A stretch of 64,000 bases of DNA from an uncultured Bradyrhizobium sp. (GTDB lineage Bacteria; Pseudomonadota; Alphaproteobacteria; Rhizobiales; Xanthobacteraceae): contig NZ_CANSMR010000004.1 of assembly GCF_947648125.1 (NCBI RefSeq), forward strand, positions 310,001 through 374,000, given 5' to 3'. Shown here piece by piece: positions 1-64,000 of this stretch (its first letter is position 1; every line of letters begins with the position of its first letter). The position numbers were made by a program, and so were the translations under genes. Under the pieces are notes generated by a model. The model ran no database searches, was not told where the DNA came from, and saw only the letters and a program-made list of their open reading frames with translations.

Positions 1-2
1 AC

Positions 3-92
3 TGCTTCGATACCGGCATTGACGTGGAGTGCTATTGGTACCCGGCGACTGACGTGATCGTAACCGATCCGTGGTCGCCCTATCCGTATTGA
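3..92 (+). CDS. 3' end of an unknown gene, cut by the window edge
   Basis: An open frame enters from the left edge and stops at TGA 90-92. The 29 visible residues are rich in aromatics and Pro (ends WSPYPY) with two Cys, which would suit the tail of a small exported protein. No family is recognised, and the start lies outside the window. Confidence 0.35.
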   Translation, partial: CFDTGIDVECYWYPATDVIVTDPWSPYPY

Positions 93-146
93 GTTCCAAG
101 TCCAAGTATCGGCCCGCGGCGGATGCTCGTCGCCCCCAAAACGAAT

Positions 147-170
147 GAGGTCGCCAATTTTGGCGGCCTC
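147..170. terminator. Near-perfect hairpin after the partial gene
   Basis: GAGGTCGCCAA pairs with TTGGCGGCCTC (one G-T pair) around an A/T-rich turn, about 55 bases downstream of the partial gene. There is no T-run, so it may be a weak terminator or an mRNA 3'-end stabiliser. Confidence 0.4.
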
Positions 171-479
171 TGCTCGTCGAAAGACTTAGCGCTTGAGCTT
201 GCCCAGCGCGTAGCCGGGATGGCCGGAAACGGATCCGTTGGTCTGCATTTGCCCGCAACAGTCGGAAAGCATCCGCCGCGTCCTTAGACTTTTGCTCTCT
301 CGACAAGATCATCCCCGGAGGGCGTGGTCCCGGCCTTGGGACAGTCCTAGGGTTGGCCGAGACCGCGCTCGCCACCGCCGCTGGCCATCCAATGTCAACG
401 CACGACTGGATGCCGCGGGAGTGTCGAAAGTCATATAGAGCGTAGTTGCTCCACCGAGCGGGGCGCCAGCCGCAGCCGC

Positions 480-584
480 TCATTGATACGCGAGAGTTAA
501 ACACGTGATGAGGTAGATCGTCCCGGCGACCACCAACGCGGTGACGCCAATCGAGAAAAGGACGCGCCACACGGTAGAGGTCAT
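480..584 (-). CDS. Possible 34-aa single-pass membrane peptide
   Basis: An ATG at 584 opens a 34-residue frame that is almost one hydrophobic helix (residues 6-28, including FSIGVTALVVAG) with a short polar N-terminus. The ribosome site is weak (AAGGCCAAGAA). Function unknown. Apart from hairpins, I see no other gene in 93-959. Confidence 0.22.
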   Translation of the reverse strand: MTSTVWRVLFSIGVTALVVAGTIYLITCLTLAYQ

Positions 585-768
585 TTCTTGGCCTTGAGCC
601 CCCGATCTCGACCAGCGAAGGCCGTGCCGCGTCAATCTCACTGAAAGGCGGCACCACACAAGGGGTTCAAAAGGGACATGCATCACAATGGCCCGTCACC
701 GCGTGCGGCACCGGAAGCAAACGTAATGGTAGGAGCTGTTCGTTTGATTCTCCGGCATCATAAAAGAG

Positions 769-794
769 AAACGGCGCCATTGCGGGCGCCGTTT
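769..794. terminator. 10-bp GC-rich hairpin
   Basis: AAACGGCGCC (769-778) pairs perfectly with GGCGCCGTTT (785-794) over a 6-base loop. The flanks are A-rich upstream and T-rich downstream, so it could terminate transcription from either side and isolate the efflux operon starting at 960. Confidence 0.5.
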
Positions 795-938
795 GATTGA
801 TTTGCTTCAGAATCCGCGCTGCGGACGCACTATGGGTGCATTTGCGGAAAGCCGCCTCTACCTCAAGTACTTGCGTCGAATCTCTAAATTGACTCAATCA
901 GCTTATTCACGAGGTGTTCAGCCTCACACTCGTAGTTT

Positions 939-958
939 AACCTCTGAGAGGAGAGGTT
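939..958 (+). promoter_or_regulatory. Hairpin that covers the Shine-Dalgarno of the first RND gene
   Basis: AACCTCT (939-945) is perfectly complementary to AGAGGTT (952-958). The purine-rich ribosome site AGGAGAGG sits in the loop and 3' arm, two bases before the ATG at 960. Such a fold could hide the ribosome site and make translation conditional. Seen directly; function inferred. Confidence 0.4.
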
Positions 959-959
959 T

Positions 960-3900
960 ATGAACCTAGCTGGGCCATCGCTGCGCCGACCTCTGACCGT
1001 TGTAGTCGCAATACTAGCGGTCGCGCTGGCCTCAATTCTGGGGCTGCAGCGGATGCCCAAAGACGTGCTTCCGAACCTGAACGTCCCGACAATCTACGTT
1101 GCGCAAGCCTACGGAGGCATGGACCCGGCTCAGATGGAGGGCTACCTCGCGTTCTATTTCGAATATCATTTCCTCTACATAACCGGAATCCAGCACGTCG
1201 AGTCGAAGTCGATCCAGGGCGCGGCCCTGTTGGAACTGCAGTTCCATCCCGGCACGGATATGTCGCAGGCGATGGCGGAGACCGTCGCCTATGTGAACCG
1301 CGCGCGGGCGTTCATGCCGCCCGGCACGTTGCCGCCGTTCATCACGCGCTTCGACCCGGGCAGCGTTCCGGTGGGACATCTGGTGTTCTCTAGCGAGACC
1401 CGCTCGATCGAGGTGTTGCAGGACGCGGCGTTGAACCTCGTGCGACCGCTGTTCGCGACCCTGCCGGGCGTATCTGCTCCGCCTCCGTTCGGTGGCAACG
1501 CGCGCAGCGTCGTGGTCAACCTGAAACCGGAGCGGCTGCGTTCCTATCATATGAGTCCTGAAGACGTCGTTGCCGCAATTAGTGCTGCCAACGTCGTGAG
1601 CCCGTCGGGGAACGTGACGATCGGTGGCAGCTATCCGCTGGTGCCCGTCAATTCAGTCGCGGGCGACGTCAAAGCCCTCGAAGCCGTACCCATCAAGAAC
1701 GGCAAATTCCCCGCCGTATTCGTCCGCGACTTGGCGGAGGTCGTTGACAGTTCGGACATCGTGACGAGTTACGCGCTCGTCAATGGCAAGCGGGCCGTCT
1801 ACGTGCCCGTGACAAAGCGGGCAGACGCCTCGACGATCGATGTCGCAACACTTGTCAAGGACAGTCTGCCGCGTTTCCAGGGCGTCCTCCCGTCTGGCGT
1901 GACGGTCAGCTACGAGCTCGACCAATCGCCCTATGTCACCCGCGCCCTGGCGGGGCTGCCCATCGAGGGCGTGATCGGGGCTTTGTTGGCCGGGCTCATG
2001 GTGTTCCTGTTCCTGCGCAGCGCGCGCAGCGCCTTGATCGTGATCCTTACCGTGCCTCTCGCGCTGCTCGCCGCCATTCTCGCGCTTTGGCTCGCCGGCC
2101 AGACCATCAACATCATGACGCTTGGCGGCTTGGCCCTGGCCGTCGGCATCCTTGTCGACCAGGGGACCGTCTGTGTGGAAAACATCCACGTCCACAGGGC
2201 CACAGGCAAGGGCATCGCCCGGGCCATCTACGACGCGACGCTCGAAACAGCCGGGCCGCAACTGCTCTCCATGCTTTGCGTCGTTGCGATGTTTACTCCG
2301 GCCCTGTTGATGACAGGCGCCGTCCGGGCGATGTTCCTGCCGCTGGCGATTGCCGTCGCATTCGCCATGGCGGCCTCTTATCTTCTGTCGACCAGCCTGG
2401 TGCCGGTGCTCGCGGTCTGGCTGCTGCGGAGCTGCACCGCCCACGTCGATGGAAGCCCGTTCGCTAGGCTTCGAACCCGCTATGCCGATACGCTGCAACG
2501 ATTAGTCCCGCGACGCGGGCCGCTTGTCCTGGCCTATGCGGCGACAACTCTCGCTGTCGTCGTTCTCGTCGGCGGCCGGCTCGGAACGGAAATTTTTCCG
2601 CGCGTGGATGCCGGGCAGATGCAAGTGCGCTTGCGTGCGCCTGCCGGCACCGACATCGATGGAACCGAAGCTCTGGCGCGCCGCGCGCTGGAAGTGATCC
2701 GGAACGATGTCGGGACGGATAACGTCCGGACCTCACTCGGATTAGTCGGCGTCCATGGCTCTGCCTATCCGATCAACCTGCTTTATTTATGGAACGGCGG
2801 TACTGAAGATGCGGTGTTGCAGGTGCAGTTGAGGCCGGGCACGACCCTGACCGGAGCGCTTGAGGAGCGCCTGCGCAGGGATTTTGCCTCCCAAATTCCG
2901 AGCGCCGGTTTTTCGTTCGAACCCGTCGATCTGATCTCCCGGGTGATGAGTCTCGGCGCGTCCGCGCCGATCGAGGTCTCGATCGGCGGGCCGGTGCTCG
3001 CCAGCAACCGGGCCTTCGCCGAGATGATCCGGGCACGGCTAGCGGAAATCCCGCAACTGCGCGACGTCCGCTTCGGCGCGCCGCTCGACTACCCGACCGT
3101 GAACGTTGCGATCGATCGCGAACGGGCCGGAATCCTGGGCGTCGACATGCGGCAGGCCTCGCGCGCTCTGGTGCCTGCCACATCGTCGAGTCGGTTCGTC
3201 GTGCCCAACTACTGGGCCGACCCTGAAACTGGCATCACTTATCAGGTGCAGGTTCAGATCCCGCAGCAACTCATGACCTCGCTCGACGAGGTCGGCAATC
3301 TCACAATCAAGCAAGAGAACGGCGAATCGGTCTTGTTGCGCAACGTCGCGCGGATCAGCGAAGGGAACGCGCCCCGGGAATATGACCGCTACAATGGCCA
3401 GCGTTTCATCATGGTCCAGGCCGGGCTTGCGCCCGGCGAGGACATCGGCTCAGCGTCGCGGCTGGTGTCGCATGCCCTCGCCGATCTCGGCCCGCCACCG
3501 GCGAAGGTTTCGGTGACCGTGCGCGGCGCGGTGGTGCCGATGGGCGAGATGCTGGAGGCCTTTGGGCGCGGCATGGCGCTGGCGGTGATCGCGATCTTCC
3601 TTTTGCTCACCGCTTATTTCCAGTCGATCAGGCTCGCGCTGATCACGTTGTCGACCGTTCCGGCGGTTCTCGCCGGAGTAGCGCTGGCGTTGGCGTTGAC
3701 CGGTACGACGCTGAACGTCCAGTCGGTCATCGGCGCGATTATGGCGGTCGGGGTCGGCGAGGCGAACGCCATCCTGCTGGTCAGCTTCGCCGAGACATCG
3801 CGCCGAAAAGGTGCGACCGCTATCGAGGCGGCGCTCGAGGGAGCGAGGGGCCGGCTGCGGCCGATCCTTATGACCAGTATTGCGATGATCGCCGGCATGC

Positions 3901-4100
3901 TGCCGATTGCCTTGGGCTGGGGTGAGGGCAGTGGCGAAATGGCGCCGCTGGCACGCGCAGTGGTCGGCGGGCTCGCCTTCGCAACGCTGGCGACACTCAT
4001 TGTGCTGCCCTTCGCATTTGCGCTGGTCCAAGGCCGAGCCCATCGCCGTTCGGCATCGCTCTATCTTCAGGGAGGCGGCGTAGCTCCGAAATCCGCATGA
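960..4100 (+). CDS. RND-family efflux permease (first of a tandem pair)
   Basis: A 1046-aa inner-membrane RND transporter with the family layout: TM1 at the N-terminus, a large periplasmic loop (about 35-330), TM2-6, a second periplasmic loop and TM7-12. Strongly similar along its length to the next gene, so a tandem duplication. The proton-relay motif of TM4 reads VDQ (D400, Q401) instead of VDD, and TM10 reads GEANAILLV (E934, A935), so the Lys equivalent to AcrB K940 is absent. The TM11 motif RLRPILMTS is kept. It starts the operon and lies 28 bases before the second copy. Substrate unknown; heavy-metal specialisation is not evident. Confidence 0.9.
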   Translation: MNLAGPSLRRPLTVVVAILAVALASILGLQRMPKDVLPNLNVPTIYVAQAYGGMDPAQMEGYLAFYFEYHFLYITGIQHVESKSIQGAALLELQFHPGTDMSQAMAETVAYVNRARAFMPPGTLPPFITRFDPGSVPVGHLVFSSETRSIEVLQDAALNLVRPLFATLPGVSAPPPFGGNARSVVVNLKPERLRSYHMSPEDVVAAISAANVVSPSGNVTIGGSYPLVPVNSVAGDVKALEAVPIKNGKFPAVFVRDLAEVVDSSDIVTSYALVNGKRAVYVPVTKRADASTIDVATLVKDSLPRFQGVLPSGVTVSYELDQSPYVTRALAGLPIEGVIGALLAGLMVFLFLRSARSALIVILTVPLALLAAILALWLAGQTINIMTLGGLALAVGILVDQGTVCVENIHVHRATGKGIARAIYDATLETAGPQLLSMLCVVAMFTPALLMTGAVRAMFLPLAIAVAFAMAASYLLSTSLVPVLAVWLLRSCTAHVDGSPFARLRTRYADTLQRLVPRRGPLVLAYAATTLAVVVLVGGRLGTEIFPRVDAGQMQVRLRAPAGTDIDGTEALARRALEVIRNDVGTDNVRTSLGLVGVHGSAYPINLLYLWNGGTEDAVLQVQLRPGTTLTGALEERLRRDFASQIPSAGFSFEPVDLISRVMSLGASAPIEVSIGGPVLASNRAFAEMIRARLAEIPQLRDVRFGAPLDYPTVNVAIDRERAGILGVDMRQASRALVPATSSSRFVVPNYWADPETGITYQVQVQIPQQLMTSLDEVGNLTIKQENGESVLLRNVARISEGNAPREYDRYNGQRFIMVQAGLAPGEDIGSASRLVSHALADLGPPPAKVSVTVRGAVVPMGEMLEAFGRGMALAVIAIFLLLTAYFQSIRLALITLSTVPAVLAGVALALALTGTTLNVQSVIGAIMAVGVGEANAILLVSFAETSRRKGATAIEAALEGARGRLRPILMTSIAMIAGMLPIALGWGEGSGEMAPLARAVVGGLAFATLATLIVLPFAFALVQGRAHRRSASLYLQGGGVAPKSA

Positions 4101-4128
4101 ACCGAACCTCTTCGCCAGTGGTGCGTCG

Positions 4129-7100
4129 ATGAACCTCGTGACATTCGCGCTGATCAGACCTGTCACCATCGTCGTGACGGTGGTCGCGGTGGCACTGCTG
4201 TCGCTGCTGGCCTGGCAACAAATGCCAAAGGACGTGTTTCCGACGCTGAACGTTCCGACGATTTATGTCGCGCAACCGTTCGGCGGCATGGATCCGGCGC
4301 AGATGGAAGGCTATCTGACGTACTATTACGAGTACCACTTCCTTTACATGGCGGGCGTCGAGCACGTCGAGTCGAAGTCCATCCAGGGCGCAGCGATCAT
4401 CAAGCTACAGTTTCATCCCGGCACCGACATGTCGCAGGCGATGGCGGAGACGGTCGCCTACGTGAATGCCGCCAAGGCCTTCATGCCCTACGGCACCTTG
4501 CCGCCGTTCATCACGCGCTTCGATGCCGGCAGCGTTCCCGTCGGCAATCTGGTCTTCTCCAGCGAGACGAGGTCCGTCAACGAGATTCAGGACGCGGCGT
4601 TGAACCTGGTTCGCCCGCTGTTCGCGACGCTGCCGGGGGTCTCCGCTCCGCCACCGTTCGGCGGCAGCGCCAGGACCATCGTCGTCAAGCTGAAGCCCGA
4701 ACGGCTCAAGTCCTATCAGATGTCACCCGACGACGTCGTCGACGCGATCACCAAAGCCAACCTGGTCAGTCCGTCGGGCAACATGATGCTGGCCGGCATG
4801 TACCCAATGGTCCCGCTCAACGCCGTCGCGGCGAACGTCAAGGACCTCAACGCGGTGCCGATACATCCCGGCGCCTTGCCGACGGTCTTCGTGCGCGACG
4901 TGGCGGACGTGCAGGACGGTGCCGACATCGTGACGAGCTACGCGCTCGTCGATGGACGGCGCACCGTCTACATCCCGGTCACCAAACGCGCCGACGCCTC
5001 AACGCTGTCCGTCGTCGACGAGGTCAAGCGCAACATCGCCAAATTCCAGACCGTGCTTCCGAGCGATGTGAAGGTCAGCTACGAATTCGACCAATCCCCC
5101 TATGTCAGCCATGCGCTCTCCGCCTTGACGCTGGAAGGTATTCTTGGCGCAGCGCTGACCGGCTTGATGATCCTTCTGTTCCTGCGCGACGCGCGCAGCG
5201 CCTTGATCGTGGTCGTCAATATCCCGCTTTCGCTGATGGCCGGCATCTTCGCACTCTGGCTCAGCGGCCAGACGGTCAACATCATGACGCTCGGTGGTCT
5301 GGCGCTGGCGGTCGGCATCCTGGTCGATGAGGCCACCGTCTGCCTGGAGAACATTCACGTGCATCTCACGCGCGGCAAGGGTCTCGCCCAGGCGGCCTGT
5401 GACGCCACCGTGGAAACGGTGGGGCCGCGGCTCTTGGCGATGCTGTGCATCGTGGCGATGTTCACCCCCGCGCTGTTCATGGTCGGAGCCGCCCGCGCGA
5501 TGTTCACGCCGCTTGCGTTGGCCGTCGGCTTCGCCATGATCGGCTCGTACTTGCTGTCAAGCACGCTGGTCCCGATCCTGTCGGTCTGGCTGCTGCGCGG
5601 TCACGAGAACCCGACGCCTGGCACCGAGCGCTTCAGGGGTCTTCAGGAAGCCTACGCGCGACGCCTGAACTCGCTGGCGCCGGCCAGGTTGCTGATGGCG
5701 GGTTACCTGGTCGCGTCAGTGGTCGTGATTGTTCTGGTCGGAAGCCGTCTCGGCACCGAGATCTTCCCGCGGGTCGATGCGGGGCAGATGCAGGTACGGT
5801 TGCGCGCGACCGCCGGCACCCAGATCGACGGCACCGAAAAGGTCGCGCTGCATGCCCTCGATATCATCAAGCGAGACGCCGGAGCGGACAACGTCCTGAT
5901 CTCCCTCGGCCTGCTCGGCGTCCACGGATCGAACTTCCCGATCAATTTCGTGCATCTGTGGAACGGCGGCCCCGAAGAGGGCGTCCTCCAGGTCCAGCTG
6001 CGAAAGGGCACCGGCGTGCGTATGCGGGACCTGGAGGAGCGTCTCCGCAAGGATTTTGCCGCCGAGATCCCGACGGCGAGCTTTTCGTTCGAACCTGGCG
6101 ACATCGTGAGCCGGGTCATGAGCCTCGGGGCCTCGACGCCGATCGAAGTGGCGGTCAGCGGCTCGGACCTCGCCGAGATCCGCCGCTTTGCCGAGAAGGT
6201 GAAGGATCGACTGAGCGCGATCGGCCAACTGCGCGACGTTCAGTTCGGTCAGTCGCTGGACTATCCGACGGTCGACGTTGCGGTGGATCGCGAGCGCGCC
6301 GGGATCCTGGGCGTAGATATCCACCAAGTGTCCCGTGCGCTGATTCCGGCGACATGGTCCAGCCGTTTCGTCGTCCCCAACTACTGGGCCGATCCCAACA
6401 GCGGCGTCGCCTATCAGGTGCAGGTGCAGATCCCGCAACAGCTGATGACCTCGCTCGACGACGTCGGCAACCTGTCGGTTCTCGAACACAAGCAAAAGGA
6501 AATGGACAAGGTCGAAAAGGACAAGAAGGCCCCCAAGCTGGAGAAGATGCACCCGGACGAGAAGGACGTTCTGCTGCGTAACGTTGCCCAAATCAGCGAA
6601 GGCACCGCGATGTCCGAATACGATCGCTACAACATGCAGCGACTGATCACGGTCAAAGCCAATCTCGGCACCGGCGATCTCGGCTCGGCCTCACGGCTGG
6701 TCTCGAAGGCGCTGGTCGATCTTGGCCCACCGCCGCCGAAGGTCTCGGTGGCCGTGCGCGGCGAGGTGGTGCCGATGCAGGAAATGATGCAGGGGCTGGG
6801 ACGCGGCATGGCGCTTGCCGTGGTTGCGATCTTCCTGCTGCTGACCGCCTATTACCAGTCGGTGAGGCTCGCATTGATCACCGTGTCGACGGTTCCCGCG
6901 GTGCTGGCCGGGGTCATCGTGGCGCTCTGGCTCACCGGGTCCACACTCAATATCCAGTCGTTCATCGGCGCCATTATGGCGATCGGCATCGGCGAGGCGA
7001 ACGCCATCCTACTCGTGACCTTTGCCGAGAATGCGCGCCGCGACGGCACCAGCGCGGCCGAGGCCGCGGTGGAAGGCGCGCGAAGCCGGCTGCGTCCGAT

Positions 7101-7362
7101 CCTGATGACTAGCGTGGCGATGATCGCCGGCATGACGCCGATGGCGCTCGGCCTGGGCGAGGGGGGCGGCCAAATGGCGCCGCTCGGCCGCGCGGTGGTC
7201 GGCGGGCTCGTTTTCGCCACGCTCGCGACCCTCGTTGTGCTGCCGTTCATTTTCGCGCTTTCACAGCAGCGGGCCCATCGTCGGTCCGGATCGCTTCATC
7301 CCGCTGACGATCGCAGCCCGCACTACGAACCAGCCATTTCAAGCCAGGGTGAGGTCATATGA
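4129..7362 (+). CDS. RND-family efflux permease (second of a tandem pair)
   Basis: A 1077-aa RND permease, paralogous to the preceding gene. TM4 reads VDE (D400, E401) and TM10 reads GEANAILLV (E956, A957), so it shares the loss of the relay Lys. It differs by a Lys/Glu-rich insertion of about 25 residues near 785-813 in the second periplasmic domain, just before a conserved LLRNVAQISEG segment. The stop codon overlaps the start of the next gene (ATGA at 7359-7362), which implies coupled translation with the membrane-fusion protein. The two permeases may form a heteromeric pump, by analogy with MdtBC; this is inference. Confidence 0.9.
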   Translation: MNLVTFALIRPVTIVVTVVAVALLSLLAWQQMPKDVFPTLNVPTIYVAQPFGGMDPAQMEGYLTYYYEYHFLYMAGVEHVESKSIQGAAIIKLQFHPGTDMSQAMAETVAYVNAAKAFMPYGTLPPFITRFDAGSVPVGNLVFSSETRSVNEIQDAALNLVRPLFATLPGVSAPPPFGGSARTIVVKLKPERLKSYQMSPDDVVDAITKANLVSPSGNMMLAGMYPMVPLNAVAANVKDLNAVPIHPGALPTVFVRDVADVQDGADIVTSYALVDGRRTVYIPVTKRADASTLSVVDEVKRNIAKFQTVLPSDVKVSYEFDQSPYVSHALSALTLEGILGAALTGLMILLFLRDARSALIVVVNIPLSLMAGIFALWLSGQTVNIMTLGGLALAVGILVDEATVCLENIHVHLTRGKGLAQAACDATVETVGPRLLAMLCIVAMFTPALFMVGAARAMFTPLALAVGFAMIGSYLLSSTLVPILSVWLLRGHENPTPGTERFRGLQEAYARRLNSLAPARLLMAGYLVASVVVIVLVGSRLGTEIFPRVDAGQMQVRLRATAGTQIDGTEKVALHALDIIKRDAGADNVLISLGLLGVHGSNFPINFVHLWNGGPEEGVLQVQLRKGTGVRMRDLEERLRKDFAAEIPTASFSFEPGDIVSRVMSLGASTPIEVAVSGSDLAEIRRFAEKVKDRLSAIGQLRDVQFGQSLDYPTVDVAVDRERAGILGVDIHQVSRALIPATWSSRFVVPNYWADPNSGVAYQVQVQIPQQLMTSLDDVGNLSVLEHKQKEMDKVEKDKKAPKLEKMHPDEKDVLLRNVAQISEGTAMSEYDRYNMQRLITVKANLGTGDLGSASRLVSKALVDLGPPPPKVSVAVRGEVVPMQEMMQGLGRGMALAVVAIFLLLTAYYQSVRLALITVSTVPAVLAGVIVALWLTGSTLNIQSFIGAIMAIGIGEANAILLVTFAENARRDGTSAAEAAVEGARSRLRPILMTSVAMIAGMTPMALGLGEGGGQMAPLGRAVVGGLVFATLATLVVLPFIFALSQQRAHRRSGSLHPADDRSPHYEPAISSQGEVI

Positions 7363-8444
7363 AGGAATTGGTCCCCGTGCCGCTCGCGGCTGTTCTGTGC
7401 ATGTCGGCGTTCCTGTCCGGTTGCGAACAATCGGTGCCCGGGCCCGCCGCCGCGAATCCCGCACCGGCGCCGCGCCTGGTGAAGATCGTCCACCCTCACA
7501 GGGGAGAGGCGCATCGCTACCTGACGCTGCCGGCCGAGGTCCATCCGTTGTATCAAGTGACCTTGTTTACCAAGGTCGCCGGATATCTGGATACGCTCAC
7601 CGTGGATAAGGGCGACGCAGTCAAGAAAGGCGACTTGATCGCCAATATCGACGTGCCGGAGTTGCAGGTCGAGAAGGTCAAATACGCCGCCGAACTCGAT
7701 CTGGCGACGGCTACACTACAGCAGATTGAAGCTGCCGCGTCGAAGGCGGGCCAGGGCGGTGATGATACCGACAAAAATCTCGCGGTGGCCCGCGCCAAAC
7801 TGAATGTCGCCAAGGCCAACGTCAAGAACACCGAGACGATGCTGAATTACGCGCGCATCAGCGCGCCGTTCGATGGTGTCGTGACCAAGCGCTACGTCGA
7901 TCCGGGCGCGTTCATCCCGGCGCCGAACGCCGCCGACACGCCCGAGGCCGCGGCAATCGTGAACCTTACCGATTTTGCGACGCTGCGCATCCAGATCCCG
8001 GTTCCCGAGACCGAAGTGCCACACATCACCATCGGGCAAAACGTGGTAATGACGACCGACGACCTGCCGGGTAAGCGCTTCGAGGGCACCGTGACCCGTT
8101 ATTATCAGGCGTTGGACCGGCACACCAAAACCATGCTGACCGAAGTTCAGATGCCCAATCCAAAGCTGGAGCTGCGTCCCGGTATGCTGATGAGCGCGCG
8201 GATCGACATCGAGCAGAGGCACGACGCGCTTCTGCTGCCGGCATCCGCCCTGGTGAAGGAAAAGACCGGCACGTTCGTGTTCACCGCAGTCAACGCCAAG
8301 GCCAAGAAGGTGCCGGTGAAAGTCGGCTTCAGCGACGGACCCGAGGTTGAGATCGTGAGCGGCGTGGCGCAGGGCGACGCGGTGCTTGCGGGTCAGCAGG
8401 GGTTGCAGGACGGAGATGCCGTCATGACCGACGGTGCGAGCTAG
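7359..8444 (+). CDS. RND periplasmic adaptor (membrane-fusion) lipoprotein
   Basis: A 361-aa adaptor that should link the tandem permeases to an outer-membrane channel. The N-terminus has a signal peptide ending in the lipobox LSGC (Cys22), so it is probably anchored in the inner membrane. A split biotinyl/lipoyl-like domain (AGYLDTLTVDKGDAVKKGD ... ARISAPFDGVVTKR) flanks a coiled-coil hairpin (about 110-160), followed by a beta-barrel domain and a membrane-proximal domain. Its start overlaps the upstream permease stop. Not closely similar to the second adaptor, which suggests the operon joins two pumps. Confidence 0.88.
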   Translation: MKELVPVPLAAVLCMSAFLSGCEQSVPGPAAANPAPAPRLVKIVHPHRGEAHRYLTLPAEVHPLYQVTLFTKVAGYLDTLTVDKGDAVKKGDLIANIDVPELQVEKVKYAAELDLATATLQQIEAAASKAGQGGDDTDKNLAVARAKLNVAKANVKNTETMLNYARISAPFDGVVTKRYVDPGAFIPAPNAADTPEAAAIVNLTDFATLRIQIPVPETEVPHITIGQNVVMTTDDLPGKRFEGTVTRYYQALDRHTKTMLTEVQMPNPKLELRPGMLMSARIDIEQRHDALLLPASALVKEKTGTFVFTAVNAKAKKVPVKVGFSDGPEVEIVSGVAQGDAVLAGQQGLQDGDAVMTDGAS

Positions 8445-8463
8445 ATAGATAATCGGTTCTCCG

Positions 8464-9780
8464 ATGGCAAAATGGATCTGGGTTTCACTTGTCCTTCTCC
8501 TCTTCGGCGCGGCCGGTTGGTGGTATTTCGATTCCCAATCGGGGGCAACGATGACGGCTTCCGAAGAGGCGCGTGGCTCGGGGACCGGGCGCGGCGGCGG
8601 AGGTGGCGGTCGACGAGGCCGGCACCGGCAGGGCGGGCCCGTCGTTGTGACCACGGCATCGGTGAGCCGTCAGGACGTTCCGATTCATGTGGACGGTATC
8701 GGAACTGTTCAGGCCTACAATACCGTCACCGTTCGCGCCCGGGTCGATGGGCAGCTCGACAAGGTGATCTTCACGGAAGGACAGGACGTCAAGGCCGGTG
8801 ACGCGCTTGCGCAGATCGATCCGCGTCCCTACCAGGCGCGGCTGAGCCAGGCGCAGGGGGTGAAGGCCAAGGACGAGGCGCATCTCGCCAACGTCAGGCT
8901 GGATCTGGAGCGCTACGTCAAGCTCGGCGAATTCGCCACGCAGCAAAGCGTTGACACCCAAAAGGCGCTGGTCCGGCAACTGGAGGCGTCCTTGGAGACC
9001 GATCAGGCCAATGTCGACTCGGCCGCGCTCGAGCTTGACTACACAACGATCAGGGCCCCGATCACCGGCCGCGTTGGTGTCCGGCTGGTCGACGAGGGCA
9101 ATATGGTCCGCGCGGCGGAGGCGACCGGCATCGTGGTGATAGCTCAGCTTCAGCCGATTTCCGTGACGTTTTCACTGCCTCAGCAAAATCTCACCGCAAT
9201 CAATGACGCGCTGGCGAAGAGCAAGGTCCGGGTGACGGCCGTCGATGCCGACGGCAAGACGGTTCTCGAAGAGGGTGATCTCGTGGTCGTCGATAACCGC
9301 ATCGATGCGCAGACCGGGACGATCCGCCTGAAAGCGACCTTCGCCAACCCGAACCGCCGGCTCTGGCCCGGTCAATTCGTCAACGTCCGGGTCCAGCTCG
9401 ATACCAGGCGCGATGGCACGGTGATCCCGACCACCGCAGTCCAGCGCAATGACGGCGGGACCTTTGCTTATATCGTGGGTCCGGGCGACAAGGCTGAGCT
9501 TCGCCCGATCCGCGTCGGACAGGTGGCGGGTCCGACCGCCCTGGTGGAATCCGGTTTGGAGGTCGGCGAGAAGGTCGTGATCAACAGTCAGGAGCAGCTT
9601 CGGCCGGGAGTGACCGTCATTCCAACCGAGGAAACCGGCGAAGCTAAGTTGGAGGCGCCGGTCAGCGTCGGGTTAGGCGAGTCCATCAGGGCCGCTCCGG
9701 CGGTGCCCTCGCGCCGTGAAACGGCAGACGATGCCGCGAAGGGAGACGAGTCCGGCAACCGCCGTGGAAATCGGAGATGA
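8464..9780 (+). CDS. mdtA: MdtA-like RND membrane-fusion protein
   Basis: A 438-aa adaptor of the MdtA/AcrA type. It has one N-terminal membrane anchor (residues 4-21), then a striking Gly/Arg-rich linker (about 37-58, containing six consecutive Gly), the first lipoyl half (VDGQLDKVIFTEGQDVKAGD), a coiled-coil hairpin (about 130-190), the second half (TTIRAPITGRVG) and beta-barrel domains. The C-terminal tail is long, charged and probably disordered. It overlaps the next gene (ATGA at 9777-9780) as in mdtABC operons. The Gly/Arg linker is echoed in the lipoprotein at 16133. The symbol reflects homology, not tested function. Confidence 0.88.
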   Translation: MAKWIWVSLVLLLFGAAGWWYFDSQSGATMTASEEARGSGTGRGGGGGGRRGRHRQGGPVVVTTASVSRQDVPIHVDGIGTVQAYNTVTVRARVDGQLDKVIFTEGQDVKAGDALAQIDPRPYQARLSQAQGVKAKDEAHLANVRLDLERYVKLGEFATQQSVDTQKALVRQLEASLETDQANVDSAALELDYTTIRAPITGRVGVRLVDEGNMVRAAEATGIVVIAQLQPISVTFSLPQQNLTAINDALAKSKVRVTAVDADGKTVLEEGDLVVVDNRIDAQTGTIRLKATFANPNRRLWPGQFVNVRVQLDTRRDGTVIPTTAVQRNDGGTFAYIVGPGDKAELRPIRVGQVAGPTALVESGLEVGEKVVINSQEQLRPGVTVIPTEETGEAKLEAPVSVGLGESIRAAPAVPSRRETADDAAKGDESGNRRGNRR

Positions 9781-12700
9781 GCGTCTCGGCACCATTCATC
9801 GCCCGACCGATAGCGACATCGCTGCTCAGTATCGCCGTCCTCCTGGTCGGCTGGCTTGGTTTTCGTCTGCTTCCGGTCTCGTCGCTGCCCGAGGTCGATT
9901 TTCCAACCATCCAGGTCTTGACGCAGTTGCCCGGAGCCGGGCCGGACACCATGGCCCCGCTGGTCACGACGCCGTTGGAGCAGCAGCTTGGGCAGATCGC
10001 CGGGCTGACGCTGATGACCTCGACGAGTTCGTTCGGGATCAGCGTAATCACGATGCAGTTCAGCCTGGAGCGGGACATCGATTCGGTTGGCCAGGATGTA
10101 CAGGCCTCGATCAATGCCGCAGGGGCTTTTCTGCCCGCTAATCTGCCCTACCCGCCGATCTACAAGAAGGTCAACCCGGCCGATCAGCCGATCCTCATCC
10201 TGGCGCTCACCTCGGACTCGCTGCCGATCACCAAGGTGAACGACGTCGCGGATACCGTGCTGGCGCAGAAGCTCAGCGAGGTGAGCGGCGTCGGCGCCGT
10301 CACGCTGCAGGGCGGCCAGAGGCCGGCCATCCGTGTCCAGGTCAACCCCGTCCAGCTCGCGGCCTACCGGCTCAGCCTGGAAGAGGTGCGTGCGGCGCTG
10401 GCGCGGGCCAACGTCGCGCAGCCGAAGGGCAGCTTCGACGGACCGCGTCAGGCGTTCATGATTGGAGCGAACGACCAGATCCTGGCGCCAGAGGCTTATG
10501 CCAACGTGATCCTGGCCTACCGCGATGGCGCCCCGGTCAGGGTTCGCGACGTTGGAACCGCTGTCTCGGGACCGGAGAACACCAAGGTGGGAGCCTGGTT
10601 CAACGGGCGCCCGGCCGTGCTTCTCGACATTCAGCGCCAGCCTGGTGCGAACATCATCCAGACCGTCGACCGCGTTCGCGAACTGCTGCCGAGGCTGCGC
10701 GCGGCGCTGCCGCCCGACATCCGGCTCGCCATATTGTCCGACCGCACCGAAATGATCCGGGCGAGCATCGCCGAAGTCGAGCGCACGCTGGTTCTCACCA
10801 TCGCGCTCGTCGTCCTTGTCATCTTCCTTTTCCTTCGACGATTCTGGGCGACAGTAATTCCGAGTATCACCATGCCGTTGTCGATCGTCGGCACTTTTGG
10901 CGTCATGCATCTTGCCAAGTTCAGCCTCGACAATCTCTCTCTGATGGCGTTGACCGTCGCAGCCGGATTCTTGGTCGACGACGCCATCGTCATGATCGAA
11001 AACATCGTGCGCCACATTGAAGACGGCGAAACGCCACTCCAGGCTGCCTACAAGGGCGCGCGCCAGATTGGGTTCACGATCGTCTCTCTCACCGTATCGA
11101 TGATCGCGGTCTTCATACCGTTCCTGTTCATGGGTGGCATCGTCGGGCGGCTGTTCCGAGAATTCTCGCTGACGTTGTCTGCCGCCGTCGTGGTGTCGGC
11201 GATCGTCTCTCTGACCCTCACACCGATGATGTGCGCCCGCCTGCTGACGCCTGGGGCGGTGGCGACCGCCGGCAGCTGGCTCGCCGGACCCGAGCGGGCA
11301 TTCTTGGCGGCGCTACGATTTTATCACAGCAGCCTCGCCTGGGTGATGCGCCACGAGACTGCGACCCTTGCGGTCGCTATCGCGACCCTTGTTCTGACCG
11401 TCGTGCTCTATGCGACGATTCCGAAAGGCTTCTTGCCGGCGCAGGATATCGGCGTGATCGTTGCCACCACCGATGCTGGACCGGAAATTCCGTTCAGCAA
11501 GATGGCGGCGCTGCAAGCGAAGGCGGCCGAGTTCGCCTTGAACGACCCCAGCGTCACCGGCGTCGATTCCTTCGTCGGCGTCGGGGTCGTGAACTCGACA
11601 CCCAATACGGGCCGCATGACCATCGTCCTCAAGCGACGCGGCGATCGGACCGAAACCGCTGACGAGATCATCCGCCGGCTCCGCACCGCCCTGGCGCAGG
11701 TCGCGGGACTTTCGGTTTACCTGCAGCTGGCGCCGGAGATTCAGATTGGCACCCGGGCGACCCGCACGCAGTATCAATACATCCTGGTCGATGCCAATCC
11801 GGCGGAGCTCGCGCTTGCGGCACCGCTTTTGCTCGAGCGCTTGAAGGTAAGCCCTGCGCTCCGCAACGTCGCCAGTGACCAGCAAACCGGTGGGCTTGTT
11901 GCCGACGTGGTTGTCGACCGCGACCAGGCCGGGCGGCTCGGCGTGCTCCCACAAACCATTGACGACACGCTCTACGATGCGTTCGGACAGCGCCAAGTTT
12001 CGACGATATACACGCAGCAGAACCAATATCACGTGGTGCTCGAGGTTGCGCCCGAGTTCCAGCTGGATCCCGCCGATCTGAAACGCCTTTACGTCCCCTC
12101 GAGTGCGGGCGTTCAGGTGCCGCTGGAAAGCTTTGCCACCATTCGCCTCGGAAACGGTCCGCTCGCGATTCAGCATCAAGGTCTTTTCCCCTCAGTGACT
12201 ATATCCTTCGATGCAGCGCCCGGCGTCTCGCTGGAGGAGGCGATAACGGCGGTGCGGGCAGCCGAGCGCGCCATCGACATCCCGGAATCCGTTGTTGGAT
12301 CCTTTGCAGGCGAGGCAGCCGAATTCCAGGAATCCCTTTCCAGTCAGGTGTGGCTGATCCTGGCGGCGGTGGTCGCCGTCTACATCGTGCTGGGTGTGCT
12401 CTACGAGAGCACGATCCACCCGATCACGATCATGTCGACGCTGCCCTCGGCGGGTATTGGCGCATTGATCGCGCTGATGCTCGGCGGCTACGACCTGTCG
12501 CTGATGGGCGTGATCGCCATCCTTCTGCTGATCGGGATCGTGAAGAAGAATGCGATCATGATGATCGACTTTGCTCTCGCCGCCGAAAGGACCGCGGGCC
12601 TGGCGCCGGCGGCCGCCATCTTCGATGCCTGTCTGAAGCGATTCCGCCCGATTATGATGACCACGATGGCCGCGCTGTTGGGAGCGGTGCCGCTGGCGCT

Positions 12701-12878
12701 TGGCTCAGGACCGGGTTCGGAGTTGCGTCGGCCACTTGGCATTGCCATCATCGGCGGCCTGCTGCTGAGCCAGTTCCTGACGCTCTACACTACGCCGGTG
12801 ATCTATGTGGCGCTCGATCGCGCGCGGCGGGCGGTCAGGAGCACCGCGTGGCGGCCGGCACCGAAGCCGGCGGGGTGA
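9777..12878 (+). CDS. mdtB: MdtB-like RND efflux permease
   Basis: A 1033-aa RND permease resembling E. coli MdtB (ALPVS/SLPEVDFPTIQV segment, FLFLRRFWATVIPSI, SLTLTPMMCARLL). Relay residues are canonical, unlike in the two upstream permeases: VDD in TM4 (D401, D402) and KKNAIMMIDFAL in TM10 (K924). MdtB and MdtC families form heterotrimers that export bile salts, novobiocin and similar amphiphiles in enterobacteria; here that is only an expectation. The next permease begins 13 bases after the stop. Confidence 0.9.
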   Translation: MSVSAPFIARPIATSLLSIAVLLVGWLGFRLLPVSSLPEVDFPTIQVLTQLPGAGPDTMAPLVTTPLEQQLGQIAGLTLMTSTSSFGISVITMQFSLERDIDSVGQDVQASINAAGAFLPANLPYPPIYKKVNPADQPILILALTSDSLPITKVNDVADTVLAQKLSEVSGVGAVTLQGGQRPAIRVQVNPVQLAAYRLSLEEVRAALARANVAQPKGSFDGPRQAFMIGANDQILAPEAYANVILAYRDGAPVRVRDVGTAVSGPENTKVGAWFNGRPAVLLDIQRQPGANIIQTVDRVRELLPRLRAALPPDIRLAILSDRTEMIRASIAEVERTLVLTIALVVLVIFLFLRRFWATVIPSITMPLSIVGTFGVMHLAKFSLDNLSLMALTVAAGFLVDDAIVMIENIVRHIEDGETPLQAAYKGARQIGFTIVSLTVSMIAVFIPFLFMGGIVGRLFREFSLTLSAAVVVSAIVSLTLTPMMCARLLTPGAVATAGSWLAGPERAFLAALRFYHSSLAWVMRHETATLAVAIATLVLTVVLYATIPKGFLPAQDIGVIVATTDAGPEIPFSKMAALQAKAAEFALNDPSVTGVDSFVGVGVVNSTPNTGRMTIVLKRRGDRTETADEIIRRLRTALAQVAGLSVYLQLAPEIQIGTRATRTQYQYILVDANPAELALAAPLLLERLKVSPALRNVASDQQTGGLVADVVVDRDQAGRLGVLPQTIDDTLYDAFGQRQVSTIYTQQNQYHVVLEVAPEFQLDPADLKRLYVPSSAGVQVPLESFATIRLGNGPLAIQHQGLFPSVTISFDAAPGVSLEEAITAVRAAERAIDIPESVVGSFAGEAAEFQESLSSQVWLILAAVVAVYIVLGVLYESTIHPITIMSTLPSAGIGALIALMLGGYDLSLMGVIAILLLIGIVKKNAIMMIDFALAAERTAGLAPAAAIFDACLKRFRPIMMTTMAALLGAVPLALGSGPGSELRRPLGIAIIGGLLLSQFLTLYTTPVIYVALDRARRAVRSTAWRPAPKPAG

Positions 12879-12891
12879 GGAGAAACCGGAC

Positions 12892-15800
12892 GTGGGATTT
12901 TTCGACCTCTGCCTGAGGCGACCGGTCGGTGTTGGCCTACTCATGTTCGCCCTGCTGACGAGCGGTGCACTGGCATTCCACTTCCTGCCCCTGGCGTCGC
13001 TGCCTCGTGTCGATTATCCGACGATCGTGGTGAGCGCGGCACTTCCCGGGGCCGATCCAAAGACGATGGCGGCGACCGTCGCCGCGCCCCTCGAACGGCG
13101 GCTCGGGCAGATCGCCGGCGTGAGCGAACTCACCAGCACCAGCCTGCCCGGCCTGAGCACGATCGTCGTCCAGTTCGACCTCAGCCGCTCGATCGACGCC
13201 GCTGCACGCGACGTGCAGGCGGCGATCAACGCCGCCTCAAGCAGTCTGCCGTCCGGGATGTCGCATCCGCCGACCTGGCGCAAGAACAACCCATCCGCTT
13301 CTCCTGTGCTGATCCTGGCGCTCACCTCCGACGCGTTGCCGTCCGGGGCGGTATATGAAGCCGCGGATACGATACTGGCGCAGCAACTGTCGCAGATCAA
13401 AGGCGTCGGCCAGGTGACCGTCAACGGATCCGAGAAGCCGGCGGTGCGCGTGCAGGTCAATCCGGGCGCGCTTGCGTCCATGGGCCTCGGGCTTGAGGAC
13501 GTGAGAACCGCGCTGAACGCCGCCAACGCCGCCGGGCCGAAGGGTCGCGTCGAGAGCCCGGCCGGGTCTTTCGTGCTGCGCGTCAACGACCAGTTGCGGA
13601 AGGCCGAGGAGTACAAATCCGTCATCGTCGCGACGCGTGCGGGTACGCCGGTTCGCCTGGATACAGTCGCCTCGGTGATCGACAGCGTCGAGAACGTCCG
13701 TACCTCTGGCTGGTACAACGGCAAAGCCGCCGTGCTGGTCTTTGTGTTCACGGAAGCCAACGCCAATGTCATTGAGACCGTCGACCGCGTCCGCGCGCTG
13801 ATGCCGACGCTGCAAACGTGGCTGCCTCGCGCCGTCGACGTCGCGGTGATGATCGACCGCACCGAGACGATCCGGGCCAGTGTCCGCGAAGTCGAGCTTT
13901 CGCTTCTGATCAGTATCGGGCTGATCGTCGCGACGGTGTTCCTCTTCCTGAGAAGGCTGTGGGCGACCATGGCCGCTGCCGTCACGATCCCGCTGTCCAT
14001 CGCCGGCACCTTTGCGGCGATGTATCTGATCGGCTACAGCGTCGACAATCTGTCGCTGATGGCGCTGACCATCGCGACCGGTTTCATCGTCGACGACGCC
14101 ATCGTGGTGGTCGAGGCGATAAGTAAACAGCGGGAGGCAGGCGAGGCGCCGCTCGCAGCGGTCCGCAAGGCCGCCGGCCAGATCGGCTTCACGGTCCTCT
14201 CGATCAGCGTCTCGCTGATCGTGGCATTCACGCCGCTGCTTTTCATGAGCGGAATGATGGGCCGCCTGCTCCGCGAGTTCTCGGTGACCCTGGCAATCGC
14301 CATCGCGATCTCCGCGCTGGTGGCGTTGACCCTGATCCCGGTCATGGGCGCCTACCTCGCCAATGCCGGGCGGCAGGCTGCAACGCCGGTCGGCGGAGGA
14401 CGCCTGTCAGGCTGGCTTGTCGCCTTGTATAAGCGGGCCCTCACGTTGACGCTTCGTCACCGCGCGCTGACGCTGGCGAGCCTCGGCGTAACCGTGCTCG
14501 GCACGGTGGCGCTGTGGATGGTCATGCCCAAGGGTTTCTTTCCCCAGCAGGACATCGGCACCATCGTCGCCATAGCCGAGGCGCCCGCCTCCATTTCATT
14601 CCGGGCCATGACCGATCGCCTGCAGGCGGTGATGCGCATGACCATGGATGATCCGGCTGTCGCCAGGGTAGGCAGCTATACCGGTCAATCAGGTGCCGCT
14701 CCCAATCAGGCGCGCCTGTTCGTCGCCTTAAAGCCGCTGGCGGAACGCAAGGTCGGAACCATCCAAGTCATCAACCGCCTGCGCCGCCAGGCCCGCGAAC
14801 TGCAGGGGGTCACGCTCTTCATGACGCCGGACCAGGAACTGCGCATTGGCGGACGGGTCTCCAAGGCGCTGTATCAGTTCACCCTGACCGGCCCCGATGT
14901 GGCCGAGCTGGAGACCTGGGTCGGCCGCCTGGTTGAAAACTTGAAGCAGTCGCGGGAGCTGCGGGACGTCACCACGGATATCGAAGGCGGCGCGCTGCAA
15001 ACCATTCTGGTGATCGACCGCGACGCCGCCTCGCGTCTCGGATTGGCGGCGCAGGACATCGACCAGGCGCTCTACGACGCGTTCGGTCAGCGGCTGGTGT
15101 CGGCGATCTACGACACGCATTATACCTACCATGTGGTGCTTGAGGCCGATCCGCGGCTGCAGGAGGACCCGTCCTCGCTGACGAAGATATTCGTCGCGGG
15201 ACCTGCCGGGCAGCAGATTCCCATGACCGGCATCACGCGCATCGAGACCGGCGTCCAGGTCAATTCCATCGCGCACCAGGGACAGTCTCCCGCCGCGACG
15301 TTGACCTTCTCGATGGCTCCGAGACTGCCGATGGAACGCGGCACCGAGATCATCGAACAAGGCATGCGTGATCTCGGCGCGCCGGATCACATCCGCGGCA
15401 GCTTCCAGGGCACCGCACGCGCCTTCGCCGATACCGTCGGTGACCAATCGGTGTTGATCGCAGCGGCACTGATCGCCGTCTACATCATCCTGGGCGTGCT
15501 CTACGAGAGCGCGCTCCACCCTCTGACAATTCTGTCGACGCTCCCCTCGGCCGGGATCGGGGCGATCCTCTCGCTTTGGGCGGCGGGACGTCCGCTCGAC
15601 CTGATCGGGATCCTGGCAGTGATCCTGTTGATCGGCATCGTCAAGAAAAACGCCATCATGATGATCGATCATGCGCTTGCAGCGCAACGCGAGCGTCGAT
15701 TGCCGGTCCAGGATGCGATCGTCGAGGCTTGCCTTGTCAGGTTCCGCCCCATTCTCATGACGACATTGACCGCCATGCTCGGCGCTGTCCCGCTGGCCCT

Positions 15801-16014
15801 CGGTAGCGGGGTCGGCGGGGAATTGCGCCAACCGCTCGGCATCGCCATCATCGGAGGGCTCATCGCAAGCCAGCTCCTGACGCTCTTCACTACCCCGGTC
15901 GTTTACCTAGCCCTTGAGGGACTTCGTTCAAGAGCCGTGGGGAGCTCGGTGCGGCGTCAAGTCGGCGGTTGCGATCACGACGCAGCGCGACTGCGAAGCT
16001 CCGGCGATACATGA
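12892..16014 (+). CDS. mdtC: MdtC-like RND efflux permease
   Basis: A 1040-aa RND permease, partner of the MdtB-like protein. I place the start at GTG 12892, preceded by AGGAG at 12877-12881; an upstream in-frame ATG at 12805 lies inside the previous gene and would add an Arg-rich stretch foreign to the family. TM4 has VDD (D401, D402) and TM10 has GIVKKNAIMMID, so the proton relay is intact. The last ~20 residues, Arg-rich, extend past the usual family end. No TolC-like gene follows, so the pump must borrow an outer-membrane channel. Confidence 0.9.
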   Translation: MGFFDLCLRRPVGVGLLMFALLTSGALAFHFLPLASLPRVDYPTIVVSAALPGADPKTMAATVAAPLERRLGQIAGVSELTSTSLPGLSTIVVQFDLSRSIDAAARDVQAAINAASSSLPSGMSHPPTWRKNNPSASPVLILALTSDALPSGAVYEAADTILAQQLSQIKGVGQVTVNGSEKPAVRVQVNPGALASMGLGLEDVRTALNAANAAGPKGRVESPAGSFVLRVNDQLRKAEEYKSVIVATRAGTPVRLDTVASVIDSVENVRTSGWYNGKAAVLVFVFTEANANVIETVDRVRALMPTLQTWLPRAVDVAVMIDRTETIRASVREVELSLLISIGLIVATVFLFLRRLWATMAAAVTIPLSIAGTFAAMYLIGYSVDNLSLMALTIATGFIVDDAIVVVEAISKQREAGEAPLAAVRKAAGQIGFTVLSISVSLIVAFTPLLFMSGMMGRLLREFSVTLAIAIAISALVALTLIPVMGAYLANAGRQAATPVGGGRLSGWLVALYKRALTLTLRHRALTLASLGVTVLGTVALWMVMPKGFFPQQDIGTIVAIAEAPASISFRAMTDRLQAVMRMTMDDPAVARVGSYTGQSGAAPNQARLFVALKPLAERKVGTIQVINRLRRQARELQGVTLFMTPDQELRIGGRVSKALYQFTLTGPDVAELETWVGRLVENLKQSRELRDVTTDIEGGALQTILVIDRDAASRLGLAAQDIDQALYDAFGQRLVSAIYDTHYTYHVVLEADPRLQEDPSSLTKIFVAGPAGQQIPMTGITRIETGVQVNSIAHQGQSPAATLTFSMAPRLPMERGTEIIEQGMRDLGAPDHIRGSFQGTARAFADTVGDQSVLIAAALIAVYIILGVLYESALHPLTILSTLPSAGIGAILSLWAAGRPLDLIGILAVILLIGIVKKNAIMMIDHALAAQRERRLPVQDAIVEACLVRFRPILMTTLTAMLGAVPLALGSGVGGELRQPLGIAIIGGLIASQLLTLFTTPVVYLALEGLRSRAVGSSVRRQVGGCDHDAARLRSSGDT

Positions 16015-16132
16015 GGACGCCCGCCGGTGGGTTGGCGGCTTGGAAACAGTTGGCCTTCACTATCGCAAAACCATTGAGAGTCTAAGAAAACGGAAGAGTT
16101 GCGAAATGCATGGTGATCCGAGGTATCAAAAA

Positions 16133-16390
16133 ATGACACGGATGGTACTCATATTTGCTGCCGCGCTAACGAGCTGTCTCGCGGGATGCAACGAAAGCTC
16201 TTCGAACGATGACCAAGCGGGCTCAGGAAGAGGCGGAGGGGGGGGCGGACGATTACGCTCTGCGTGCCAGCTCGACATAGAAAAGTTGTGTGCTAACGAG
16301 CAGCATCCGAAGCAATGTTTAGCCAGTCACGAGAACGTATTATCTAGTTCGTGCAAGGCTGCGCTCGAGGAACGGGGAAGCCGGAGGTAG
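16133..16390 (+). CDS. Small Cys-rich lipoprotein
   Basis: An 85-aa lipoprotein with signal peptide and lipobox LAGC (Cys19). A Gly/Arg-rich spacer (about 29-42, six Gly in a row) leads into one Cys-rich repeat of the GLG1/Cys_rich_FGFR type (pattern C-x2-DIEKLC-x9-C-x10-SSSCKAAL). Such repeats are common in rhizobial secreted proteins of unknown role. It closes the efflux operon, and its Gly/Arg spacer resembles the linker of the MdtA-like adaptor, which hints at a shared partner or surface. An alternative ATG at 16106 adds nine residues. SD AGG at 16121. Confidence 0.65.
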   Translation: MTRMVLIFAAALTSCLAGCNESSSNDDQAGSGRGGGGGGRLRSACQLDIEKLCANEQHPKQCLASHENVLSSSCKAALEERGSRR

Positions 16391-16462
16391 GAGCGACAAG
16401 AAATCGCGATCCAAAGACAAAGAGCGCCGTCTTGGCTCCAGGTCGAATGATCCCAAATCGTC

Positions 16463-16633
16463 GTGCATGAAGCTGACGAGCTAAATCCACTCCTCGGTTT
16501 GCTTTATCCCGCCGAATCGAGGTTCAAGCGTGTCAATGGCTGGCGCATGCACTACCTCGATGAGGGGCGTCACGACGATTTTCGAAGGAATTATGGGCGC
16601 CAAAACTACGCCGCTTCCAAACAACGTCGATGA
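16463..16633 (+). pseudogene. Fragment of an alpha/beta-hydrolase (haloalkane-dehalogenase-like) N-terminus
   Basis: A short frame from GTG 16463 reads LLYPAESRFKRVNGWRMHYLDEG, whose core LYPAESRF...WRMHYLDEG is typical of the N-terminus of alpha/beta hydrolases of the haloalkane dehalogenase group. The oxyanion-hole HG motif that should follow is missing and the frame stops at 16631. A decayed remnant; similarity judged by eye. Confidence 0.4.
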
Positions 16634-17121
16634 ACTGCACACATTTGACCATGAGAACCTGATCGATCTTTCGGGAAGATCGCGAGTCTGGACAGCAAAA
16701 TCTTGAAGATTTGTCCGCCTCCAGAACCGCCAAAATCGACCGAAGCGGCTCCGCTGCCGAAAACTCCCATGGAAGAATTCATCGACGGATCCAAAACCGA
16801 AGACGCAAAAAAGACATCAGGTTCAGCCCGGAAATCGCGAACAATCCAAATCCAAAGCCGCCATTGAGAAAGGAGGCAATTCCATTCTTGATAAGTGGCG
16901 CGCCACCCAGAATAAAACTGCGAACTCCTACAGCATTGAAATTGTGATATAATTTAAACGCACCCTTGCGCGCATTCCCGAGCACCGAAGGTGCCGGGCC
17001 CACTGCCAGCGCGGGAAAACGCCCGCCCTGCGGGGACAGTCGAATATCCCGAACGCGCTCACCAGTGACGCCAGCTTCAGCATGGATTATTCACTAGGAA
17101 ATTCTTGCGCGGAACGAAGCT
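16634..17121. other. Intergenic stretch without a supported gene
   Basis: Lower in GC than its surroundings, with long A-rich patches (16790-16930). Short open frames exist on both strands, but none has both a ribosome site and protein-like composition. It probably continues the degraded sequence that includes the hydrolase fragment. Confidence 0.5.
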
Positions 17122-18699
17122 TCATCTCGCCGTTGCCTTCAGATCCAATTTTTCAAGAATTTCGCCGGAATTGCCTGCCGCTGCATTGAAATCGCCGAGC
17201 GCTACGCCGGCTGCGCTCTTTGCCTTCCCGCTGACCTCAAGTGTCCCTGGCTTTTTGGCGAACTCCGTGAGCGCCACATTCAGCAGCCTGCCGCCCGGCG
17301 AATTGCCGAACACTGCCGAAAAGCTCCTTGCAGCTCGGCGCGCAAACGCTTCGCGCACGGCATCTGTCGACTTTCCGTCCTTTTTGGCCTCGCGCGCGAC
17401 GGCGCGCTCAAACCAGCCTTTGTCCTCGATGAGCAGATCGAAGGACTTGGCGGTCGCGTGCGCCCGCGCCGCAGCAGCGGTCGAAGCGTCGGCCGCAAAG
17501 GCATCGCGAGTGACGTTGCCAAGTTGGCCGCGCAGCGTGATCGACCCCAGTCCGGCGACGTCGAGCGCGGCGTTCTTGACGACAAACTCGTTCGCTGCCT
17601 CCGCCCAGTTTCCCTCGACTGCGATCGAGATATCGAGCCGGTCATATCCCAGGTCCCGAAGCGCCTTGCCATGCTCCGACCCCGCCGCCAGCGCAAACGA
17701 TAACTCCTTCGCTGCCGCCTGCAGATGAGTGGGGATGCCATTGTGCGGCTGGTCGGCGGCTAACAGAAATTCCTTGAATTGCCATTTCCAACGCTCGTTC
17801 GTTGCCTTGGAACCGGGGATGTCGACCACCGCTCCCGCAATCGCAACGCCGCCAAGGAGCGGACCGTTCGTCTTCGGCCAATCCTTCAGCGCGCCGGCCT
17901 TGGCGCGAAAATCCGTCAGACTGATGCGATCGGCCTGCAGGCTGCCACCCGTCGCGGTCTTGAAGCTGAACGCGTTCCAGGCCAGCGCACCGACGACGCG
18001 GCGCGGTTCGTTGCCGTCGGCGATCGGCATGTCGGTGAAGAGACGCGTTGCGAGGGCCAGATCGGCGTCCGTGACGTTGACGGCACCGAAAGCGCCCTCA
18101 TCGCTTGCCGCCGGGCCCTTGACGGTGCCGCCGGCCATCCCCGCCGAACCAACCTTGCCCTGAGCGATGTCGCGCAGGACGAGATCGCGTCCGGTTATCG
18201 TCTGCTTGCCGCCGGTGCGCGCATACTCGATGACGATTTCGGGAATCGTCGCGCGCTCGGCGGTCAACGTCGAAAGCCGGCCAGCCAGCGGCTCAGTGTT
18301 GTTTGCGTTGAGAAGGACGGCCAAGTCCTGCTGCGCGAGAGCAGATCCGGCAATCTCGACTTCGCGCATGCGATATGACGTGCCGCCGATATTGATCATG
18401 ACGTCGCGCAAGGTGACATTTTCGGCCGCCAGGGCCGGCGTCACCAACGAGAAGCCCGATGGCAGCCGCAACTGGCCGATGCGCATCGTGGCGCCGTCGC
18501 CGAGCGGCAGGGTGATATCGCGGAGCGCGACACGACCATCGACTGCCGCGATCTCGAGCTGTCCGATGCTTGCGCCGGACCAGGCGCGCGCGATCGCGAG
18601 CCGCATTGCGGTCGAGGAGCCTGCGATCGCAAGGACTCCCGGCAGGCCGATGGCTACGGCAGCAAAGCCCAGCCTGCGCCAGCGAGCACGAATCTTCAT
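17122..18699 (-). CDS. AsmA-like periplasmic protein of unknown function
   Basis: A 525-aa protein with an N-terminal membrane anchor (residues 10-32) and a long periplasmic part rich in alternating beta-strand-like segments (GRVALRDITLPLGDGATMRIGQL, ITGRDLVLRDIAQG). This pattern resembles AsmA/YdbH-type envelope proteins that bridge or shape membranes, but I cannot name a family with certainty. A Lys/Ala-rich helical C-terminus follows. It is co-directional with, and 88 bases after, the Cys-rich secreted protein gene, so the two may be one operon. Confidence 0.6.
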   Translation of the reverse strand: MKIRARWRRLGFAAVAIGLPGVLAIAGSSTAMRLAIARAWSGASIGQLEIAAVDGRVALRDITLPLGDGATMRIGQLRLPSGFSLVTPALAAENVTLRDVMINIGGTSYRMREVEIAGSALAQQDLAVLLNANNTEPLAGRLSTLTAERATIPEIVIEYARTGGKQTITGRDLVLRDIAQGKVGSAGMAGGTVKGPAASDEGAFGAVNVTDADLALATRLFTDMPIADGNEPRRVVGALAWNAFSFKTATGGSLQADRISLTDFRAKAGALKDWPKTNGPLLGGVAIAGAVVDIPGSKATNERWKWQFKEFLLAADQPHNGIPTHLQAAAKELSFALAAGSEHGKALRDLGYDRLDISIAVEGNWAEAANEFVVKNAALDVAGLGSITLRGQLGNVTRDAFAADASTAAAARAHATAKSFDLLIEDKGWFERAVAREAKKDGKSTDAVREAFARRAARSFSAVFGNSPGGRLLNVALTEFAKKPGTLEVSGKAKSAAGVALGDFNAAAGNSGEILEKLDLKATAR

Positions 18700-18787
18700 G
18701 GCCGACTCCTTTCACCGTCGCGGGCGCTTCCAACGCCAGGCCTTGGGCGCGCTGCGTCACGCCTTGTCGCTTCAATCGTCACCTGCA

Positions 18788-20803
18788 TCAGGGCTTCCAC
18801 GCTGGAGTTGTCGGCGAGACCGGCACCATCCGGCCGGGTGTCGTCGTCGTCGAGAGCGATGGCGCGGAGGGCCCGCGCGGGGCGGAAGGCCCGGTGGGCC
18901 CCTGGATCCCCGGCGCGACGGTGTGCGTTGACGGAAGGGAAGGCGCGCTCCTCCGTGCATCGGTTGGTCCCACGATCCCGGGCGCGACCGTATGCGTTGA
19001 CGGAGCGGAGGGCGTATGCCCTCGCGAGTCGGTCGGCTCCTGGAGTCCCGGCGCGATCGTATGCTGCTGCACACGCGACGGATCGGATCCGACCCGCTCG
19101 GAGGGCAACGCCAGATCCGGTGCGGTCCGGCCCTTCGGCCGCTGACATTCACCGTCCGATGTCGCGACCTGCCCATCCGGGCAGCGTGACCGCCTGGTTT
19201 TCCTGGTTTCCTCTGTTTCGGCGGGGACGGCGATCGATTGATCGCCACGGGCGGTCCTGCCCCGCCTTGAAAATTCTGGATGAGACAAATCGAGTTTCTT
19301 GCTCGGCACGCACGCGATGCCGTCGTAGCTCGCCATGCCCGCCGGACAACACTTCATCGAGCCGGGCGGCGAATACAGGCCTTTTGCACACTTCGCGCAG
19401 ACGCCCAATGTTTGCGAGTTGGCAAAGTCACCCAACGGTCCGAGCGTTGGCTTCTCGTAGATCGCGTACTCGTTCGCCTTGCATTTCTGGCACGATTTGC
19501 TGCCCACATCGTAGATGCTGCCGTCGGCGCAGGCCGGTTCGCAGGTCACCGTCGCGGGGGAATACGGATCCGTACTTGCGACGCGTTTAGTCTTCCAGCC
19601 GTCGCCACATTGCGGCCCTTTGACACAAACGCCATCACGGATGAACTCGTCGGCACCGCACTTTTTGCAGACGCCGTTGACGGAAACCTGGCCGAAATCG
19701 CAGGCCGGACACGTGCCATCAGCATTGATCGGCCCGCTGCTGGGGCACTTCGCGCAGACGCTGCCGTTCTGGTAACCCAGCAGCTTATTGTCGCAAGTAC
19801 AGGCAAAATACGACGCGTCCGAGACCTTGGAACTCATGTGGTACTTTGTGTCGCCCCCCGTCAGCGGACCCTTGCTCTTGTATGATGTGCCGTCCGGGCA
19901 AGTGCAGGAGCCGTTGGGAGTCCAAAACTGCAGGTATCCGCCATCGGTATTGCTAACAAAGTTGTCGACATAATTCCCAATCAACCAACCTGGCTGGCAT
20001 GCCGGATAAACATAATTCGTCGCCGCGTCTTGACCGCCGCCTGCACAAGAATTAAGGCCGCACTCGACCCATTCACCCACCTTTTCCGGAAAACTGATTA
20101 TCGCCTTTGCCGCATCGGCCAACGCCGTTGCGACTGTGTCCGCACACGCGGCCGTCTTCTCCACCAGTTCGACGGATTTATGAGCCAATGCCACGAGCGT
20201 GCCGGCGACCTTGCAGCCGCAGTCGATATAGTCGAACACCGGCTTAAAGGTGTTCTGTAGCAGGGTCCACAAATCATCCGCGGCGGCGTTCATGAAATCG
20301 GTCAGGCTGCTGCCGACCGGTTGAAGGGCTGCGTCGATGACCTGACCGATGACCGGAGCCTGGTAGACGAGCTGTTTGATCCCGTCGACGATGAGCCCGA
20401 CCACCGTGTTCCTGACCAGATCAATGCACGAATCGTAGTCGGTGAACCGGTTATCGGCCCCAAGCGCCGCGAAGATCACTCCGACCGCAATACTTAACGC
20501 GTCGCCGCCCGCAATCTTGCCGGCACATCCTATGAACTTAGGGTCCGTGGCACCCTTTGCCTCCTCCTCGGTGAGCTCCAGCCCAACTTTGACCATATCG
20601 CCGCAATCGCTGAAGCTGGCGTTGGCTGGCATGACCGATCCAACCTGGCCGATGTATGGGACGGTCACGACGGGCGTGACGGCGAGCAGAAGCGCAAGAA
20701 GCACCGATGCTAAGCGCGTCGCCCAGCGGGGACGCCTGGCATTGCCGCGATGCAGGCCGGGCCTGGTTCCGACAATGTCTGTAGAACGCGCCTTCACGCC
20801 CAT
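18788..20803 (-). CDS. Large secreted Cys-rich protein with Pro/Thr repeat tail
   Basis: About 671 aa from ATG 20803 (SD GGAG; an upstream GTG at 20845 is possible). An Arg-rich N-region plus hydrophobic stretch (SVLLALLLAVTPVV) gives a long signal peptide. Residues about 60-300 are helical with scattered Cys. Residues about 300-520 hold some 35 Cys in short CxxC/CPxG units (CPDGTSYKSKG, CAKCPSSGP, CKKCGADEF, CAKCAKGLYSPPG) resembling furin/TNFR or GCC2-like modules of eukaryotic extracellular proteins. The tail has three 23-residue repeats beginning HT[IV]APG. Function unknown; an adhesin or matrix protein is plausible. Divergent from the beta-barrel gene. Confidence 0.7.
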   Translation of the reverse strand: MGVKARSTDIVGTRPGLHRGNARRPRWATRLASVLLALLLAVTPVVTVPYIGQVGSVMPANASFSDCGDMVKVGLELTEEEAKGATDPKFIGCAGKIAGGDALSIAVGVIFAALGADNRFTDYDSCIDLVRNTVVGLIVDGIKQLVYQAPVIGQVIDAALQPVGSSLTDFMNAAADDLWTLLQNTFKPVFDYIDCGCKVAGTLVALAHKSVELVEKTAACADTVATALADAAKAIISFPEKVGEWVECGLNSCAGGGQDAATNYVYPACQPGWLIGNYVDNFVSNTDGGYLQFWTPNGSCTCPDGTSYKSKGPLTGGDTKYHMSSKVSDASYFACTCDNKLLGYQNGSVCAKCPSSGPINADGTCPACDFGQVSVNGVCKKCGADEFIRDGVCVKGPQCGDGWKTKRVASTDPYSPATVTCEPACADGSIYDVGSKSCQKCKANEYAIYEKPTLGPLGDFANSQTLGVCAKCAKGLYSPPGSMKCCPAGMASYDGIACVPSKKLDLSHPEFSRRGRTARGDQSIAVPAETEETRKTRRSRCPDGQVATSDGECQRPKGRTAPDLALPSERVGSDPSRVQQHTIAPGLQEPTDSRGHTPSAPSTHTVAPGIVGPTDARRSAPSLPSTHTVAPGIQGPTGPSAPRGPSAPSLSTTTTPGRMVPVSPTTPAWKP
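18857..19063 (-). repeat. Three 69-bp in-frame tandem repeats
   Basis: The tail of the Cys-rich protein repeats HT[IV]APG[IL]xxPTxxR...PSxPS at 23-residue intervals, visible as near-identical DNA on the plus strand (GATCCCGGGCGCGAC-like units around 18970 and 19040). Copy number could vary between strains. Confidence 0.7.
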
Positions 20804-21038
20804 GGTCTCCGTGGCAGATTCGCAACAGCCGCCGAACTTCCTCACGCCCGGCTACGTTAGACAGGGAGAAATCGCGGCGGTATCCGTCATTTGCCGGTTG
20901 GAGGCCGTGCCGTTTTCGGAAAGCTTGCGGTGATTTCGAGATCGGTGGATCGGCGTCAGGCCGGTCGGACCGGCAGCAAGCGTGAGTTTGAAACGGGCGC
21001 AGCATCAACGCGTTGCGCCGATCCGGGGCGGCCTGAGC

Positions 21039-22349
21039 ATGCGATGCGCGAACAAACGGCACCTGTCTTTCTGCCGTGCAGCCTTGTCGATATTCGTGAT
21101 GCTTGCCGGCCTCACGTCAGGTGCGCTGGCGCAGGAACAGACGACGCAGCAATTGCGGTTGCCGCAGCGCGCATCGACGCAATCATACGATCAGCGCTGG
21201 CAAGCCACATTCGACAGTTCGATCAACTATACGGTCGCGAAAACTTCCGGCGTTTCCGCGTTTTTCGGCGACACCCGGACCCGGCAGGTGCAGACGCCCA
21301 TTGGTTTCGCGCTGACCGGCCGCCCGAACGAGCTTTGGAAGATCGATCTCGGTATGCGCGGCAGCTACGTCGACGTTACGCAAAAGAACAACCTCTCGTC
21401 GGTCAACTTTTCCGGATTTCTTGACACGTCCCTGACGAGCGCTGCGACCTATTACGGCTTTTCTGGCTTTCAGCCGTTCGTGTCGCTCAACATGAACCTG
21501 CCTACCGGCAGAACGAATTTTGCCGGATCCGCGTCCGGAGGCGCCAAACCGGATCCCGATATCTTTCAGATCGCGGGCTTTGGCGAAGGATTAAATGTCG
21601 GCCCCACGGTCGGCGTCAGCATTCCGCTGAGCCAGTCCTCCGTCGTGTCGTTTGCCGTCGGCGAAACCCTGCGCGGCCAGTTCACCCGAGACGACGTCGG
21701 TTTCGGAATCGGGCCAGGCTCGGGCCTGACGGAACAGCTTCGTCCCGGTGACGTCACGACCCTGACGGCGACCTATGGCTATGCGGCCGGGCCGTTCTCG
21801 TTCCAGGCCCAGGGCGCCTATTCCTGGGAAACGCTGACGATGGTCGACGACACCCCGTTCTACAAGGCGGGTAACCGTTTCCAGCTTTCCCTGGCGGCCG
21901 GCTATGCTTGGACCGAACAATGGTCGTCGCGGCTGATGGCTTCGTTCTCCCATTTCGACAAGAACAACATCCTCAATCCGCCTCCTCCCGGCACATATGG
22001 TTTGGAGCCCTTCAACTCCAACAATGACGTCGTCAACGTCACGTTCGACACCACTTACAGGCAAGGGGCCTGGTCAGTCGGACCGACCGCTGGCCTGATG
22101 TTTCGCCAGCGCAATGGCTACGACCCGACCACGTTCCAGTTCGTTTCTGCGAAGACCGGTTGGACCGCTGGCGGAGTTGCCCAATATGCGATTACAAACC
22201 AGGCTTCGTTGATCTTGCGCGCGCAGCACATGTGGCTGTCGGTGGATGGCAGCCCGCCCAAATCTCCACTGTTCGATCCGGGCTCGGCCAGACCCGAACT
22301 CCGGAGCGACGCCTGGCTCCTGTCACTTGGCGGAACGATACAATTCTAA
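21039..22349 (+). CDS. Outer-membrane beta-barrel protein
   Basis: A 436-aa exported protein from ATG 21039 (a GTG at 20982 would lengthen the n-region). The signal peptide ends GALAQ. The rest is alternating amphipathic strands with frequent Gly and aromatics, and the last residue is Phe (SLGGTIQF), the usual BAM signal. No TonB plug, porin signature or TolC repeat is recognised; it resembles rhizobial 'transporter' barrels of unknown substrate. Head-to-head with the Cys-rich secreted protein, so it may help export or anchor it. The next small gene starts one base after its stop. Confidence 0.7.
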   Translation: MRCANKRHLSFCRAALSIFVMLAGLTSGALAQEQTTQQLRLPQRASTQSYDQRWQATFDSSINYTVAKTSGVSAFFGDTRTRQVQTPIGFALTGRPNELWKIDLGMRGSYVDVTQKNNLSSVNFSGFLDTSLTSAATYYGFSGFQPFVSLNMNLPTGRTNFAGSASGGAKPDPDIFQIAGFGEGLNVGPTVGVSIPLSQSSVVSFAVGETLRGQFTRDDVGFGIGPGSGLTEQLRPGDVTTLTATYGYAAGPFSFQAQGAYSWETLTMVDDTPFYKAGNRFQLSLAAGYAWTEQWSSRLMASFSHFDKNNILNPPPPGTYGLEPFNSNNDVVNVTFDTTYRQGAWSVGPTAGLMFRQRNGYDPTTFQFVSAKTGWTAGGVAQYAITNQASLILRAQHMWLSVDGSPPKSPLFDPGSARPELRSDAWLLSLGGTIQF

Positions 22350-22350
22350 G

Positions 22351-22683
22351 ATGAAGATGAGACTCAAAATGTGCATGTCTCGAACGTCTCTTATCACGGC
22401 CGCGATTGTTGTGGCGTTTTGTAGTGCTGCTCACGCAGAGGCGCCGTGCCTCGAGGGGCGCGCGCCACAGGGCGGCTGCCTCAATCCGATGCTCGCCAGT
22501 GTCGTCCGTCAGGGCACGATCATTGCGAGCCAGCCAAAGATTTCCTACACGGCACCGCTGAATTTGCCGAGCCAGGACGGGTTCTTTCCCCAGTCGCGGC
22601 AGCGCTACGAATATTTGAATCTCTTTGCGAGCCGGGCTCCTCGACCTGGCGGCACGCCGCCCAATCCAGCAACGATGCCCTAG
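22351..22683 (+). CDS. Small exported protein following the beta-barrel
   Basis: A 110-aa protein from ATG 22351 with a clear signal peptide ending SAAHA. The mature part has two Cys (CLEGRAPQGGC) and a Pro/Gly-rich, probably flexible C-terminus. It starts one base after the barrel gene stop, so the two are surely co-transcribed and perhaps act together. No family recognised. Confidence 0.6.
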   Translation: MKMRLKMCMSRTSLITAAIVVAFCSAAHAEAPCLEGRAPQGGCLNPMLASVVRQGTIIASQPKISYTAPLNLPSQDGFFPQSRQRYEYLNLFASRAPRPGGTPPNPATMP

Positions 22684-22740
22684 GCATGATCAAGCCGCGC
22701 GATTACGTGTATCGTCAGCGTATCAATTTCCGGGATACGC

Positions 22741-23865
22741 TTATCTCCTGACCGGTTGTACGCTCTTGAGGAGCGCAACAAGCTGGCTCTGTTGGCGCGT
22801 TCCGGTTTTCTGAAAGACACGTTCCAGATGAGTGCGCATGGTGCTGTAAGCGACGTGCATATCCTGCGCCGTTTCCTGGAGTGTTCGGCCGGATGCGAGC
22901 GATGCCGCAAGACCGGCTTCGCGTGGTGACAGGTCAAACAGCGCGCGGATATAGTCTTGAAAGCCCTGCGGGAGATCGAGCACGATCTCCCTGACATAGA
23001 CGGCAGCGCGCCCCTGAACAAACGGGCGAACACCAGAGTGAGTATCTGCTACCGGCCCCACCGAGATCGCGATATCACCACTGCGACCAGGGTGCTTTGC
23101 CCAGATCAAAAGATCGCCGCCGGTGCCGGGAATGACATCCTGTCGAACGCTGCATGCCTGTTCCACCAGCGTTCGCAGCTCGGCTTCAGCATCGGCGACG
23201 AAAAGCCGGCCCGATTTTCGGCGGAGCGCGCCGCCTGGACGGAGCAACAGCTCCTCAGCGACGGCATTTGAGCGAATGATCTGCATTTGGCAGTCGACGA
23301 GCATGACACCGAACGGCAAGCCTTCGAATGCCGATTCCCACACCTGCATCGACTGAAACTTACTGCTGAGCTCGACCGCCCGCGCCAAGTGCGGAATGAA
23401 CATCTGCAGGATCTCGGCATCGCTGTTTCCAAATGCCGCCTGCTTGCGCCCGCGCTGAACATCGAAAAACCAGAACGAACGCCCCGACACCAGCAGCTTG
23501 CTGCCGAGGCCACCGTACATATCCTGCGGTTTCATCCAGTCATTCCAGAAGCGGCTCCGCCGCAACCTGTCAGCGCCCACCAGGGCGTGGTCGTTGTAAA
23601 CCAGTCCTGGGGGCGCTTTGAACACCGCGTCAAGGAATACGTTGGGCTGACCGACATGCTCTTCCAGAAAACGAGCCCGAAACGCCGTATCCTCATTGGC
23701 GGCGGTAACGTCATTCGCTGTGGGGTTCGGGCCAACCCTGCCAAGGCAAGCTCGCGAACCGTCAAATAGACCGAGCATGGCCGATATCGCGATCGGCCAA
23801 GCCTCCGGATCGTAAGCCGCTTCGTAGATTCTGCCGATAACGCTTGCTATTTCTTCCGGTGACAT
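22741..23865 (-). CDS. LuxR-family transcriptional regulator with PAS-like sensor region
   Basis: A 374-aa protein from ATG 23865 (SD AGGAAG). The first ~290 residues form a PAS/GAF-like sensing region (GVMLVDCQMQIIRSNAVAEELL is PAS-like). The C-terminus carries a LuxR/GerE helix-turn-helix (LSPREAGLAASLASGRTLQETA...YSTMRTHLERVFQKTG). The family includes rhizobial orphan regulators without a receiver or autoinducer domain. It converges on the beta-barrel operon; its target is unknown. Confidence 0.85.
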   Translation of the reverse strand: MSPEEIASVIGRIYEAAYDPEAWPIAISAMLGLFDGSRACLGRVGPNPTANDVTAANEDTAFRARFLEEHVGQPNVFLDAVFKAPPGLVYNDHALVGADRLRRSRFWNDWMKPQDMYGGLGSKLLVSGRSFWFFDVQRGRKQAAFGNSDAEILQMFIPHLARAVELSSKFQSMQVWESAFEGLPFGVMLVDCQMQIIRSNAVAEELLLRPGGALRRKSGRLFVADAEAELRTLVEQACSVRQDVIPGTGGDLLIWAKHPGRSGDIAISVGPVADTHSGVRPFVQGRAAVYVREIVLDLPQGFQDYIRALFDLSPREAGLAASLASGRTLQETAQDMHVAYSTMRTHLERVFQKTGTRQQSQLVALLKSVQPVRR

Positions 23866-24007
23866 CGAACTTCCTGCCCCCCGGAGTCGCTGGCTCTGGC
23901 GCAACATTTAGACACGTTTCGCGCAGCCGAGGCAATCGCCCCGTGGCATCTCGATGTCCGCGGCGCACCAACGGGTCGAGGTGACCGACAGGGACGTTTG
24001 CATCTGG

Positions 24008-24074
24008 AAGGTGCGCCATCCCTGGCTGGGCCGTCCTCGTCGCTTGACCATATGCTTGGCAACACTCGATTGCG
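24008..24074 (-). pseudogene. Scrap of an IS transposase/integrase
   Basis: On the minus strand one frame reads SSVAKHMVKRRGRPSQGWRTF. This matches a block I recall from integrase-core transposases common in Rhizobiales, where it is followed by LRNHAP. Here the frame diverges at once and no flanking transposase sequence survives. The rest of 23866-24578 holds no supported gene. Confidence 0.45.
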
Positions 24075-24578
24075 CGACCGCTCCCGGCGCGGGCTCGGAC
24101 CACCAGCGCCCGCTTACATTCGCGCGCTCGCTCCCCTTTTCCGTGAGCAAGGGAAATGTTAGGGGGCAGGCGTCGCTCCCCATGCGGGAGCGCGGATCGA
24201 AACGCTCCCACGTCTTTGCGCGACGGCTGGGCGCAGGCTCAGCAATGCCGGCGTGGTGGCAAGCCAGAAGCGGATGAACACCGCCAGGGTCTCGACCGCG
24301 ATACCCATGTCGCGCTCTTGTCGCGCCGGTCTATTTGACCAAGTCGTTTGACCATTGCGGCCTCGCGCCGCTCATCGGCATCCGGGACAGGAATGGAGCG
24401 ATTCGCTCGACATTTACCGATTGGGTTTACCCGCTTCGGCGGCCAAGGGCCGCCCCGCATATCGAAGAAAAATCCGGCGGATCGATGCGCCCAGATTCGC
24501 AGCCTCGCCGCGAGCGAGGACCACGCTCAATCTCGATTGGCGGAAGGCTTTTTGCGGCCGTGAGTTCGCGACGCGGAG

Positions 24579-25361
24579 TTGGAGGGTTGGGATCGGAAGG
24601 CGGGTTACCGGGACGACAGCTTCGGGTTGGTGACGCTTGGGGCTATCGACCCATTGATGGAAACGGTTGAGGTTGGACCCGGCGTGCGCGTTTTAGACAT
24701 TGCCTGTGGCACCGGCGCGCTCGCCGCCGCGGCAGCTCGACGTGGTGCTGAAGTCATCGGAATGGATTTCGCCCCAAACATGATCGCCGAGGCAAGCCGG
24801 CGCGATCCTGGCATCGATTTCCGTGTCGGCGATGCCGAGGCGATCCCGCTTGCCGATGCAAGCTTCGATGCCGTCACCTGCTCCTTCGGCATGCTCCACA
24901 TGGAGCGGCCAGAGCGGGTACTGGCGTAAGTCGCGCGTGTACTGCGGCCGGCGACCGGGCGCCTTGCCCTGACGTCTTGGACCTCTGATGGTGAGCTCTA
25001 CGCACTCGTTGGGCAGGCAGTACAGGCGCATGCCGATATGGGGGTGCCGCTACCTCTTGCCCCGCCGATGTTCCGCTTTGGCGACGAAGGAGAGTGCTGG
25101 TCTACCCTGCTCGCCGCGGGTTTCGCAGAACCCGGCTTCAAAAGGCTACCCCTCGTCTGGACCGGTGACACACCAAAGGCCTTCCTCGACGCTTTCCACC
25201 GGGGCAACGTACGAATGACCATGCTGATTGAGGCGCAGACGCCAGCGATCCGGCAAGCCATCGAGCAGGCTATCCTGCGTGGTTCGGAACGTTATCGGCA
25301 ACGGGCAGGAAACATTATGATCAAATGGCCTGCGTTACTCAGGACCGCTCGGCGCCCGTAA
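24579..25361 (+). pseudogene. SAM-dependent class I methyltransferase broken by one stop codon
   Basis: The frame from about 24579 (TTG) carries the SAM-binding motif VLDIACGTGALAAAAARRGAEV and the acidic loop GMDFAP, then DASFDAVTCSFGMLHM as in UbiE/COQ5-type enzymes. After ERVLA comes TAA (24927-24929), and the same frame continues without further stops as VARVLRPATGRLALTSW to 25361. Relatives have a Glu at the stop, so one GAA-to-TAA change explains it. The natural N-terminus is also unclear, as a TGA sits just upstream at 24561. Confidence 0.8.
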
Positions 25362-25470
25362 GCTTCTGCTAGAAACCCACCAAGTGATCGAATGATGTCT
25401 CCTTCTGGCCCGTCACGTCGATCCTGGGATTGATCGAAAGGGCCGCTGGCGTGGGCTGGTGTGGTGCTTG

Positions 25471-26700
25471 TTAGGGCAACTGGGACCCGGTGAGTGCCTC
25501 GATTTCCTCGGCGGCTCGGGGTGCGCCGCCGGCGGTAGCGAGTTCGCCGGCGAGGTGTTGGGCGGCGGCGTGCTTGGTCCGGGCTTGGCGGACGGCATCA
25601 CGCAACCGGGCTGGTGTGACCTTCGATGACGGGAGGCGGACGCCGGCGCCGCTGACCTCCACGCGTCGGGCGACCTCGTGTTGGTCGCGGCCGAACGGGA
25701 CGGCTACGACGGGGATGCCTGCCGCGAGCGCCTTTTGCGTGGCTCCCATGCCGCCGTGGGTTATCACGCAGGCGGCTCGCGGCAGGACGACCGAGTGCGG
25801 CAGCCACCGTTCGACGCGGGCGTTTACCGGGACGTCGAAGGTCGACGGGTCGCCCGAGGGCAGCGTGGCAACGACGAACACGTCCTCGTCACGCAGGCCG
25901 TCGAGTGCGGCGGCGATCAATTTGCCGTCGTCCTGGAATTCCGAGGAGGTCGTGACGAGGACGATCGGCCGGTCGATCTCGTCCAGCCATTCGGGCGTCT
26001 CGGCAGGCGGGTCGAACGAGAGCGGGCCGACGAGGCGGTAGGAGGCCGGCCAGTCGGTGCGACGGTATTCCAACGGCTCGGCGGTCAGGTAGAGCGTCAG
26101 CGGCGCGGTGCTGAACGCCTCGCGGAGGTCCGCGACCGGCGATGCGCCGACCTTGGTGCGAACCGCGTTGAGAACAGGCTTGATCGCGCGTTCGACACTC
26201 CCGACGATAACGGGCGCGAGCAATCTGTCGCGCAGTCGCCCTGCGAAATCGCGAGCTGGCGCGAAACCGGGACCGAACGGCGGGATCCCGCCACCCGGGA
26301 ACGGAGCGGGGTAGGGCAGGACCGTCGCCCAGGGCAGACCCGACATTTCGGCGACGGCCACGGCGCCCCAGCAGTTGATGTCGACGATGAGGACGGCCGG
26401 CGACTCCGCCGCGATGGCCGCGCGCAGGTCGTCGACCTCGAACTCGGCTCGCCGCAGAAAGACCGCGGTGCTGCGCTTGACGGAACCGACAGGGGTCTTG
26501 GCCTTGAAGTCGTCGTGCGGGATGGCCTCGATGCGCGGATCGATCGGTTCGGCCGTGAAGCCCAACGCGCGGAGCGGGTCCAGTCCGACGTTCAACGTGC
26601 GGACCGCGATCTCGTGGCCGCGCTTGCGCAGTTCGCTCAGGATCGGAACCAGCGGGAACAGGTTGCCGCGCGAAGGCGAGGTGTAGGCAAGGACCTTCAT
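25471..26700 (-). CDS. MGT-type glycosyltransferase (GT1 family)
   Basis: A 409-aa GT-B fold enzyme of the macrolide/UDP-glycosyltransferase type. The N-terminal domain starts with VLAYTSPSRGNLFPLVPIL, where a His is usual after G in many relatives, and the C-terminal donor-binding motif reads HGGMGATQKALAAGIPVVAVPFGRDQ. It would move a sugar from a nucleotide donor to a small lipophilic acceptor such as a macrolide or flavonoid. Its sequence style (VVLVTTSSEFQDD, Arg/Asp-rich) looks actinobacterial, and it lies in a cassette with TetR and MAPEG genes, so horizontal transfer is likely. Confidence 0.85.
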   Translation of the reverse strand: MKVLAYTSPSRGNLFPLVPILSELRKRGHEIAVRTLNVGLDPLRALGFTAEPIDPRIEAIPHDDFKAKTPVGSVKRSTAVFLRRAEFEVDDLRAAIAAESPAVLIVDINCWGAVAVAEMSGLPWATVLPYPAPFPGGGIPPFGPGFAPARDFAGRLRDRLLAPVIVGSVERAIKPVLNAVRTKVGASPVADLREAFSTAPLTLYLTAEPLEYRRTDWPASYRLVGPLSFDPPAETPEWLDEIDRPIVLVTTSSEFQDDGKLIAAALDGLRDEDVFVVATLPSGDPSTFDVPVNARVERWLPHSVVLPRAACVITHGGMGATQKALAAGIPVVAVPFGRDQHEVARRVEVSGAGVRLPSSKVTPARLRDAVRQARTKHAAAQHLAGELATAGGAPRAAEEIEALTGSQLP

Positions 26701-26812
26701 GTCAGAACTCCCTCAATGAGTTCTTGGATCGCGCCCTTGGCCGAGCGGCGCGAGAGCCCGGCCTGACGCCTCAGCGGGAACCATGTGTAGACGTCACACA
26801 CCGCGACCGACT
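26698..26812 (-). repeat. Duplicated 3' end of the neighbouring tetR gene
   Basis: This segment, just upstream of the glycosyltransferase start, encodes VAVCDVYTWFPLRRQAGLSRRSA..., nearly the same as the last ~38 residues of the TetR at 27243 (VAVCDVYTWFLLRRQAGLSRRSA). At the DNA level about 110 bases match 27240-27358 as a diverged direct repeat. It is a headless remnant, not a gene. Confidence 0.8.
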
Positions 26813-26818
26813 TGCCGC

Positions 26819-27229
26819 CTAGCTCAGCAACAAGGCCCACGACCAGTAGATGGCTACCGCGATCTGGACGGCGAAGGCGGTGAACCGAATATTCACCGCG
26901 GGCACGCTGAGCGACGCGAGATGAACACAGGACTGGATTACTCGTGCTGCTAACAGCCATGGCGCAAGAGGGTTGGTGATGCTGGCCCGATTTGTCAGCA
27001 AAGCTACGATCAAAAGCACGGCGACGACTGGCAGGCTTTCGACGCAGTTGGCGTGCGCCCTGGCCAGTCGCTGCATGAAAGGCGAGAGGTTCGAGTTGTC
27101 GGGTTTGAATTCGTTCGACGCGACAGCCTTCGTCAAAACGAGCCTTGTCCGCAGTATTTCCATCAGAACCAAAAGAGAGAGCGTCCAGGCGGTCAGGCCG
27201 ACCAGGACGACCGCGGATGGATTGCTCAT
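26819..27229 (-). CDS. MAPEG-family membrane protein
   Basis: A 136-aa protein from ATG 27229 (SD AAGGAG) with four hydrophobic helices. The first loop contains LTKAVASNEFKP and the second helix region RLARAHANCVESLPVVAVLL, both typical of MAPEG proteins, which include membrane glutathione transferases. It lies 13 bases after the TetR stop and between two copies of the TetR tail, so it was apparently inserted into, or carried by, a TetR-glycosyltransferase cassette. A detoxification role is the family expectation. Confidence 0.8.
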   Translation of the reverse strand: MSNPSAVVLVGLTAWTLSLLVLMEILRTRLVLTKAVASNEFKPDNSNLSPFMQRLARAHANCVESLPVVAVLLIVALLTNRASITNPLAPWLLAARVIQSCVHLASLSVPAVNIRFTAFAVQIAVAIYWSWALLLS

Positions 27230-27242
27230 GGCAGGATCTCCT

Positions 27243-27833
27243 TCATGCCAGAACCTTCTCAACAAGTTCTCGGATCGCGTCCTCGGCCGAGCGGCGCGAC
27301 AGCCCGGCCTGACGCCTGAGCAGGAACCAGGTGTAGACGTCGCACACCGCGACCAACTGGGCGTGCAGCCGTTCCCGCCGGGCGCCGGCCCGCGTGGCAA
27401 GCCACGGCGCAAATACGCGAGCGACCCACTCGCGGTGATAGGCGCGGCCGACCACCGTGATCTCGGCGAACACCGGCACCCGCAACTCCTGGCGCAACAC
27501 CTGCATCACCATGTCGCCGAGTTGCTCGTAGTGCTCGATCAGGACGGCGACGGCGCCGACCACGTCGCCAGCCGGAGCCGTGTCACGTTGCGGGATCGCC
27601 TCCTGGCGGATCTGTTCGGCGATCGCCCGCGCCAGTTCCTCCTTGGACCCGAACCGACGCAGCACGGTCTGGACGGTGACACCGGCGTCCGCAGCGACAT
27701 CGTCGAGAGTGGTCTTGTCATACGGCTGGACGAGCAGCCGCGCTCGCGCCGCCTCAAGAATGCGGGTACCCGTGGCTGCCGCCGATGCCGCGCGGGCGCG
27801 CATCTCGTAGCCCCGAATTTTCATATTAATCAT
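27243..27833 (-). CDS. TetR-family repressor
   Basis: About 196 aa. The N-terminal helix-turn-helix reads TTLDDVAADAGVTVQTVLRRFGSKEEL; the ligand-binding domain follows and ends in the QAGLSRRSAEDAIRELVEKVL helix. The likely start is ATG 27833 or 27824; neither has a clear ribosome site, so it may be leaderless. First gene of the MAPEG/glycosyltransferase unit and divergent from the cyclase at 27945; it probably controls its own cassette. Confidence 0.87.
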   Translation of the reverse strand: MINMKIRGYEMRARAASAAATGTRILEAARARLLVQPYDKTTLDDVAADAGVTVQTVLRRFGSKEELARAIAEQIRQEAIPQRDTAPAGDVVGAVAVLIEHYEQLGDMVMQVLRQELRVPVFAEITVVGRAYHREWVARVFAPWLATRAGARRERLHAQLVAVCDVYTWFLLRRQAGLSRRSAEDAIRELVEKVLA

Positions 27834-27944
27834 ACTAACACTAAATTGGTTGCATGCAAGCCCTGCGTCGGAATCTGAAGCCAAGCTCAAGCGGCTCTAC
27901 GAGGTCGGTCTTTGTGCTAATCTGGAAAGCGACAACGAGGCACG

Positions 27945-29720
27945 ATGGCCGAGAGTCGGAAAATTGCGGCGATCCTGGCCGCCGACGTCGTTGGCTTCAG
28001 CCGAATGACGGGCGCGGACGAGGATCGCACTTTGGCGCGGCTCAGGGCGTTACGCAGCGACCTCATCGATCCCACCGTCGCCGTACACAATGGTCGGGTG
28101 TTCAAGCGCACGGGTGATGGAATCCTCGTCGAGTTCCGCAGCGTCGTCGACGCGGTGCGCTGCTCCGTCGAGCTGCAGAACGGCATGATCGAGCGCAATA
28201 CCGGCGTGCCGCAAGAGCGCTGCATCGAAATCCGAATTGGCGTCCATCTGGGTGACGTCGTGGAGGAAAGCGACGGCGATCTCATGGGCGACGGCGTCAA
28301 CATCGCTGCGCGCCTGGAAAGCCTCGCCAAGCCTGGCGCGATCTGCCTTTCCGAGGACGCGTATCGTCAGGTGAAAGCGCGGCTTGATTTTCCCGTAAGC
28401 GATCTCGGCCCGACTCAACTCAAGAACATCGCCGACCCGGTCCGGGTCTATTCGCTGCAAGTGGGCGTGCTCGCGCCTGCCGGGCTCCCGACGCCAAGGA
28501 AGTCCGCCGCGCCGGAACAACCTTCGCCGCAACCCGACCAGGCGTCGATCGCGGTGCTTGCTTTCAACAACATGAGCGGCGACGCCGAACAGGAATATTT
28601 CTCGGATGGGCTCAGCGAGGACATCATTACCGACCTCTCAAGGCTATCCGAGTTGCACGTGATCGCGCGCAACTCGTCGTTCGTGTACAAGAGGGCGACG
28701 ATCTCCGTGCCTGAGGTCGCTAAGGCACTCGGCGTCCGCTACGTCCTCGAGGGCAGCGTGCGCAAGGCGGGCAACCGGGTCCGCGTCACGGCGCAATTGA
28801 TCGATTCAAGCCACGGCGGACATGTATGGGCAAGCCGTTTCGATCGCGATCTCACCGACATTTTTGCCGTTCAGGACGAACTTACGCAGGAGATCGTGGC
28901 TGCGCTCAAGCTGAAGCTTTCGGCTGGCGACCGGGATCGATTGGCCCGCAGACGAGCGGTCAGCCTCGAAGCGTACGAATTCTTGTTGCGTGGCCGCGAG
29001 CAGGCGCTGACGCTCTCTCGCGGCGGCAATATCGCGGCGCGCCAGTTGGCGGGAGCCGCCATCGCAATTGATCCGAAGTATGCCGCGGCGCATGCGCTCG
29101 TCGCCTTCACCCATTTGAACGACTACGCCAACGGCTTCACGAGCGATCCCGAGGCGTCGCTGAAGATCGGCTTTGAACTTGCAGAGTTAGTGGTGGGGAT
29201 GGATGAGGAGGAGCCCGCTGGTCGCTTGGCGTTGGGCATAGCTCATATGTGGAGGCGAGATCTCGACCGAGCCCTGGCGGAGACGCGCCGAGGTCTCGCC
29301 TTCTCGCCGAACTCCGTCGGGCTCCTGATCTTGATGGCGAACATTCAGATATTCTCCGGCGACCCAGCGGGCGCGCTTGTAACTCTTAATGAAACCATGC
29401 GGCGGGACCCACATTATCCAGACATCGTGCTGCAATTTGTCGCCGATGCGCGCTTCTCCCTCGGCGACTACGAGCAGGCGATCGCAACGATCGAACGACG
29501 GCTCGCGCGAAACCCCCAATCGGAGACCGCTTACGCCTTGCTCGCATCGTGCTACGGTCACCTTGGCCGATCGGAGGACGGTTGCCATGCCTGGGAGCAG
29601 GCGCTGAAAATAAATCCCGACTTCTCCGTCGAGCGCCGCCGACGCGTCCAACCTTTTCGGCGCTTCGAGGATTTTGATCGCCGTGTGGAAGGACTCCGCA
29701 AGGCAGGGCTCGCCGTCTGA
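27945..29720 (+). CDS. Class III adenylate/guanylate cyclase with TolB-like and TPR domains
   Basis: A 591-aa protein. Residues about 5-170 form a class III cyclase domain: metal-binding Asp in ILAADVVGFSRM and TGDGILVEF, and the transition-state Asn/Arg in MGDGVNIAARLE. Residues about 200-330 are the TolB/FlgO-like domain often joined to cyclases (SIAVLAFNNMSGDAEQEYFSDGLSEDI, YVLEGSVRKAG). The rest are TPR-like helices. Such proteins are numerous in Bradyrhizobium and presumably make cAMP in response to an unknown cue. Two further TolB/TPR proteins in this window (33708, 44562) have DNA-binding heads instead. Confidence 0.9.
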   Translation: MAESRKIAAILAADVVGFSRMTGADEDRTLARLRALRSDLIDPTVAVHNGRVFKRTGDGILVEFRSVVDAVRCSVELQNGMIERNTGVPQERCIEIRIGVHLGDVVEESDGDLMGDGVNIAARLESLAKPGAICLSEDAYRQVKARLDFPVSDLGPTQLKNIADPVRVYSLQVGVLAPAGLPTPRKSAAPEQPSPQPDQASIAVLAFNNMSGDAEQEYFSDGLSEDIITDLSRLSELHVIARNSSFVYKRATISVPEVAKALGVRYVLEGSVRKAGNRVRVTAQLIDSSHGGHVWASRFDRDLTDIFAVQDELTQEIVAALKLKLSAGDRDRLARRRAVSLEAYEFLLRGREQALTLSRGGNIAARQLAGAAIAIDPKYAAAHALVAFTHLNDYANGFTSDPEASLKIGFELAELVVGMDEEEPAGRLALGIAHMWRRDLDRALAETRRGLAFSPNSVGLLILMANIQIFSGDPAGALVTLNETMRRDPHYPDIVLQFVADARFSLGDYEQAIATIERRLARNPQSETAYALLASCYGHLGRSEDGCHAWEQALKINPDFSVERRRRVQPFRRFEDFDRRVEGLRKAGLAV

Positions 29721-29869
29721 TTTCACGGCGGTCAGATCGAAATCTCCCGCTGAAGAATGGCCCAGCTGCAGCGAAAGGGAGAGCCTGCATGGACAAGATA
29801 ACCCAACTTGCGCAGTTGGAGGCAGGATTTCACTATTCGCAGAGATTCTGCGTCGCGCGAGGTGAACCG

Positions 29870-29976
29870 GATTACGATCGGCGCCGATTGGGACCTCACT
29901 CCGATGCAGAATTCTGCATTTGCAACAAGGAATTGCTACCGTTAGTTCAAGGGGCTTAGTTCGGCGCCGATTCACA
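29870..29976 (-). repeat. IS-end-like repeat, copy 1
   Basis: About 107 bases, almost identical to 33506-33612. Both ends carry GGCGCCGATT motifs, and on the minus strand it begins TGTGAATCGGCGCC. Internal short repeats and the absence of coding resemble the multiple terminal repeats of IS21-type elements; that assignment is from memory. The rest of 29721-30112 has no gene. Confidence 0.55.
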
Positions 29977-30112
29977 CGTAGATCGCGCCAATGAGCGCCG
30001 AGACCGCCTCGATGGAGGGCAGGTCGTGGGCTTTTGCAGCCCAGTTCTCGGAGGGATCAGATGATTTCTGCATGGTGGCGGGATGCGCCGTCGTGATGAG
30101 AGCCGGCTTGGA

Positions 30113-30409
30113 TCAGAAAATGCCAACTTCGGCGGCACGGTCGCGATCAGCCTGCGCCTGTCTTATGATCGCCAGCTCCCTGGTACAGGCGATAAACTCG
30201 CCTGTGCCAGAGCGCATTCCGAACTTCTCGCAGAAACCAAGGTTCTCGGCGGAGATCTCGTGCTCGAGTTGCTCTTGTGCGGTTGCTCGCATGGACGGTC
30301 CCTCAATAAGGGCCGCCCATAGGCCGCCGGCCGCCAGCGCGACGGCAAACGTCAAATACAAGAGGCGATAACGTGCTTGAGTGCTCGTGACGGAGGCCGT
30401 GTCAACCAT
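30113..30409 (-). CDS. 98-aa single-pass membrane protein, copy 1
   Basis: A 98-aa protein with a short polar head, one transmembrane helix (residues 14-36, YLTFAVALAAGGLWAAL) and a charged helical tail with two Cys (NLGFCEKFGM ... FIACTRELAIIRQ). It is about 85% identical by eye to the protein at 37598, which lies on the opposite strand at the other end of the mirror-image locus. The paired Cys could form a disulfide outside the membrane. Function unknown. SD GGGAGAAATGCA before the ATG. Confidence 0.75.
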   Translation of the reverse strand: MVDTASVTSTQARYRLLYLTFAVALAAGGLWAALIEGPSMRATAQEQLEHEISAENLGFCEKFGMRSGTGEFIACTRELAIIRQAQADRDRAAEVGIF

Positions 30410-30562
30410 TGCATTTCTCCCAGACTCGACGCGCGAACAAGATGGCTAAAGTGGGCGTCGTCCACAGATGACTCGCTGTGGCGGTTAGTCATTGGTGTCG
30501 GCTGACGGAATCCCGCCATAGGCAAATGCGGGGCGGCTCTTCCGGCAATCATCGCTCTACGC

Positions 30563-31234
30563 CTAGTTCAATGAACGACGACGGGCGAATGTCATGCCGG
30601 TTGCTATCGGTAGCAGTATTCGGTCGACACGCTCGTCGGCGGCTATCTTTTTGTTGAGTTTTCGTAGCGCCACGGTGTCGTCATCGGTCACCGTTGGATC
30701 AGCAACTCGGCCACGACGCAACATATTGTCGAGAACGATCAGCCCGCCGGGCCGGACCAGACGCAGCGCGCTCTCATAATAATCATCGTAGCCAGGCTTG
30801 TCCGCATCGATGAACGCGAGATCAAAACTCGCGGCTGCACCGTCGTTTTCCAGCTGTCGTAGCGTCTCGACGGCCGACGCAATTTTGACCTCGATCTTGC
30901 CGGCTACGCCTGCACGCTGCCAGTACTCATGTCCGATAGACGGCCATGCATCGTCAATATCAAGGGTCACCAACCGCCCGTCCGCAGGTAACGCCAGCGC
31001 GACAGCCAGCGCGCTATAGCCAGTGAACGTGCCGATTTCGAGCGTGCGCCGCGCCGTCATCAGCCGCACGAGCAGAGCCAGCAGATGCCCCTGCTCGGGC
31101 GTAATCTGCATGATCCCCTCCGGCAGTTGCTGAGTTGCTTCGCGGAGCGCTGCCAGTTCGGGATGTTCCGGCGCCCGGTGGATCAAGAGATAGTCATGGA
31201 GGCGTTGATCAACGCCCGTGATTTTCGGGTACAA
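30563..31234 (-). CDS. CCoAOMT-type O-methyltransferase
   Basis: About 223 aa if started at TTG 31234, which follows GGAG with good spacing and gives the usual family length; a TTG at 31276 is less likely. SAM motif LEIGTFTGYSALAVALALP, then the metal-binding DADKPGYDDYYE and LDNML motifs, are typical of Mg2+-dependent catechol or caffeoyl-CoA O-methyltransferases. Substrate unknown. It overlaps the region of the TctC stop (31248), so the two are co-transcribed. Confidence 0.85.
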   Translation of the reverse strand: MYPKITGVDQRLHDYLLIHRAPEHPELAALREATQQLPEGIMQITPEQGHLLALLVRLMTARRTLEIGTFTGYSALAVALALPADGRLVTLDIDDAWPSIGHEYWQRAGVAGKIEVKIASAVETLRQLENDGAAASFDLAFIDADKPGYDDYYESALRLVRPGGLIVLDNMLRRGRVADPTVTDDDTVALRKLNKKIAADERVDRILLPIATGMTFARRRSLN

Positions 31235-31247
31235 AGGTTTTCTCCGT

Positions 31248-32213
31248 TCAGTCCAGGCGGATTTTGGCCTTGGCAATCACGCCTGCCCACTGCTCAGCTG
31301 CCTGCCGGGTAAGATCGCGCATCTCCTCGGGTGTGCTGCCGAGGGCCTCGCTCTGCAATTCTGCAAACCGTCCTTTCATTTCGGGGGCCCGGACGATCTG
31401 TGCGATTGCAGAGGCAAGCTTGGTGGTGATGGCTGCCGGTGTACCGGGAGGTGCCGCGATGGCCAGCCAGGAGTCGGCCGCAAGGCCCGGAATCGTCTCC
31501 GGCAGGGCCGGAAGATCGGGAAAGGCCGCAAGGCGGCGATTGTCAGTGGGCGCCAGCAGCTTCAACTTGCCGGCTTCGATCAATGGCATAGTGGAGGTCA
31601 GCGGCCCAGCCAGAATGCTCACCTGCCCGCCGAGCATATCACTAACTGCTGCTGCCCCGCCGCGATACGGCACGTGTACAATGTCGAGATTTTCCTTGAG
31701 CTTCAGAGCTTCCACCAGGAGATGGCCGTACTGTCCGATGCCTTGAGAGCCGTAGTTCAATTGGCCAGGGTGATTGCGCGCGTAAGCAATGAGCTCGGTC
31801 ACCGTCGCGAATGGCGCATCGGCTCTGGCAACAAGCCCCATCCGGAAGACAGCAAAGACGCTGACCGGTGCAAAGGCGCGCGGGTCAAAGGCGAGCTTGG
31901 AATAAAGCAAATAACTCGTGAGAACCGGATCCGGCGCACAAAGCAGAACCTGACCGTCAGGTGCGGCCTTGGCGACGGCTTCGGCACCGATGTTGCCGCC
32001 GGCGCCGGTCCGGTTTTCCACGATGAATGGCTGCCCCAACATCGCCTGTAGCTTTTCCGCCACCAGCCGACACAAGACGTCGGCGCCGCCTCCGGCAGCA
32101 AACGGAGTGACGACTTTAACGGGCGCGCTCGGATAAGGTTGCGCCGTTGCGGGCGAGTATCCGGCCAGACCGGACGCGATTGTCAAGGATAGGATGCAGC
32201 GGACCATGCTCAT
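31248..32213 (-). CDS. Tripartite tricarboxylate-type substrate-binding protein (TctC/Bug family)
   Basis: A 321-aa exported protein from ATG 32213 (SD AAAGGGA) with signal peptide ending TATAQ-like (SPATAQPYPSAPVKVVTPFAAGGGADVLCR). It has the Bug landmarks ENRTGAGGNIGAEAVA and the C-terminal PPGTPAAITTKLASAI. No TctA/TctB membrane subunits are nearby, which is usual for the many orphan Bug proteins. With the adjacent O-methyltransferase it may capture a methylated or methylatable carboxylate. Divergent from the LysR regulator. Confidence 0.85.
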   Translation of the reverse strand: MSMVRCILSLTIASGLAGYSPATAQPYPSAPVKVVTPFAAGGGADVLCRLVAEKLQAMLGQPFIVENRTGAGGNIGAEAVAKAAPDGQVLLCAPDPVLTSYLLYSKLAFDPRAFAPVSVFAVFRMGLVARADAPFATVTELIAYARNHPGQLNYGSQGIGQYGHLLVEALKLKENLDIVHVPYRGGAAAVSDMLGGQVSILAGPLTSTMPLIEAGKLKLLAPTDNRRLAAFPDLPALPETIPGLAADSWLAIAAPPGTPAAITTKLASAIAQIVRAPEMKGRFAELQSEALGSTPEEMRDLTRQAAEQWAGVIAKAKIRLD

Positions 32214-32374
32214 GTCGATCCCTTTGATTGCCGTGCAAGGGCCCGTTACGGTGACCTCAGCTGACTTGCCGCTCTGTCTGGAGGAGCTTTGCACTTGAAA
32301 GTCTGCACGGCGCGGCTGTATCAAGAAAGTTCTGTTTTGCGTCTCTAGCGTAGCCTTTCTGATACGGAGGCAGC

Positions 32375-33340
32375 ATGCAATGGGCTGAACGCATCGGTCG
32401 CCGCATCAAACCGCGCGACCTTCATCTGCTGACTGTCGTCGCTGAACACGGCAATATCGCCAAGGCGGCCGAGAGCCTTGCTGTTTCTCGTCCTGTCGTG
32501 TCGCGGACCATCGCCGAGCTTGAACGCATGCTAGGGGTACCACTATTCGACCGCACGGCACATGGCGTCGAGCCGACGCTCTACGGCAGGGCGCTGGCGA
32601 AGCGCAGCGTCGCCATTTTTGACGAACTCCGACAGAGCATCCGGGAGATCGAGTTTCTGGCCGACCCGGGCTCGGGAGAGTTCTCCATCGGCTCGACCGA
32701 AGCGATAGCTGCTGGCCTCTTGGCAACGGTCATCGAGCAACTCTCACAGGAGCACCCGAAGCTGGTCTTCAAGATGGAATTGGGCAATGCGGCGGCGCGC
32801 CTGCGCCTTTTGCGAGAGCGGCAATGCGAGCTTGTCGTTGCGCGCCAGCGCCAACCCGAACCTGACCTGACGATCGAGCCTTTGTTCCACGAGCGCCTCG
32901 TGGTCGTAGCGGGACCGGGCAATCGATGGCTTGGTCGACGGAAAATCGATCTTGCCGCGCTGGTCCGGGAACCGTGGATCCACGCTCCGCTCGAGATCGA
33001 GCCGGGAGGCCCGACACACGCTGCCTTCCGCGCGTTTGGGCTAGATGTGCCATGCACGATTGTCAGCGAGTCCGTCGGCTTCCGCTACAGCATGCTGGCA
33101 AGCGGGCGCTTTCTGACCATGGTGCCGGGTTCGCTGCTTCTTCACGCACCGAAACATCTCGGGCTCAGGGCTCTCGCCGTTGATATGCCGCGTTGGGATG
33201 CGCCGACGTCCATCATCACCGTGAAGGGCCGCACTTTGAGTCCGGCGGCCGAGCTTTTCATGGCGAGATTACGCGAATTGGCCAAGGCTTTGCGCAAACT
33301 TGGGGGGACGCGTTCCGGTCGGTCGGCGACGAAGGGTTGA
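32375..33340 (+). CDS. LysR-family regulator
   Basis: A 321-aa LTTR. The helix-turn-helix is HGNIAKAAESLAVSRPVVSRTIAELERMLGVPLFDRT; the effector-binding domain follows. It is divergent from the TctC-type gene with a 161-base gap, the standard arrangement for a LysR controlling its neighbour, so it probably responds to the ligand bound or processed by that operon. Confidence 0.87.
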   Translation: MQWAERIGRRIKPRDLHLLTVVAEHGNIAKAAESLAVSRPVVSRTIAELERMLGVPLFDRTAHGVEPTLYGRALAKRSVAIFDELRQSIREIEFLADPGSGEFSIGSTEAIAAGLLATVIEQLSQEHPKLVFKMELGNAAARLRLLRERQCELVVARQRQPEPDLTIEPLFHERLVVVAGPGNRWLGRRKIDLAALVREPWIHAPLEIEPGGPTHAAFRAFGLDVPCTIVSESVGFRYSMLASGRFLTMVPGSLLLHAPKHLGLRALAVDMPRWDAPTSIITVKGRTLSPAAELFMARLRELAKALRKLGGTRSGRSATKG

Positions 33341-33394
33341 AAGCGCAGTCGCACTCGTCCCTCTTGGACCCTTGAGCGGTCCTCATTGGTGCGG

Positions 33395-33448
33395 GCGCCG
33401 ATTCACACTCAAACAGCCGAAGTGGCGGATCAAGCTGTGAATCGGCGC
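33395..33448. repeat. 13-bp inverted repeats of the GGCGCCGATTCACA type
   Basis: GCGCCGATTCACA (33395-33407) and TGTGAATCGGCGC (33436-33448) are perfect inverted repeats 28 bases apart. The same motif ends both 107-bp repeats at 29870 and 33506, so this is probably more debris of the same element. Confidence 0.55.
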
Positions 33449-33505
33449 GGGGGCAGGCAGCTGCAGCAACGCCCTAAAGCCAATTAGGAAAAGCCAGTCG
33501 GGCGG

Positions 33506-33612
33506 GATTACGATCGGCGCCGATTGTGACCTCACTCCGATGCAGAATTCGGCATTTGCAACAGGGAACTGCTACCGTTAGTTCCAGGGGCTTAGTTCGG
33601 CGCCGTTTCACA
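33506..33612 (-). repeat. IS-end-like repeat, copy 2
   Basis: Direct repeat of 29870-29976 with only a handful of differences (shared stretches include GCAGAATTC and GGGGCTTAGTTCGGCGCCG). The two copies are in the same orientation 3.6 kb apart and enclose the minus arm of the mirror locus; they could have served for recombination. Confidence 0.6.
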
Positions 33613-33707
33613 ATGCGCAGACGCCGCCGTGGTTCGTACGCCAGTTTGTTGGCGGGCTAATTTAGCTGGTCGACCGATCCTTCAAGGGATCCGTGCGAGG
33701 GTGAGCT

Positions 33708-35261
33708 TTACTCGGGGAAGCCTGCCTTGCGCAGTCCTTCCGCGACGCGATCGGTGTCGGCCTGCCGCGCGAACCGGTGAAGCTCAAGCCATCTTCCGGT
33801 CGTGAACGCGGGATCTCGGCGAAGCACGACGGTCATCGCCTCGCGAGCTTCCTCGTGATTGCAAAGCTGCGCAGCGGTGGCGGCCAGCCATACAAATGTC
33901 GGACGAAAGGTCGGCAGGCGCCGCGCGGCGGCGCGTAGACTCTCGATCGCCTCGGAATAGCGGCCGATGAAGTAATACGCGTTGCCCAGGAACGTCTGGC
34001 AGGCGGGCGGGTGAAAAGGATCAAGCCGCATGATCCGCTCTAGATGCCCCAATCCTTCCTCAAGGCGCCCCCAATGGATGAGCGCGAGGCCGTAGCGATA
34101 ATCCACCAGATTCGGATTCAGCTCATAGGCACGTGCGAACTCTGCCTGGCTTTCTTCCGGACGATGTAGCCAGCGCAAACTATGCGCGAGCGCCACGCGC
34201 GCGTCGGGAAGATGTGGGTCCAGCTCGACGGACTTTTGCGCCAACTTCAGGCCCCGCTCTTGCGTCGCGCGCTGCTGATATTCCGCTGCAAGCGCCTCGT
34301 ATGGTTCGATCCAGGCGGCATGGCATGTCGAGGCGAGGCCGTGCACCGGCGGCGCATAGTTGGCGTCTGCTGCGATAGCCTGCTCGAAGAACACGCGGGC
34401 GGCAGTGATTTTCTGCCCCGTTGGATCACCATGCGAACTCCTCATGATGGCGCTGCCACGCAACCAGCAGTCATAGGCAGAGAATGCGCCGGGCGGCTTG
34501 GCCATCGCGCGCTCGACCTCGAATCGTGAGATGTGCGCAACCAGGGTCCCCACGATTTTCTGCGTCACCTCATCCTGGACGGCAAAAATGCCGGTGAGCT
34601 CACGATCATAGTACTCGGCCCACAACTGCTCGCTGGTCGCCGCGTCGACGAGCTCGGCGGTGATACGAACCCGCGCGGCGTCGTGGCGGACGCTACCCAG
34701 CAGCAGATAGCGGACGCCAAGTTCGGCGCCGATTTGCCGCGCATCGAGGTTGGCGCCGCGATAGCGGAACGACGAGTGCCGCGCGATGACGAACAGGCCC
34801 GCGAACTTGGACAGGCTCGTGACAATATCCTCCGAGATACCGTCGCTGAAATAGTCCTGTTGGGGATCGCCGCTGAGATTCGTGAGCGGGAGCACCGCGA
34901 TAGACGGGCGGTCGGGAAGCGGCGGTCCGGCCCGGACGGCAGGGCGCGTGACAGCCACGGCGAACATATAACCCCTTTTCGGGATCGTCTTGATGATGCG
35001 CTGTTCCGCATCTCCGAGGGCGAGCCGAATATCGCTCATGCATCGCGCAAGCGAATCGTCGGAGACGACGACATTCGGCCAGACCGCGCTGATGATCTCT
35101 TCCTTGGAGAGGAGCCGTTCGGGACTCTCGACAAGTCGACGCAGCACCTCAAAGCTCTTCGGCCGCAACTCGATGTCCTGCCCATCGGCACGGAGATGGC
35201 ATCGCGCCAGGTCGAGCGTAAACCGGTCGAACTGAAGAATAGTGCTCGGGGAGCCATCCAT
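33708..35261 (-). CDS. Winged-helix (CadC-type) regulator with TolB-like and TPR domains
   Basis: 517 aa from ATG 35261 (SD GAGG). The N-terminal OmpR/PhoB-type winged helix (about 8-100; ELRPKSFEVLRRLVESPERLLSKEEIISAVWPNVVVSDDSL, RGYMFA) is followed by the TolB-like domain (SIAVLPLTNLSGDPQQDYFSDGISEDI) and TPR helices. No transmembrane helix is seen between them. Divergent from the plus-arm TctC-type gene (35407), so it likely controls that operon. Related in its second half to 27945 and 44562. Confidence 0.88.
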   Translation of the reverse strand: MDGSPSTILQFDRFTLDLARCHLRADGQDIELRPKSFEVLRRLVESPERLLSKEEIISAVWPNVVVSDDSLARCMSDIRLALGDAEQRIIKTIPKRGYMFAVAVTRPAVRAGPPLPDRPSIAVLPLTNLSGDPQQDYFSDGISEDIVTSLSKFAGLFVIARHSSFRYRGANLDARQIGAELGVRYLLLGSVRHDAARVRITAELVDAATSEQLWAEYYDRELTGIFAVQDEVTQKIVGTLVAHISRFEVERAMAKPPGAFSAYDCWLRGSAIMRSSHGDPTGQKITAARVFFEQAIAADANYAPPVHGLASTCHAAWIEPYEALAAEYQQRATQERGLKLAQKSVELDPHLPDARVALAHSLRWLHRPEESQAEFARAYELNPNLVDYRYGLALIHWGRLEEGLGHLERIMRLDPFHPPACQTFLGNAYYFIGRYSEAIESLRAAARRLPTFRPTFVWLAATAAQLCNHEEAREAMTVVLRRDPAFTTGRWLELHRFARQADTDRVAEGLRKAGFPE

Positions 35262-35406
35262 GGCAGCCTCAGGTAAGTGACCAAGGCTCACGATAGCCAA
35301 TCTTCAGAGCATTTTCAGCCAAATTGGAGCGCACTTTCAGGACCTTCGGCGCGGCACCACCTATGGTCGCCCTGTGCTACCCCGCGAACTCAATGGGAGA
35401 AGGCCA

Positions 35407-36387
35407 ATGAATGGGCGGAAATCCATACTGATGCTGGCGTCGCTGGTGAGCGCGCTCGCGGCATTCGACGGTCCGGGCAGGGCGGACGGCTACCCGGCCG
35501 GGCCGGTCAAGATCGTGGTACCATATCCGGCTGGCGGCCCTGTCGATTTCATCGGCCGCCTTGTCGCGCAAAAGCTGACGGAAACGGCGGGTGCCAGGTT
35601 CTACGTCGAGAACCAGCCGGGTGCCGGCGGCGCCATCGGCGCAGCGGCGGTGGCGCATGCGCCGGCGGACGGCCGGACAATCCTGCTGATGAATCAGGAT
35701 TTCGTCGTCGAGCCCGCCGTCAAGGCAAAAGTGCCGTTCGACCCGTTCAAGGACTTTGCGCCAGTCGTTGAGATCGCAACCGCGCCAGAGATGATCTCCG
35801 TCAATCCATCGCTGCCGGTGAGCAACATGAAGGAGCTCATTGCGCTCCTGAAAGCCAATCCCGGAAAGTACAATTACGCGACGCCGGGCTATGGAACCTC
35901 GCCGCATCTCGGTGCCGAATGGCTATTCAAGCTCACTTACGGCCTTGACGTCCTCCCTATCCCATTCCAGGGCGCCGTCCCGGCCGTACAGGCGACGCTC
36001 GCGGGCGATACGCAGATCATTCCCATGGTGGTAACGGCGGTCGCGCCGTTGATCGCGGACGGCAAGTTGCGCGGTCTGGCGGTCGCAGCTCACAAGCGCT
36101 CGGCGGTGCTTCCCGACGTGCCGACACTCGAAGAGCAAGGCATCCAGGGCCACGAGATCGGATTCTGGATTGGAGCCGCGGTGCCGGCCGGTACCCCAAA
36201 GGCGATCGTCGACCTGCTCCACGACCAGATTGCCGAGGCGATGGCGCAGCCCGAGGCACAGAAACGTCTCGCCGAGCTTGGCTTCGAACCGGCTGTCGGC
36301 ACTACCCAGGACTTCATGGCCTTCACCAAGGCCGAATCCGACAAGTGGAAGAAAATCGTCACTGACGCGCATGTCCACATCGACTGA
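35407..36387 (+). CDS. Tripartite tricarboxylate-type substrate-binding protein (TctC/Bug family)
   Basis: A 326-aa exported solute-binding protein from ATG 35407 (SD GGAGAAGG). Bug-family landmarks: YPAGPVKIVVPYPAGGPVDFIGR, ENQPGAGGAIGAAAVA, PAGTPKAIVDLLH. Only distantly similar to the protein at 31248, so the two are not recent duplicates. It leads the plus arm of the mirror locus and is followed by a methyltransferase. Confidence 0.87.
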   Translation: MNGRKSILMLASLVSALAAFDGPGRADGYPAGPVKIVVPYPAGGPVDFIGRLVAQKLTETAGARFYVENQPGAGGAIGAAAVAHAPADGRTILLMNQDFVVEPAVKAKVPFDPFKDFAPVVEIATAPEMISVNPSLPVSNMKELIALLKANPGKYNYATPGYGTSPHLGAEWLFKLTYGLDVLPIPFQGAVPAVQATLAGDTQIIPMVVTAVAPLIADGKLRGLAVAAHKRSAVLPDVPTLEEQGIQGHEIGFWIGAAVPAGTPKAIVDLLHDQIAEAMAQPEAQKRLAELGFEPAVGTTQDFMAFTKAESDKWKKIVTDAHVHID

Positions 36388-36428
36388 CGCGCGGGAGCCC
36401 TCGACGACCGGACTGGGCGAGACGATGG

Positions 36429-37556
36429 ATGAACCAGCAGGCGAAATCCCTCACAGAGAGATGGTCGATGCAGATTCGAGACGATCCGTTGACGTCACTC
36501 AAATACGATGCGCCGCCCGCGTGGGGCGTCACCGACCCAGATGCCGGGCAACTTGCGTGGATGATCAGGGGCTATTGGATCAGCCAGATCGTCGGGACGC
36601 TTGCCCGGCTTGGAATAGCCGACCGTCTCGCTGGAGGCCCCGTGGCGGCCGCTGAGATTGCGACTTCAATCGGCTGCGACCCCGATGCGACCTACCGGCT
36701 GTTGCGCGCGTCGAGGGCGGTCGGACTGGTGGCGACAACATCCGATGGCCGGTTTGCGTTGGCGCCACTCGGCGAGAAATTGCGCTCAGGAGTGCCCGGC
36801 TCGATGCGGGATTCCGCCATCGCGTCGACAGCTCCCGGGCATTGGTTGCCGTGGGGACGGCTGAGCCATGCCGTTCGCGACGGACGATGCCAGACACGGG
36901 AGGCACTCGGCGCCGGGCTGTTCCAGTATTATTCAGACCATCCGGCCGAAGGCCAGGCGTTCACAGGCGCGATGTCCATTTCCTCCGCGAAGGTCGCGGA
37001 TGAGATCGCCATGATCCTCGATACGTCCGGGGCGGAACGTGTAGTCGATGTCGGCGGCGCATCCGGAACCCTGATCTCTGCCCTGCTGCTGCGAAACCCT
37101 TCGCTTGAGGGCGCAATCCTCGAGCGGCCCGATGTCGTACCTCATGCACGAGCGGCGATTGCCGAGCGCGGGCTTTCCTCACGATGTCGCGTTGTCTCGG
37201 GCGATTTCTTCGAAAGCGTGCCGGAGGCCGACATCCATATCCTGAAGTACATCATTCACGATTGGGATGATGAGCAAAGTGTGTTGATCTTGTCGAACTG
37301 CGCTCGCGCATTACAGCCGAATGGACGCGTCGTTCTCGTCGAAGTCGCGATCCCCGAGGATCATCGTCCAAGCTGGGCCTCGCTCATGGACCTGAACATG
37401 CTCGCGGTGCTGCCGGGACGCGAGCGCACGGTGCGGGAATATCGCGATCTTCTTGGCCGTGCGAGTCTCCGTCTTGATCGCATCACGCCGACCGCTTCGG
37501 GCTTCGACCTCATTGAGGCATCGGCGGCTGAGAGTCTCAAGCCAGAAACGAGGTAA
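36429..37556 (+). CDS. O-methyltransferase (plant/ASMT-like O-MT_2 family)
   Basis: 375 aa. An N-terminal winged-helix dimerisation domain (about 30-110; AEIATSIGCDPDATYRLLRASRAVGLV) precedes the Rossmann methyltransferase domain with VVDVGGASGTLISALL and the catalytic-His region IIHDWDDEQSVLIL. The family methylates hydroxyls of polyketides, phenolics and carotenoid-like compounds. It belongs to a different fold class from the CCoAOMT enzyme at 30563, though it holds the mirror position. Confidence 0.87.
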   Translation: MNQQAKSLTERWSMQIRDDPLTSLKYDAPPAWGVTDPDAGQLAWMIRGYWISQIVGTLARLGIADRLAGGPVAAAEIATSIGCDPDATYRLLRASRAVGLVATTSDGRFALAPLGEKLRSGVPGSMRDSAIASTAPGHWLPWGRLSHAVRDGRCQTREALGAGLFQYYSDHPAEGQAFTGAMSISSAKVADEIAMILDTSGAERVVDVGGASGTLISALLLRNPSLEGAILERPDVVPHARAAIAERGLSSRCRVVSGDFFESVPEADIHILKYIIHDWDDEQSVLILSNCARALQPNGRVVLVEVAIPEDHRPSWASLMDLNMLAVLPGRERTVREYRDLLGRASLRLDRITPTASGFDLIEASAAESLKPETR

Positions 37557-37597
37557 CACCTTAGCCAAATGTCACGTCGAACTCTTGGAGAAATGCA

Positions 37598-37894
37598 ATG
37601 GTTGACACGGCCTTTGTCACGAGCACTCAAGCACGCTATCGCCTTTTGTATTTAACATTTGCCGCCGCGCTGGCGGCCGGCGGCCTATGGGCAGCCCTTA
37701 TTGAGGGACCGGCCATGCGCGCAAGCACGCAACAGCAACTGGATCACGAGTTCACCGCCGAAAATCTCGGCTTCTGCGAGAAATTCGGAATGCGCTCCGG
37801 GGCAAGCGAGTTTCTGACTTGCATCCAAGAACTGGCGATCATCAGGCAGAGGCAGGCTGACCGCGACCGTGCCGCCGAGCTTGGCATTCTCTGA
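37598..37894 (+). CDS. 98-aa single-pass membrane protein, copy 2
   Basis: Same length and layout as the protein at 30113: MVDTAFVTSTQARYRLLYLT head, one membrane helix, and a tail with FCEKFGMRSG and ELAIIRQ motifs and two conserved Cys. SD GGAGAA before ATG 37598. It follows the O-methyltransferase by 41 bases and so seems part of that operon. The pair in inverted positions is the clearest sign that the two arms share ancestry or function. Confidence 0.75.
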   Translation: MVDTAFVTSTQARYRLLYLTFAAALAAGGLWAALIEGPAMRASTQQQLDHEFTAENLGFCEKFGMRSGASEFLTCIQELAIIRQRQADRDRAAELGIL

Positions 37895-37920
37895 TCGGCA
37901 GTCACTCCATTCGTCGGAGT

Positions 37921-37965
37921 GGACACCCGACGCGATTCGGACGCGTGACCCTTGCCTTCGCAAGA
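37921..37965 (-). pseudogene. Decayed tRNA-Arg-like 3' end
   Basis: The minus strand has a T-arm of 5 perfect pairs (ACGCG/CGCGT, 37930-37946) around a 7-base loop TCCGAAT, preceded by CGAAGGCAAGGGTCA, which matches the anticodon 3' side and variable loop of rhizobial tRNA-Arg. The acceptor 3' end is altered (GGGTGTCC). The 5' half is missing. Probably an old attachment-site scar. Confidence 0.45.
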
Positions 37966-38390
37966 CGCCGGCAACATCAGGCTGTGGAAGCGATCTCTGT
38001 ACTTTGACTAGCGAGCTTCAGACCGACCCCCTCGGATGCCAAGCTGTCTGAACTCGACCACGACTTTCTCCAGATCGCTTACTCGCTCGAATGAGACGGA
38101 ACTGGAGTTCGGTTTGGGCGCGAATATTGCGTTGCAAAATAGACAAAAATGGCGCGCCACGGCCGATGAAGATGGGCACTATTGCTTCACCGTGGCGCTA
38201 TGACGTGGCTGCCGATCCAGCGCTCCAATCGGCTAGCCAGCGACAGCCTGCGACTTTTGCGCTACGCCTCGCGGGCGGCTGCCTTCGATTTCGCGGAAAG
38301 TATGATTACGCCGCGATAGTGTGCCTCTCGATCAATCCCGGGTTGACGTGAGTACCGCCTTGAACCGGCGAGGCGGGGTTTCGGAATCAC
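37966..38390. other. Intergenic stretch without a supported gene
   Basis: Short frames occur, one of which (from 38166) contains MGTIASPWRYD. I recall similar strings from intergenic repeats in Bradyrhizobium, so a dispersed repeat is possible. No ribosome site or family supports a gene. Confidence 0.4.
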
Positions 38391-39146
38391 TTATGCGGCG
38401 GAACTCCGAAGCAGTTCGGACGCCTGACCGGAAACGCGACGGTCGTAATCATCGGCGAGAGAACGCAGGGCGGCAGCACCGTCACCCGTAAAGGAGGGAC
38501 CATGCATGAGCGCCAGAGTGCGCGGCGCGAGGTTGGAGAGGCCGCGGATCGTCGCACCCATCCCGGGATTGAGGCAGGAATACTTAAACATGTCCTCCGC
38601 GGCGATCGCCGGCCCGACGATATCGCTGTCCGTCACTGCACGGTCGTTGCCAAGCTGGGTAAACAGGTCGCCGCACATCAGGGTGCGCGTCGACTCCTCA
38701 TATAGCACGCCGGCATCCCAGCCATGCGGAGTGTGCGGCGTGTCGATGAAACGGACGCGCTTTCCGCCGCCGAGATCGATCACCTCTCCATCCGTCAATA
38801 CGCGCGGAGGCCGATCCGCGAAATCGTTGAGCGATACCATGCAGCCGGTTTGACCGTGCGCGGGCGTCGCTTGCGGCGCGGCCGCAAGCCATTCGTTCAT
38901 TGCGCCGCATTCGTCGGCCTCGAAATGGCCGAAGGCGATCCAGCGCAGGCGTTCGGGCGATATGATGCGGCTCAACGCGTCGCGATTGAGCGGAAACATT
39001 TTGCGCAAGCCGGTGTGAAACATGAGCGGTTCGTCGCCGAGAACCAGAAACTGATTGAAGGTGAAGCCGACGGGCGGCGCGATGTCCAGGACATAGGTTG
39101 AGAGCCGATAGATCCCGTCTGCGATTTCGCTGACCTTGGTTTCCAC
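38391..39146 (-). CDS. MBL-fold di-iron (flavodiiron ODP-like) protein
   Basis: 251 aa from GTG 39146, which follows GGAGGAAGG; an ATG at 39206 adds 20 residues but lacks a ribosome site. Metal ligands of the oxygen-binding di-iron type are present: HFEADECG, DTPHTPHGWDAG, CGDLF and MHGPSF. Flavodiiron relatives reduce O2 or NO, but this one has no flavodoxin domain, so it would need a separate partner. Divergent from a TetR gene that probably represses it. Confidence 0.85.
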   Translation of the reverse strand: METKVSEIADGIYRLSTYVLDIAPPVGFTFNQFLVLGDEPLMFHTGLRKMFPLNRDALSRIISPERLRWIAFGHFEADECGAMNEWLAAAPQATPAHGQTGCMVSLNDFADRPPRVLTDGEVIDLGGGKRVRFIDTPHTPHGWDAGVLYEESTRTLMCGDLFTQLGNDRAVTDSDIVGPAIAAEDMFKYSCLNPGMGATIRGLSNLAPRTLALMHGPSFTGDGAAALRSLADDYDRRVSGQASELLRSSAA

Positions 39147-39220
39147 GCCTTCCTCCACATCAACCGATGGTTCAAGACTTCCGTTCAGCAATATTTCGCA
39201 GTACATAGGCGTGTATTCAA

Positions 39221-39264
39221 AACTGCAGAGCTTGTCAATAATGAATGCACACCATTGTGCAGTT
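39221..39264. promoter_or_regulatory. Candidate TetR operator between divergent genes
   Basis: AACTGCA (39221-39227) and TGCAGTT (39258-39264) form an inverted repeat, extended on both sides by TTCAA/TTGAA, in the 126-base gap between the MBL gene and tetR. The spacing (30 bases) is wide for one dimer; two half-site clusters are possible. Confidence 0.35.
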
Positions 39265-39272
39265 GAATTGGG

Positions 39273-39845
39273 ATGACACGGACCTACATTCTCAAGCGGC
39301 GCGCCGAACAGCTGGCTGAAACCCGGCGCCGGATCGTCGAAGCTGCGGTTGACCTCCACAGCAGCATCGGCCCTGGGCTTACGACGATGACCATGATCGC
39401 TGAGCGCGCCGGAGTTCAGCGCCATACGCTTTATGCGCATTTTCCCGATGAGCGCAGCCTCCTTCTGGCCTGCTCCGAGCTGGCCATGGAGCGCAACCCA
39501 TTGCCCGATGCCGAGCCATGGCGTGCGATCGCCGACCAGCACGCACGCCTGCGGACCGGACTGCTGGCGATCTATGGCTGGTATGAGCGCAATGCTGCGC
39601 TGGCCGCCTGCGTGCTGCGCGACGCCGAATTCCACGCCCTCACAAAAGAGATTGTCGCGATCCGGTGGGGGCCGCATATGGCAGCCTATCAGGAGGTGCT
39701 TGGCGCCAAACTGAGCGCGAAGCAGCGGGCGTTGTTGCGGCTGGCGCTGAGCTTTTTCACCTGGCGGACGCTGGCACCCGAAGGCGGCCTGAAACGGGCC
39801 GCCGCCGTGGAGGCAATGGTTCAGGCCATCGATAGCGCAAAATGA
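39273..39845 (+). CDS. TetR-family regulator
   Basis: 190 aa. The helix-turn-helix TTMTMIAERAGVQRHTLYAHFPDERSL is followed by an all-helical ligand domain. It faces the di-iron MBL gene head to head. Its start (ATG 39273) has a weak ribosome site. Likely a local repressor; inducer unknown. Confidence 0.85.
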   Translation: MTRTYILKRRAEQLAETRRRIVEAAVDLHSSIGPGLTTMTMIAERAGVQRHTLYAHFPDERSLLLACSELAMERNPLPDAEPWRAIADQHARLRTGLLAIYGWYERNAALAACVLRDAEFHALTKEIVAIRWGPHMAAYQEVLGAKLSAKQRALLRLALSFFTWRTLAPEGGLKRAAAVEAMVQAIDSAK

Positions 39846-40315
39846 GAATTGTTTGCGGCTCAGGGAGTCATCCCGGTGTTGAATGACGAGCCACCGCTCC
39901 ATAACAGCGGGTCAAACGAGAGGTAATCAAACACATATCGATCGAGCGCTGGGCGAGCACGGGCCGGGGCAGGTGAGCCGACCTCGGCGATCTAGGCGAA
40001 ATCGTGCTGCATCGTGCAAAATCGCACGGTGGCGCGCCGTACTGGATAAAAGTGCGAACGTCTATGCCCTTGAAACTACTTTATAATTTTTTTCAGGGTG
40101 CATCGTCCTGTTCTCCTCGCGCGTTCGCCGTCCGCTGGCGATGGCAACGCCCAAATTGAGCGTCGAGCAGTAGGCTGAGCTGCCGTCGCACGAAGTACAA
40201 GATATCAAGCATTTCGCCGAAGATCGATTGCACAATGTAAGCGGAGCCAGAAGAGATATCCGCGACCTCGATGCGCTGCGCCGGGCGCGCAGGTGATCCC
40301 GGCGGGCAGCCCACC
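39846..40315. other. Intergenic stretch without a supported gene
   Basis: A minus-strand frame near 40093-40305 encodes a hydrophobic segment (IVQSIFGEMLDILYFVRRQLSLLL) but has no proper start and may be a gene remnant. Two A/T-rich runs near 40080 look like a terminator region for the tetR side. Confidence 0.35.
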
Positions 40316-41230
40316 TCAAGTCGTGGTCTGCCGCGGGCGGAGCCATGCAGCGAAAGCATCGATGGCCTTCGCCTTGTGATGTCGATTGCTCCACGCGAGG
40401 AAAAATCCATAGCCCGAAAGCGGCAAATCGAATGCCTTGATGAGCTTTCCGGCTTTGAGTTCGTCCTCCACAAGAACGTCGCTGCATATCCCGAGACCTT
40501 GCCCGGCGATCACGGCTTCGATCGAATGAGCCTCCTCGCGGAAGCTGAGGTGCTGACACTCGGCGAAATCCGGGACATCGCGCCAGCGCTTTCCCGCGGC
40601 CTTCAGCCAGCGTTGCCATGTCGGAGCTGTCCGGTCCGCCGGGGACCAGTAGCAGTGAATCAGAACCTGGCCGCGCAGGTCACGGGCGCGGCCCGGGTTT
40701 CGCATATTGGCTGCAAGTGCCGGCGTACAAACCGGCCAAAATTGGTCGCGAAAGAGTTCGATCGATGGTCCATCGGACGGCGCCTTCAGCGCGTAACGAA
40801 TGGCGACATCCGCCTCTTCCGCTTCAAGATCAAGGACGCTGTCCGTTCCGATAACCTCAAGGGGAATATCGGGCCGTTCCTTTCGCCAGCCCGCAAGGCG
40901 CGGCACCAGCCAGCGACCGGCAAAAGCGTTGGTGGTCGTGACGCGGAGTGGCTGCCGGTCCCTGTCCCTTTTGACAGCAGCGATGATCGTTGAGAATGAA
41001 TCAAGTCCATCCCGCACCACCAGGAAAAGGCGCGCTCCGGCATCCGTGAGGGTCATCGGCCGTGGTCTGCGCCTGAAAAGAGAGAGCTTACAGTAAGCTT
41101 CGAGCGCGCGGACCTGGTGGCTGATGGCAGTGGGCGTGACGCCCAACTCCGCCGCAGCGTTGCGAAAGCTCAAATGCCGTGCCGCAGCTTCGAAAGCGCG
41201 AAGCTCGTTCAAAGGGGGCAATTTCCGCAT
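40316..41230 (-). CDS. GcvA-like LysR regulator
   Basis: 304 aa. The N-terminus LPPLNELRAFEAAARHLSFRNAAAELGVTPTAISHQVRALE is characteristic of the GcvA/AmpR subgroup. The effector domain includes RVTTTNAFAGRWLVPRL. Divergent from the flavoenzyme gene at 41344 with 113 bases between, so it likely controls the flavoenzyme-MFS operon. Confidence 0.9.
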   Translation of the reverse strand: MRKLPPLNELRAFEAAARHLSFRNAAAELGVTPTAISHQVRALEAYCKLSLFRRRPRPMTLTDAGARLFLVVRDGLDSFSTIIAAVKRDRDRQPLRVTTTNAFAGRWLVPRLAGWRKERPDIPLEVIGTDSVLDLEAEEADVAIRYALKAPSDGPSIELFRDQFWPVCTPALAANMRNPGRARDLRGQVLIHCYWSPADRTAPTWQRWLKAAGKRWRDVPDFAECQHLSFREEAHSIEAVIAGQGLGICSDVLVEDELKAGKLIKAFDLPLSGYGFFLAWSNRHHKAKAIDAFAAWLRPRQTTT

Positions 41231-41343
41231 GATCTCGGTCGATCATTGTAGATGAAAAAATCTCACCTTCGGCTGAAATTTTCGCTTTTGCTTGCTTTTG
41301 TCAAGACGCTCACGATCGGCCGGTGAGATTGAGATGGAGGTGA

Positions 41344-42726
41344 ATGATGGCCGGCGACAAGGAGACAGGTCTATCGGCCGTGATGGCGAGACGCCTTGAA
41401 AGCGGATTCAAAGGACGGATCATCGCGCCCGGCGATCTTGTCTATGACGCGACCCGCCGGGTGTGGAACGGCATGGTCGACAAGCATCCCGCTCTCATCG
41501 CGAGGTGCGTCTGCGTCGAGGATGTCATGAGAGCCGTCGGTTGCGCCCGCGAGCATGGCCTCCTGCTCTCCGTCCGCGGCGGAGGACATAACGTGGCCGG
41601 AAACGCGGTCTGTGATGGCGGTTTGATGATCGACCTTTCCGCCATGAATGGGATCGAGGTGAATGTCGACGGCCGGACGGCCCGCGCCGGAGGTGGAAGC
41701 ACCTGGCGGGATTTCGATGCGGCAACGGCGGCTCACGGCCTCGCCACCACCGGCGGAATCATCCCGGCCACCGGCATCGGAGGCCTTACCCTGGGCGGCG
41801 GCCTGGGCTGGCTCATGCGCAAGCATGGCTTGAGCTGCGACAACCTCCTCTCCGCCGAGATCGTGACGGCGGACGACGCCCGATTGACCGCGAGCCCGAC
41901 CGAGCGCCCGGACCTGTTCTGGGGGCTGCGCGGCGGTGGCGGCAATTTCGGCGTGGTGACCCAGCTCCGCTATCGCCTTCATCCCGTCCGGTATGTCCTG
42001 GGCGGCATGGTGATCCACCCCTTCGCCGAGGCATCCAGCATTTTGCGCTTCTGGCGGGATTTTACGACTTCCGCACCCGACGAACTCACAACTATGGCCG
42101 TGCTGTTGACAGCGCCCGATGGTCAGAAGGCGCTAGCGATCGTGGTGTGCTACTGCGGCGACTCGCGGGAGGGTGAGCGGGTGCTCGCGCCGCTGCGGGC
42201 CTTCTCCACACCTCTCGCCGATCAGATTTCGGTAATGCCGTATGTGGAGCAACAGGGCCTGCTCGAAGCCGGGTTTCCACCGGGCCGCATGAACTACTGG
42301 AAGTCGAACTTTCTTGCCGGCTTGAGCGATGACGCTATCGCGACTGTCATCGCGTCATTCGCAGAGGTCCCGTCCGCGACCTCGGCCATCGCATTCGAAC
42401 AATTGGGCGGCGCGATGAGCCGGGTGGATGTCGACGACACGGCCTTCGCCCAGCGCCACGCGCCCTTCAACTTTCTTGCGGTCAGCAGTTGGGATGGAAA
42501 GGAGCCGAGCGAGGCGAACATCGCCTGGACCCGCACACTTTGGCAGGTGATGCAGCCCTATTCGGCTGGCGGCGTCTACGTGAATTATCTTAACGCTCCC
42601 GAAGACGAAGGCGCCGAGCGGATCAGGTCGGCCTATGGCGCGGTCAAATACGAGCAGCTTCTGGCGCTGAAGCGAAAATACGACCCGACAAATCTATTTC
42701 GCATGAATCAGAACATCCGCCCCTGA
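41344..42726 (+). CDS. BBE-like FAD-linked oxidoreductase
   Basis: 460 aa. The PCMH-type FAD domain has SVRGGGHNVAG with His82, the usual 8-alpha-histidyl attachment residue, and GWLMRKHGLSCDNLLSAEI with Cys165 at the place where bicovalent members carry 6-S-cysteinyl FAD. The C-terminal BBE domain ends YDPTNLFRMNQNI. Family members oxidise sugars, alkaloids or antibiotics with O2. Followed by an MFS transporter 23 bases downstream, which suggests handling of an imported or exported small molecule. ATG 41347 is an equal start. Confidence 0.9.
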   Translation: MMAGDKETGLSAVMARRLESGFKGRIIAPGDLVYDATRRVWNGMVDKHPALIARCVCVEDVMRAVGCAREHGLLLSVRGGGHNVAGNAVCDGGLMIDLSAMNGIEVNVDGRTARAGGGSTWRDFDAATAAHGLATTGGIIPATGIGGLTLGGGLGWLMRKHGLSCDNLLSAEIVTADDARLTASPTERPDLFWGLRGGGGNFGVVTQLRYRLHPVRYVLGGMVIHPFAEASSILRFWRDFTTSAPDELTTMAVLLTAPDGQKALAIVVCYCGDSREGERVLAPLRAFSTPLADQISVMPYVEQQGLLEAGFPPGRMNYWKSNFLAGLSDDAIATVIASFAEVPSATSAIAFEQLGGAMSRVDVDDTAFAQRHAPFNFLAVSSWDGKEPSEANIAWTRTLWQVMQPYSAGGVYVNYLNAPEDEGAERIRSAYGAVKYEQLLALKRKYDPTNLFRMNQNIRP

Positions 42727-42749
42727 ACCGGCTCGCCTGGGAGGATGCC

Positions 42750-43925
42750 ATGCGAAACAGATGGACTGTTTTGGCTCTGCTGTTTTTCGTTCGCACGACG
42801 ATGGCCTTGCAGTTCCAGAGCGTTGCCGCCGTCGCGCCGCTGATAGGCGAGCAGTTAACGCTCGGACTTTCCGATATCGGCCTGCTCATCGGGCTCTATT
42901 TCGCGCCTGGCGGCGTGCTGGCGCTGCCGGGAGGTGCGTTCGGCCGCCGCGTTGGCGACAGGATCGCTGTCCTCGTCGGCCTGGCGCTGATGCTGGTCGG
43001 AGGCGCGATCGTTCTGCTCGAACCGTCATGGTTTGGGCAAATCATCGGCCGGCTGATTGCCGGGACCGGCGGCATTCTTCTCAATGTTCTGATGACGAAG
43101 ATGGTCGCAGATTGGTTTGCCGGCCACGAGATTGCGACGGCCATGGCCGTTTTCATCAACTCCTGGCCCTGCGGCATTGCTGTGTCGCTCCTCGTCCTTC
43201 CCGCGATCGGCGCGACCTACGGTCTTTTCACGGTGAATGTCGTCGTCTTGTCGACGGTCAATCTGGCCGCATTGCTGTTCGCCGGGCTCTACAGGAATCC
43301 TGCGTCATCGGCTGCAAGCCTGGCCGAGGGAACGATGCCGGACAGGGATGCCGTCATTGCGGTGCTTCTGGCCGGGGGCATCTGGACGGCGTATAACATG
43401 GGCTTCGCCATGGTCTTCAGCTTTGGGCCGGCCATGCTGTCCGAGCGGGGCTGGTCGGCGACCGCGGCTGGGGCGACGATCAGCATCGTCCTGTGGCTGA
43501 CCGTCCTCTCGGTGCCGCTGGGCGGGTTTCTGACGGACTATCTGAAGCGGGGCGATCTCATTCTGACCTGTGCCTGCATCGCATTCGCGGCTCTTCTCGC
43601 GGTCATCTCAAGGAACGACGCTGTTGTCCCCTTGGTTGTGGTTCTCGGCCTGCTAAGCGGCCTGCCGGCCGGACCGATCATGAGCCTTCCCGCCCAATAT
43701 CTGAAGCCCAGCACGCGAGCCCTTGGAATGGGCCTCTTTTACACCGTCTTCTACATCGGCATGCTGATCGGGCCGCCCGCCGGCGGTCGCTATGCCAATT
43801 GGGCCGGTGGGGCTGCGGGCGCATTTCACTTCGGCATGTTCATGCTTCTGCTGTGTCCAATCCTGCTCGCAGCTCTGCGATACACGACGCAATTCCGGTC
43901 AAATCTCATTGGCCGGAAAATCTGA
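42750..43925 (+). CDS. MFS transporter (CynX/NimT-like)
   Basis: 391 aa with 12 predicted membrane helices. The loop 2-3 motif is GGAFGRRVGDR-like. The short loops and length match CynX/NimT-type anion or drug transporters. SD GGGAGG before ATG 42750. It is co-transcribed with the flavoenzyme and probably moves its substrate or product. Confidence 0.85.
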   Translation: MRNRWTVLALLFFVRTTMALQFQSVAAVAPLIGEQLTLGLSDIGLLIGLYFAPGGVLALPGGAFGRRVGDRIAVLVGLALMLVGGAIVLLEPSWFGQIIGRLIAGTGGILLNVLMTKMVADWFAGHEIATAMAVFINSWPCGIAVSLLVLPAIGATYGLFTVNVVVLSTVNLAALLFAGLYRNPASSAASLAEGTMPDRDAVIAVLLAGGIWTAYNMGFAMVFSFGPAMLSERGWSATAAGATISIVLWLTVLSVPLGGFLTDYLKRGDLILTCACIAFAALLAVISRNDAVVPLVVVLGLLSGLPAGPIMSLPAQYLKPSTRALGMGLFYTVFYIGMLIGPPAGGRYANWAGGAAGAFHFGMFMLLLCPILLAALRYTTQFRSNLIGRKI

Positions 43926-43993
43926 CCGGATGTCGAGGCGCAAGCGAGGTGGATGAATGGCAAGAGGCGCCCTTGGAAGGTCTTGACGAAGGC

Positions 43994-44455
43994 TTACGTG
44001 CGGGTTGTGAGGGTCGAGAGCTGATCGGTGTCGTAGCGGCCTCGCAGATCGGCGAGCGCCGTCGGGTCCGGCGCACCCTTCGCCGCGAGTTTTGCGAGTT
44101 CTTCGAAATAGTGCTCGTGGCCGGGCGGGGAGACGGTCATCAGCACGCGCGCAGGCTTCTCGCTGACATTCGTGATGTTGTGCGGCACGCCCGGTGGAAT
44201 GAACAGAAAGGTCCCGGCCGTTGCACGGACCGTCTTGTCGCCGACATGCCACTCGCACTCGCCTTCGAGCAGATAGAAGGTCTCCTCCTGAACCCGATGA
44301 ACATGCCGCCCGGTGGCGAACCCCGCGGGAATCGTCCAGTCGAACATGCTCGTGTGCTTGGTGTCTTCGCCGGTGACGAGGAAGACCATGGGATGGCCAC
44401 GCAGCGAGACGCCCGTGTTCTCGTCTGGCATACGAATGACGGCATCGGCGCTCAT
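43994..44455 (-). CDS. Cupin-domain protein
   Basis: 153 aa from ATG 44455 (SD GGAGGGA). One cupin fold: metal motif 1 GRHVHRVQEETFYLLEG and motif 2 FLFIPPGVPHNITN, so a metal-binding beta-barrel is likely. The C-terminal helix-rich ~40 residues lie outside the cupin. Function could be a dioxygenase, isomerase or quercetinase-like enzyme. Convergent with the MFS gene and divergent from the regulator at 44562. Confidence 0.85.
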   Translation of the reverse strand: MSADAVIRMPDENTGVSLRGHPMVFLVTGEDTKHTSMFDWTIPAGFATGRHVHRVQEETFYLLEGECEWHVGDKTVRATAGTFLFIPPGVPHNITNVSEKPARVLMTVSPPGHEHYFEELAKLAAKGAPDPTALADLRGRYDTDQLSTLTTRT

Positions 44456-44561
44456 GTGTCCCTCCATTGGCCGACGCTTCTCTGTGCCAGCCCAATACAG
44501 GGTCGGCCGTCTGTGTCCGGAAGTCGCTAATCCGTTCCTAAAAATCTGCTAAAACTGTCAC

Positions 44562-46118
44562 ATGACAGTCCGTGGCGACCATTATCAGTTCGGTTCGTTC
44601 CGCCTCGATCCGGTGGCAGGCATTCTATACCATCAGGCTGAGCCGACCATGCTCGGGCAACGTGCTGTCGCGCTGCTGCGCCGCCTGCTCGACAGCGCTG
44701 GTATGCCGGTGTCCAAAGATGCGTTGGTCGAGGCCGGCTGGGGCGGATTGGCAGTCGCTGACAACAACCTGACGGTCCAGATCGCCGCCCTGCGTCGGGT
44801 GCTGGCGAGCCCGGCCGACGGCGCGAGGTGGATCGAGACGCTGCCGCGGCGGGGCTATCGCTATGTCGGACCGGTCGTTGTCACAAATGACGCGCCGGCT
44901 ACCACCGGCGCCGCAACCGCGCTGACATTGCCCGACAAGCCGTCCGTCGCCGTTCTGCCGTTCTCGAACCTTAGCGGCGATCCAGAACAGGACTACTTCG
45001 CCGACGGGATGGTCGATGACATCATCACCGGTCTGGCACGTATCAACTGGCTGTTTGTCATCGCGCGAAACTCGACCTTCACCTACAAGGGCCGCGCTGT
45101 GGACGTGAAGCAGGTCGGCCGCGAACTTGGCGTGCGCTACGTGCTCGAAGGCAGTGTGCGAAAGGCGGGCTGCAACGTGCGTGTGACCAGCCAGATGATT
45201 GATACATCGACCGGCGCACATGTGTGGGCCGAACGCTATGACCGCAACTCCGACGATATCTTCGCGCTTCAAGATGAGATCGCGTTGTCGGCGGTCGGCG
45301 CAATTGCGCCAAGCGTACGGCGTGCCGAAATCGACAGGGTGAAGCGCAAGCGCCCCGATAGTCTCGACGCCTACGAACTCGTGCTGCATGCCCAGCCCGA
45401 TGTCGATTCCGGTATGCCCGATCGTGCCGGAAATGCGCTGCCGCTATTGCGGCGGGCGCTGGCACTCGATCCCGGCTACGCACTTGCCCACGGGTTGGTT
45501 GCGATGTGCCACCACAATCGCTTCCTGCGCTACGGCTTGCGGGAGGAGGATCGCACCGCGTCGTTACGCCACGCTCGCCTTGCGCTAGAGCATGGTCGCG
45601 ACGACACGTTAGCGCTCACCTTCGCCGGCTTCTGCCTCGGCATGGACGCACATGATCGCGCGGCGGCCTTCGCCGCGTTCGAAACCGCTCTTGCGCTCAG
45701 CCCGTCCGCCGCGCTTGCATACATTTTCGGAAGCGTCATCCATAGCTGGGCCGGCGAGGCGCAGCCTGCGATCGAGTGGGGCGAGCGTGCGCTACGCCTC
45801 AGCCCATTCGACTCCTGGGCGTTCGCGGCATTCGGCTCGCAGGCGCTCGGCCATTTCCAGCAGGGCCGACTGCACGAGGCCGCGAAAGCTGCCTACCAGG
45901 CGGTGCAGTCGAACCCCGCCCATAGCATCAACTACGTCATCCTGATTGGGCCCCTGGTTGCGCTCGGCCGGCTCGATGAAGCGAGGGCTGCGGCGGCGCG
46001 TGTGCTCGAATTGCAGCCCACCTTCCGCTTCAGCCGGCAGTTCGCCGGCGTCGATTGCGCGCCGGAGCTTGCGTCGAAACTTGGTAGTACGCTCAGCGCG
46101 GCGGGGTTGCCGGACTAG
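44562..46118 (+). CDS. Winged-helix (CadC-type) regulator with TolB-like and TPR domains
   Basis: 518 aa. Winged helix at about 10-105 (GQRAVALLRRLLDSAGMPVSKDALVEAGWGGLAVADNNL, RRGYRYVG), TolB-like domain at about 125-250 (SVAVLPFSNLSGDPEQDYFADGMVDDIITGLARI, YVLEGSVRKAG), then TPR helices. Same architecture as 33708. Divergent from the cupin gene (106-base gap), which is its probable target. Confidence 0.88.
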   Translation: MTVRGDHYQFGSFRLDPVAGILYHQAEPTMLGQRAVALLRRLLDSAGMPVSKDALVEAGWGGLAVADNNLTVQIAALRRVLASPADGARWIETLPRRGYRYVGPVVVTNDAPATTGAATALTLPDKPSVAVLPFSNLSGDPEQDYFADGMVDDIITGLARINWLFVIARNSTFTYKGRAVDVKQVGRELGVRYVLEGSVRKAGCNVRVTSQMIDTSTGAHVWAERYDRNSDDIFALQDEIALSAVGAIAPSVRRAEIDRVKRKRPDSLDAYELVLHAQPDVDSGMPDRAGNALPLLRRALALDPGYALAHGLVAMCHHNRFLRYGLREEDRTASLRHARLALEHGRDDTLALTFAGFCLGMDAHDRAAAFAAFETALALSPSAALAYIFGSVIHSWAGEAQPAIEWGERALRLSPFDSWAFAAFGSQALGHFQQGRLHEAAKAAYQAVQSNPAHSINYVILIGPLVALGRLDEARAAAARVLELQPTFRFSRQFAGVDCAPELASKLGSTLSAAGLPD

Positions 46119-46455
46119 CGATAGACTATCCGATCTTCGACGCATTCAACCTCCACTGCGCGGGGCTATTGGGGAGGTCGGCTCTCGTTGTGGTGGGACG
46201 CGCCCTTCTGACTGAGTGACTTCATCGTGCCATAGCTGCATACGGCGGGACCGGAAGGATTCGAACCGGTCGCGGGAACGCAACGACGTCGCAACCGCTA
46301 CCGCGAAGAAGTCGTCCTGCAAGAATTGAGCATCGCGCTCTGCGGCGCTGCCACGTTGAATGGCCTCTGAGATATCTGGAGGCGATACAATCTGCTGCGA
46401 ATTGCTCTGCTACGGCTCTTCGCAAAAATGCAAGATATCAACTTAATATCAAGTT

Positions 46456-46515
46456 GGCGCGCCCGACATGATTCGAACGTGTGACCTTGCCTTCGTAGGC
46501 AACGCTGAGCGATCG
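46456..46515 (-). pseudogene. Decayed tRNA-Arg(ACG) gene
   Basis: Read on the minus strand: GCGTTGCC-TACGAA-GGCAAG with anticodon ACG in the loop CTACGAA, variable loop GTCAC, T-arm ACACG-TTCGAAT-CATGT with one mismatch, and a 3' end GGGCGCGCCA. The D-arm is shortened to GCTCAGC and the 5' acceptor strand no longer pairs. It looks like a tRNA-Arg 3' half left by integration and later decay. Confidence 0.6.
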
Positions 46516-46628
46516 CTTGAAATAGCAATTTGAGATGGTTGGGCCTCCCCGCGTTTGGCCCGCGCGATAATGCGCATTCCGCTCTCCTTGCGGTCGCCGG
46601 AAGGATCAATACGCAGCGCCAGTTTGAC

Positions 46629-46861
46629 ACCAGCAAAAATACCAGCAAAACGAACAGCTGAAGTGAGCTTTTACGCGTATTTTCAATGCGTCGCGCAAAT
46701 TTTTCCGAAAAATACGGAATCGAACCAGTGACTTAAGTCATTGTTATTATTATAATTTTTTCCGTGGTGCCCCTGGCCGATAATTGCCTAGAGCCATAAC
46801 CGTTTGAATTTGAAACCACTTTTGTCGTCGATTGCTGCCGATACCAGCACAAATACCAGCA
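46629..46861 (-). repeat. Direct repeats beside the tRNA scars
   Basis: ACCAGCAAAAATACCAGCA (46629-46647) and ACCAGCACAAATACCAGCA (46843-46861) differ at one base and lie 214 bases apart. T-loop-like sequences (TTCGATT/TTCGAAT on the minus strand) follow near 46725 and 46965, and another lies at 46262. The unit of repeat plus T-arm suggests successive insertion or recombination at tRNA ends. No gene is supported in 46119-47256. Confidence 0.4.
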
Positions 46862-47040
46862 GGATGACGCGCGGTTTTCGCCGACAAAAATAAAAAAGCA
46901 GGCTTCCGGCAGCGGGCACGCCTATGCCGTTCCGGACCTCGCAATTTCTCCTTCGACCGGAATCGAACCCGGCTCTGACCGAACTCCCGGAGGGATCAAT
47001 TGCGAGGTTAGTCTCAGCTGTTCGAGCGGAATGATCAAAA

Positions 47041-47071
47041 ATCGTGGGTTTGACTCCCACTCTCTCCGTCA
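47041..47071 (+). pseudogene. tRNA-Ser-like 3' end
   Basis: GTGGG-TTTGACT-CCCAC is a perfect 5-bp T-arm with a 7-base loop, followed by TCTCTCCG and TCA, matching the 3' end of tRNA-Ser. The body of the tRNA upstream is unrecognisable. Probable attachment-site remnant. Confidence 0.45.
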
Positions 47072-47256
47072 CGCTACGCTACGGCTCTCCACAGTGTCCG
47101 ATCCTTCGAATCCACCGCAGATTCGGCGAAAATCTCCGCGATGTTGCGCAGTTATTCGCGCCAAGCCGTGGTTTTTCGACGTGGGTTCGGAGGATGGTTC
47201 TTCCGCCTCTACACTTTTCTCCTCTGCTTCGCATTGTTCGAAGCGATAGCAAAACA

Positions 47257-47424
47257 ATGACTAGCGTGATGCGGCCAGTTGGCTACATTCAAGGGCTGCT
47301 TGACGGCATTGAGTTCAAGCAGACCGCCTATGCACTGGATCGCGATTCGCGAAAAGCTGCTCTCGCCCGCTTCCTGAAGAAGGCTTCAGGCGGTGAGCCG
47401 GGAGGAAGGCGAAGAGGAGCATAG
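47257..47424 (+). CDS. Possible 55-aa small protein
   Basis: ATG 47257 opens a 55-residue frame (begins MTSVMRPVGYIQGLLDGIEF) with a charged Lys/Arg-rich C-terminus. No strong ribosome site. It sits at the edge of the stress island and is followed by an inverted repeat. No family recognised. Confidence 0.35.
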   Translation: MTSVMRPVGYIQGLLDGIEFKQTAYALDRDSRKAALARFLKKASGGEPGGRRRGA

Positions 47425-47444
47425 GGTGGCTGCTTAAAGCCCGC

Positions 47445-47481
47445 CCTCCGCTAAGCGTCAGCGACGCGCAAAAAGCGGAGG
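47445..47481. terminator. Inverted repeat between convergent small genes
   Basis: CCTCCGCT (47445-47452) pairs with AGCGGAGG (47474-47481); the 21-base loop can fold again through GCGTCAGCGACGC. It lies between the plus-strand small frame and the minus-strand gene at 47505, a place for a bidirectional terminator. Confidence 0.4.
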
Positions 47482-47504
47482 ACTGAAGAAGGGTATCGCA
47501 ATCC

Positions 47505-47732
47505 TCAGTCGCGTCGAGTCTTAGCTCGATCAGTCGCGGCGCGAGCCGCCGCCAGGGCCATCCAGTCCCGCAGCAGTCCTCTGTCCTCCTTTGAAAACGA
47601 CGCCCGGCGCTTGAGATCCTCCAGTGTCTCACCGGGATGGCATCGCTCGTAGTCCTCCCGGATCAAGGACTCCAGGTAACTCCGCTCTTCTTCGCTCGCT
47701 ATGTCCAGGTGGTGACGATAGTCGGTTGGCAT
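47505..47732 (-). CDS. Hypothetical 75-aa charged helical protein
   Basis: 75 residues from ATG 47732, rich in Glu, Asp and Arg, with helix-like EERSYLESLIREDYERCHPGETLEDLKRRA. No signal or membrane helix. The composition is like the other small stress-island proteins, but no motif is shared. Ribosome site weak. Confidence 0.45.
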   Translation of the reverse strand: MPTDYRHHLDIASEEERSYLESLIREDYERCHPGETLEDLKRRASFSKEDRGLLRDWMALAAARAATDRAKTRRD

Positions 47733-47935
47733 GGTTCACGACTTGACGATGCCCGATGCCCTGCACAACGGCAAAAGCGACTGTTCAGTTCTGCTGTCAA
47801 TTGCAAGCGATCGGGAACGGCACTGCGGATAACACTTTGGCGCTTTCGCTGTAACCCGAGTCAGCCTCCAATAGATCTCGAGCGCACATCAAAATCCAGT
47901 AGAGAGAGCAGGCTCGCACTGCTTGCGCGACGCTG

Positions 47936-48244
47936 TCATAGTGTGTCGCTCATGCATTCGCTCCGCGATAGGCTGCCGCAATTTGGTTTCCTCGACCGCG
48001 AGGAAGGAGCGGCCGTGCGTTGTCTAGCGCGCATTCGACGAGATCGCGAGGATTGCCGTCGGTTCGCCGCCTTAGACGATGACAATCCGTTACTTTGCCT
48101 GGAGGGGCGGGCCACGCCCATCGCATCGCGCGGTTCGGTTTGCAAAGACCGCGAGAGTAAATTGTGCGCGGCAATAAACGGCAAGGTCGCCGCCGCGCCA
48201 AAAACGTTAACGAGAAGCGTTGCCATGACCATTTCCGTAAGCAT
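47936..48244 (-). CDS. Small membrane protein downstream of groEL
   Basis: About 102 aa from ATG 48244, preceded by GAGAGGAATGAGC. An N-terminal membrane helix (MLTEMVMATLLVNVFGAAATLPFI) is followed by a basic, Ser/Arg-rich tail. It lies 60 bases after the groEL stop on the same strand and could be the last gene of the rpoH-groEL unit. Function unknown; the low-complexity tail leaves doubt. Confidence 0.4.
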   Translation of the reverse strand: MLTEMVMATLLVNVFGAAATLPFIAAHNLLSRSLQTEPRDAMGVARPSRQSNGLSSSKAANRRQSSRSRRMRARQRTAAPSSRSRKPNCGSLSRSECMSDTL

Positions 48245-48303
48245 GCTCATTCCTCTCGCGGGCAGATGACGAAATTCCTCGCCAGCGGATGGTCCTCTCA
48301 GGC

Positions 48304-49974
<1,671 letters not shown>

Positions 49975-50015
49975 CTAATCCCCTGCCGTGATAGCGGTCC
50001 GCTGGACGACCTAGG

Positions 50016-50972
50016 TCAATCGGAGAAAGTTTCAAGAGCCCTTTGGCCAGCCAAGCCGGGCTTTGCCTTCTGTTGGTCCCGCTCCCGGGTGGCGTACACC
50101 AACGAATTGTCAACCCTGGCACAGACTGCGGCCTTAAGGCGCTCAAAAGCGCGCTGCTCGATCTGCCGGATTCGCTCGCGTGAAACGCGGTACTCTCTCG
50201 CCAAGTCATCCAGCGTCTTTGGTTCGTCTGTGAGCATCCGCGCTTCCAGAATTGCGCGTTCACGTGCCGACAGCACCTTGAGTGCCTCCGAAAGAGCAGT
50301 CTTTCGTCGTTCGTAGTCATCAGCGTCCGCCAGCAGGGTTTCAGAATCGGGCGAAGGATCGGCCAAACGATCCTGCCATTCCTGGGAAGTGTCTTCGTCG
50401 CTTATCGAGACATTGAGGGAGGCGTCACCACGCAGTCGCCCATTCATCTCGATCACCTCCGACGGACTTACCTTTAGGTGTTCCGAGATGTAACTCACCT
50501 GGTCCGGATGCAGATCGCCATCCTCAAGAGCGGACAACCTGTTCTTGAGCTTTCTGAGATTGAAGAAAAGTTTCTTTTGGGCAGCAGTGGTGCCCAACTT
50601 GACGAGTGACCAGGACCTCAGGATGTATTCCTGGACAGACGCCCTAATCCACCACATCGCATAGGTGGCCAGACGAAAGCCCCTCTCAGGTTCAAAGCGT
50701 TTGACGGCCTGCATCAATCCGAGATTTGCTTCCGAAACGAGATCAGCAATCGGCAGGCCGTAGCGGCGATATTTCATCGCGATCTTTGCCGCCAGCCAGA
50801 GATGACTCGTCACCAGGTGATAAGCGGCCTCGCGATCGCCATGATCTCGCCAGCGCCTGGCGTAGCTGGCCTCCTCGGACGCTTCCAAGAACGGAAATTT
50901 TCGAATCTCCGTCAGGTATCGGGAGAGCCCTCCATCCGAGGAGACCGAGGGAAGTGCTGCCATGCCCACCAT
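50016..50972 (-). CDS. rpoH: RNA polymerase heat-shock sigma factor RpoH
   Basis: 318 aa from ATG 50972 (SD AAAGGAG, 8-base spacing). Region 2: LVSEANLGLMQAVKRFEPERGFRLATYAMWWIRASVQEYILRSW. The RpoH box QKKLFFNLR at residues 132-140 identifies the heat-shock class. Region 4: TLDDLAREYRVSRERIRQIEQRAFERLK. It directs RNA polymerase to heat-shock promoters. Rhizobia have several rpoH genes; this one lies in a unit headed by a ROSE-controlled hsp20, as known for rpoH1 in Bradyrhizobium japonicum. It presumably activates the CTTGAA promoters of the island. Confidence 0.96.
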   Translation of the reverse strand: MVGMAALPSVSSDGGLSRYLTEIRKFPFLEASEEASYARRWRDHGDREAAYHLVTSHLWLAAKIAMKYRRYGLPIADLVSEANLGLMQAVKRFEPERGFRLATYAMWWIRASVQEYILRSWSLVKLGTTAAQKKLFFNLRKLKNRLSALEDGDLHPDQVSYISEHLKVSPSEVIEMNGRLRGDASLNVSISDEDTSQEWQDRLADPSPDSETLLADADDYERRKTALSEALKVLSARERAILEARMLTDEPKTLDDLAREYRVSRERIRQIEQRAFERLKAAVCARVDNSLVYATRERDQQKAKPGLAGQRALETFSD

Positions 50973-51007
50973 GATGTTCGCTCCTTTCTTCCCCATTTGC
51001 ATGCGTA

Positions 51008-51235
51008 TCATCGGGAGGTGGTTGCCGTCGTCTTGGCGGCCACTTTGCTCGCGAGAGAAGACACTCTTCGGTGCAACCGGCGAGCGCGCTTCCTCACATA
51101 AGCTTTGGCGCTATGGCGGCCGGCGATGCCGCGGCGTCCCCTGGAGGAGAGAACAACGGACCGTCGTTCGAGCCATTCCAGGAGACGATCGTAAGTTCGG
51201 GTGATCTCTCGAAACCAAGCGCTAAGGTGCCTCAT
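51008..51235 (-). CDS. Small basic protein under ROSE control
   Basis: 75 aa from ATG 51235. A longer frame to 51406 exists, but the start is fixed by the ROSE element whose final hairpin holds GGAGGA just before 51235. The sequence (MRHLSAWFREITRTYDRLLEWLERR...) begins as an amphipathic helix and becomes strongly Arg/Lys-rich. It may bind nucleic acid or membrane. It sits 35 bases before rpoH and is likely co-expressed with it. No known family. Confidence 0.6.
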   Translation of the reverse strand: MRHLSAWFREITRTYDRLLEWLERRSVVLSSRGRRGIAGRHSAKAYVRKRARRLHRRVSSLASKVAAKTTATTSR

Positions 51236-51320
51236 ATCCAAGTCCTCCGAGAGCAAGTTGCGCTGAGTCCGGCGCTTGACGGAAACGCCGAACTCCGTCC
51301 TGTTTCGCGCCACCGGCGGC
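51236..51320 (-). promoter_or_regulatory. ROSE-type RNA thermometer, copy 1
   Basis: The minus strand reads ACTTGCTCTCGGAGGACTT just before ATG 51235. The ROSE signature is a TTGCT stretch pairing with the GGAGGA ribosome site in a short, bulged hairpin that melts on heating. Upstream GC-rich stems (CGGCGTTTCCGTCAAGCGCCG) complete the element. One base shorter in the terminal hairpin than the copies at 52280 and 60450. Confidence 0.75.
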
Positions 51321-51419
51321 CTGGTCGCTGTCCAGGCGGAAACCAGCCGCTCGAGCTTTTTCGCCCAGCTTTTTTCGACAATGTGACGCGGCAGATTGAG
51401 TTGCATGGCCTCCTCCTAG

Positions 51420-51743
51420 CTAGGCTGCCGCCCGCCGCTCGGTCGAGTGCAGGCGCATAGGCCTCCCGCCTGGCGGATTGCGCGGACCACCGTCAAGGGC
51501 GCACAAGGCCTCGAGAATTTCGTCGACGCGGATGGGCGCCTTAAGGCCCTCCGGCGCGCGAAGGGCGGGAGAGGACGCGATCGCCGAGGCATCGGACGCC
51601 CACGAGGCGAGGATGGCGCGCTTCTCACCGAGGCTTAACGTCGGGTCACCGACCACGTCGCGCGGATGCGCATAGACTTTGCCGGGATGAAGAAACGCTT
51701 CAAATTCGAATACGTTGTCATGACGAGCGGTCGTCGGCCGCAT
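51420..51743 (-). CDS. Small stress-island protein with SWASD module
   Basis: 107 aa from ATG 51743 (SD TTGGAGG). Its core HPxKVYAHPRDVVGDPTLSLGEKRAILASWASD...SPALR...RVDEIL is clearly homologous to the N-terminal half of the protein at 61678. It lies between an hsp20 and rpoH. The module is unknown to me; it is soluble, acidic and helix-rich, with the invariant SWASD and PALR motifs. Probably an accessory of the heat-shock response. Confidence 0.75.
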   Translation of the reverse strand: MRPTTARHDNVFEFEAFLHPGKVYAHPRDVVGDPTLSLGEKRAILASWASDASAIASSPALRAPEGLKAPIRVDEILEALCALDGGPRNPPGGRPMRLHSTERRAAA

Positions 51744-51826
51744 GGTTGCCTCCAATTCCAAAGACGAGTTTGAGGTAGCCGCGCGGTGATCCGCGCGGCT
51801 GGGTTGGCGCCGAGTGGAAAGATCGA

Positions 51827-52279
51827 TCAGGCGGCCTTCGCCTCGATTTGCCTGACATTGCCTGTGCTCACTTCGCCGATCGGGATGCGGCGCGGCTTCA
51901 TCGCTTCCGGAATTTCGCGCAGAAAGTCGATGATAAGCAGGCCGTGCTCGAAGCGAGCACCCCTGACCTCGACATGGTCGGCCAGTGTGAATTGGCGCCG
52001 GAAGGAACGCGCCGAAATGCCGCGATGCAGAAAGGTCTTCTCTTCCTTCTCACCCTTGCGGCCTTCGAGCGTCAGCACATTTTGCTCGACGGTGAGCGCG
52101 ATCTCGTCCTGCGTGAATCCCGCCAGAGCCACCGAAATTCGGAAGCGGTTTTCGTCGAGACGCTCGATGTTGTAGGGGGGATAGCTCTCTTCGGCAGTCC
52201 GCTGGACCTCGTCGAGAACGTCAAAAAGGCGGTCGAAGCCGATGGTCGACCTCCAGAGGGGAGTCCAATCATACCTCAT
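51827..52279 (-). CDS. Small heat-shock protein Hsp20 (class A, ROSE-controlled)
   Basis: 150 aa from ATG 52279. Short N-terminal arm (MRYDWTPLWRSTIGFDRLFDVLDE), alpha-crystallin domain with YPPYNIERLDENRFRISVALAGF and GISARSFRRQFTLADHVEVRGARFEHGLL, and C-terminal RRIPI anchor motif. It is a holdase of the IbpA-like rhizobial class A. The 33 upstream in-frame residues are the translated ROSE element, not protein. A near twin of the Hsp20 at 60565. Confidence 0.95.
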   Translation of the reverse strand: MRYDWTPLWRSTIGFDRLFDVLDEVQRTAEESYPPYNIERLDENRFRISVALAGFTQDEIALTVEQNVLTLEGRKGEKEEKTFLHRGISARSFRRQFTLADHVEVRGARFEHGLLIIDFLREIPEAMKPRRIPIGEVSTGNVRQIEAKAA

Positions 52280-52392
52280 AGCCAAATCCTCCTGAGAGCA
52301 AGTTGGGTACGAGCCGGCACCGGACACCTGCCGGTGCCCGCCTTTCAGTCCGGGGCCCATGTGGCGCCCCGGCCGCATCTCTGCGTACCCAA
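52280..52392 (-). promoter_or_regulatory. ROSE-type RNA thermometer, copy 2
   Basis: The 5' leader of the hsp20 at 51827. Minus-strand ACTTGCTCTCAGGAGGATTTGG precedes the ATG, the ROSE core. Further stems: GGCACCGG/CCGGTGCC and a closing stem GGGTACG (52384-52390 complement) with CGTACCC (52305-52311 complement). This multi-stem layout fits ROSE elements described in Bradyrhizobium. Confidence 0.88.
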
Positions 52393-52393
52393 A

Positions 52394-52438
52394 AGAATCT
52401 TCAAGCTTGGAAAAAGTTCAAGAGGGTGGGGAAAATTT
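52394..52438 (-). promoter_or_regulatory. Promoter of the ROSE-hsp20 unit
   Basis: Minus strand: AAATTT (52433-52438), ten bases later CTTGAA (-35, 52417-52422), 17 bases, then GATTCT (52394-52399) as weak -10. The AAATTT-N10-CTTGAA layout recurs at 55131 and 60399. Confidence 0.5.
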
Positions 52439-52489
52439 TTCTGCTTCCGGCAACGGCGTGGTTAACCCACCGTTGAGTGCCCGCGGTGT

Positions 52490-52517
52490 CTTGACAGTGG
52501 GCTTCCCGCGCCTAATT
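52490..52517 (+). promoter_or_regulatory. Rhizobial promoter for the plus-strand small-gene cluster
   Basis: CTTGAC (52490-52495), 16 bases, CTAATT (52512-52517): close to the rhizobial housekeeping consensus CTTGAC-N17-CTATAT. About 65 bases upstream of the gene at 52582 and back to back with the hsp20 promoter. Confidence 0.55.
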
Positions 52518-52581
52518 TTTTCGGCGCAAGGGGGCTTTTCCTCTTGCACAAGGAAAGCATGACGACCGTCAGGAGACGACG

Positions 52582-52791
52582 ATGATCGAGGAGAATCTTG
52601 CCCGCCTGCGGGCGTACCGCAACAACATTCGCCGCTACGAGCGGTTGCTCGCGACGCAACTCTCGGACCTGGAGCGGGCCTTCATCGTAAAGCGACTGGA
52701 GGAAGAACAGGCCGAAGCCGAAGCTCTCGTCAAAACGACATTTCCCTTCAGTCTGCCGGCGCTTGGGCAACCGGCGGAAGCAGCAGCTTAG
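52582..52791 (+). CDS. Small stress-island protein with YRxLLxTxL module
   Basis: 69 aa; SD AGGAGACG before ATG 52582. The helical core NIRRYERLLATQLSDLERAFIVKRLEEEQAE matches the C-terminal module of 61678 and the protein at 62225, and more distantly 52801. Probably a short helical hairpin. It is divergent from the ROSE-hsp20 unit. Unknown function. Confidence 0.7.
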   Translation: MIEENLARLRAYRNNIRRYERLLATQLSDLERAFIVKRLEEEQAEAEALVKTTFPFSLPALGQPAEAAA

Positions 52792-52800
52792 AGGCGCGTC

Positions 52801-52986
52801 ATGTCTGGACTCGAAGCTTTCATTATCCGGGGACACGAGAAAATCATCGATCACTATCGGCGACTGCGCGATTCCGCTCCTTCCCGCGCCGAGCGCGAAC
52901 GTTTCCAGCGGTGTATGGAGGAAGAAGAGGAAGCTTTGCGGAAGTTTGTCGAAGGGCGATCGCCTCCGCTACGGCGCGCGGCATAG
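52801..52986 (+). CDS. Small helical protein, distant YRxLLxTxL-module relative
   Basis: 61 aa, starting nine bases after the previous stop. HYRRLRDSAPSRAERERFQRCMEEEEEALRKF follows the same pattern as its neighbour (HYRRL, then ER, then a Glu-run), which suggests an old tandem duplication. SD is GAGGCGCGTC. Function unknown. Confidence 0.6.
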   Translation: MSGLEAFIIRGHEKIIDHYRRLRDSAPSRAERERFQRCMEEEEEALRKFVEGRSPPLRRAA

Positions 52987-53032
52987 TCCTCCGCGGTCGC
53001 CACGCTCTTTTCCCAGAGACACGCATACCTTG

Positions 53033-53239
53033 GTGCGTGACTTATGCACGACCACGGCGTTTTTGCAGAGCCAAAGAGATGGATTGGTCTCGCATGAGGA
53101 GCGTGAGGCCTTTGTCTATCTGCGAACATGGATCGACGCCCTGCATTCCATCGACCAGCCGCAGACAGTCGAGATTCCCGTGCCGCGTGTTCGTGAAATG
53201 CCGTCGCACTCGAGCAAGGAAAGGTGGGAGAGGGTTTGA
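53033..53239 (+). CDS. Hypothetical 68-aa protein
   Basis: From GTG 53033, 68 residues (VRDLCTTTAFLQSQRDGLVSHEEREAFVYLRTWIDALHSIDQ...), helical and protein-like. An upstream extension is possible but runs through the previous gene in another frame. Its TGA overlaps the next ATG (TGATG at 53237-53241), a sign of translational coupling. No family recognised. Confidence 0.45.
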   Translation: MRDLCTTTAFLQSQRDGLVSHEEREAFVYLRTWIDALHSIDQPQTVEIPVPRVREMPSHSSKERWERV

Positions 53240-53437
53240 TGATTGACAAAAAGCGCCGCCCCACCTTTGCGGGTGCCGCAGACCTCGTCGCGCACGCTAA
53301 GGTGGCGGCCCGCCATCTTTGAAGACCTGTGCGCAGCTTGCACGAACGGCGACAAGGGTGCGGCACGAGCAGCGCTGCGCCAGGCGATTAGCGAGCTCGA
53401 GGTGGCGCGAGCCATGTTACGGACTGGACTTGAATGA
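53239..53437 (+). CDS. Small protein that may need a +1 frameshift at CTT-TGA
   Basis: ATG 53239 (SD GGGAGAGG) opens 27 codons ending ...VAARHL then TGA at 53320. Directly after, in the +1 frame, EDLCAACTNGDKGAARAALRQAISELEVARAML continues to 53437. The junction is CTT-TGA, the same slippery stop used by prfB (RF2), and a +1 slip would give a 65-aa protein. No clear stimulatory SD lies three bases upstream, which prfB has. Alternatives are a sequencing or real frameshift, or a separate TTG start at 53243. Confidence 0.4.
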
Positions 53438-53477
53438 GGGGGAGCAACATTGTCGGGTATCTCGCGATGAGGTTGTG

Positions 53478-53699
53478 ATGACGACGAAGGTTCATGATGC
53501 GTTGACGGAGGCCCTTGATTGCGTGAAGGCAAGGGGGCTTATCCGCAAGTACAGCCTTGTCTGGAGTGGACGGAGCGAGGTGCCGCACATCACCGTCTGG
53601 AAAGCGACCGATGCTTCAGATGAAGCGCTGCGCCACTCTCTTGCGGAATCTCTTGCCGGCCTCGCAACCGAGTCGCAGGTTACCATTGAAAGAGAGTAG
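53478..53699 (+). CDS. Hypothetical 73-aa protein
   Basis: ATG 53478 with SD GAGG. MTTKVHDALTEALDCVKARGLIRKYSLVWSGRSEVPHITVWKATDAS... has an alpha-beta pattern and looks soluble. It belongs to the plus-strand string of small stress-island genes. No family recognised. Confidence 0.5.
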   Translation: MTTKVHDALTEALDCVKARGLIRKYSLVWSGRSEVPHITVWKATDASDEALRHSLAESLAGLATESQVTIERE

Positions 53700-54075
53700 G
53701 TGGGTTTGGGTGTTACGAATCCCGAGTTCTCCTCGGCTCTTTGCGATGCCGAGTGACCTGCCGCGAGCCCTGCCCGAAGCAGGGATTTCAAACTTGGCCA
53801 ACAGTTCAGGACCTGCGAGTGTCGAGGAGGGCCGCTAATCACACGCTCACCTGTCAACACAACGCAATGAAGCCCGACGAAGCTATTCCGGAAGTTCGGC
53901 CGAGCAGCTGCTCTTGAAGATTGGCCACGCTGCTCTAGATCGCTTACCGCTAAGGACGAATGGCCGCGGATCAGATTCGGGGCGCCGTTTAGACAACTTC
54001 AGCAAGATGGGCTCGTCAGCGGCATGAGGGGCGGGAGATAAGGTCCGACTGCTGCGCTCCCGGCGAGGTGTGACC
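53700..54075. other. Stretch without a firm gene
   Basis: A 30-codon frame from ATG 53746 contains a CCCTGC/GCAGGG hairpin (near 53770) and could be a terminator region. A G-rich stretch near 53960-54060 leads into the next gene. Nothing else is supported. Confidence 0.4.
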
Positions 54076-54291
54076 ATGGCAGTTCGCATAGAGATTGTCA
54101 TTGAATGTGGTCAAGGGAAGGTGCCGCCAAGGGCGTATGTTGGAATGCCTGCCGGCTCTCTTGACCAGGATGGTAGGACGGTGCTCACGACCCGTGAAGC
54201 CTCGTTCGCTGCATTGGAGGCGCAGGTGCGTGAGATAAAGGCGCAATTGGATGCCTGTCTCGCCGAAGCAAAGGCTTGCTTGCCAGCTTGA
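54076..54291 (+). CDS. Hypothetical 71-aa protein
   Basis: ATG 54076 with GAGG eight bases upstream. The start MAVRIEIVIECGQGKVPPRAYVGMPAG suggests a beta-rich head and ALEAQVREIKAQLDACLAEAKACL a coiled-coil tail with two Cys. No family recognised. Confidence 0.5.
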   Translation: MAVRIEIVIECGQGKVPPRAYVGMPAGSLDQDGRTVLTTREASFAALEAQVREIKAQLDACLAEAKACLPA

Positions 54292-54316
54292 GTCGGTGCG
54301 CTAGGAATTCATAAGG

Positions 54317-54526
54317 ATTTCGGAGCGCATTGAGGTTGAGGAAGCGCCCTTCCGCGACCAGCTTCCTTCTCTATCTCTCTACTCCTCATCGAACGACAAG
54401 AAAATCATTCGTTTAGAGATACCCGAGGCGCCGATCTGGCTGAACGAAGTTGTGCCGGATCAGAGTTCATTTCAGGACTTCGCTGACTATCTCTGCCTTT
54501 TTTGCGCAAGGCGAAGCGTAGGCTAG
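54317..54526 (+). CDS. Protein-like frame with no ATG, GTG or TTG start
   Basis: A 69-codon frame bounded upstream by TAG 54302 reads RIEVEEAPFRDQLPSLSL ... KIIRLEIPEAPIWLNEVV, which looks like real protein. No ordinary start codon precedes the protein-like part; AAGGATTTC near 54315 would put a ribosome site on ATT or ATA. Either a rare start codon or a 5'-truncated remnant. Confidence 0.3.
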   Translation: MSERIEVEEAPFRDQLPSLSLYSSSNDKKIIRLEIPEAPIWLNEVVPDQSSFQDFADYLCLFCARRSVG

Positions 54527-54581
54527 CGGGCCTCGCACGTAAGGCCGGTCCGATGCGGATGATCAGTCAACTGAGGTCGCC

Positions 54582-54782
54582 TCACTTCGGCGGCTGGAGT
54601 CCGGGAGACGTGATCCAGCTAGCTACTTCGGCTACCATTTCGTTTTCGCGAGCCTTTCGTAGAAGCTCTGCCTGCTCCGGCCCTGGAGGAAGCTTTTTTG
54701 CTTCGTCTCTAAGGCGTTTGGCTTCGTCGGCGAGCCGTTCTTCGAGGGTAATGGTTTGTCTAAAACGGCGGCGAATCTTCAT
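54582..54782 (-). CDS. Hypothetical 66-aa helical protein
   Basis: ATG 54782 with SD GAGG. Charged helices ITLEERLADEAKRLRDEAKKLPPGPEQAELLRKARENE, a pattern I have seen in many Bradyrhizobium small proteins. Soluble; function unknown. Only minus-strand gene in this part of the island. Confidence 0.55.
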   Translation of the reverse strand: MKIRRRFRQTITLEERLADEAKRLRDEAKKLPPGPEQAELLRKARENEMVAEVASWITSPGLQPPK

Positions 54783-55130
54783 GACACAACCTCGTGCTTA
54801 CGGGTCCTAACCGTAGGGTTCGCACTTTCGGTTTTAGTACGTAGTCACGCGGCGATCTGTTTCCAAGTTACCAGGCACCAAACTCGATCACCACCAACGA
54901 CGCGTACGTCTTGATGCCGGCCAAGTCTCGTCGCATGCAGCGGCAATGCGCGATGCGCTGCCAGCAACAGCACCCCCGGGGCTAGCATGATGCGGGACCA
55001 TGCGGACAGCAGAGATAGCCCCGCACCGGTTCGGACCGTCAACCAAACCAATCTTATGCAGTGTTTTCGTGCATCGCCTGGGTCGCCGCTGCAAGCCGCA
55101 CGTTGACAGTCGCTTAGTGGGAGCGCCAAA

Positions 55131-55175
55131 AAATTTCGTCGTTCCCCTTGAATCGGATTTTTTCTGCCCCTAGGT
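55131..55175 (+). promoter_or_regulatory. Heat-shock-type promoter of groESL
   Basis: AAATTT (55131-55136), ten bases, CTTGAA (-35, 55147-55152), 17 bases, CTAGGT (-10, 55170-55175); the CCCCTA overlapping the -10 also fits RpoH promoters (CTTGAA ... CCCCAT). No CIRCE inverted repeat is seen, so control by HrcA is unlikely. 54783-55130 holds no gene. Confidence 0.65.
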
Positions 55176-55244
55176 GGTTTTTCCGCCGGGGGCTGGTTAC
55201 CGGCTCCGGTTAAATGACTCGCTAGACTGTTAAGGAGGATGTGC

Positions 55245-55559
55245 ATGCATTTCCGTCCGTTGCACGACCGTGTGCTCGTGCGCCGCATTGATGCCGAGGA
55301 GAAGACCGCCGGGGGCATCATCATTCCCGACACCGCAAAGGAGAAGCCGCAGGAAGGCGAGATCATCGCTGCTGGTCCCGGCGCGCGGAATGAGCAGGGC
55401 CAATTGGTACCGCTCGACGTGAAAACGGGAGACCGCGTCTTGTTCGGCAAATGGTCGGGGACCGAGGTGAAGATCGATGGCCAGGATCTCCTGATCATGA
55501 AGGAGAGCGATCTCCTGGGTATCGTCGAGCATAGCGGCAAGTTGAAGAAAGCGGCCTGA
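55245..55559 (+). CDS. groES: GroES co-chaperonin
   Basis: 104 aa from ATG 55245 (SD AAGGAGG; an ATG at 55239 lies inside it). Complete fold: [36 protein letters not shown] (mobile loop included) and [29 protein letters not shown]. It caps GroEL. It leads the groES-groEL operon and must also serve the lone GroEL at 48304. Confidence 0.97.
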
Positions 55560-55585
55560 CGCCGCTGAAAAACTGACAGTCATAA

Positions 55586-57229
<1,644 letters not shown>

Positions 57230-57237
57230 CAAGATTT

Positions 57238-57265
57238 GCGCCCGGCTGGCCGAACGGCCGGGCGC
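57238..57265 (+). terminator. GC-rich hairpin after groEL
   Basis: GCGCCCGGC (57238-57246) pairs with GCCGGGCGC (57257-57265); a T-poor but pyrimidine-rich TCGCTTCATCTCT follows. A likely terminator or processing stem for groESL. Confidence 0.6.
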
Positions 57266-57320
57266 TCGCTTCATCTCTAAGCAAGGAGATCATTAACACA
57301 AAGAGAAATGGGGATCCAAA

Positions 57321-57437
57321 ATGAGCACCCGGATCGAAGCTCTGTTGCGAAAGAGTGAGGCTGCCTCGAATTGGCTCATGCTGGCCTCAAGCTTTGCAAC
57401 CATCGCATGGGTAAGTTTTCGAACGATAGGAGGATGA
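57321..57437 (+). CDS. 38-aa peptide upstream of an exported protein
   Basis: ATG 57321 (GGGGA nine bases before) opens 38 codons: a charged head (STRIEALLRKSEAAS) and one hydrophobic helix (NWLMLASSFATIAWVSF). Its last codons contain the AGGAGG of the next gene, whose ATG is one base after its TGA. A leader peptide or small membrane protein; coupling is likely. Confidence 0.45.
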   Translation: MSTRIEALLRKSEAASNWLMLASSFATIAWVSFRTIGG

Positions 57438-57438
57438 G

Positions 57439-57771
57439 ATGATCAAAGATCAAACCATTGGCTCCGCTCGTGCGGAGAAAGGTCGCGCCAACAGCCGCAT
57501 TATTCAAAGTCTGATGACAGCGTTGCTGGCATCGGCGCTGACGCTGCCGTCGCTGGCCGCTTGGGGAACGGAGCGTTCGCCGGAGCAACCAGCGGCGAGA
57601 GCCGGCGACGTCCTGCCTTTGCCGCCAATCCGGTATCTCGACTCGATGCCCTGGATGAACTGGAAGGCATCGGCGCCGACGCTGAGGATCGATACGCTCA
57701 TGTCCCCGAGCATCACGCCCTGGGGTGTCCTGAAACCCCCTCAGGAGCCGACCTCGCCGACATTGGGTTGA
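57439..57771 (+). CDS. Small exported protein in the heat-shock island
   Basis: 110 aa; SD AGGAGG. A long n-region, then a signal peptide (SLMTALLASALTLPSLAAW). The mature part is Pro-rich with two WxxW-like spots (PWMNWKAS) and no Cys. It lies between groEL and two hsp20 genes. No family recognised; perhaps a periplasmic stress protein. Confidence 0.55.
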   Translation: MIKDQTIGSARAEKGRANSRIIQSLMTALLASALTLPSLAAWGTERSPEQPAARAGDVLPLPPIRYLDSMPWMNWKASAPTLRIDTLMSPSITPWGVLKPPQEPTSPTLG

Positions 57772-57877
57772 TTGCTGCTTTCATCAGCAATGCGGACAGT
57801 GACTCGCGATCCGCATCGCGTTGATCGTGGTTGAACAGCTGTCTTGTGCCTTTTGAGGCCGTCAACGGAGGAAATAG

Positions 57878-58303
57878 ATGTTCGCTGGCTTTAGTGACCC
57901 ATTTGAAGCGCTGCTGGCTCTGCAGCGCGCACTCGACGCACGCGTCGCAAGCGACTGGATGGGACGGGGAACCGCTGCGATCGGCAGTTTCCCGCCCATC
58001 AATATATTCCAGAAGGATGGCGACCTTGTTGCTGTCGTCGAACTGCCAGGTGTCGACAAAAACGATCTGGAAATCGAAGCGAAGGAAAATACCATTCGCA
58101 TCCGGGGCAAAAAGACGATCGCTTATGGAGAGCAGGCGAGCGTCCATCGCCGCGAGCGTATCAGTGGCGTGTTTGACCGGACGTTATCGGTGCCGATTCG
58201 GATCGAACCTGATCGAATCAAGGCCGAATATCGCGACGGCATCCTTGCGCTGTTCATACCGCGGGCAGAGGCCGATAAGCCGCGTTCCATCAAGGTAAGC
58301 TAG
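57878..58303 (+). CDS. Small heat-shock protein Hsp20
   Basis: 141 aa; SD GGAGG before ATG 57878. The alpha-crystallin domain starts near PINIFQKDGDLVAVVELPGVDKNDLEIEAKENTIRIRGKK and ends YRDGILALFIPRAEADKPRSIKV. Class C-like rhizobial sHSP. It is ten bases upstream of the next hsp20; such pairs often form hetero-oligomers. Confidence 0.95.
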   Translation: MFAGFSDPFEALLALQRALDARVASDWMGRGTAAIGSFPPINIFQKDGDLVAVVELPGVDKNDLEIEAKENTIRIRGKKTIAYGEQASVHRRERISGVFDRTLSVPIRIEPDRIKAEYRDGILALFIPRAEADKPRSIKVS

Positions 58304-58313
58304 GGAGGCTACT

Positions 58314-58712
58314 ATGGCAGAGTCCCAGGAACTACAGGTCCAGCAGAAGCGCGAAGTTGAGAAGAAAACCGAAGGCACGACGCCGGGACGGGCATTCGTG
58401 CCAGTGACGGACATATTTGAGACTCCCGAGGCGCTGACGGTCGTACTGGAGATGCCGGGCGTCGACCGCAATAGCATCGAGGCGAATGTCGAGGATGACA
58501 TCGTCACTATTGAAGGTCGGATTGATTTCTCGAAGTATGAAGGGATGCAGCCGGTCTACACCGAATACAACGTGGGCCACTACGCGCGCAGCTTTCAGAT
58601 CTCCAACAAGGTTGACCAGAGCAAGATCAGCGCCCAAATGAAAGACGGCGTGGTCACGATCGTGCTGCCCAAAGCCGAGCAGGCCAAGCCGCGCAAGATT
58701 CAGGTGAGTTAG
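58314..58712 (+). CDS. Small heat-shock protein Hsp20
   Basis: 132 aa; SD GGGAGG. A charged N-terminal arm (QQKREVEKKTEGTTPG) precedes the crystallin domain (VPVTDIFETPEALTVVLEMPGVDRNSIEANVEDDIVTIEGR ... MKDGVVTIVLPKAEQAKPRKIQV). Co-transcribed with the previous hsp20 and divergent from it, so the two likely have different partners. Confidence 0.95.
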   Translation: MAESQELQVQQKREVEKKTEGTTPGRAFVPVTDIFETPEALTVVLEMPGVDRNSIEANVEDDIVTIEGRIDFSKYEGMQPVYTEYNVGHYARSFQISNKVDQSKISAQMKDGVVTIVLPKAEQAKPRKIQVS

Positions 58713-59157
58713 CGCGGCCTGCCATCGTGAGGCTGCTGGCTTCGGAATTTCGACTCGATGATCTTCGGCGTTGGCGCTGAGACTGGCGCCACGCCTGGGC
58801 TGCAGCAGAGAACCCCGAGATAGAACGCGGACGAGACCGGCGTTCACTTGCGACGTTGGCCGAGCGGGTTAGATGACGCCAAAGTGCAGTCCGCGTTGCG
58901 CTGGAAAGCTTTCTTGCTCATGTTGGCCCTTGAAAACCGTAACGGATCATCTTCCTCATCTAGGTGGTCGGCCCGGCCGGACGACCTAAGGGCGCGGACT
59001 CGAAACGCGCAGCCAGCCATAGCCGGATGGATGCGAGTTGGACGAAGGCACCGACAATTTCCGCTGAAACCGTGCCAATGGAGACTTCTTGCCTTTGGGT
59101 TCAGTGCTATGATTGGCGCACCTACTGCAGTGCACGTCCGGGTTTTGGGGGTCCCCA
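58713..59157. other. Stretch without a supported gene
   Basis: GC-rich, with only short frames of Arg/Ser-rich composition typical of non-coding high-GC DNA. A CTTGAAAACCG near 58930 resembles a -35 but has no partner. It separates the hsp20 pair from the kinase. Confidence 0.4.
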
Positions 59158-60168
59158 TTGGCGCCTAAAGAACAGTCGGGGCTTCAACGCGAACCTCTCG
59201 TCAGCGAGCCGGCCCTGGAACGTGCCGAGCGCTTGGCCAATCTGCTGGCCTCCATAGTTGAGAATAGCGACGATGTGATCGTTAGCAAAAATCTGGACGG
59301 CATTATTACAAGCTGGAACAGGGCGGCTGAGCGCATCTTCGGCTATTCGGCCGCCGAGGCGATCGGCCAGCCCATTACACTTGTGATTCCGGAGGACCGA
59401 CAAAGCGAAGAACGCGAGATTTTAACCCGCATCCGACGTGGTGAGCGCATCGACCACTTTGAGACCGTTCGGCGACATAAAGATGGTAGCTCAATCGTCG
59501 TTTCGCTGACCATTTCTCCTGTCAAGGATGCCCGCGGCAACATCATTGGCGCATCAAAGATTGCGAGGGATATTACCGAGCACAAGCGAGCTCAGGAACA
59601 GATTGGCGTTCTGGCGCGCGAGGCGGAGCACCGAAGCAAGAACATCCTCGCGAACGTACAGGCAATCATCAATCTTTCTCAGTCCGACACCTGCGAGCGC
59701 CTCAAGGAAGTGATCAGCGGGCGCATCCAAGCGATGGCAAATGTTCACTCGCTGTTCGTTGAAGCGCGGTGGATAGGAGCGGAAGTCTCGGCGATCGCCA
59801 AGCAGGAGCTTGCCCCTTATCTCCAGGAGGGTCACGACAAGCGGATTCTGATGGACGGTCTGCAAACCGTATTAGAACCCACCGCTGCGCAGGCGATTGC
59901 TGTGGTTCTGCATGAATTGGCAACCAACGCTGCCAAGTATGGAGCGCTATCGAACGCGAAAGGCCGGATTGCATTGACGTGGTCGCGCACCCAGGATGGA
60001 CAGGTAATACTCCGCTGGACCGAATTGGGCGGTCCGAAAGTAAATGCGCCCGAACGCAAGGGCTTCGGTAGTCGCCTCATCGAAGGAACCATCAGGCCAC
60101 TTGGCGGCAAGGTGCTCTTTGACTGGCGCGCGGAAGGGCTGGTTTGCGAAATCGCCGTTCCGACGTAA
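59158..60168 (+). CDS. PAS-domain HWE-type histidine kinase
   Basis: 336 aa from TTG 59158, which follows GGGGG; a TTG at 59113 adds 15 residues. A PAS domain (about 20-140; SDDVIVSKNLDGIITSWNRAAERIFGYSAAEAIGQPI) leads to the HWE/HisKA_2 core: phospho-His in EAEHRSKNILANVQAI, ATP site VVLHELATNAAKYGALS and GGPKV...GFGSRLIEGTI. No membrane helix, so cytoplasmic. In alphaproteobacteria such kinases feed the general stress response (PhyR-NepR-EcfG), which fits the setting. No response regulator is adjacent. Confidence 0.9.
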   Translation: MAPKEQSGLQREPLVSEPALERAERLANLLASIVENSDDVIVSKNLDGIITSWNRAAERIFGYSAAEAIGQPITLVIPEDRQSEEREILTRIRRGERIDHFETVRRHKDGSSIVVSLTISPVKDARGNIIGASKIARDITEHKRAQEQIGVLAREAEHRSKNILANVQAIINLSQSDTCERLKEVISGRIQAMANVHSLFVEARWIGAEVSAIAKQELAPYLQEGHDKRILMDGLQTVLEPTAAQAIAVVLHELATNAAKYGALSNAKGRIALTWSRTQDGQVILRWTELGGPKVNAPERKGFGSRLIEGTIRPLGGKVLFDWRAEGLVCEIAVPT

Positions 60169-60228
60169 AATCCAATCGAGCTTGGCTTCGCTGCTCTCGC
60201 GACATATTGCGCTGCTCCACACAGTTTC

Positions 60229-60378
60229 CTGATCGCGAACGAGCGGCGGGTCATTCTGCATTGCAAAAAACTGCGCGACGATCCCTCGACCGAAGAACGC
60301 CGCCAGCTGATGCGCTTGGTCAGCGAGGCCGAAACTTGGCTGAAAGGTCTCGCTGCGCAAGCTGCAACGCAAAATTAA
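60229..60378 (+). CDS. Possible 49-aa remnant without a standard start
   Basis: After the kinase stop the same frame continues and, from CTG 60229, reads like protein (ERRVILHCKKLRDDPSTEERRQLMRLVSEAETWLKGL). No ATG, GTG or TTG precedes it. Similar short helical proteins are common in Bradyrhizobium. Probably a truncated gene. Confidence 0.25.
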   Translation: MIANERRVILHCKKLRDDPSTEERRQLMRLVSEAETWLKGLAAQAATQN

Positions 60379-60398
60379 CCGAAGGAAAATCGCCGCAA

Positions 60399-60443
60399 AA
60401 ATTTTTCGGGACGCCCTTGAAATTGATTACCCTTCTTCTAAGT
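60399..60443 (+). promoter_or_regulatory. Promoter of the second ROSE-hsp20 unit
   Basis: AAATTT (60399-60404), 11 bases, CTTGAA (-35, 60416-60421), 16 bases, CTAAGT (-10, 60438-60443). Same design as the promoters at 52394 and 55131. Confidence 0.55.
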
Positions 60444-60449
60444 CGTTTT

Positions 60450-60564
60450 TTGCCGCTTGCAGTGGTGCCGGGCGCCAGCTTTGGGTCCGGTGAACTGAAC
60501 AGGGCGTCAGACACGGGTGTCTTGCGCTCCTTCGTATCCATCTTGCTCTCAGGAGGACTTGGCT
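60450..60564 (+). promoter_or_regulatory. ROSE-type RNA thermometer, copy 3
   Basis: The leader ends CATCTTGCTCTCAGGAGGACTTGGCT just before ATG 60565, the ROSE core in which TTGCTCT hides AGGAGGA. Upstream stems include GCCGGGCGCC and GACACGGGTGTC. Nearly identical core to copy 2, so the translated leaders look alike (SYPSCSQEDLA and SYPTCSQEDLA). Confidence 0.9.
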
Positions 60565-61014
60565 ATGAGGACTTATGATTTCGCTCCCCTGTGGCGTTCG
60601 AGCATCGGCTTCGACCGCCTTTTCGATCTCCTCGACGAAACCCAGCACAGGACCGAGGACAGTTACCCGCCCTATAACATCGAACGGCTCGGCGAAGATC
60701 GCTATCAGATCTCGCTGGCGCTGGCCGGATTCGGCCCCGATGAGATCGCGGTGACGGCCGAGCAGAACGTGCTCACCGTGGAAGGCCGCAAGGGCGGCAA
60801 GGACCAGCACGAATATCTCTACCAGGGCATTTCGGCTCGGCCGTTCAAGCGGCAATACAACCTTGCTGACTACGTCCAGGTGAAAACTGCCGCGTTCGAC
60901 AACGGCCTGCTCCGGATCGAACTCGTCCGCGAAATCCCCGAGGCCATGAAGCCCCGGCGCATCGCCATCGGCGGTGGCGCCCCGGCCGGGCAAATCACGC
61001 AGAAGGCAGCTTAG
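60565..61014 (+). CDS. Small heat-shock protein Hsp20 (class A, ROSE-controlled)
   Basis: 149 aa from ATG 60565. Crystallin domain YPPYNIERLGEDRYQISLALAGFGPDEIAVTAEQNVLTVEGRKG ... FDNGLLRIELVREIPEAMKPRRIAI. A close paralogue of the protein at 51827, with the same leader. It holds unfolding proteins for refolding and is turned on by melting of the thermometer. It leads a run of stress genes to 62949. Confidence 0.95.
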   Translation: MRTYDFAPLWRSSIGFDRLFDLLDETQHRTEDSYPPYNIERLGEDRYQISLALAGFGPDEIAVTAEQNVLTVEGRKGGKDQHEYLYQGISARPFKRQYNLADYVQVKTAAFDNGLLRIELVREIPEAMKPRRIAIGGGAPAGQITQKAA

Positions 61015-61091
61015 CCCGCCTTTCGCTTGATCTCGTCGCACGGGCCGCAATTTGTCCGGGCGTCGACCAGCTTCATGTCAAGGAGGATATC

Positions 61092-61589
61092 ATGGGTATT
61101 CGTGATCTTGTTCCGTGGACGAAAGGTCAGCAGCTCCCAACCCGTCAGGAGCCTTTCGATCCGTTTCTCACGCTTCACCGCGAGATGAACCGGCTTTTCG
61201 ACGACGTCTTTCGCGGGTTCGGCCCGCTCGGTCGCTTCGGCAATCCTTTGATGGAGGGCCAATTCACCTGGCCTCGGCTCGAACTCAGCGAAACCGACAA
61301 GTCGGTCACGGTTACGGCCGAACTTCCAGGTCTCAGCGAAAGGGACGTTCAGGTCGAGATCGCCAACGGCGTTCTTTCGATCCGCGGCGAGAAGAAGGCC
61401 GACCGCAGCGACGACTCGAAGTTCGTCAGCGAACGCTACTACGGATCGTTCGAACGCCAGATTTCGCTGGAGGGCGTCGAAGAAGACAAGGCGCAAGCCG
61501 ACTTCAAGAACGGCGTCCTCACTGTAACGCTTCCGAAGTCTGAGCAGTCAAACCGCAACGTCAAGCGTATCGCGATCAATACCAACTGA
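61092..61589 (+). CDS. Small heat-shock protein Hsp20 (Hsp16.5-like)
   Basis: 165 aa; SD AAGGAGG. The N-terminal arm (MGIRDLVPWTKGQQLPTRQEPFDPFLTLHREMNRLFDDVFRGF) is longer and different from the class A proteins. Crystallin domain: LELSETDKSVTVTAELPGLSERDVQVEIANGVLSIRGEKK; anchor NVKRIAINTN. This type is widespread in stress-tolerance islands. A strong terminator follows. Confidence 0.95.
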   Translation: MGIRDLVPWTKGQQLPTRQEPFDPFLTLHREMNRLFDDVFRGFGPLGRFGNPLMEGQFTWPRLELSETDKSVTVTAELPGLSERDVQVEIANGVLSIRGEKKADRSDDSKFVSERYYGSFERQISLEGVEEDKAQADFKNGVLTVTLPKSEQSNRNVKRIAINTN

Positions 61590-61595
61590 AAGCAA

Positions 61596-61622
61596 GAAGG
61601 CGGCGGCGTGGCCGCCGCCTTC
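61596..61622 (+). terminator. Perfect 12-bp hairpin after hsp20
   Basis: GAAGGCGGCGGC (61596-61607) and GCCGCCGCCTTC (61611-61622) pair perfectly around GTG. No T-run follows, but the stem is very stable. It separates the hsp20 pair from the SWASD gene. Confidence 0.7.
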
Positions 61623-61677
61623 AACCTCCTCTCAGATCAACCTGTCTCTCCACGAAAGGAGCAAAAGGAGACACGAC

Positions 61678-62196
61678 ATGAGCCAAGCCAATCGCACCGC
61701 CAACAATGTTGGGCCCGTTTTCCACCCGGCATCTCATTACAATTCACCCGACGATGTCTTGGGTGATTTCAAGCTGTCCACCGACGAAAAGCGAGTAATC
61801 TTGTCGTCCTGGGCATCGGATATGTACACCGTCGAATCCCAGCCCGCCCTTCGTGAGGTCCCGGGTCTCCCGCACAGACTACGTTTGGACAGCATCCTGG
61901 CGGCGCTGAAGCAGCTTGAGGACGAGGACGATCCACCGCCACGCGGGGGATTGGCCATGCGGCTTCCTCGTCTCAGCAAGCTTGATTGCACTGCGTCGGA
62001 CAGACCGCAGCGTATGTTCGGAAGGCACGCAGCCACCAGGCGGCATCGGTCGATGCCGGCGCCGCGCACAGCAAATCATTTGCGATGGACTCGCGAAGCA
62101 AATGTGCGGCGATATCGAAAGCTCCTGAACACACAATTGACTGACGTTGAACGCACCTTCATAGAGCGGCGGCTCGCTGAAGAACTGCAGAGCTGA
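61678..62196 (+). CDS. Fusion of SWASD and YRxLLxTxL modules
   Basis: 172 aa; SD AAAGGAG. Residues about 15-90 are the SWASD module (FHPASHYNSPDDVLGDFKLSTDEKRVILSSWASD ... PALREVPGL ... RLDSILAALKQL), homologous to 51420. After a basic linker, residues about 135-172 (NVRRYRKLLNTQLTDVERTFIERRLAEEL) are the module seen alone in 52582 and 62225. A fusion suggests that the separate proteins interact. Unknown function; conserved with ROSE-hsp20 genes. Confidence 0.75.
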   Translation: MSQANRTANNVGPVFHPASHYNSPDDVLGDFKLSTDEKRVILSSWASDMYTVESQPALREVPGLPHRLRLDSILAALKQLEDEDDPPPRGGLAMRLPRLSKLDCTASDRPQRMFGRHAATRRHRSMPAPRTANHLRWTREANVRRYRKLLNTQLTDVERTFIERRLAEELQS

Positions 62197-62224
62197 CAGG
62201 GCTTAAGGGTCAGTGGGTTCGGTG

Positions 62225-62413
62225 ATGTCTACGATTGATGACAGCTTCAGTGAGATCAGATCCGTACGGAACGACATCTGGCGCTGTCGTAGGCTGCTCC
62301 AGACTGAGCTCGTCGATGCTGAACGAGAAATTGTGGAGAAACGCCTTCGCGAACGGCTGTCAACCTTTGAAGGGCTGTTAGCGTCTGCATTCCCCTTGGC
62401 CTTGAAGCTTTGA
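62225..62413 (+). CDS. Small protein with YRxLLxTxL module
   Basis: 62 aa from ATG 62225. [50 protein letters not shown] matches 52582 in both the helical core and the tail (FPF/FPL near the C-terminus). Its stop overlaps a TTG in front of greA, so coupling is possible. Confidence 0.7.
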
Positions 62414-62442
62414 AGCAAACTCGGGGAATGGGTTGGTGCGCG

Positions 62443-62949
62443 ATGATAAGGCTTCCGATGACGGCCGCGGGTCACGCCGCTCTTGAAGATGAACTAAGAG
62501 GCCGCATCAGGATCGAGCGACCTCGTTTGGTTCAGCGAATTCAACAGGCGATCGCCGATGATGCCAACTTGGTGGAGAACTCCGAATATCAGGCTGCGCA
62601 GGCGGAGCAAAACGTCAATGAGGCCCGGATCGCCGAGCTAGAAGACAAGCTCGCGCTGGCAGAAATCGTCGACGTATCCAAGCTTTCCGGCAATACGATC
62701 AAATTTGGTGCTACCGTGACGCTAATCGACGATGATACCGGTGAGAAACGGACTTGGCAGATCGTCGGCGAGCCGGAAGCTGATGCGAGCAAAGGAAGAA
62801 TTTCAGTGACTTCTCCCATCGCCAGGGCATTGATCGGTAAGACCAAGGGGACAACCGTGCTGGTCGACGCGCCGGGCGGCACTAAGGCCTTCAAAGTCCG
62901 GCACGTGGAGTGGTTTGAGGACAAGCCGAAGAGGCGAAAGCAGGTCTGA
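62443..62949 (+). CDS. GreA/GreB-family transcription factor with altered tip
   Basis: 168 aa from ATG 62443 (ATG 62428 and TTG 62410 are possible). N-terminal coiled coil with [17 protein letters not shown], then [17 protein letters not shown]-terminal FKBP-like domain ([48 protein letters not shown]). Gre factors enter the RNA polymerase channel and stimulate RNA cleavage through Asp41 and Glu44 at the coiled-coil tip. Here the positions are Asn42 and Glu45, so the key Asp is lost. More likely a paralogue with a regulatory role than the housekeeping GreA. Confidence 0.88.
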
Positions 62950-63205
62950 GGCTCAAATTCGCCGCGGGCTGGCCTCGGCTCCCCGGCGTCGGCCAGTTTG
63001 GGGTTTTTCCGATAGCAATTGTCAGCAATATCGGAGCGTAGATTGGATCGTCCAATCCGCCACCCGACCAAACGCCGAACCGGCACGTCCATGCGGCGGC
63101 ACTCTTGCGGCACAGCCTGGGTCAGGCACGGCATGCGTGCCACGGGTCTATATTCCAGCAAGCTTTGCGCGATAACGCGCTGGCTCGGAAAAAGGACATC
63201 AAGCA

Positions 63206-63386
63206 ATGAGACTGCGCTTGTCCGACGTAGCCCCTTCCGCCGTTCTAGCGGAGCACTACCGCGTGCAAGCCGAGCTGTGCAATCAAATGGCTCGAGCCAC
63301 CGTGAGCCCCCTTCAAAGAGGGTTGGCTCGAGCTCGCTGATGAGTGGAGGAGGTTGGCGCGGGAGACGGAGGCAAAGCCGCACTGA
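63206..63386 (+). pseudogene. Small gene split by one extra C
   Basis: From ATG 63206 (SD AAGGA): MRLRLSDVAPSAVLAEHYRVQAELCNQMARATVSP, then the frame shifts at a run of five C (63307-63311). Removing one C restores FKEGWLELADEWRRLARETEAKPH, which reads like the normal continuation of a common rhizobial small protein. Either a real frameshift, a read error in a homopolymer, or slippage. Confidence 0.6.
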
Positions 63387-63637
63387 TTGCGGCCTAACCG
63401 AACACCGGTGCCAGTTAGCCGCCGAATCCGACGGGGCGCGCAGCTCGACCATCGCAATGTGGATCAAGATGCCAATCGGAGGTGACGTCAGGTCGTGGCC
63501 GAAGATGCTCAACGTCTGATTGCACCTTGCACTAGGCCCCTCGCTCAGGAATACGACACGACCACGACGTCAGGCATCGCATATACCTTACCTGGGCTGA
63601 GTACCTCCCCCTTCGGGACTCTGCTGCATTCTCTTCT

Positions 63638-63895
63638 CTAGAACCGACCGGCCAGTCCCGCGCCAATGTTACAATTGATGGCAATCAGGGGCGTCAGCTT
63701 CGCCGGATCCGGCTCCGTCTGCATTTCGAAGGTTTGTGCAAAAACGAAAGTGGCGATATTGACGGTCCCTTGACGTACTTCTTTCGGATTTGGGTTCTCG
63801 TTTGATTCCGCTTCAGCAAAAAAGATGCACCCCAGTCTCCGATTAAACATCAGAGCTTTATGCAAATTTGGGGGGCCCTGGTCAGTGCGATGCAT
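63638..63895 (-). CDS. Possible hypothetical protein
   Basis: An 85-codon minus-strand frame ending ...LTPLIAINCNIGAGLAGRF. The C-terminal half looks protein-like and slightly hydrophobic; the N-terminal half does not. No convincing ribosome site, and ATG 63850 may be the true start. Little else is visible in 63387-64000. Confidence 0.25.
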   Translation of the reverse strand: MHRTDQGPPNLHKALMFNRRLGCIFFAEAESNENPNPKEVRQGTVNIATFVFAQTFEMQTEPDPAKLTPLIAINCNIGAGLAGRF

Positions 63896-64000
63896 ACGGG
63901 CAGAGCGCGCCAGCCGCTCCGCAACAGCATGCGCGCGGGCCTCACTCCCGAGGCGGGATGGGCCTCGCAGACCCAGCGGTTATCATAGCAACGCGGGCAG

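Follow-up and report, generated by a model that had tools for sequence, protein, structure and literature searches.

Module A, a short protein module carried by two genes of a 64,000-nucleotide stretch of Bradyrhizobium DNA (the window), occurs widely across Alphaproteobacteria and is linked to genes for small heat-shock proteins (sHSPs). Our tentative proposal is that it is a helical domain encoded with sHSP genes that acts as an sHSP docking or adaptor domain. In Bradyrhizobium, it stands last in short gene runs that begin with a ROSE-controlled Hsp20, and in Mesorhizobium and relatives, it usually opens an hsp20 run opposite groESL.

An earlier note, made from the sequence alone, described two modules, A and B, occurring alone and fused next to ROSE-hsp20 genes. 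We confirmed that the modules are real (Table 1). Module A is present in both ORFs named for it, 51420-51761 on the minus strand and 61678 on the plus strand, which have in common the pattern HP..Y..P.DV.GD..LS..EKR.IL.SWASD plus PALR; the ending noted as SPALR is exact in 51420 but reads QPALR in 61678. In the host genome, the 61678 query retrieved 51420 at an E value of 3.9e-15, and the module A profile matched these two copies only. The probable start of the stand-alone protein, A1, is the ATG at 51743, which is preceded by GGAGG; the ORF list instead starts it at a TTG. Module B is likewise present in the three places indicated, and the 52582 protein matched the tail of 61678 (E = 6.7e-5) and 62213 (E = 4.4e-8), while 62213 and the tail matched each other at an E value of only 0.10. 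The neighboring ORF at 52801 (B') was absent from the results of both single-sequence searches of the host genome with module queries. B' queries nevertheless matched B genes elsewhere (E = 6e-5 to 7e-4), in agreement with its description as a weak form of B, and B followed by B' is seen again in 33 same-strand pairs. Fusions recur as well, in both orders: besides the window, 7 of 134 regions have A and B in a single frame.

Table 1. Features of the window. Class A and class B types of Hsp20 are our own labels
Feature	Coordinates	Strand	Remarks
RpoH (sigma-32), named from its sequence	50016..51011	-	downstream of A1, same strand
A1, stand-alone module A, ~107 aa	51420..51743	-	from ATG at 51743; dN/dS 0.1-0.25
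Hsp20, class A type	51827..52279	-	PF00011 match; directly upstream of A1, same strand
ROSE RNA thermometer of 51827..52279 hsp20	52273..52371	-	RF00435, 75.2 bits
B1, stand-alone module B	52582..52791	+	divergent from hsp20-A1; RpoH-like promoter match 92 bp upstream
B', weak module B relative	52801..52986	+	directly 3' of B1; from ORF list, B' queries, dN/dS
ROSE RNA thermometer of second hsp20 run	60468..60571	+	RF00435, 55.4 bits
Hsp20, class A type	60565..61014	+	PF00011 match
Hsp20, class B type	61092..61589	+	PF00011 match; directly upstream of A-B fusion
A2-B fusion, 172 aa	61678..62196	+	A domain ~61717-61929, B segment ~62077-62184; predicted helical
B2, stand-alone module B	62225..62413	+	from inner ATG; ORF list 62213-62413 from GTG; end overlaps greA start

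Both modules are conserved proteins under purifying selection, with dN/dS values of about 0.1 to 0.3 in 13 of 15 comparisons, those with finite dS. This low dN/dS makes it highly improbable that A and B are no more than unrelated small ORFs or functionless, decaying remnants. Such a reading could point to the lack of a curated family and to altered A copies adjoining the B gene at two loci (L225 and L264), but the A core is nearly invariant across families and its relatives number in the hundreds, so that conservation largely contradicts it.

Six family scans listed no match of A in Pfam, NCBIfam, PHROGs, or PADLOC, and they matched no DNA- or RNA-binding family. In the same four libraries, B and B' gave weak matches only (best E = 0.043) and members of the wider family described below did no better (best E = 0.12), none being near a cut-off. 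As the earlier note had supposed, this modular family is thus unnamed, and no known, characterized family in these libraries accounts for A. The parts of the literature that we searched hold no description of A or B; an earlier mention in the older B. japonicum sHSP and ROSE papers is possible. Structure models were of moderate confidence (mean pLDDT of 73 and 71) and had no convincing match to any solved fold. Module A is probably a small, helical, cytosolic domain.

The earlier note suggested that the family may serve as a client adaptor or as a ribosome or chaperone accessory. One candidate relative, a mitoribosomal protein, was rejected. Profile A6 matched the Leishmania mitoribosomal protein mL94 at an E value of 2.9e-4, scoring 23.5 bits against 17.5 bits for the best shuffle (18,166 listed of 20,000). 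The EKR-IL-SWASD core is not common to the two, profile A3 gave only an E value of 0.25 and A4 nothing at E = 1, and the Trypanosoma brucei mL94 is unlisted with A6 at E = 10 and differs at core positions; on these grounds, we do not consider mL94 a relative. The shuffle test alone favors the match, so a remote relation is possible.

The linkage of A to heat-shock genes, also claimed by the earlier note, holds within the genus. We found hsp20 in 87 of the 94 same-genus A regions, where 0.0098 per region would be expected from the hsp20 density of the host genome; the binomial test of this excess ignores the shared ancestry of the regions. An hsp20 gene lies upstream on the same strand of 89 of 97 A matches, at a median gap of 88 bp and within 150 bp in 81 of them, and both A copies of the window have such a gene close upstream. 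Six of the seven A regions without hsp20 carry B. Furthermore, the subtype of A is co-inherited with the Hsp20 arrangement: in 44 of 45 pairs, an A1-type protein follows a class A hsp20 that stands alone, in 34 of 41, an A2-type protein follows hsp20A and hsp20B in tandem, and the distances among A proteins correlate with those among the adjacent Hsp20 proteins (r = 0.52, permutation maximum 0.11, n = 86). Heat-shock signals accompany these runs. Both ROSE elements of the window exceed the Rfam cut-off, and among 15 hand-picked regions, all of which have hsp20, the A-linked gene carries a ROSE element in 13 (the misses being L186 and L203). An RpoH-like promoter precedes the first hsp20 in 31 of 89 cases (shuffle mean, 1.6; maximum, 5). 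We infer that A is co-transcribed with hsp20.

The position of A behind ROSE-controlled genes could also suggest that A (and B) are heat-shock regulators, for instance, exerting feedback on RpoH, ROSE RNA, or Hsp20 levels, and rpoH does lie 3' of A on the same strand in the window and in nine pairs from seven regions. We regard this as rather improbable, since rpoH was matched in only 10 of the 94 A regions, the family scans assigned A to no nucleic acid-binding family, and A is retained where its neighbors are groESL and usg.

Module B behaves differently from A. It is nearly confined to Bradyrhizobium and mostly unlinked to hsp20: 46 of 81 B matches fall outside A regions, and among the 40 of these outlying regions that were examined, hsp20 was found in only 1, in which B is fused to A. 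The heat-shock linkage claimed for both modules thus stands for A and largely fails for B. Similarly, the statement that the modules always lie next to ROSE-hsp20 genes is true within the window but not of an extra B copy of the same genome, on contig C15, around which about 9 kb showed no hsp20. Of 21 divergent B genes, 2 are preceded by an RpoH-like promoter (shuffle mean, 0.37; maximum, 2), a number indistinguishable from chance, though B1 of the window carries one. From the regions examined, we reject B as a general heat-shock module.

The linkage of A extends far outside the host genome. Among named non-genus loci (the best 80 of at least 584), 79 have hsp20, groEL, or groES. The same genes were found at 11 of 15 strong matches of the order draw, or 12 of 18 with the three of the class draw added, and A is linked to hsp20 or groESL in 14 of 18 hand-chosen, annotated plasmid regions. 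Neither hsp20 nor groESL was found near A at L127, L130, L355, L361, L362, and L363 (L355 and L362 being short contigs) or on four annotated plasmid stretches, whose gene tables are incomplete. The usual arrangement in Mesorhizobium and relatives is an A-usg-(DUF982)-hsp20-hsp20 run that starts with A and diverges from groESL.

A possible, if somewhat doubtful, alternative is that A is general stress-island cargo with an activity of its own, such as nucleoid, ribosome, or membrane protection, that does not touch Hsp20 and travels with sHSP, GroESL, Usg, DUF982, Ku/LigD, and DegP genes because all serve the same stress. The linkage also fits a protein that only acts under the same stress. A has differing neighbors: groESL-usg in Sphingobium and Novosphingobium, LigD with no annotated hsp20 in Sphingomonas and Sphingobium, Ku/LigD together with Hsp20 in Rhizobium and Agrobacterium, and copper genes on a single R. 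leguminosarum plasmid. Moreover, of the 231 plasmid records that match, 141 are predicted to be conjugative. On the other side, among the neighbors looked for in the genus, hsp20 is the commonest and the closest, and the subtype of A follows the Hsp20 arrangement.

The cargo reading also draws on a wider, unnamed domain family to which A belongs, as judged by profile comparison. Alignment A4 of that family matched A with an hhalign probability of 98.2 (E = 4.9e-14, 67 columns), a second comparison gave 97.7 (E = 2e-12), and the family pattern is P..VL....LS..QK..IL..W..DA. Matches were found in 28 of 398 genomes of the phylum draw, every one of them from the same class or a closer group, and in 20 of 385 genomes of the class draw; with at most 14 candidates scored per genome in the former and a similar limit in the latter, misses are likely. 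Lone members of the wider family had hsp20 in 0 of 14 weak class-draw regions (L131 to L144), and 3 of 6 weak order-draw regions lacked it, indicating that linkage to sHSPs is not inherent in the domain.

One branch of the wider family is fused to an NDUFS4-like domain (PF04800, a complex I accessory subunit), which precedes the A-family domain in one protein within sHSP islands. The PF04800 match was made on L046, with five further loci found by tblastn, and an hsp20 match is present at all six. Proteins with an NDUFS4-like part but no A domain adjoin hsp20 too (L305 and L309), and the fusion could thus owe its linkage to that part. A itself is not PF04800, and these fusions are found in related loci outside the window.

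The gene runs resemble known systems in part. As in ROSE-controlled rhizobial sHSP genes, ROSE stands before a class A Hsp20, often with a class B Hsp20 after it; in Mesorhizobium loti, such a pair is the most heat induced (PMC3989490), while A and B are unnamed in the parts of that study available to us. One Usg gene ranks there among the 50 most heat-induced genes (PMC3989490). Usg-like genes (PF06233) follow A on the same strand within 120 bp at 60 of 62 named Usg loci, and are similarly placed in Sphingobium and Novosphingobium. Usg and DUF982 are nevertheless separate genes; a separate neighbor of A at L043 matches PF06233, and A matches neither this nor any other Pfam family. The tLST stress island, as far as its description was accessible (PMC8290217), likewise has two Hsp20s, and it has FtsH and DegP in common with some of the A loci. 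Unlike tLST, positions 48 to 64 kb of the window hold no ClpG/ClpK-sized ORF, the largest being two GroELs of 556 and 543 aa, so judged on Hsp20s, FtsH, DegP, and ClpG/ClpK, the resemblance is in outline only.

If A is an adaptor, it would dock on the co-expressed sHSP or, alternatively, on a chaperone or protease to which sHSP clients are handed over, and the contact may be made through the near-invariant EKR-IL-SWASD helix of A. A second contact would then come from the fused modules, B in Bradyrhizobium and the NDUFS4-like domain in other sHSP islands. A bolder form of the docking proposal, which we consider unlikely, holds that this branch of A is a dedicated sHSP docking domain attached to varied targeting parts that direct sHSPs to chosen machines; these parts would be B, in either order, or the NDUFS4-like domain, possibly sitting on respiratory complex I.

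Small heat-shock proteins are generally viewed as promiscuous holdases. Were the dedicated docking function true, bacteria would possess a class of sHSP adaptors by which unselective sHSPs are steered during heat stress. The NDUFS4-like fusion links chaperones to respiratory complex I in a specific way that can be tested. Module A accompanies sHSPs in many alphaproteobacteria, nitrogen-fixing symbionts and plasmids included, and has no family in four libraries. If it is an sHSP partner, this would explain the specialization of some gene sets, provide a handle on how well rhizobial inoculants tolerate heat, and assign a first function to a wide, unnamed domain family.

The hsp20 genes of the window all matched PF00011 (five of five), and both ROSE RNA thermometers passed the Rfam cut-off.

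Heat-shock genes and copies of modules A and B in the window
Feature	Coordinates	Strand	Setting and basis
groEL	48304-49974	-	left group; named from sequence
rpoH	50016-51011	-	left group; named from sequence
75-aa ORF	51008-51235	-	between A1 and rpoH
A1 (module A)	51420-51743	-	left group
ROSE-hsp20	CDS about 51827-52279	-	left group; PF00011, Rfam
B1 (module B)	52582-52791	+	divergent from left hsp20 run
B' (B relative)	52801-52986	+	divergent from left hsp20 run
66-aa ORF	54582-54782	-	
groES, groEL, two hsp20 genes, PAS/histidine kinase gene		+	start of right group; groES, groEL, kinase named from sequence
ROSE-hsp20	60565-61014	+	right group; PF00011, Rfam
hsp20	61092-61589	+	right group; PF00011
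A2-B fusion	61678-62196	+	right group, after hsp20 61092-61589
B2 (module B)	62225-62413	+	right group, after A2-B fusion
greA		+	right group, after B2; named from sequence

The modules had been described in the earlier note as an undescribed modular family of small proteins, and this held. Their dN/dS was about 0.1-0.3 in 13 of 15 comparisons, those with finite dS (dS was saturated for one B1 and one B' comparison); against relatives, dN and dS were 0.12 and 0.46 for A2-B, 0.18 and 1.63 for A1, and 0.15 and 1.25 for B2. For A or B, no match came close to a cut-off when Pfam, NCBIfam, PHROGs, and PADLOC were scanned. The A2-B protein recovered A1 at E 3.9e-15 in a search of the whole host genome, where the A profile found two copies only. 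AlphaFold2 modeled A2-B (mean pLDDT 73) as helices only, with a long helix (residues 35-53) spanning the EKRVILSSWASD core, a further helix (70-83), and a helical hairpin in the B part (132-150 and 156-171). The A1 model had a similar layout (mean pLDDT 71), and neither model gave a convincing match in the PDB.

Two other small ORFs were seen in the window. The sequence upstream of the 75-aa ORF resembles by eye the ROSE Shine-Dalgarno hairpin. A ROSE search there gave no match even at E 5; the sequence is perhaps a decayed second thermometer ahead of rpoH. Since dN about equals dS against the single relative found, this ORF is probably not a constrained protein. The 66-aa ORF was matched in 10 of the 94 A regions of the same genus and had nothing close to a cut-off in Pfam or NCBIfam.

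Within Bradyrhizobium, the matches listed comprised 95 to the A part (down to E 1.7e-8, window genome removed), from which 94 regions were fetched. As the earlier note had proposed, A was linked to heat-shock genes: an hsp20 match was present in 87 of the 94 regions, compared to about 0.01 expected per random region of equal size (from 9 hsp20 genes in the 8.57-Mb host genome). A binomial probability computed from this density takes no account of shared ancestry and is not given here. These regions held 97 A matches, 89 with a same-strand hsp20 upstream and 81 with a spacing of 150 bp or less (median, 88 bp between aligned ends). B was present in all seven regions lacking an hsp20 match (L210, L225, L242, L248, L253, L258, and L264) except L248; the L210 contig starts at A. 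In L225 and L264, the A core has SWPLD in place of SWASD (taken from L016 and L017, which cover these two loci). In L225, L242, and L264, where hsp20 was not found, the A copy adjoins a B gene.

The type of A followed the hsp20 arrangement. Among 86 pairs with hsp20 within 400 bp, 44 of the 45 A1-type copies came after a lone class A hsp20; of the 41 A2-type copies, 34 came after a class A-class B pair and 7 after a lone class A hsp20 (classes are our own labels, assigned from the best-matching reference Hsp20). Distances between A proteins correlated with those between the adjacent Hsp20s (r 0.52; maximum of 500 permutations, 0.11), showing A and Hsp20 to be inherited together as one unit; the correlation says nothing about physical contact. 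Our firmest statement is that small heat-shock protein (sHSP) genes have a conserved companion in this branch of A.

ROSE preceded the A-linked hsp20 in 13 of 15 hand-picked regions, all with hsp20; of the other two, L186 has ROSE at a different hsp20 and L203 lacks it. An RpoH-like promoter lay ahead of the first hsp20 in 31 of 89 cases (shuffle mean, 1.6; maximum, 5) and immediately upstream of A in 2 of 97, inside the shuffle range. A was followed on the same strand by DegP in 21 cases and by rpoH in 9 pairs from 7 regions. That A regulates RpoH or ROSE appears unlikely, less probable than the two readings discussed below.

The earlier note had extended the same linkage to B, and here it failed. 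At E 1e-5 or better, the genus search gave 81 B matches (self-match of the B1 query left out), 35 in A regions or the window and 46 elsewhere; hsp20 was found in 1 of the 40 elsewhere regions examined (compared to 87 of 94 A regions), and that one carries a B-A fusion. Around a further B copy in the window's genome (L350, contig C15), about 9 kb contained no match to hsp20 or to A. B occurred in 56 of the 94 A regions, and B was followed by B' on the same strand in 33 pairs. A 15-row B profile had matches in 8 of the 249 genomes drawn from the order; seven belong to the same genus, and the match in the eighth (G940) is weak, at E 7e-5. Besides the window's A-B, seven stop-to-stop frames in 134 regions contained both domains, as A-B in L190, L199, L237, and L251 and as B-A in L175, L200, and L318. 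Fusion in both orders argues that B would act with A in the fused cases, though B alone has other settings.

At E 0.01, the A or B part of the A2-B protein matched 60 of 100 relatives (55 of 60 same-genus genomes and 5 of 40 others). Matching plasmid records numbered 231, mostly Rhizobium (84), Agrobacterium (64), Sphingobium (16), and Sinorhizobium (14), with Bradyrhizobium records as the best plasmid match for both window A proteins. The A profile matched at least 31 of 249 genomes drawn from the order (E 1e-5) and at least 20 of 385 drawn from the class (E 1e-3, many being weak wider-family matches), lower bounds because few candidates per genome were scored.

A scan of named genomes gave at least 584 A relatives. 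The best 80 loci contained hsp20 in 69, groES in 67, groEL in 66, Usg in 62, and DUF982 in 51, and all but L115 had hsp20, groEL, or groES; groESL divergent from A-usg-(DUF982)-hsp20-hsp20 was the commonest order. Mesorhizobium makes up most of this set, having supplied the first query row, and the set is biased, being the closest relatives of a query taken from such a locus. In the less biased order draw, hsp20 or groESL accompanied 11 of 15 strong matches outside the genus (E 1.4e-15 or better), the exceptions being L355 and L362 (short contigs), L361, and L363. Of three strong class-draw matches outside the order, L128 had hsp20 (about 2 kb off, opposite strand) and L127 and L130 had neither hsp20 nor groESL, giving 12 of 18 overall. 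In Mesorhizobium loti MAFF303099, the sHSP genes mll2386 and mll2387 are reported as the top two heat-induced genes, with msl2390 (Usg) and mlr2394 (GroEL) within the top 50 (PMC3989490). The gene numbering agrees with related Mesorhizobium loci, where A lies between groES and usg; heat induction of A there is our inference, as the table of heat-induced genes does not name the A gene.

Hsp20 or GroES/GroEL occurred in 14 of 18 hand-chosen annotated plasmid stretches; among these 14, the Microvirga stretch has a member of the wider family instead of A proper. The other four, with incomplete gene tables, were from Sphingomonas paucimobilis and Sphingobium cloacae (LigD close by in both), from a plasmid of R. 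leguminosarum that carries copper genes, and from an Agrobacterium fabrum plasmid (Ku, LigD, and DUF982). Nonhomologous end-joining genes were seen adjoining A on Rhizobium/Agrobacterium plasmids (Ku and LigD) and sphingomonad plasmids (LigD) (L044, L307, L308, L303, and L045). On a Methylovirgula plasmid (L042), a second A-like frame at about 5950-6500 is broken by an in-frame stop, and the nearby copy (4128-4472) is open.

Weaker matches share P..VL....LS..QK..IL..W..DA, followed by a variable EE.M.GGE segment. Profile-profile comparisons of A with this wider family (probability 98.2, E 4.9e-14; second comparison, 97.7, E 2e-12) support common descent. Around lone members, hsp20 was absent from all 14 weak class-draw regions (L131-L144) and from L366, L367, and L369. 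Mainly for this lack of sHSP linkage in the wider family, the possibility that A is stress cargo with an activity of its own comes close behind the mechanism that we tentatively judge likeliest, in which A would serve the co-expressed sHSP system as a docking or adaptor domain. Overall, the earlier note is supported in part, and the function that it proposed (client adaptor, or ribosome/chaperone accessory) is a putative one. We favor docking because A is small and probably helical, has a near-invariant core, is co-inherited with particular Hsp20 arrangements, and is joined to different second domains.

In one wider-family branch, an NDUFS4-like domain and, C-terminal to it, the A-family segment make up one protein (L046:7644-8411), whose residues 44-123 match PF04800 at E 4.4e-21. 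This protein matched five further loci over at least 620 bases at E 1e-33 or better (L271, L273, L365, L368, and L370). All six stretches contain an hsp20 match (partial in L271), and several also contain SPW, FtsH, or DegP. It may be the NDUFS4-like part itself that is linked to sHSP genes, since in L305 and L309 an NDUFS4-like gene that lacks A adjoins hsp20. NDUFS4-like-A proteins in sHSP islands represent a possible link between chaperones and complex I.
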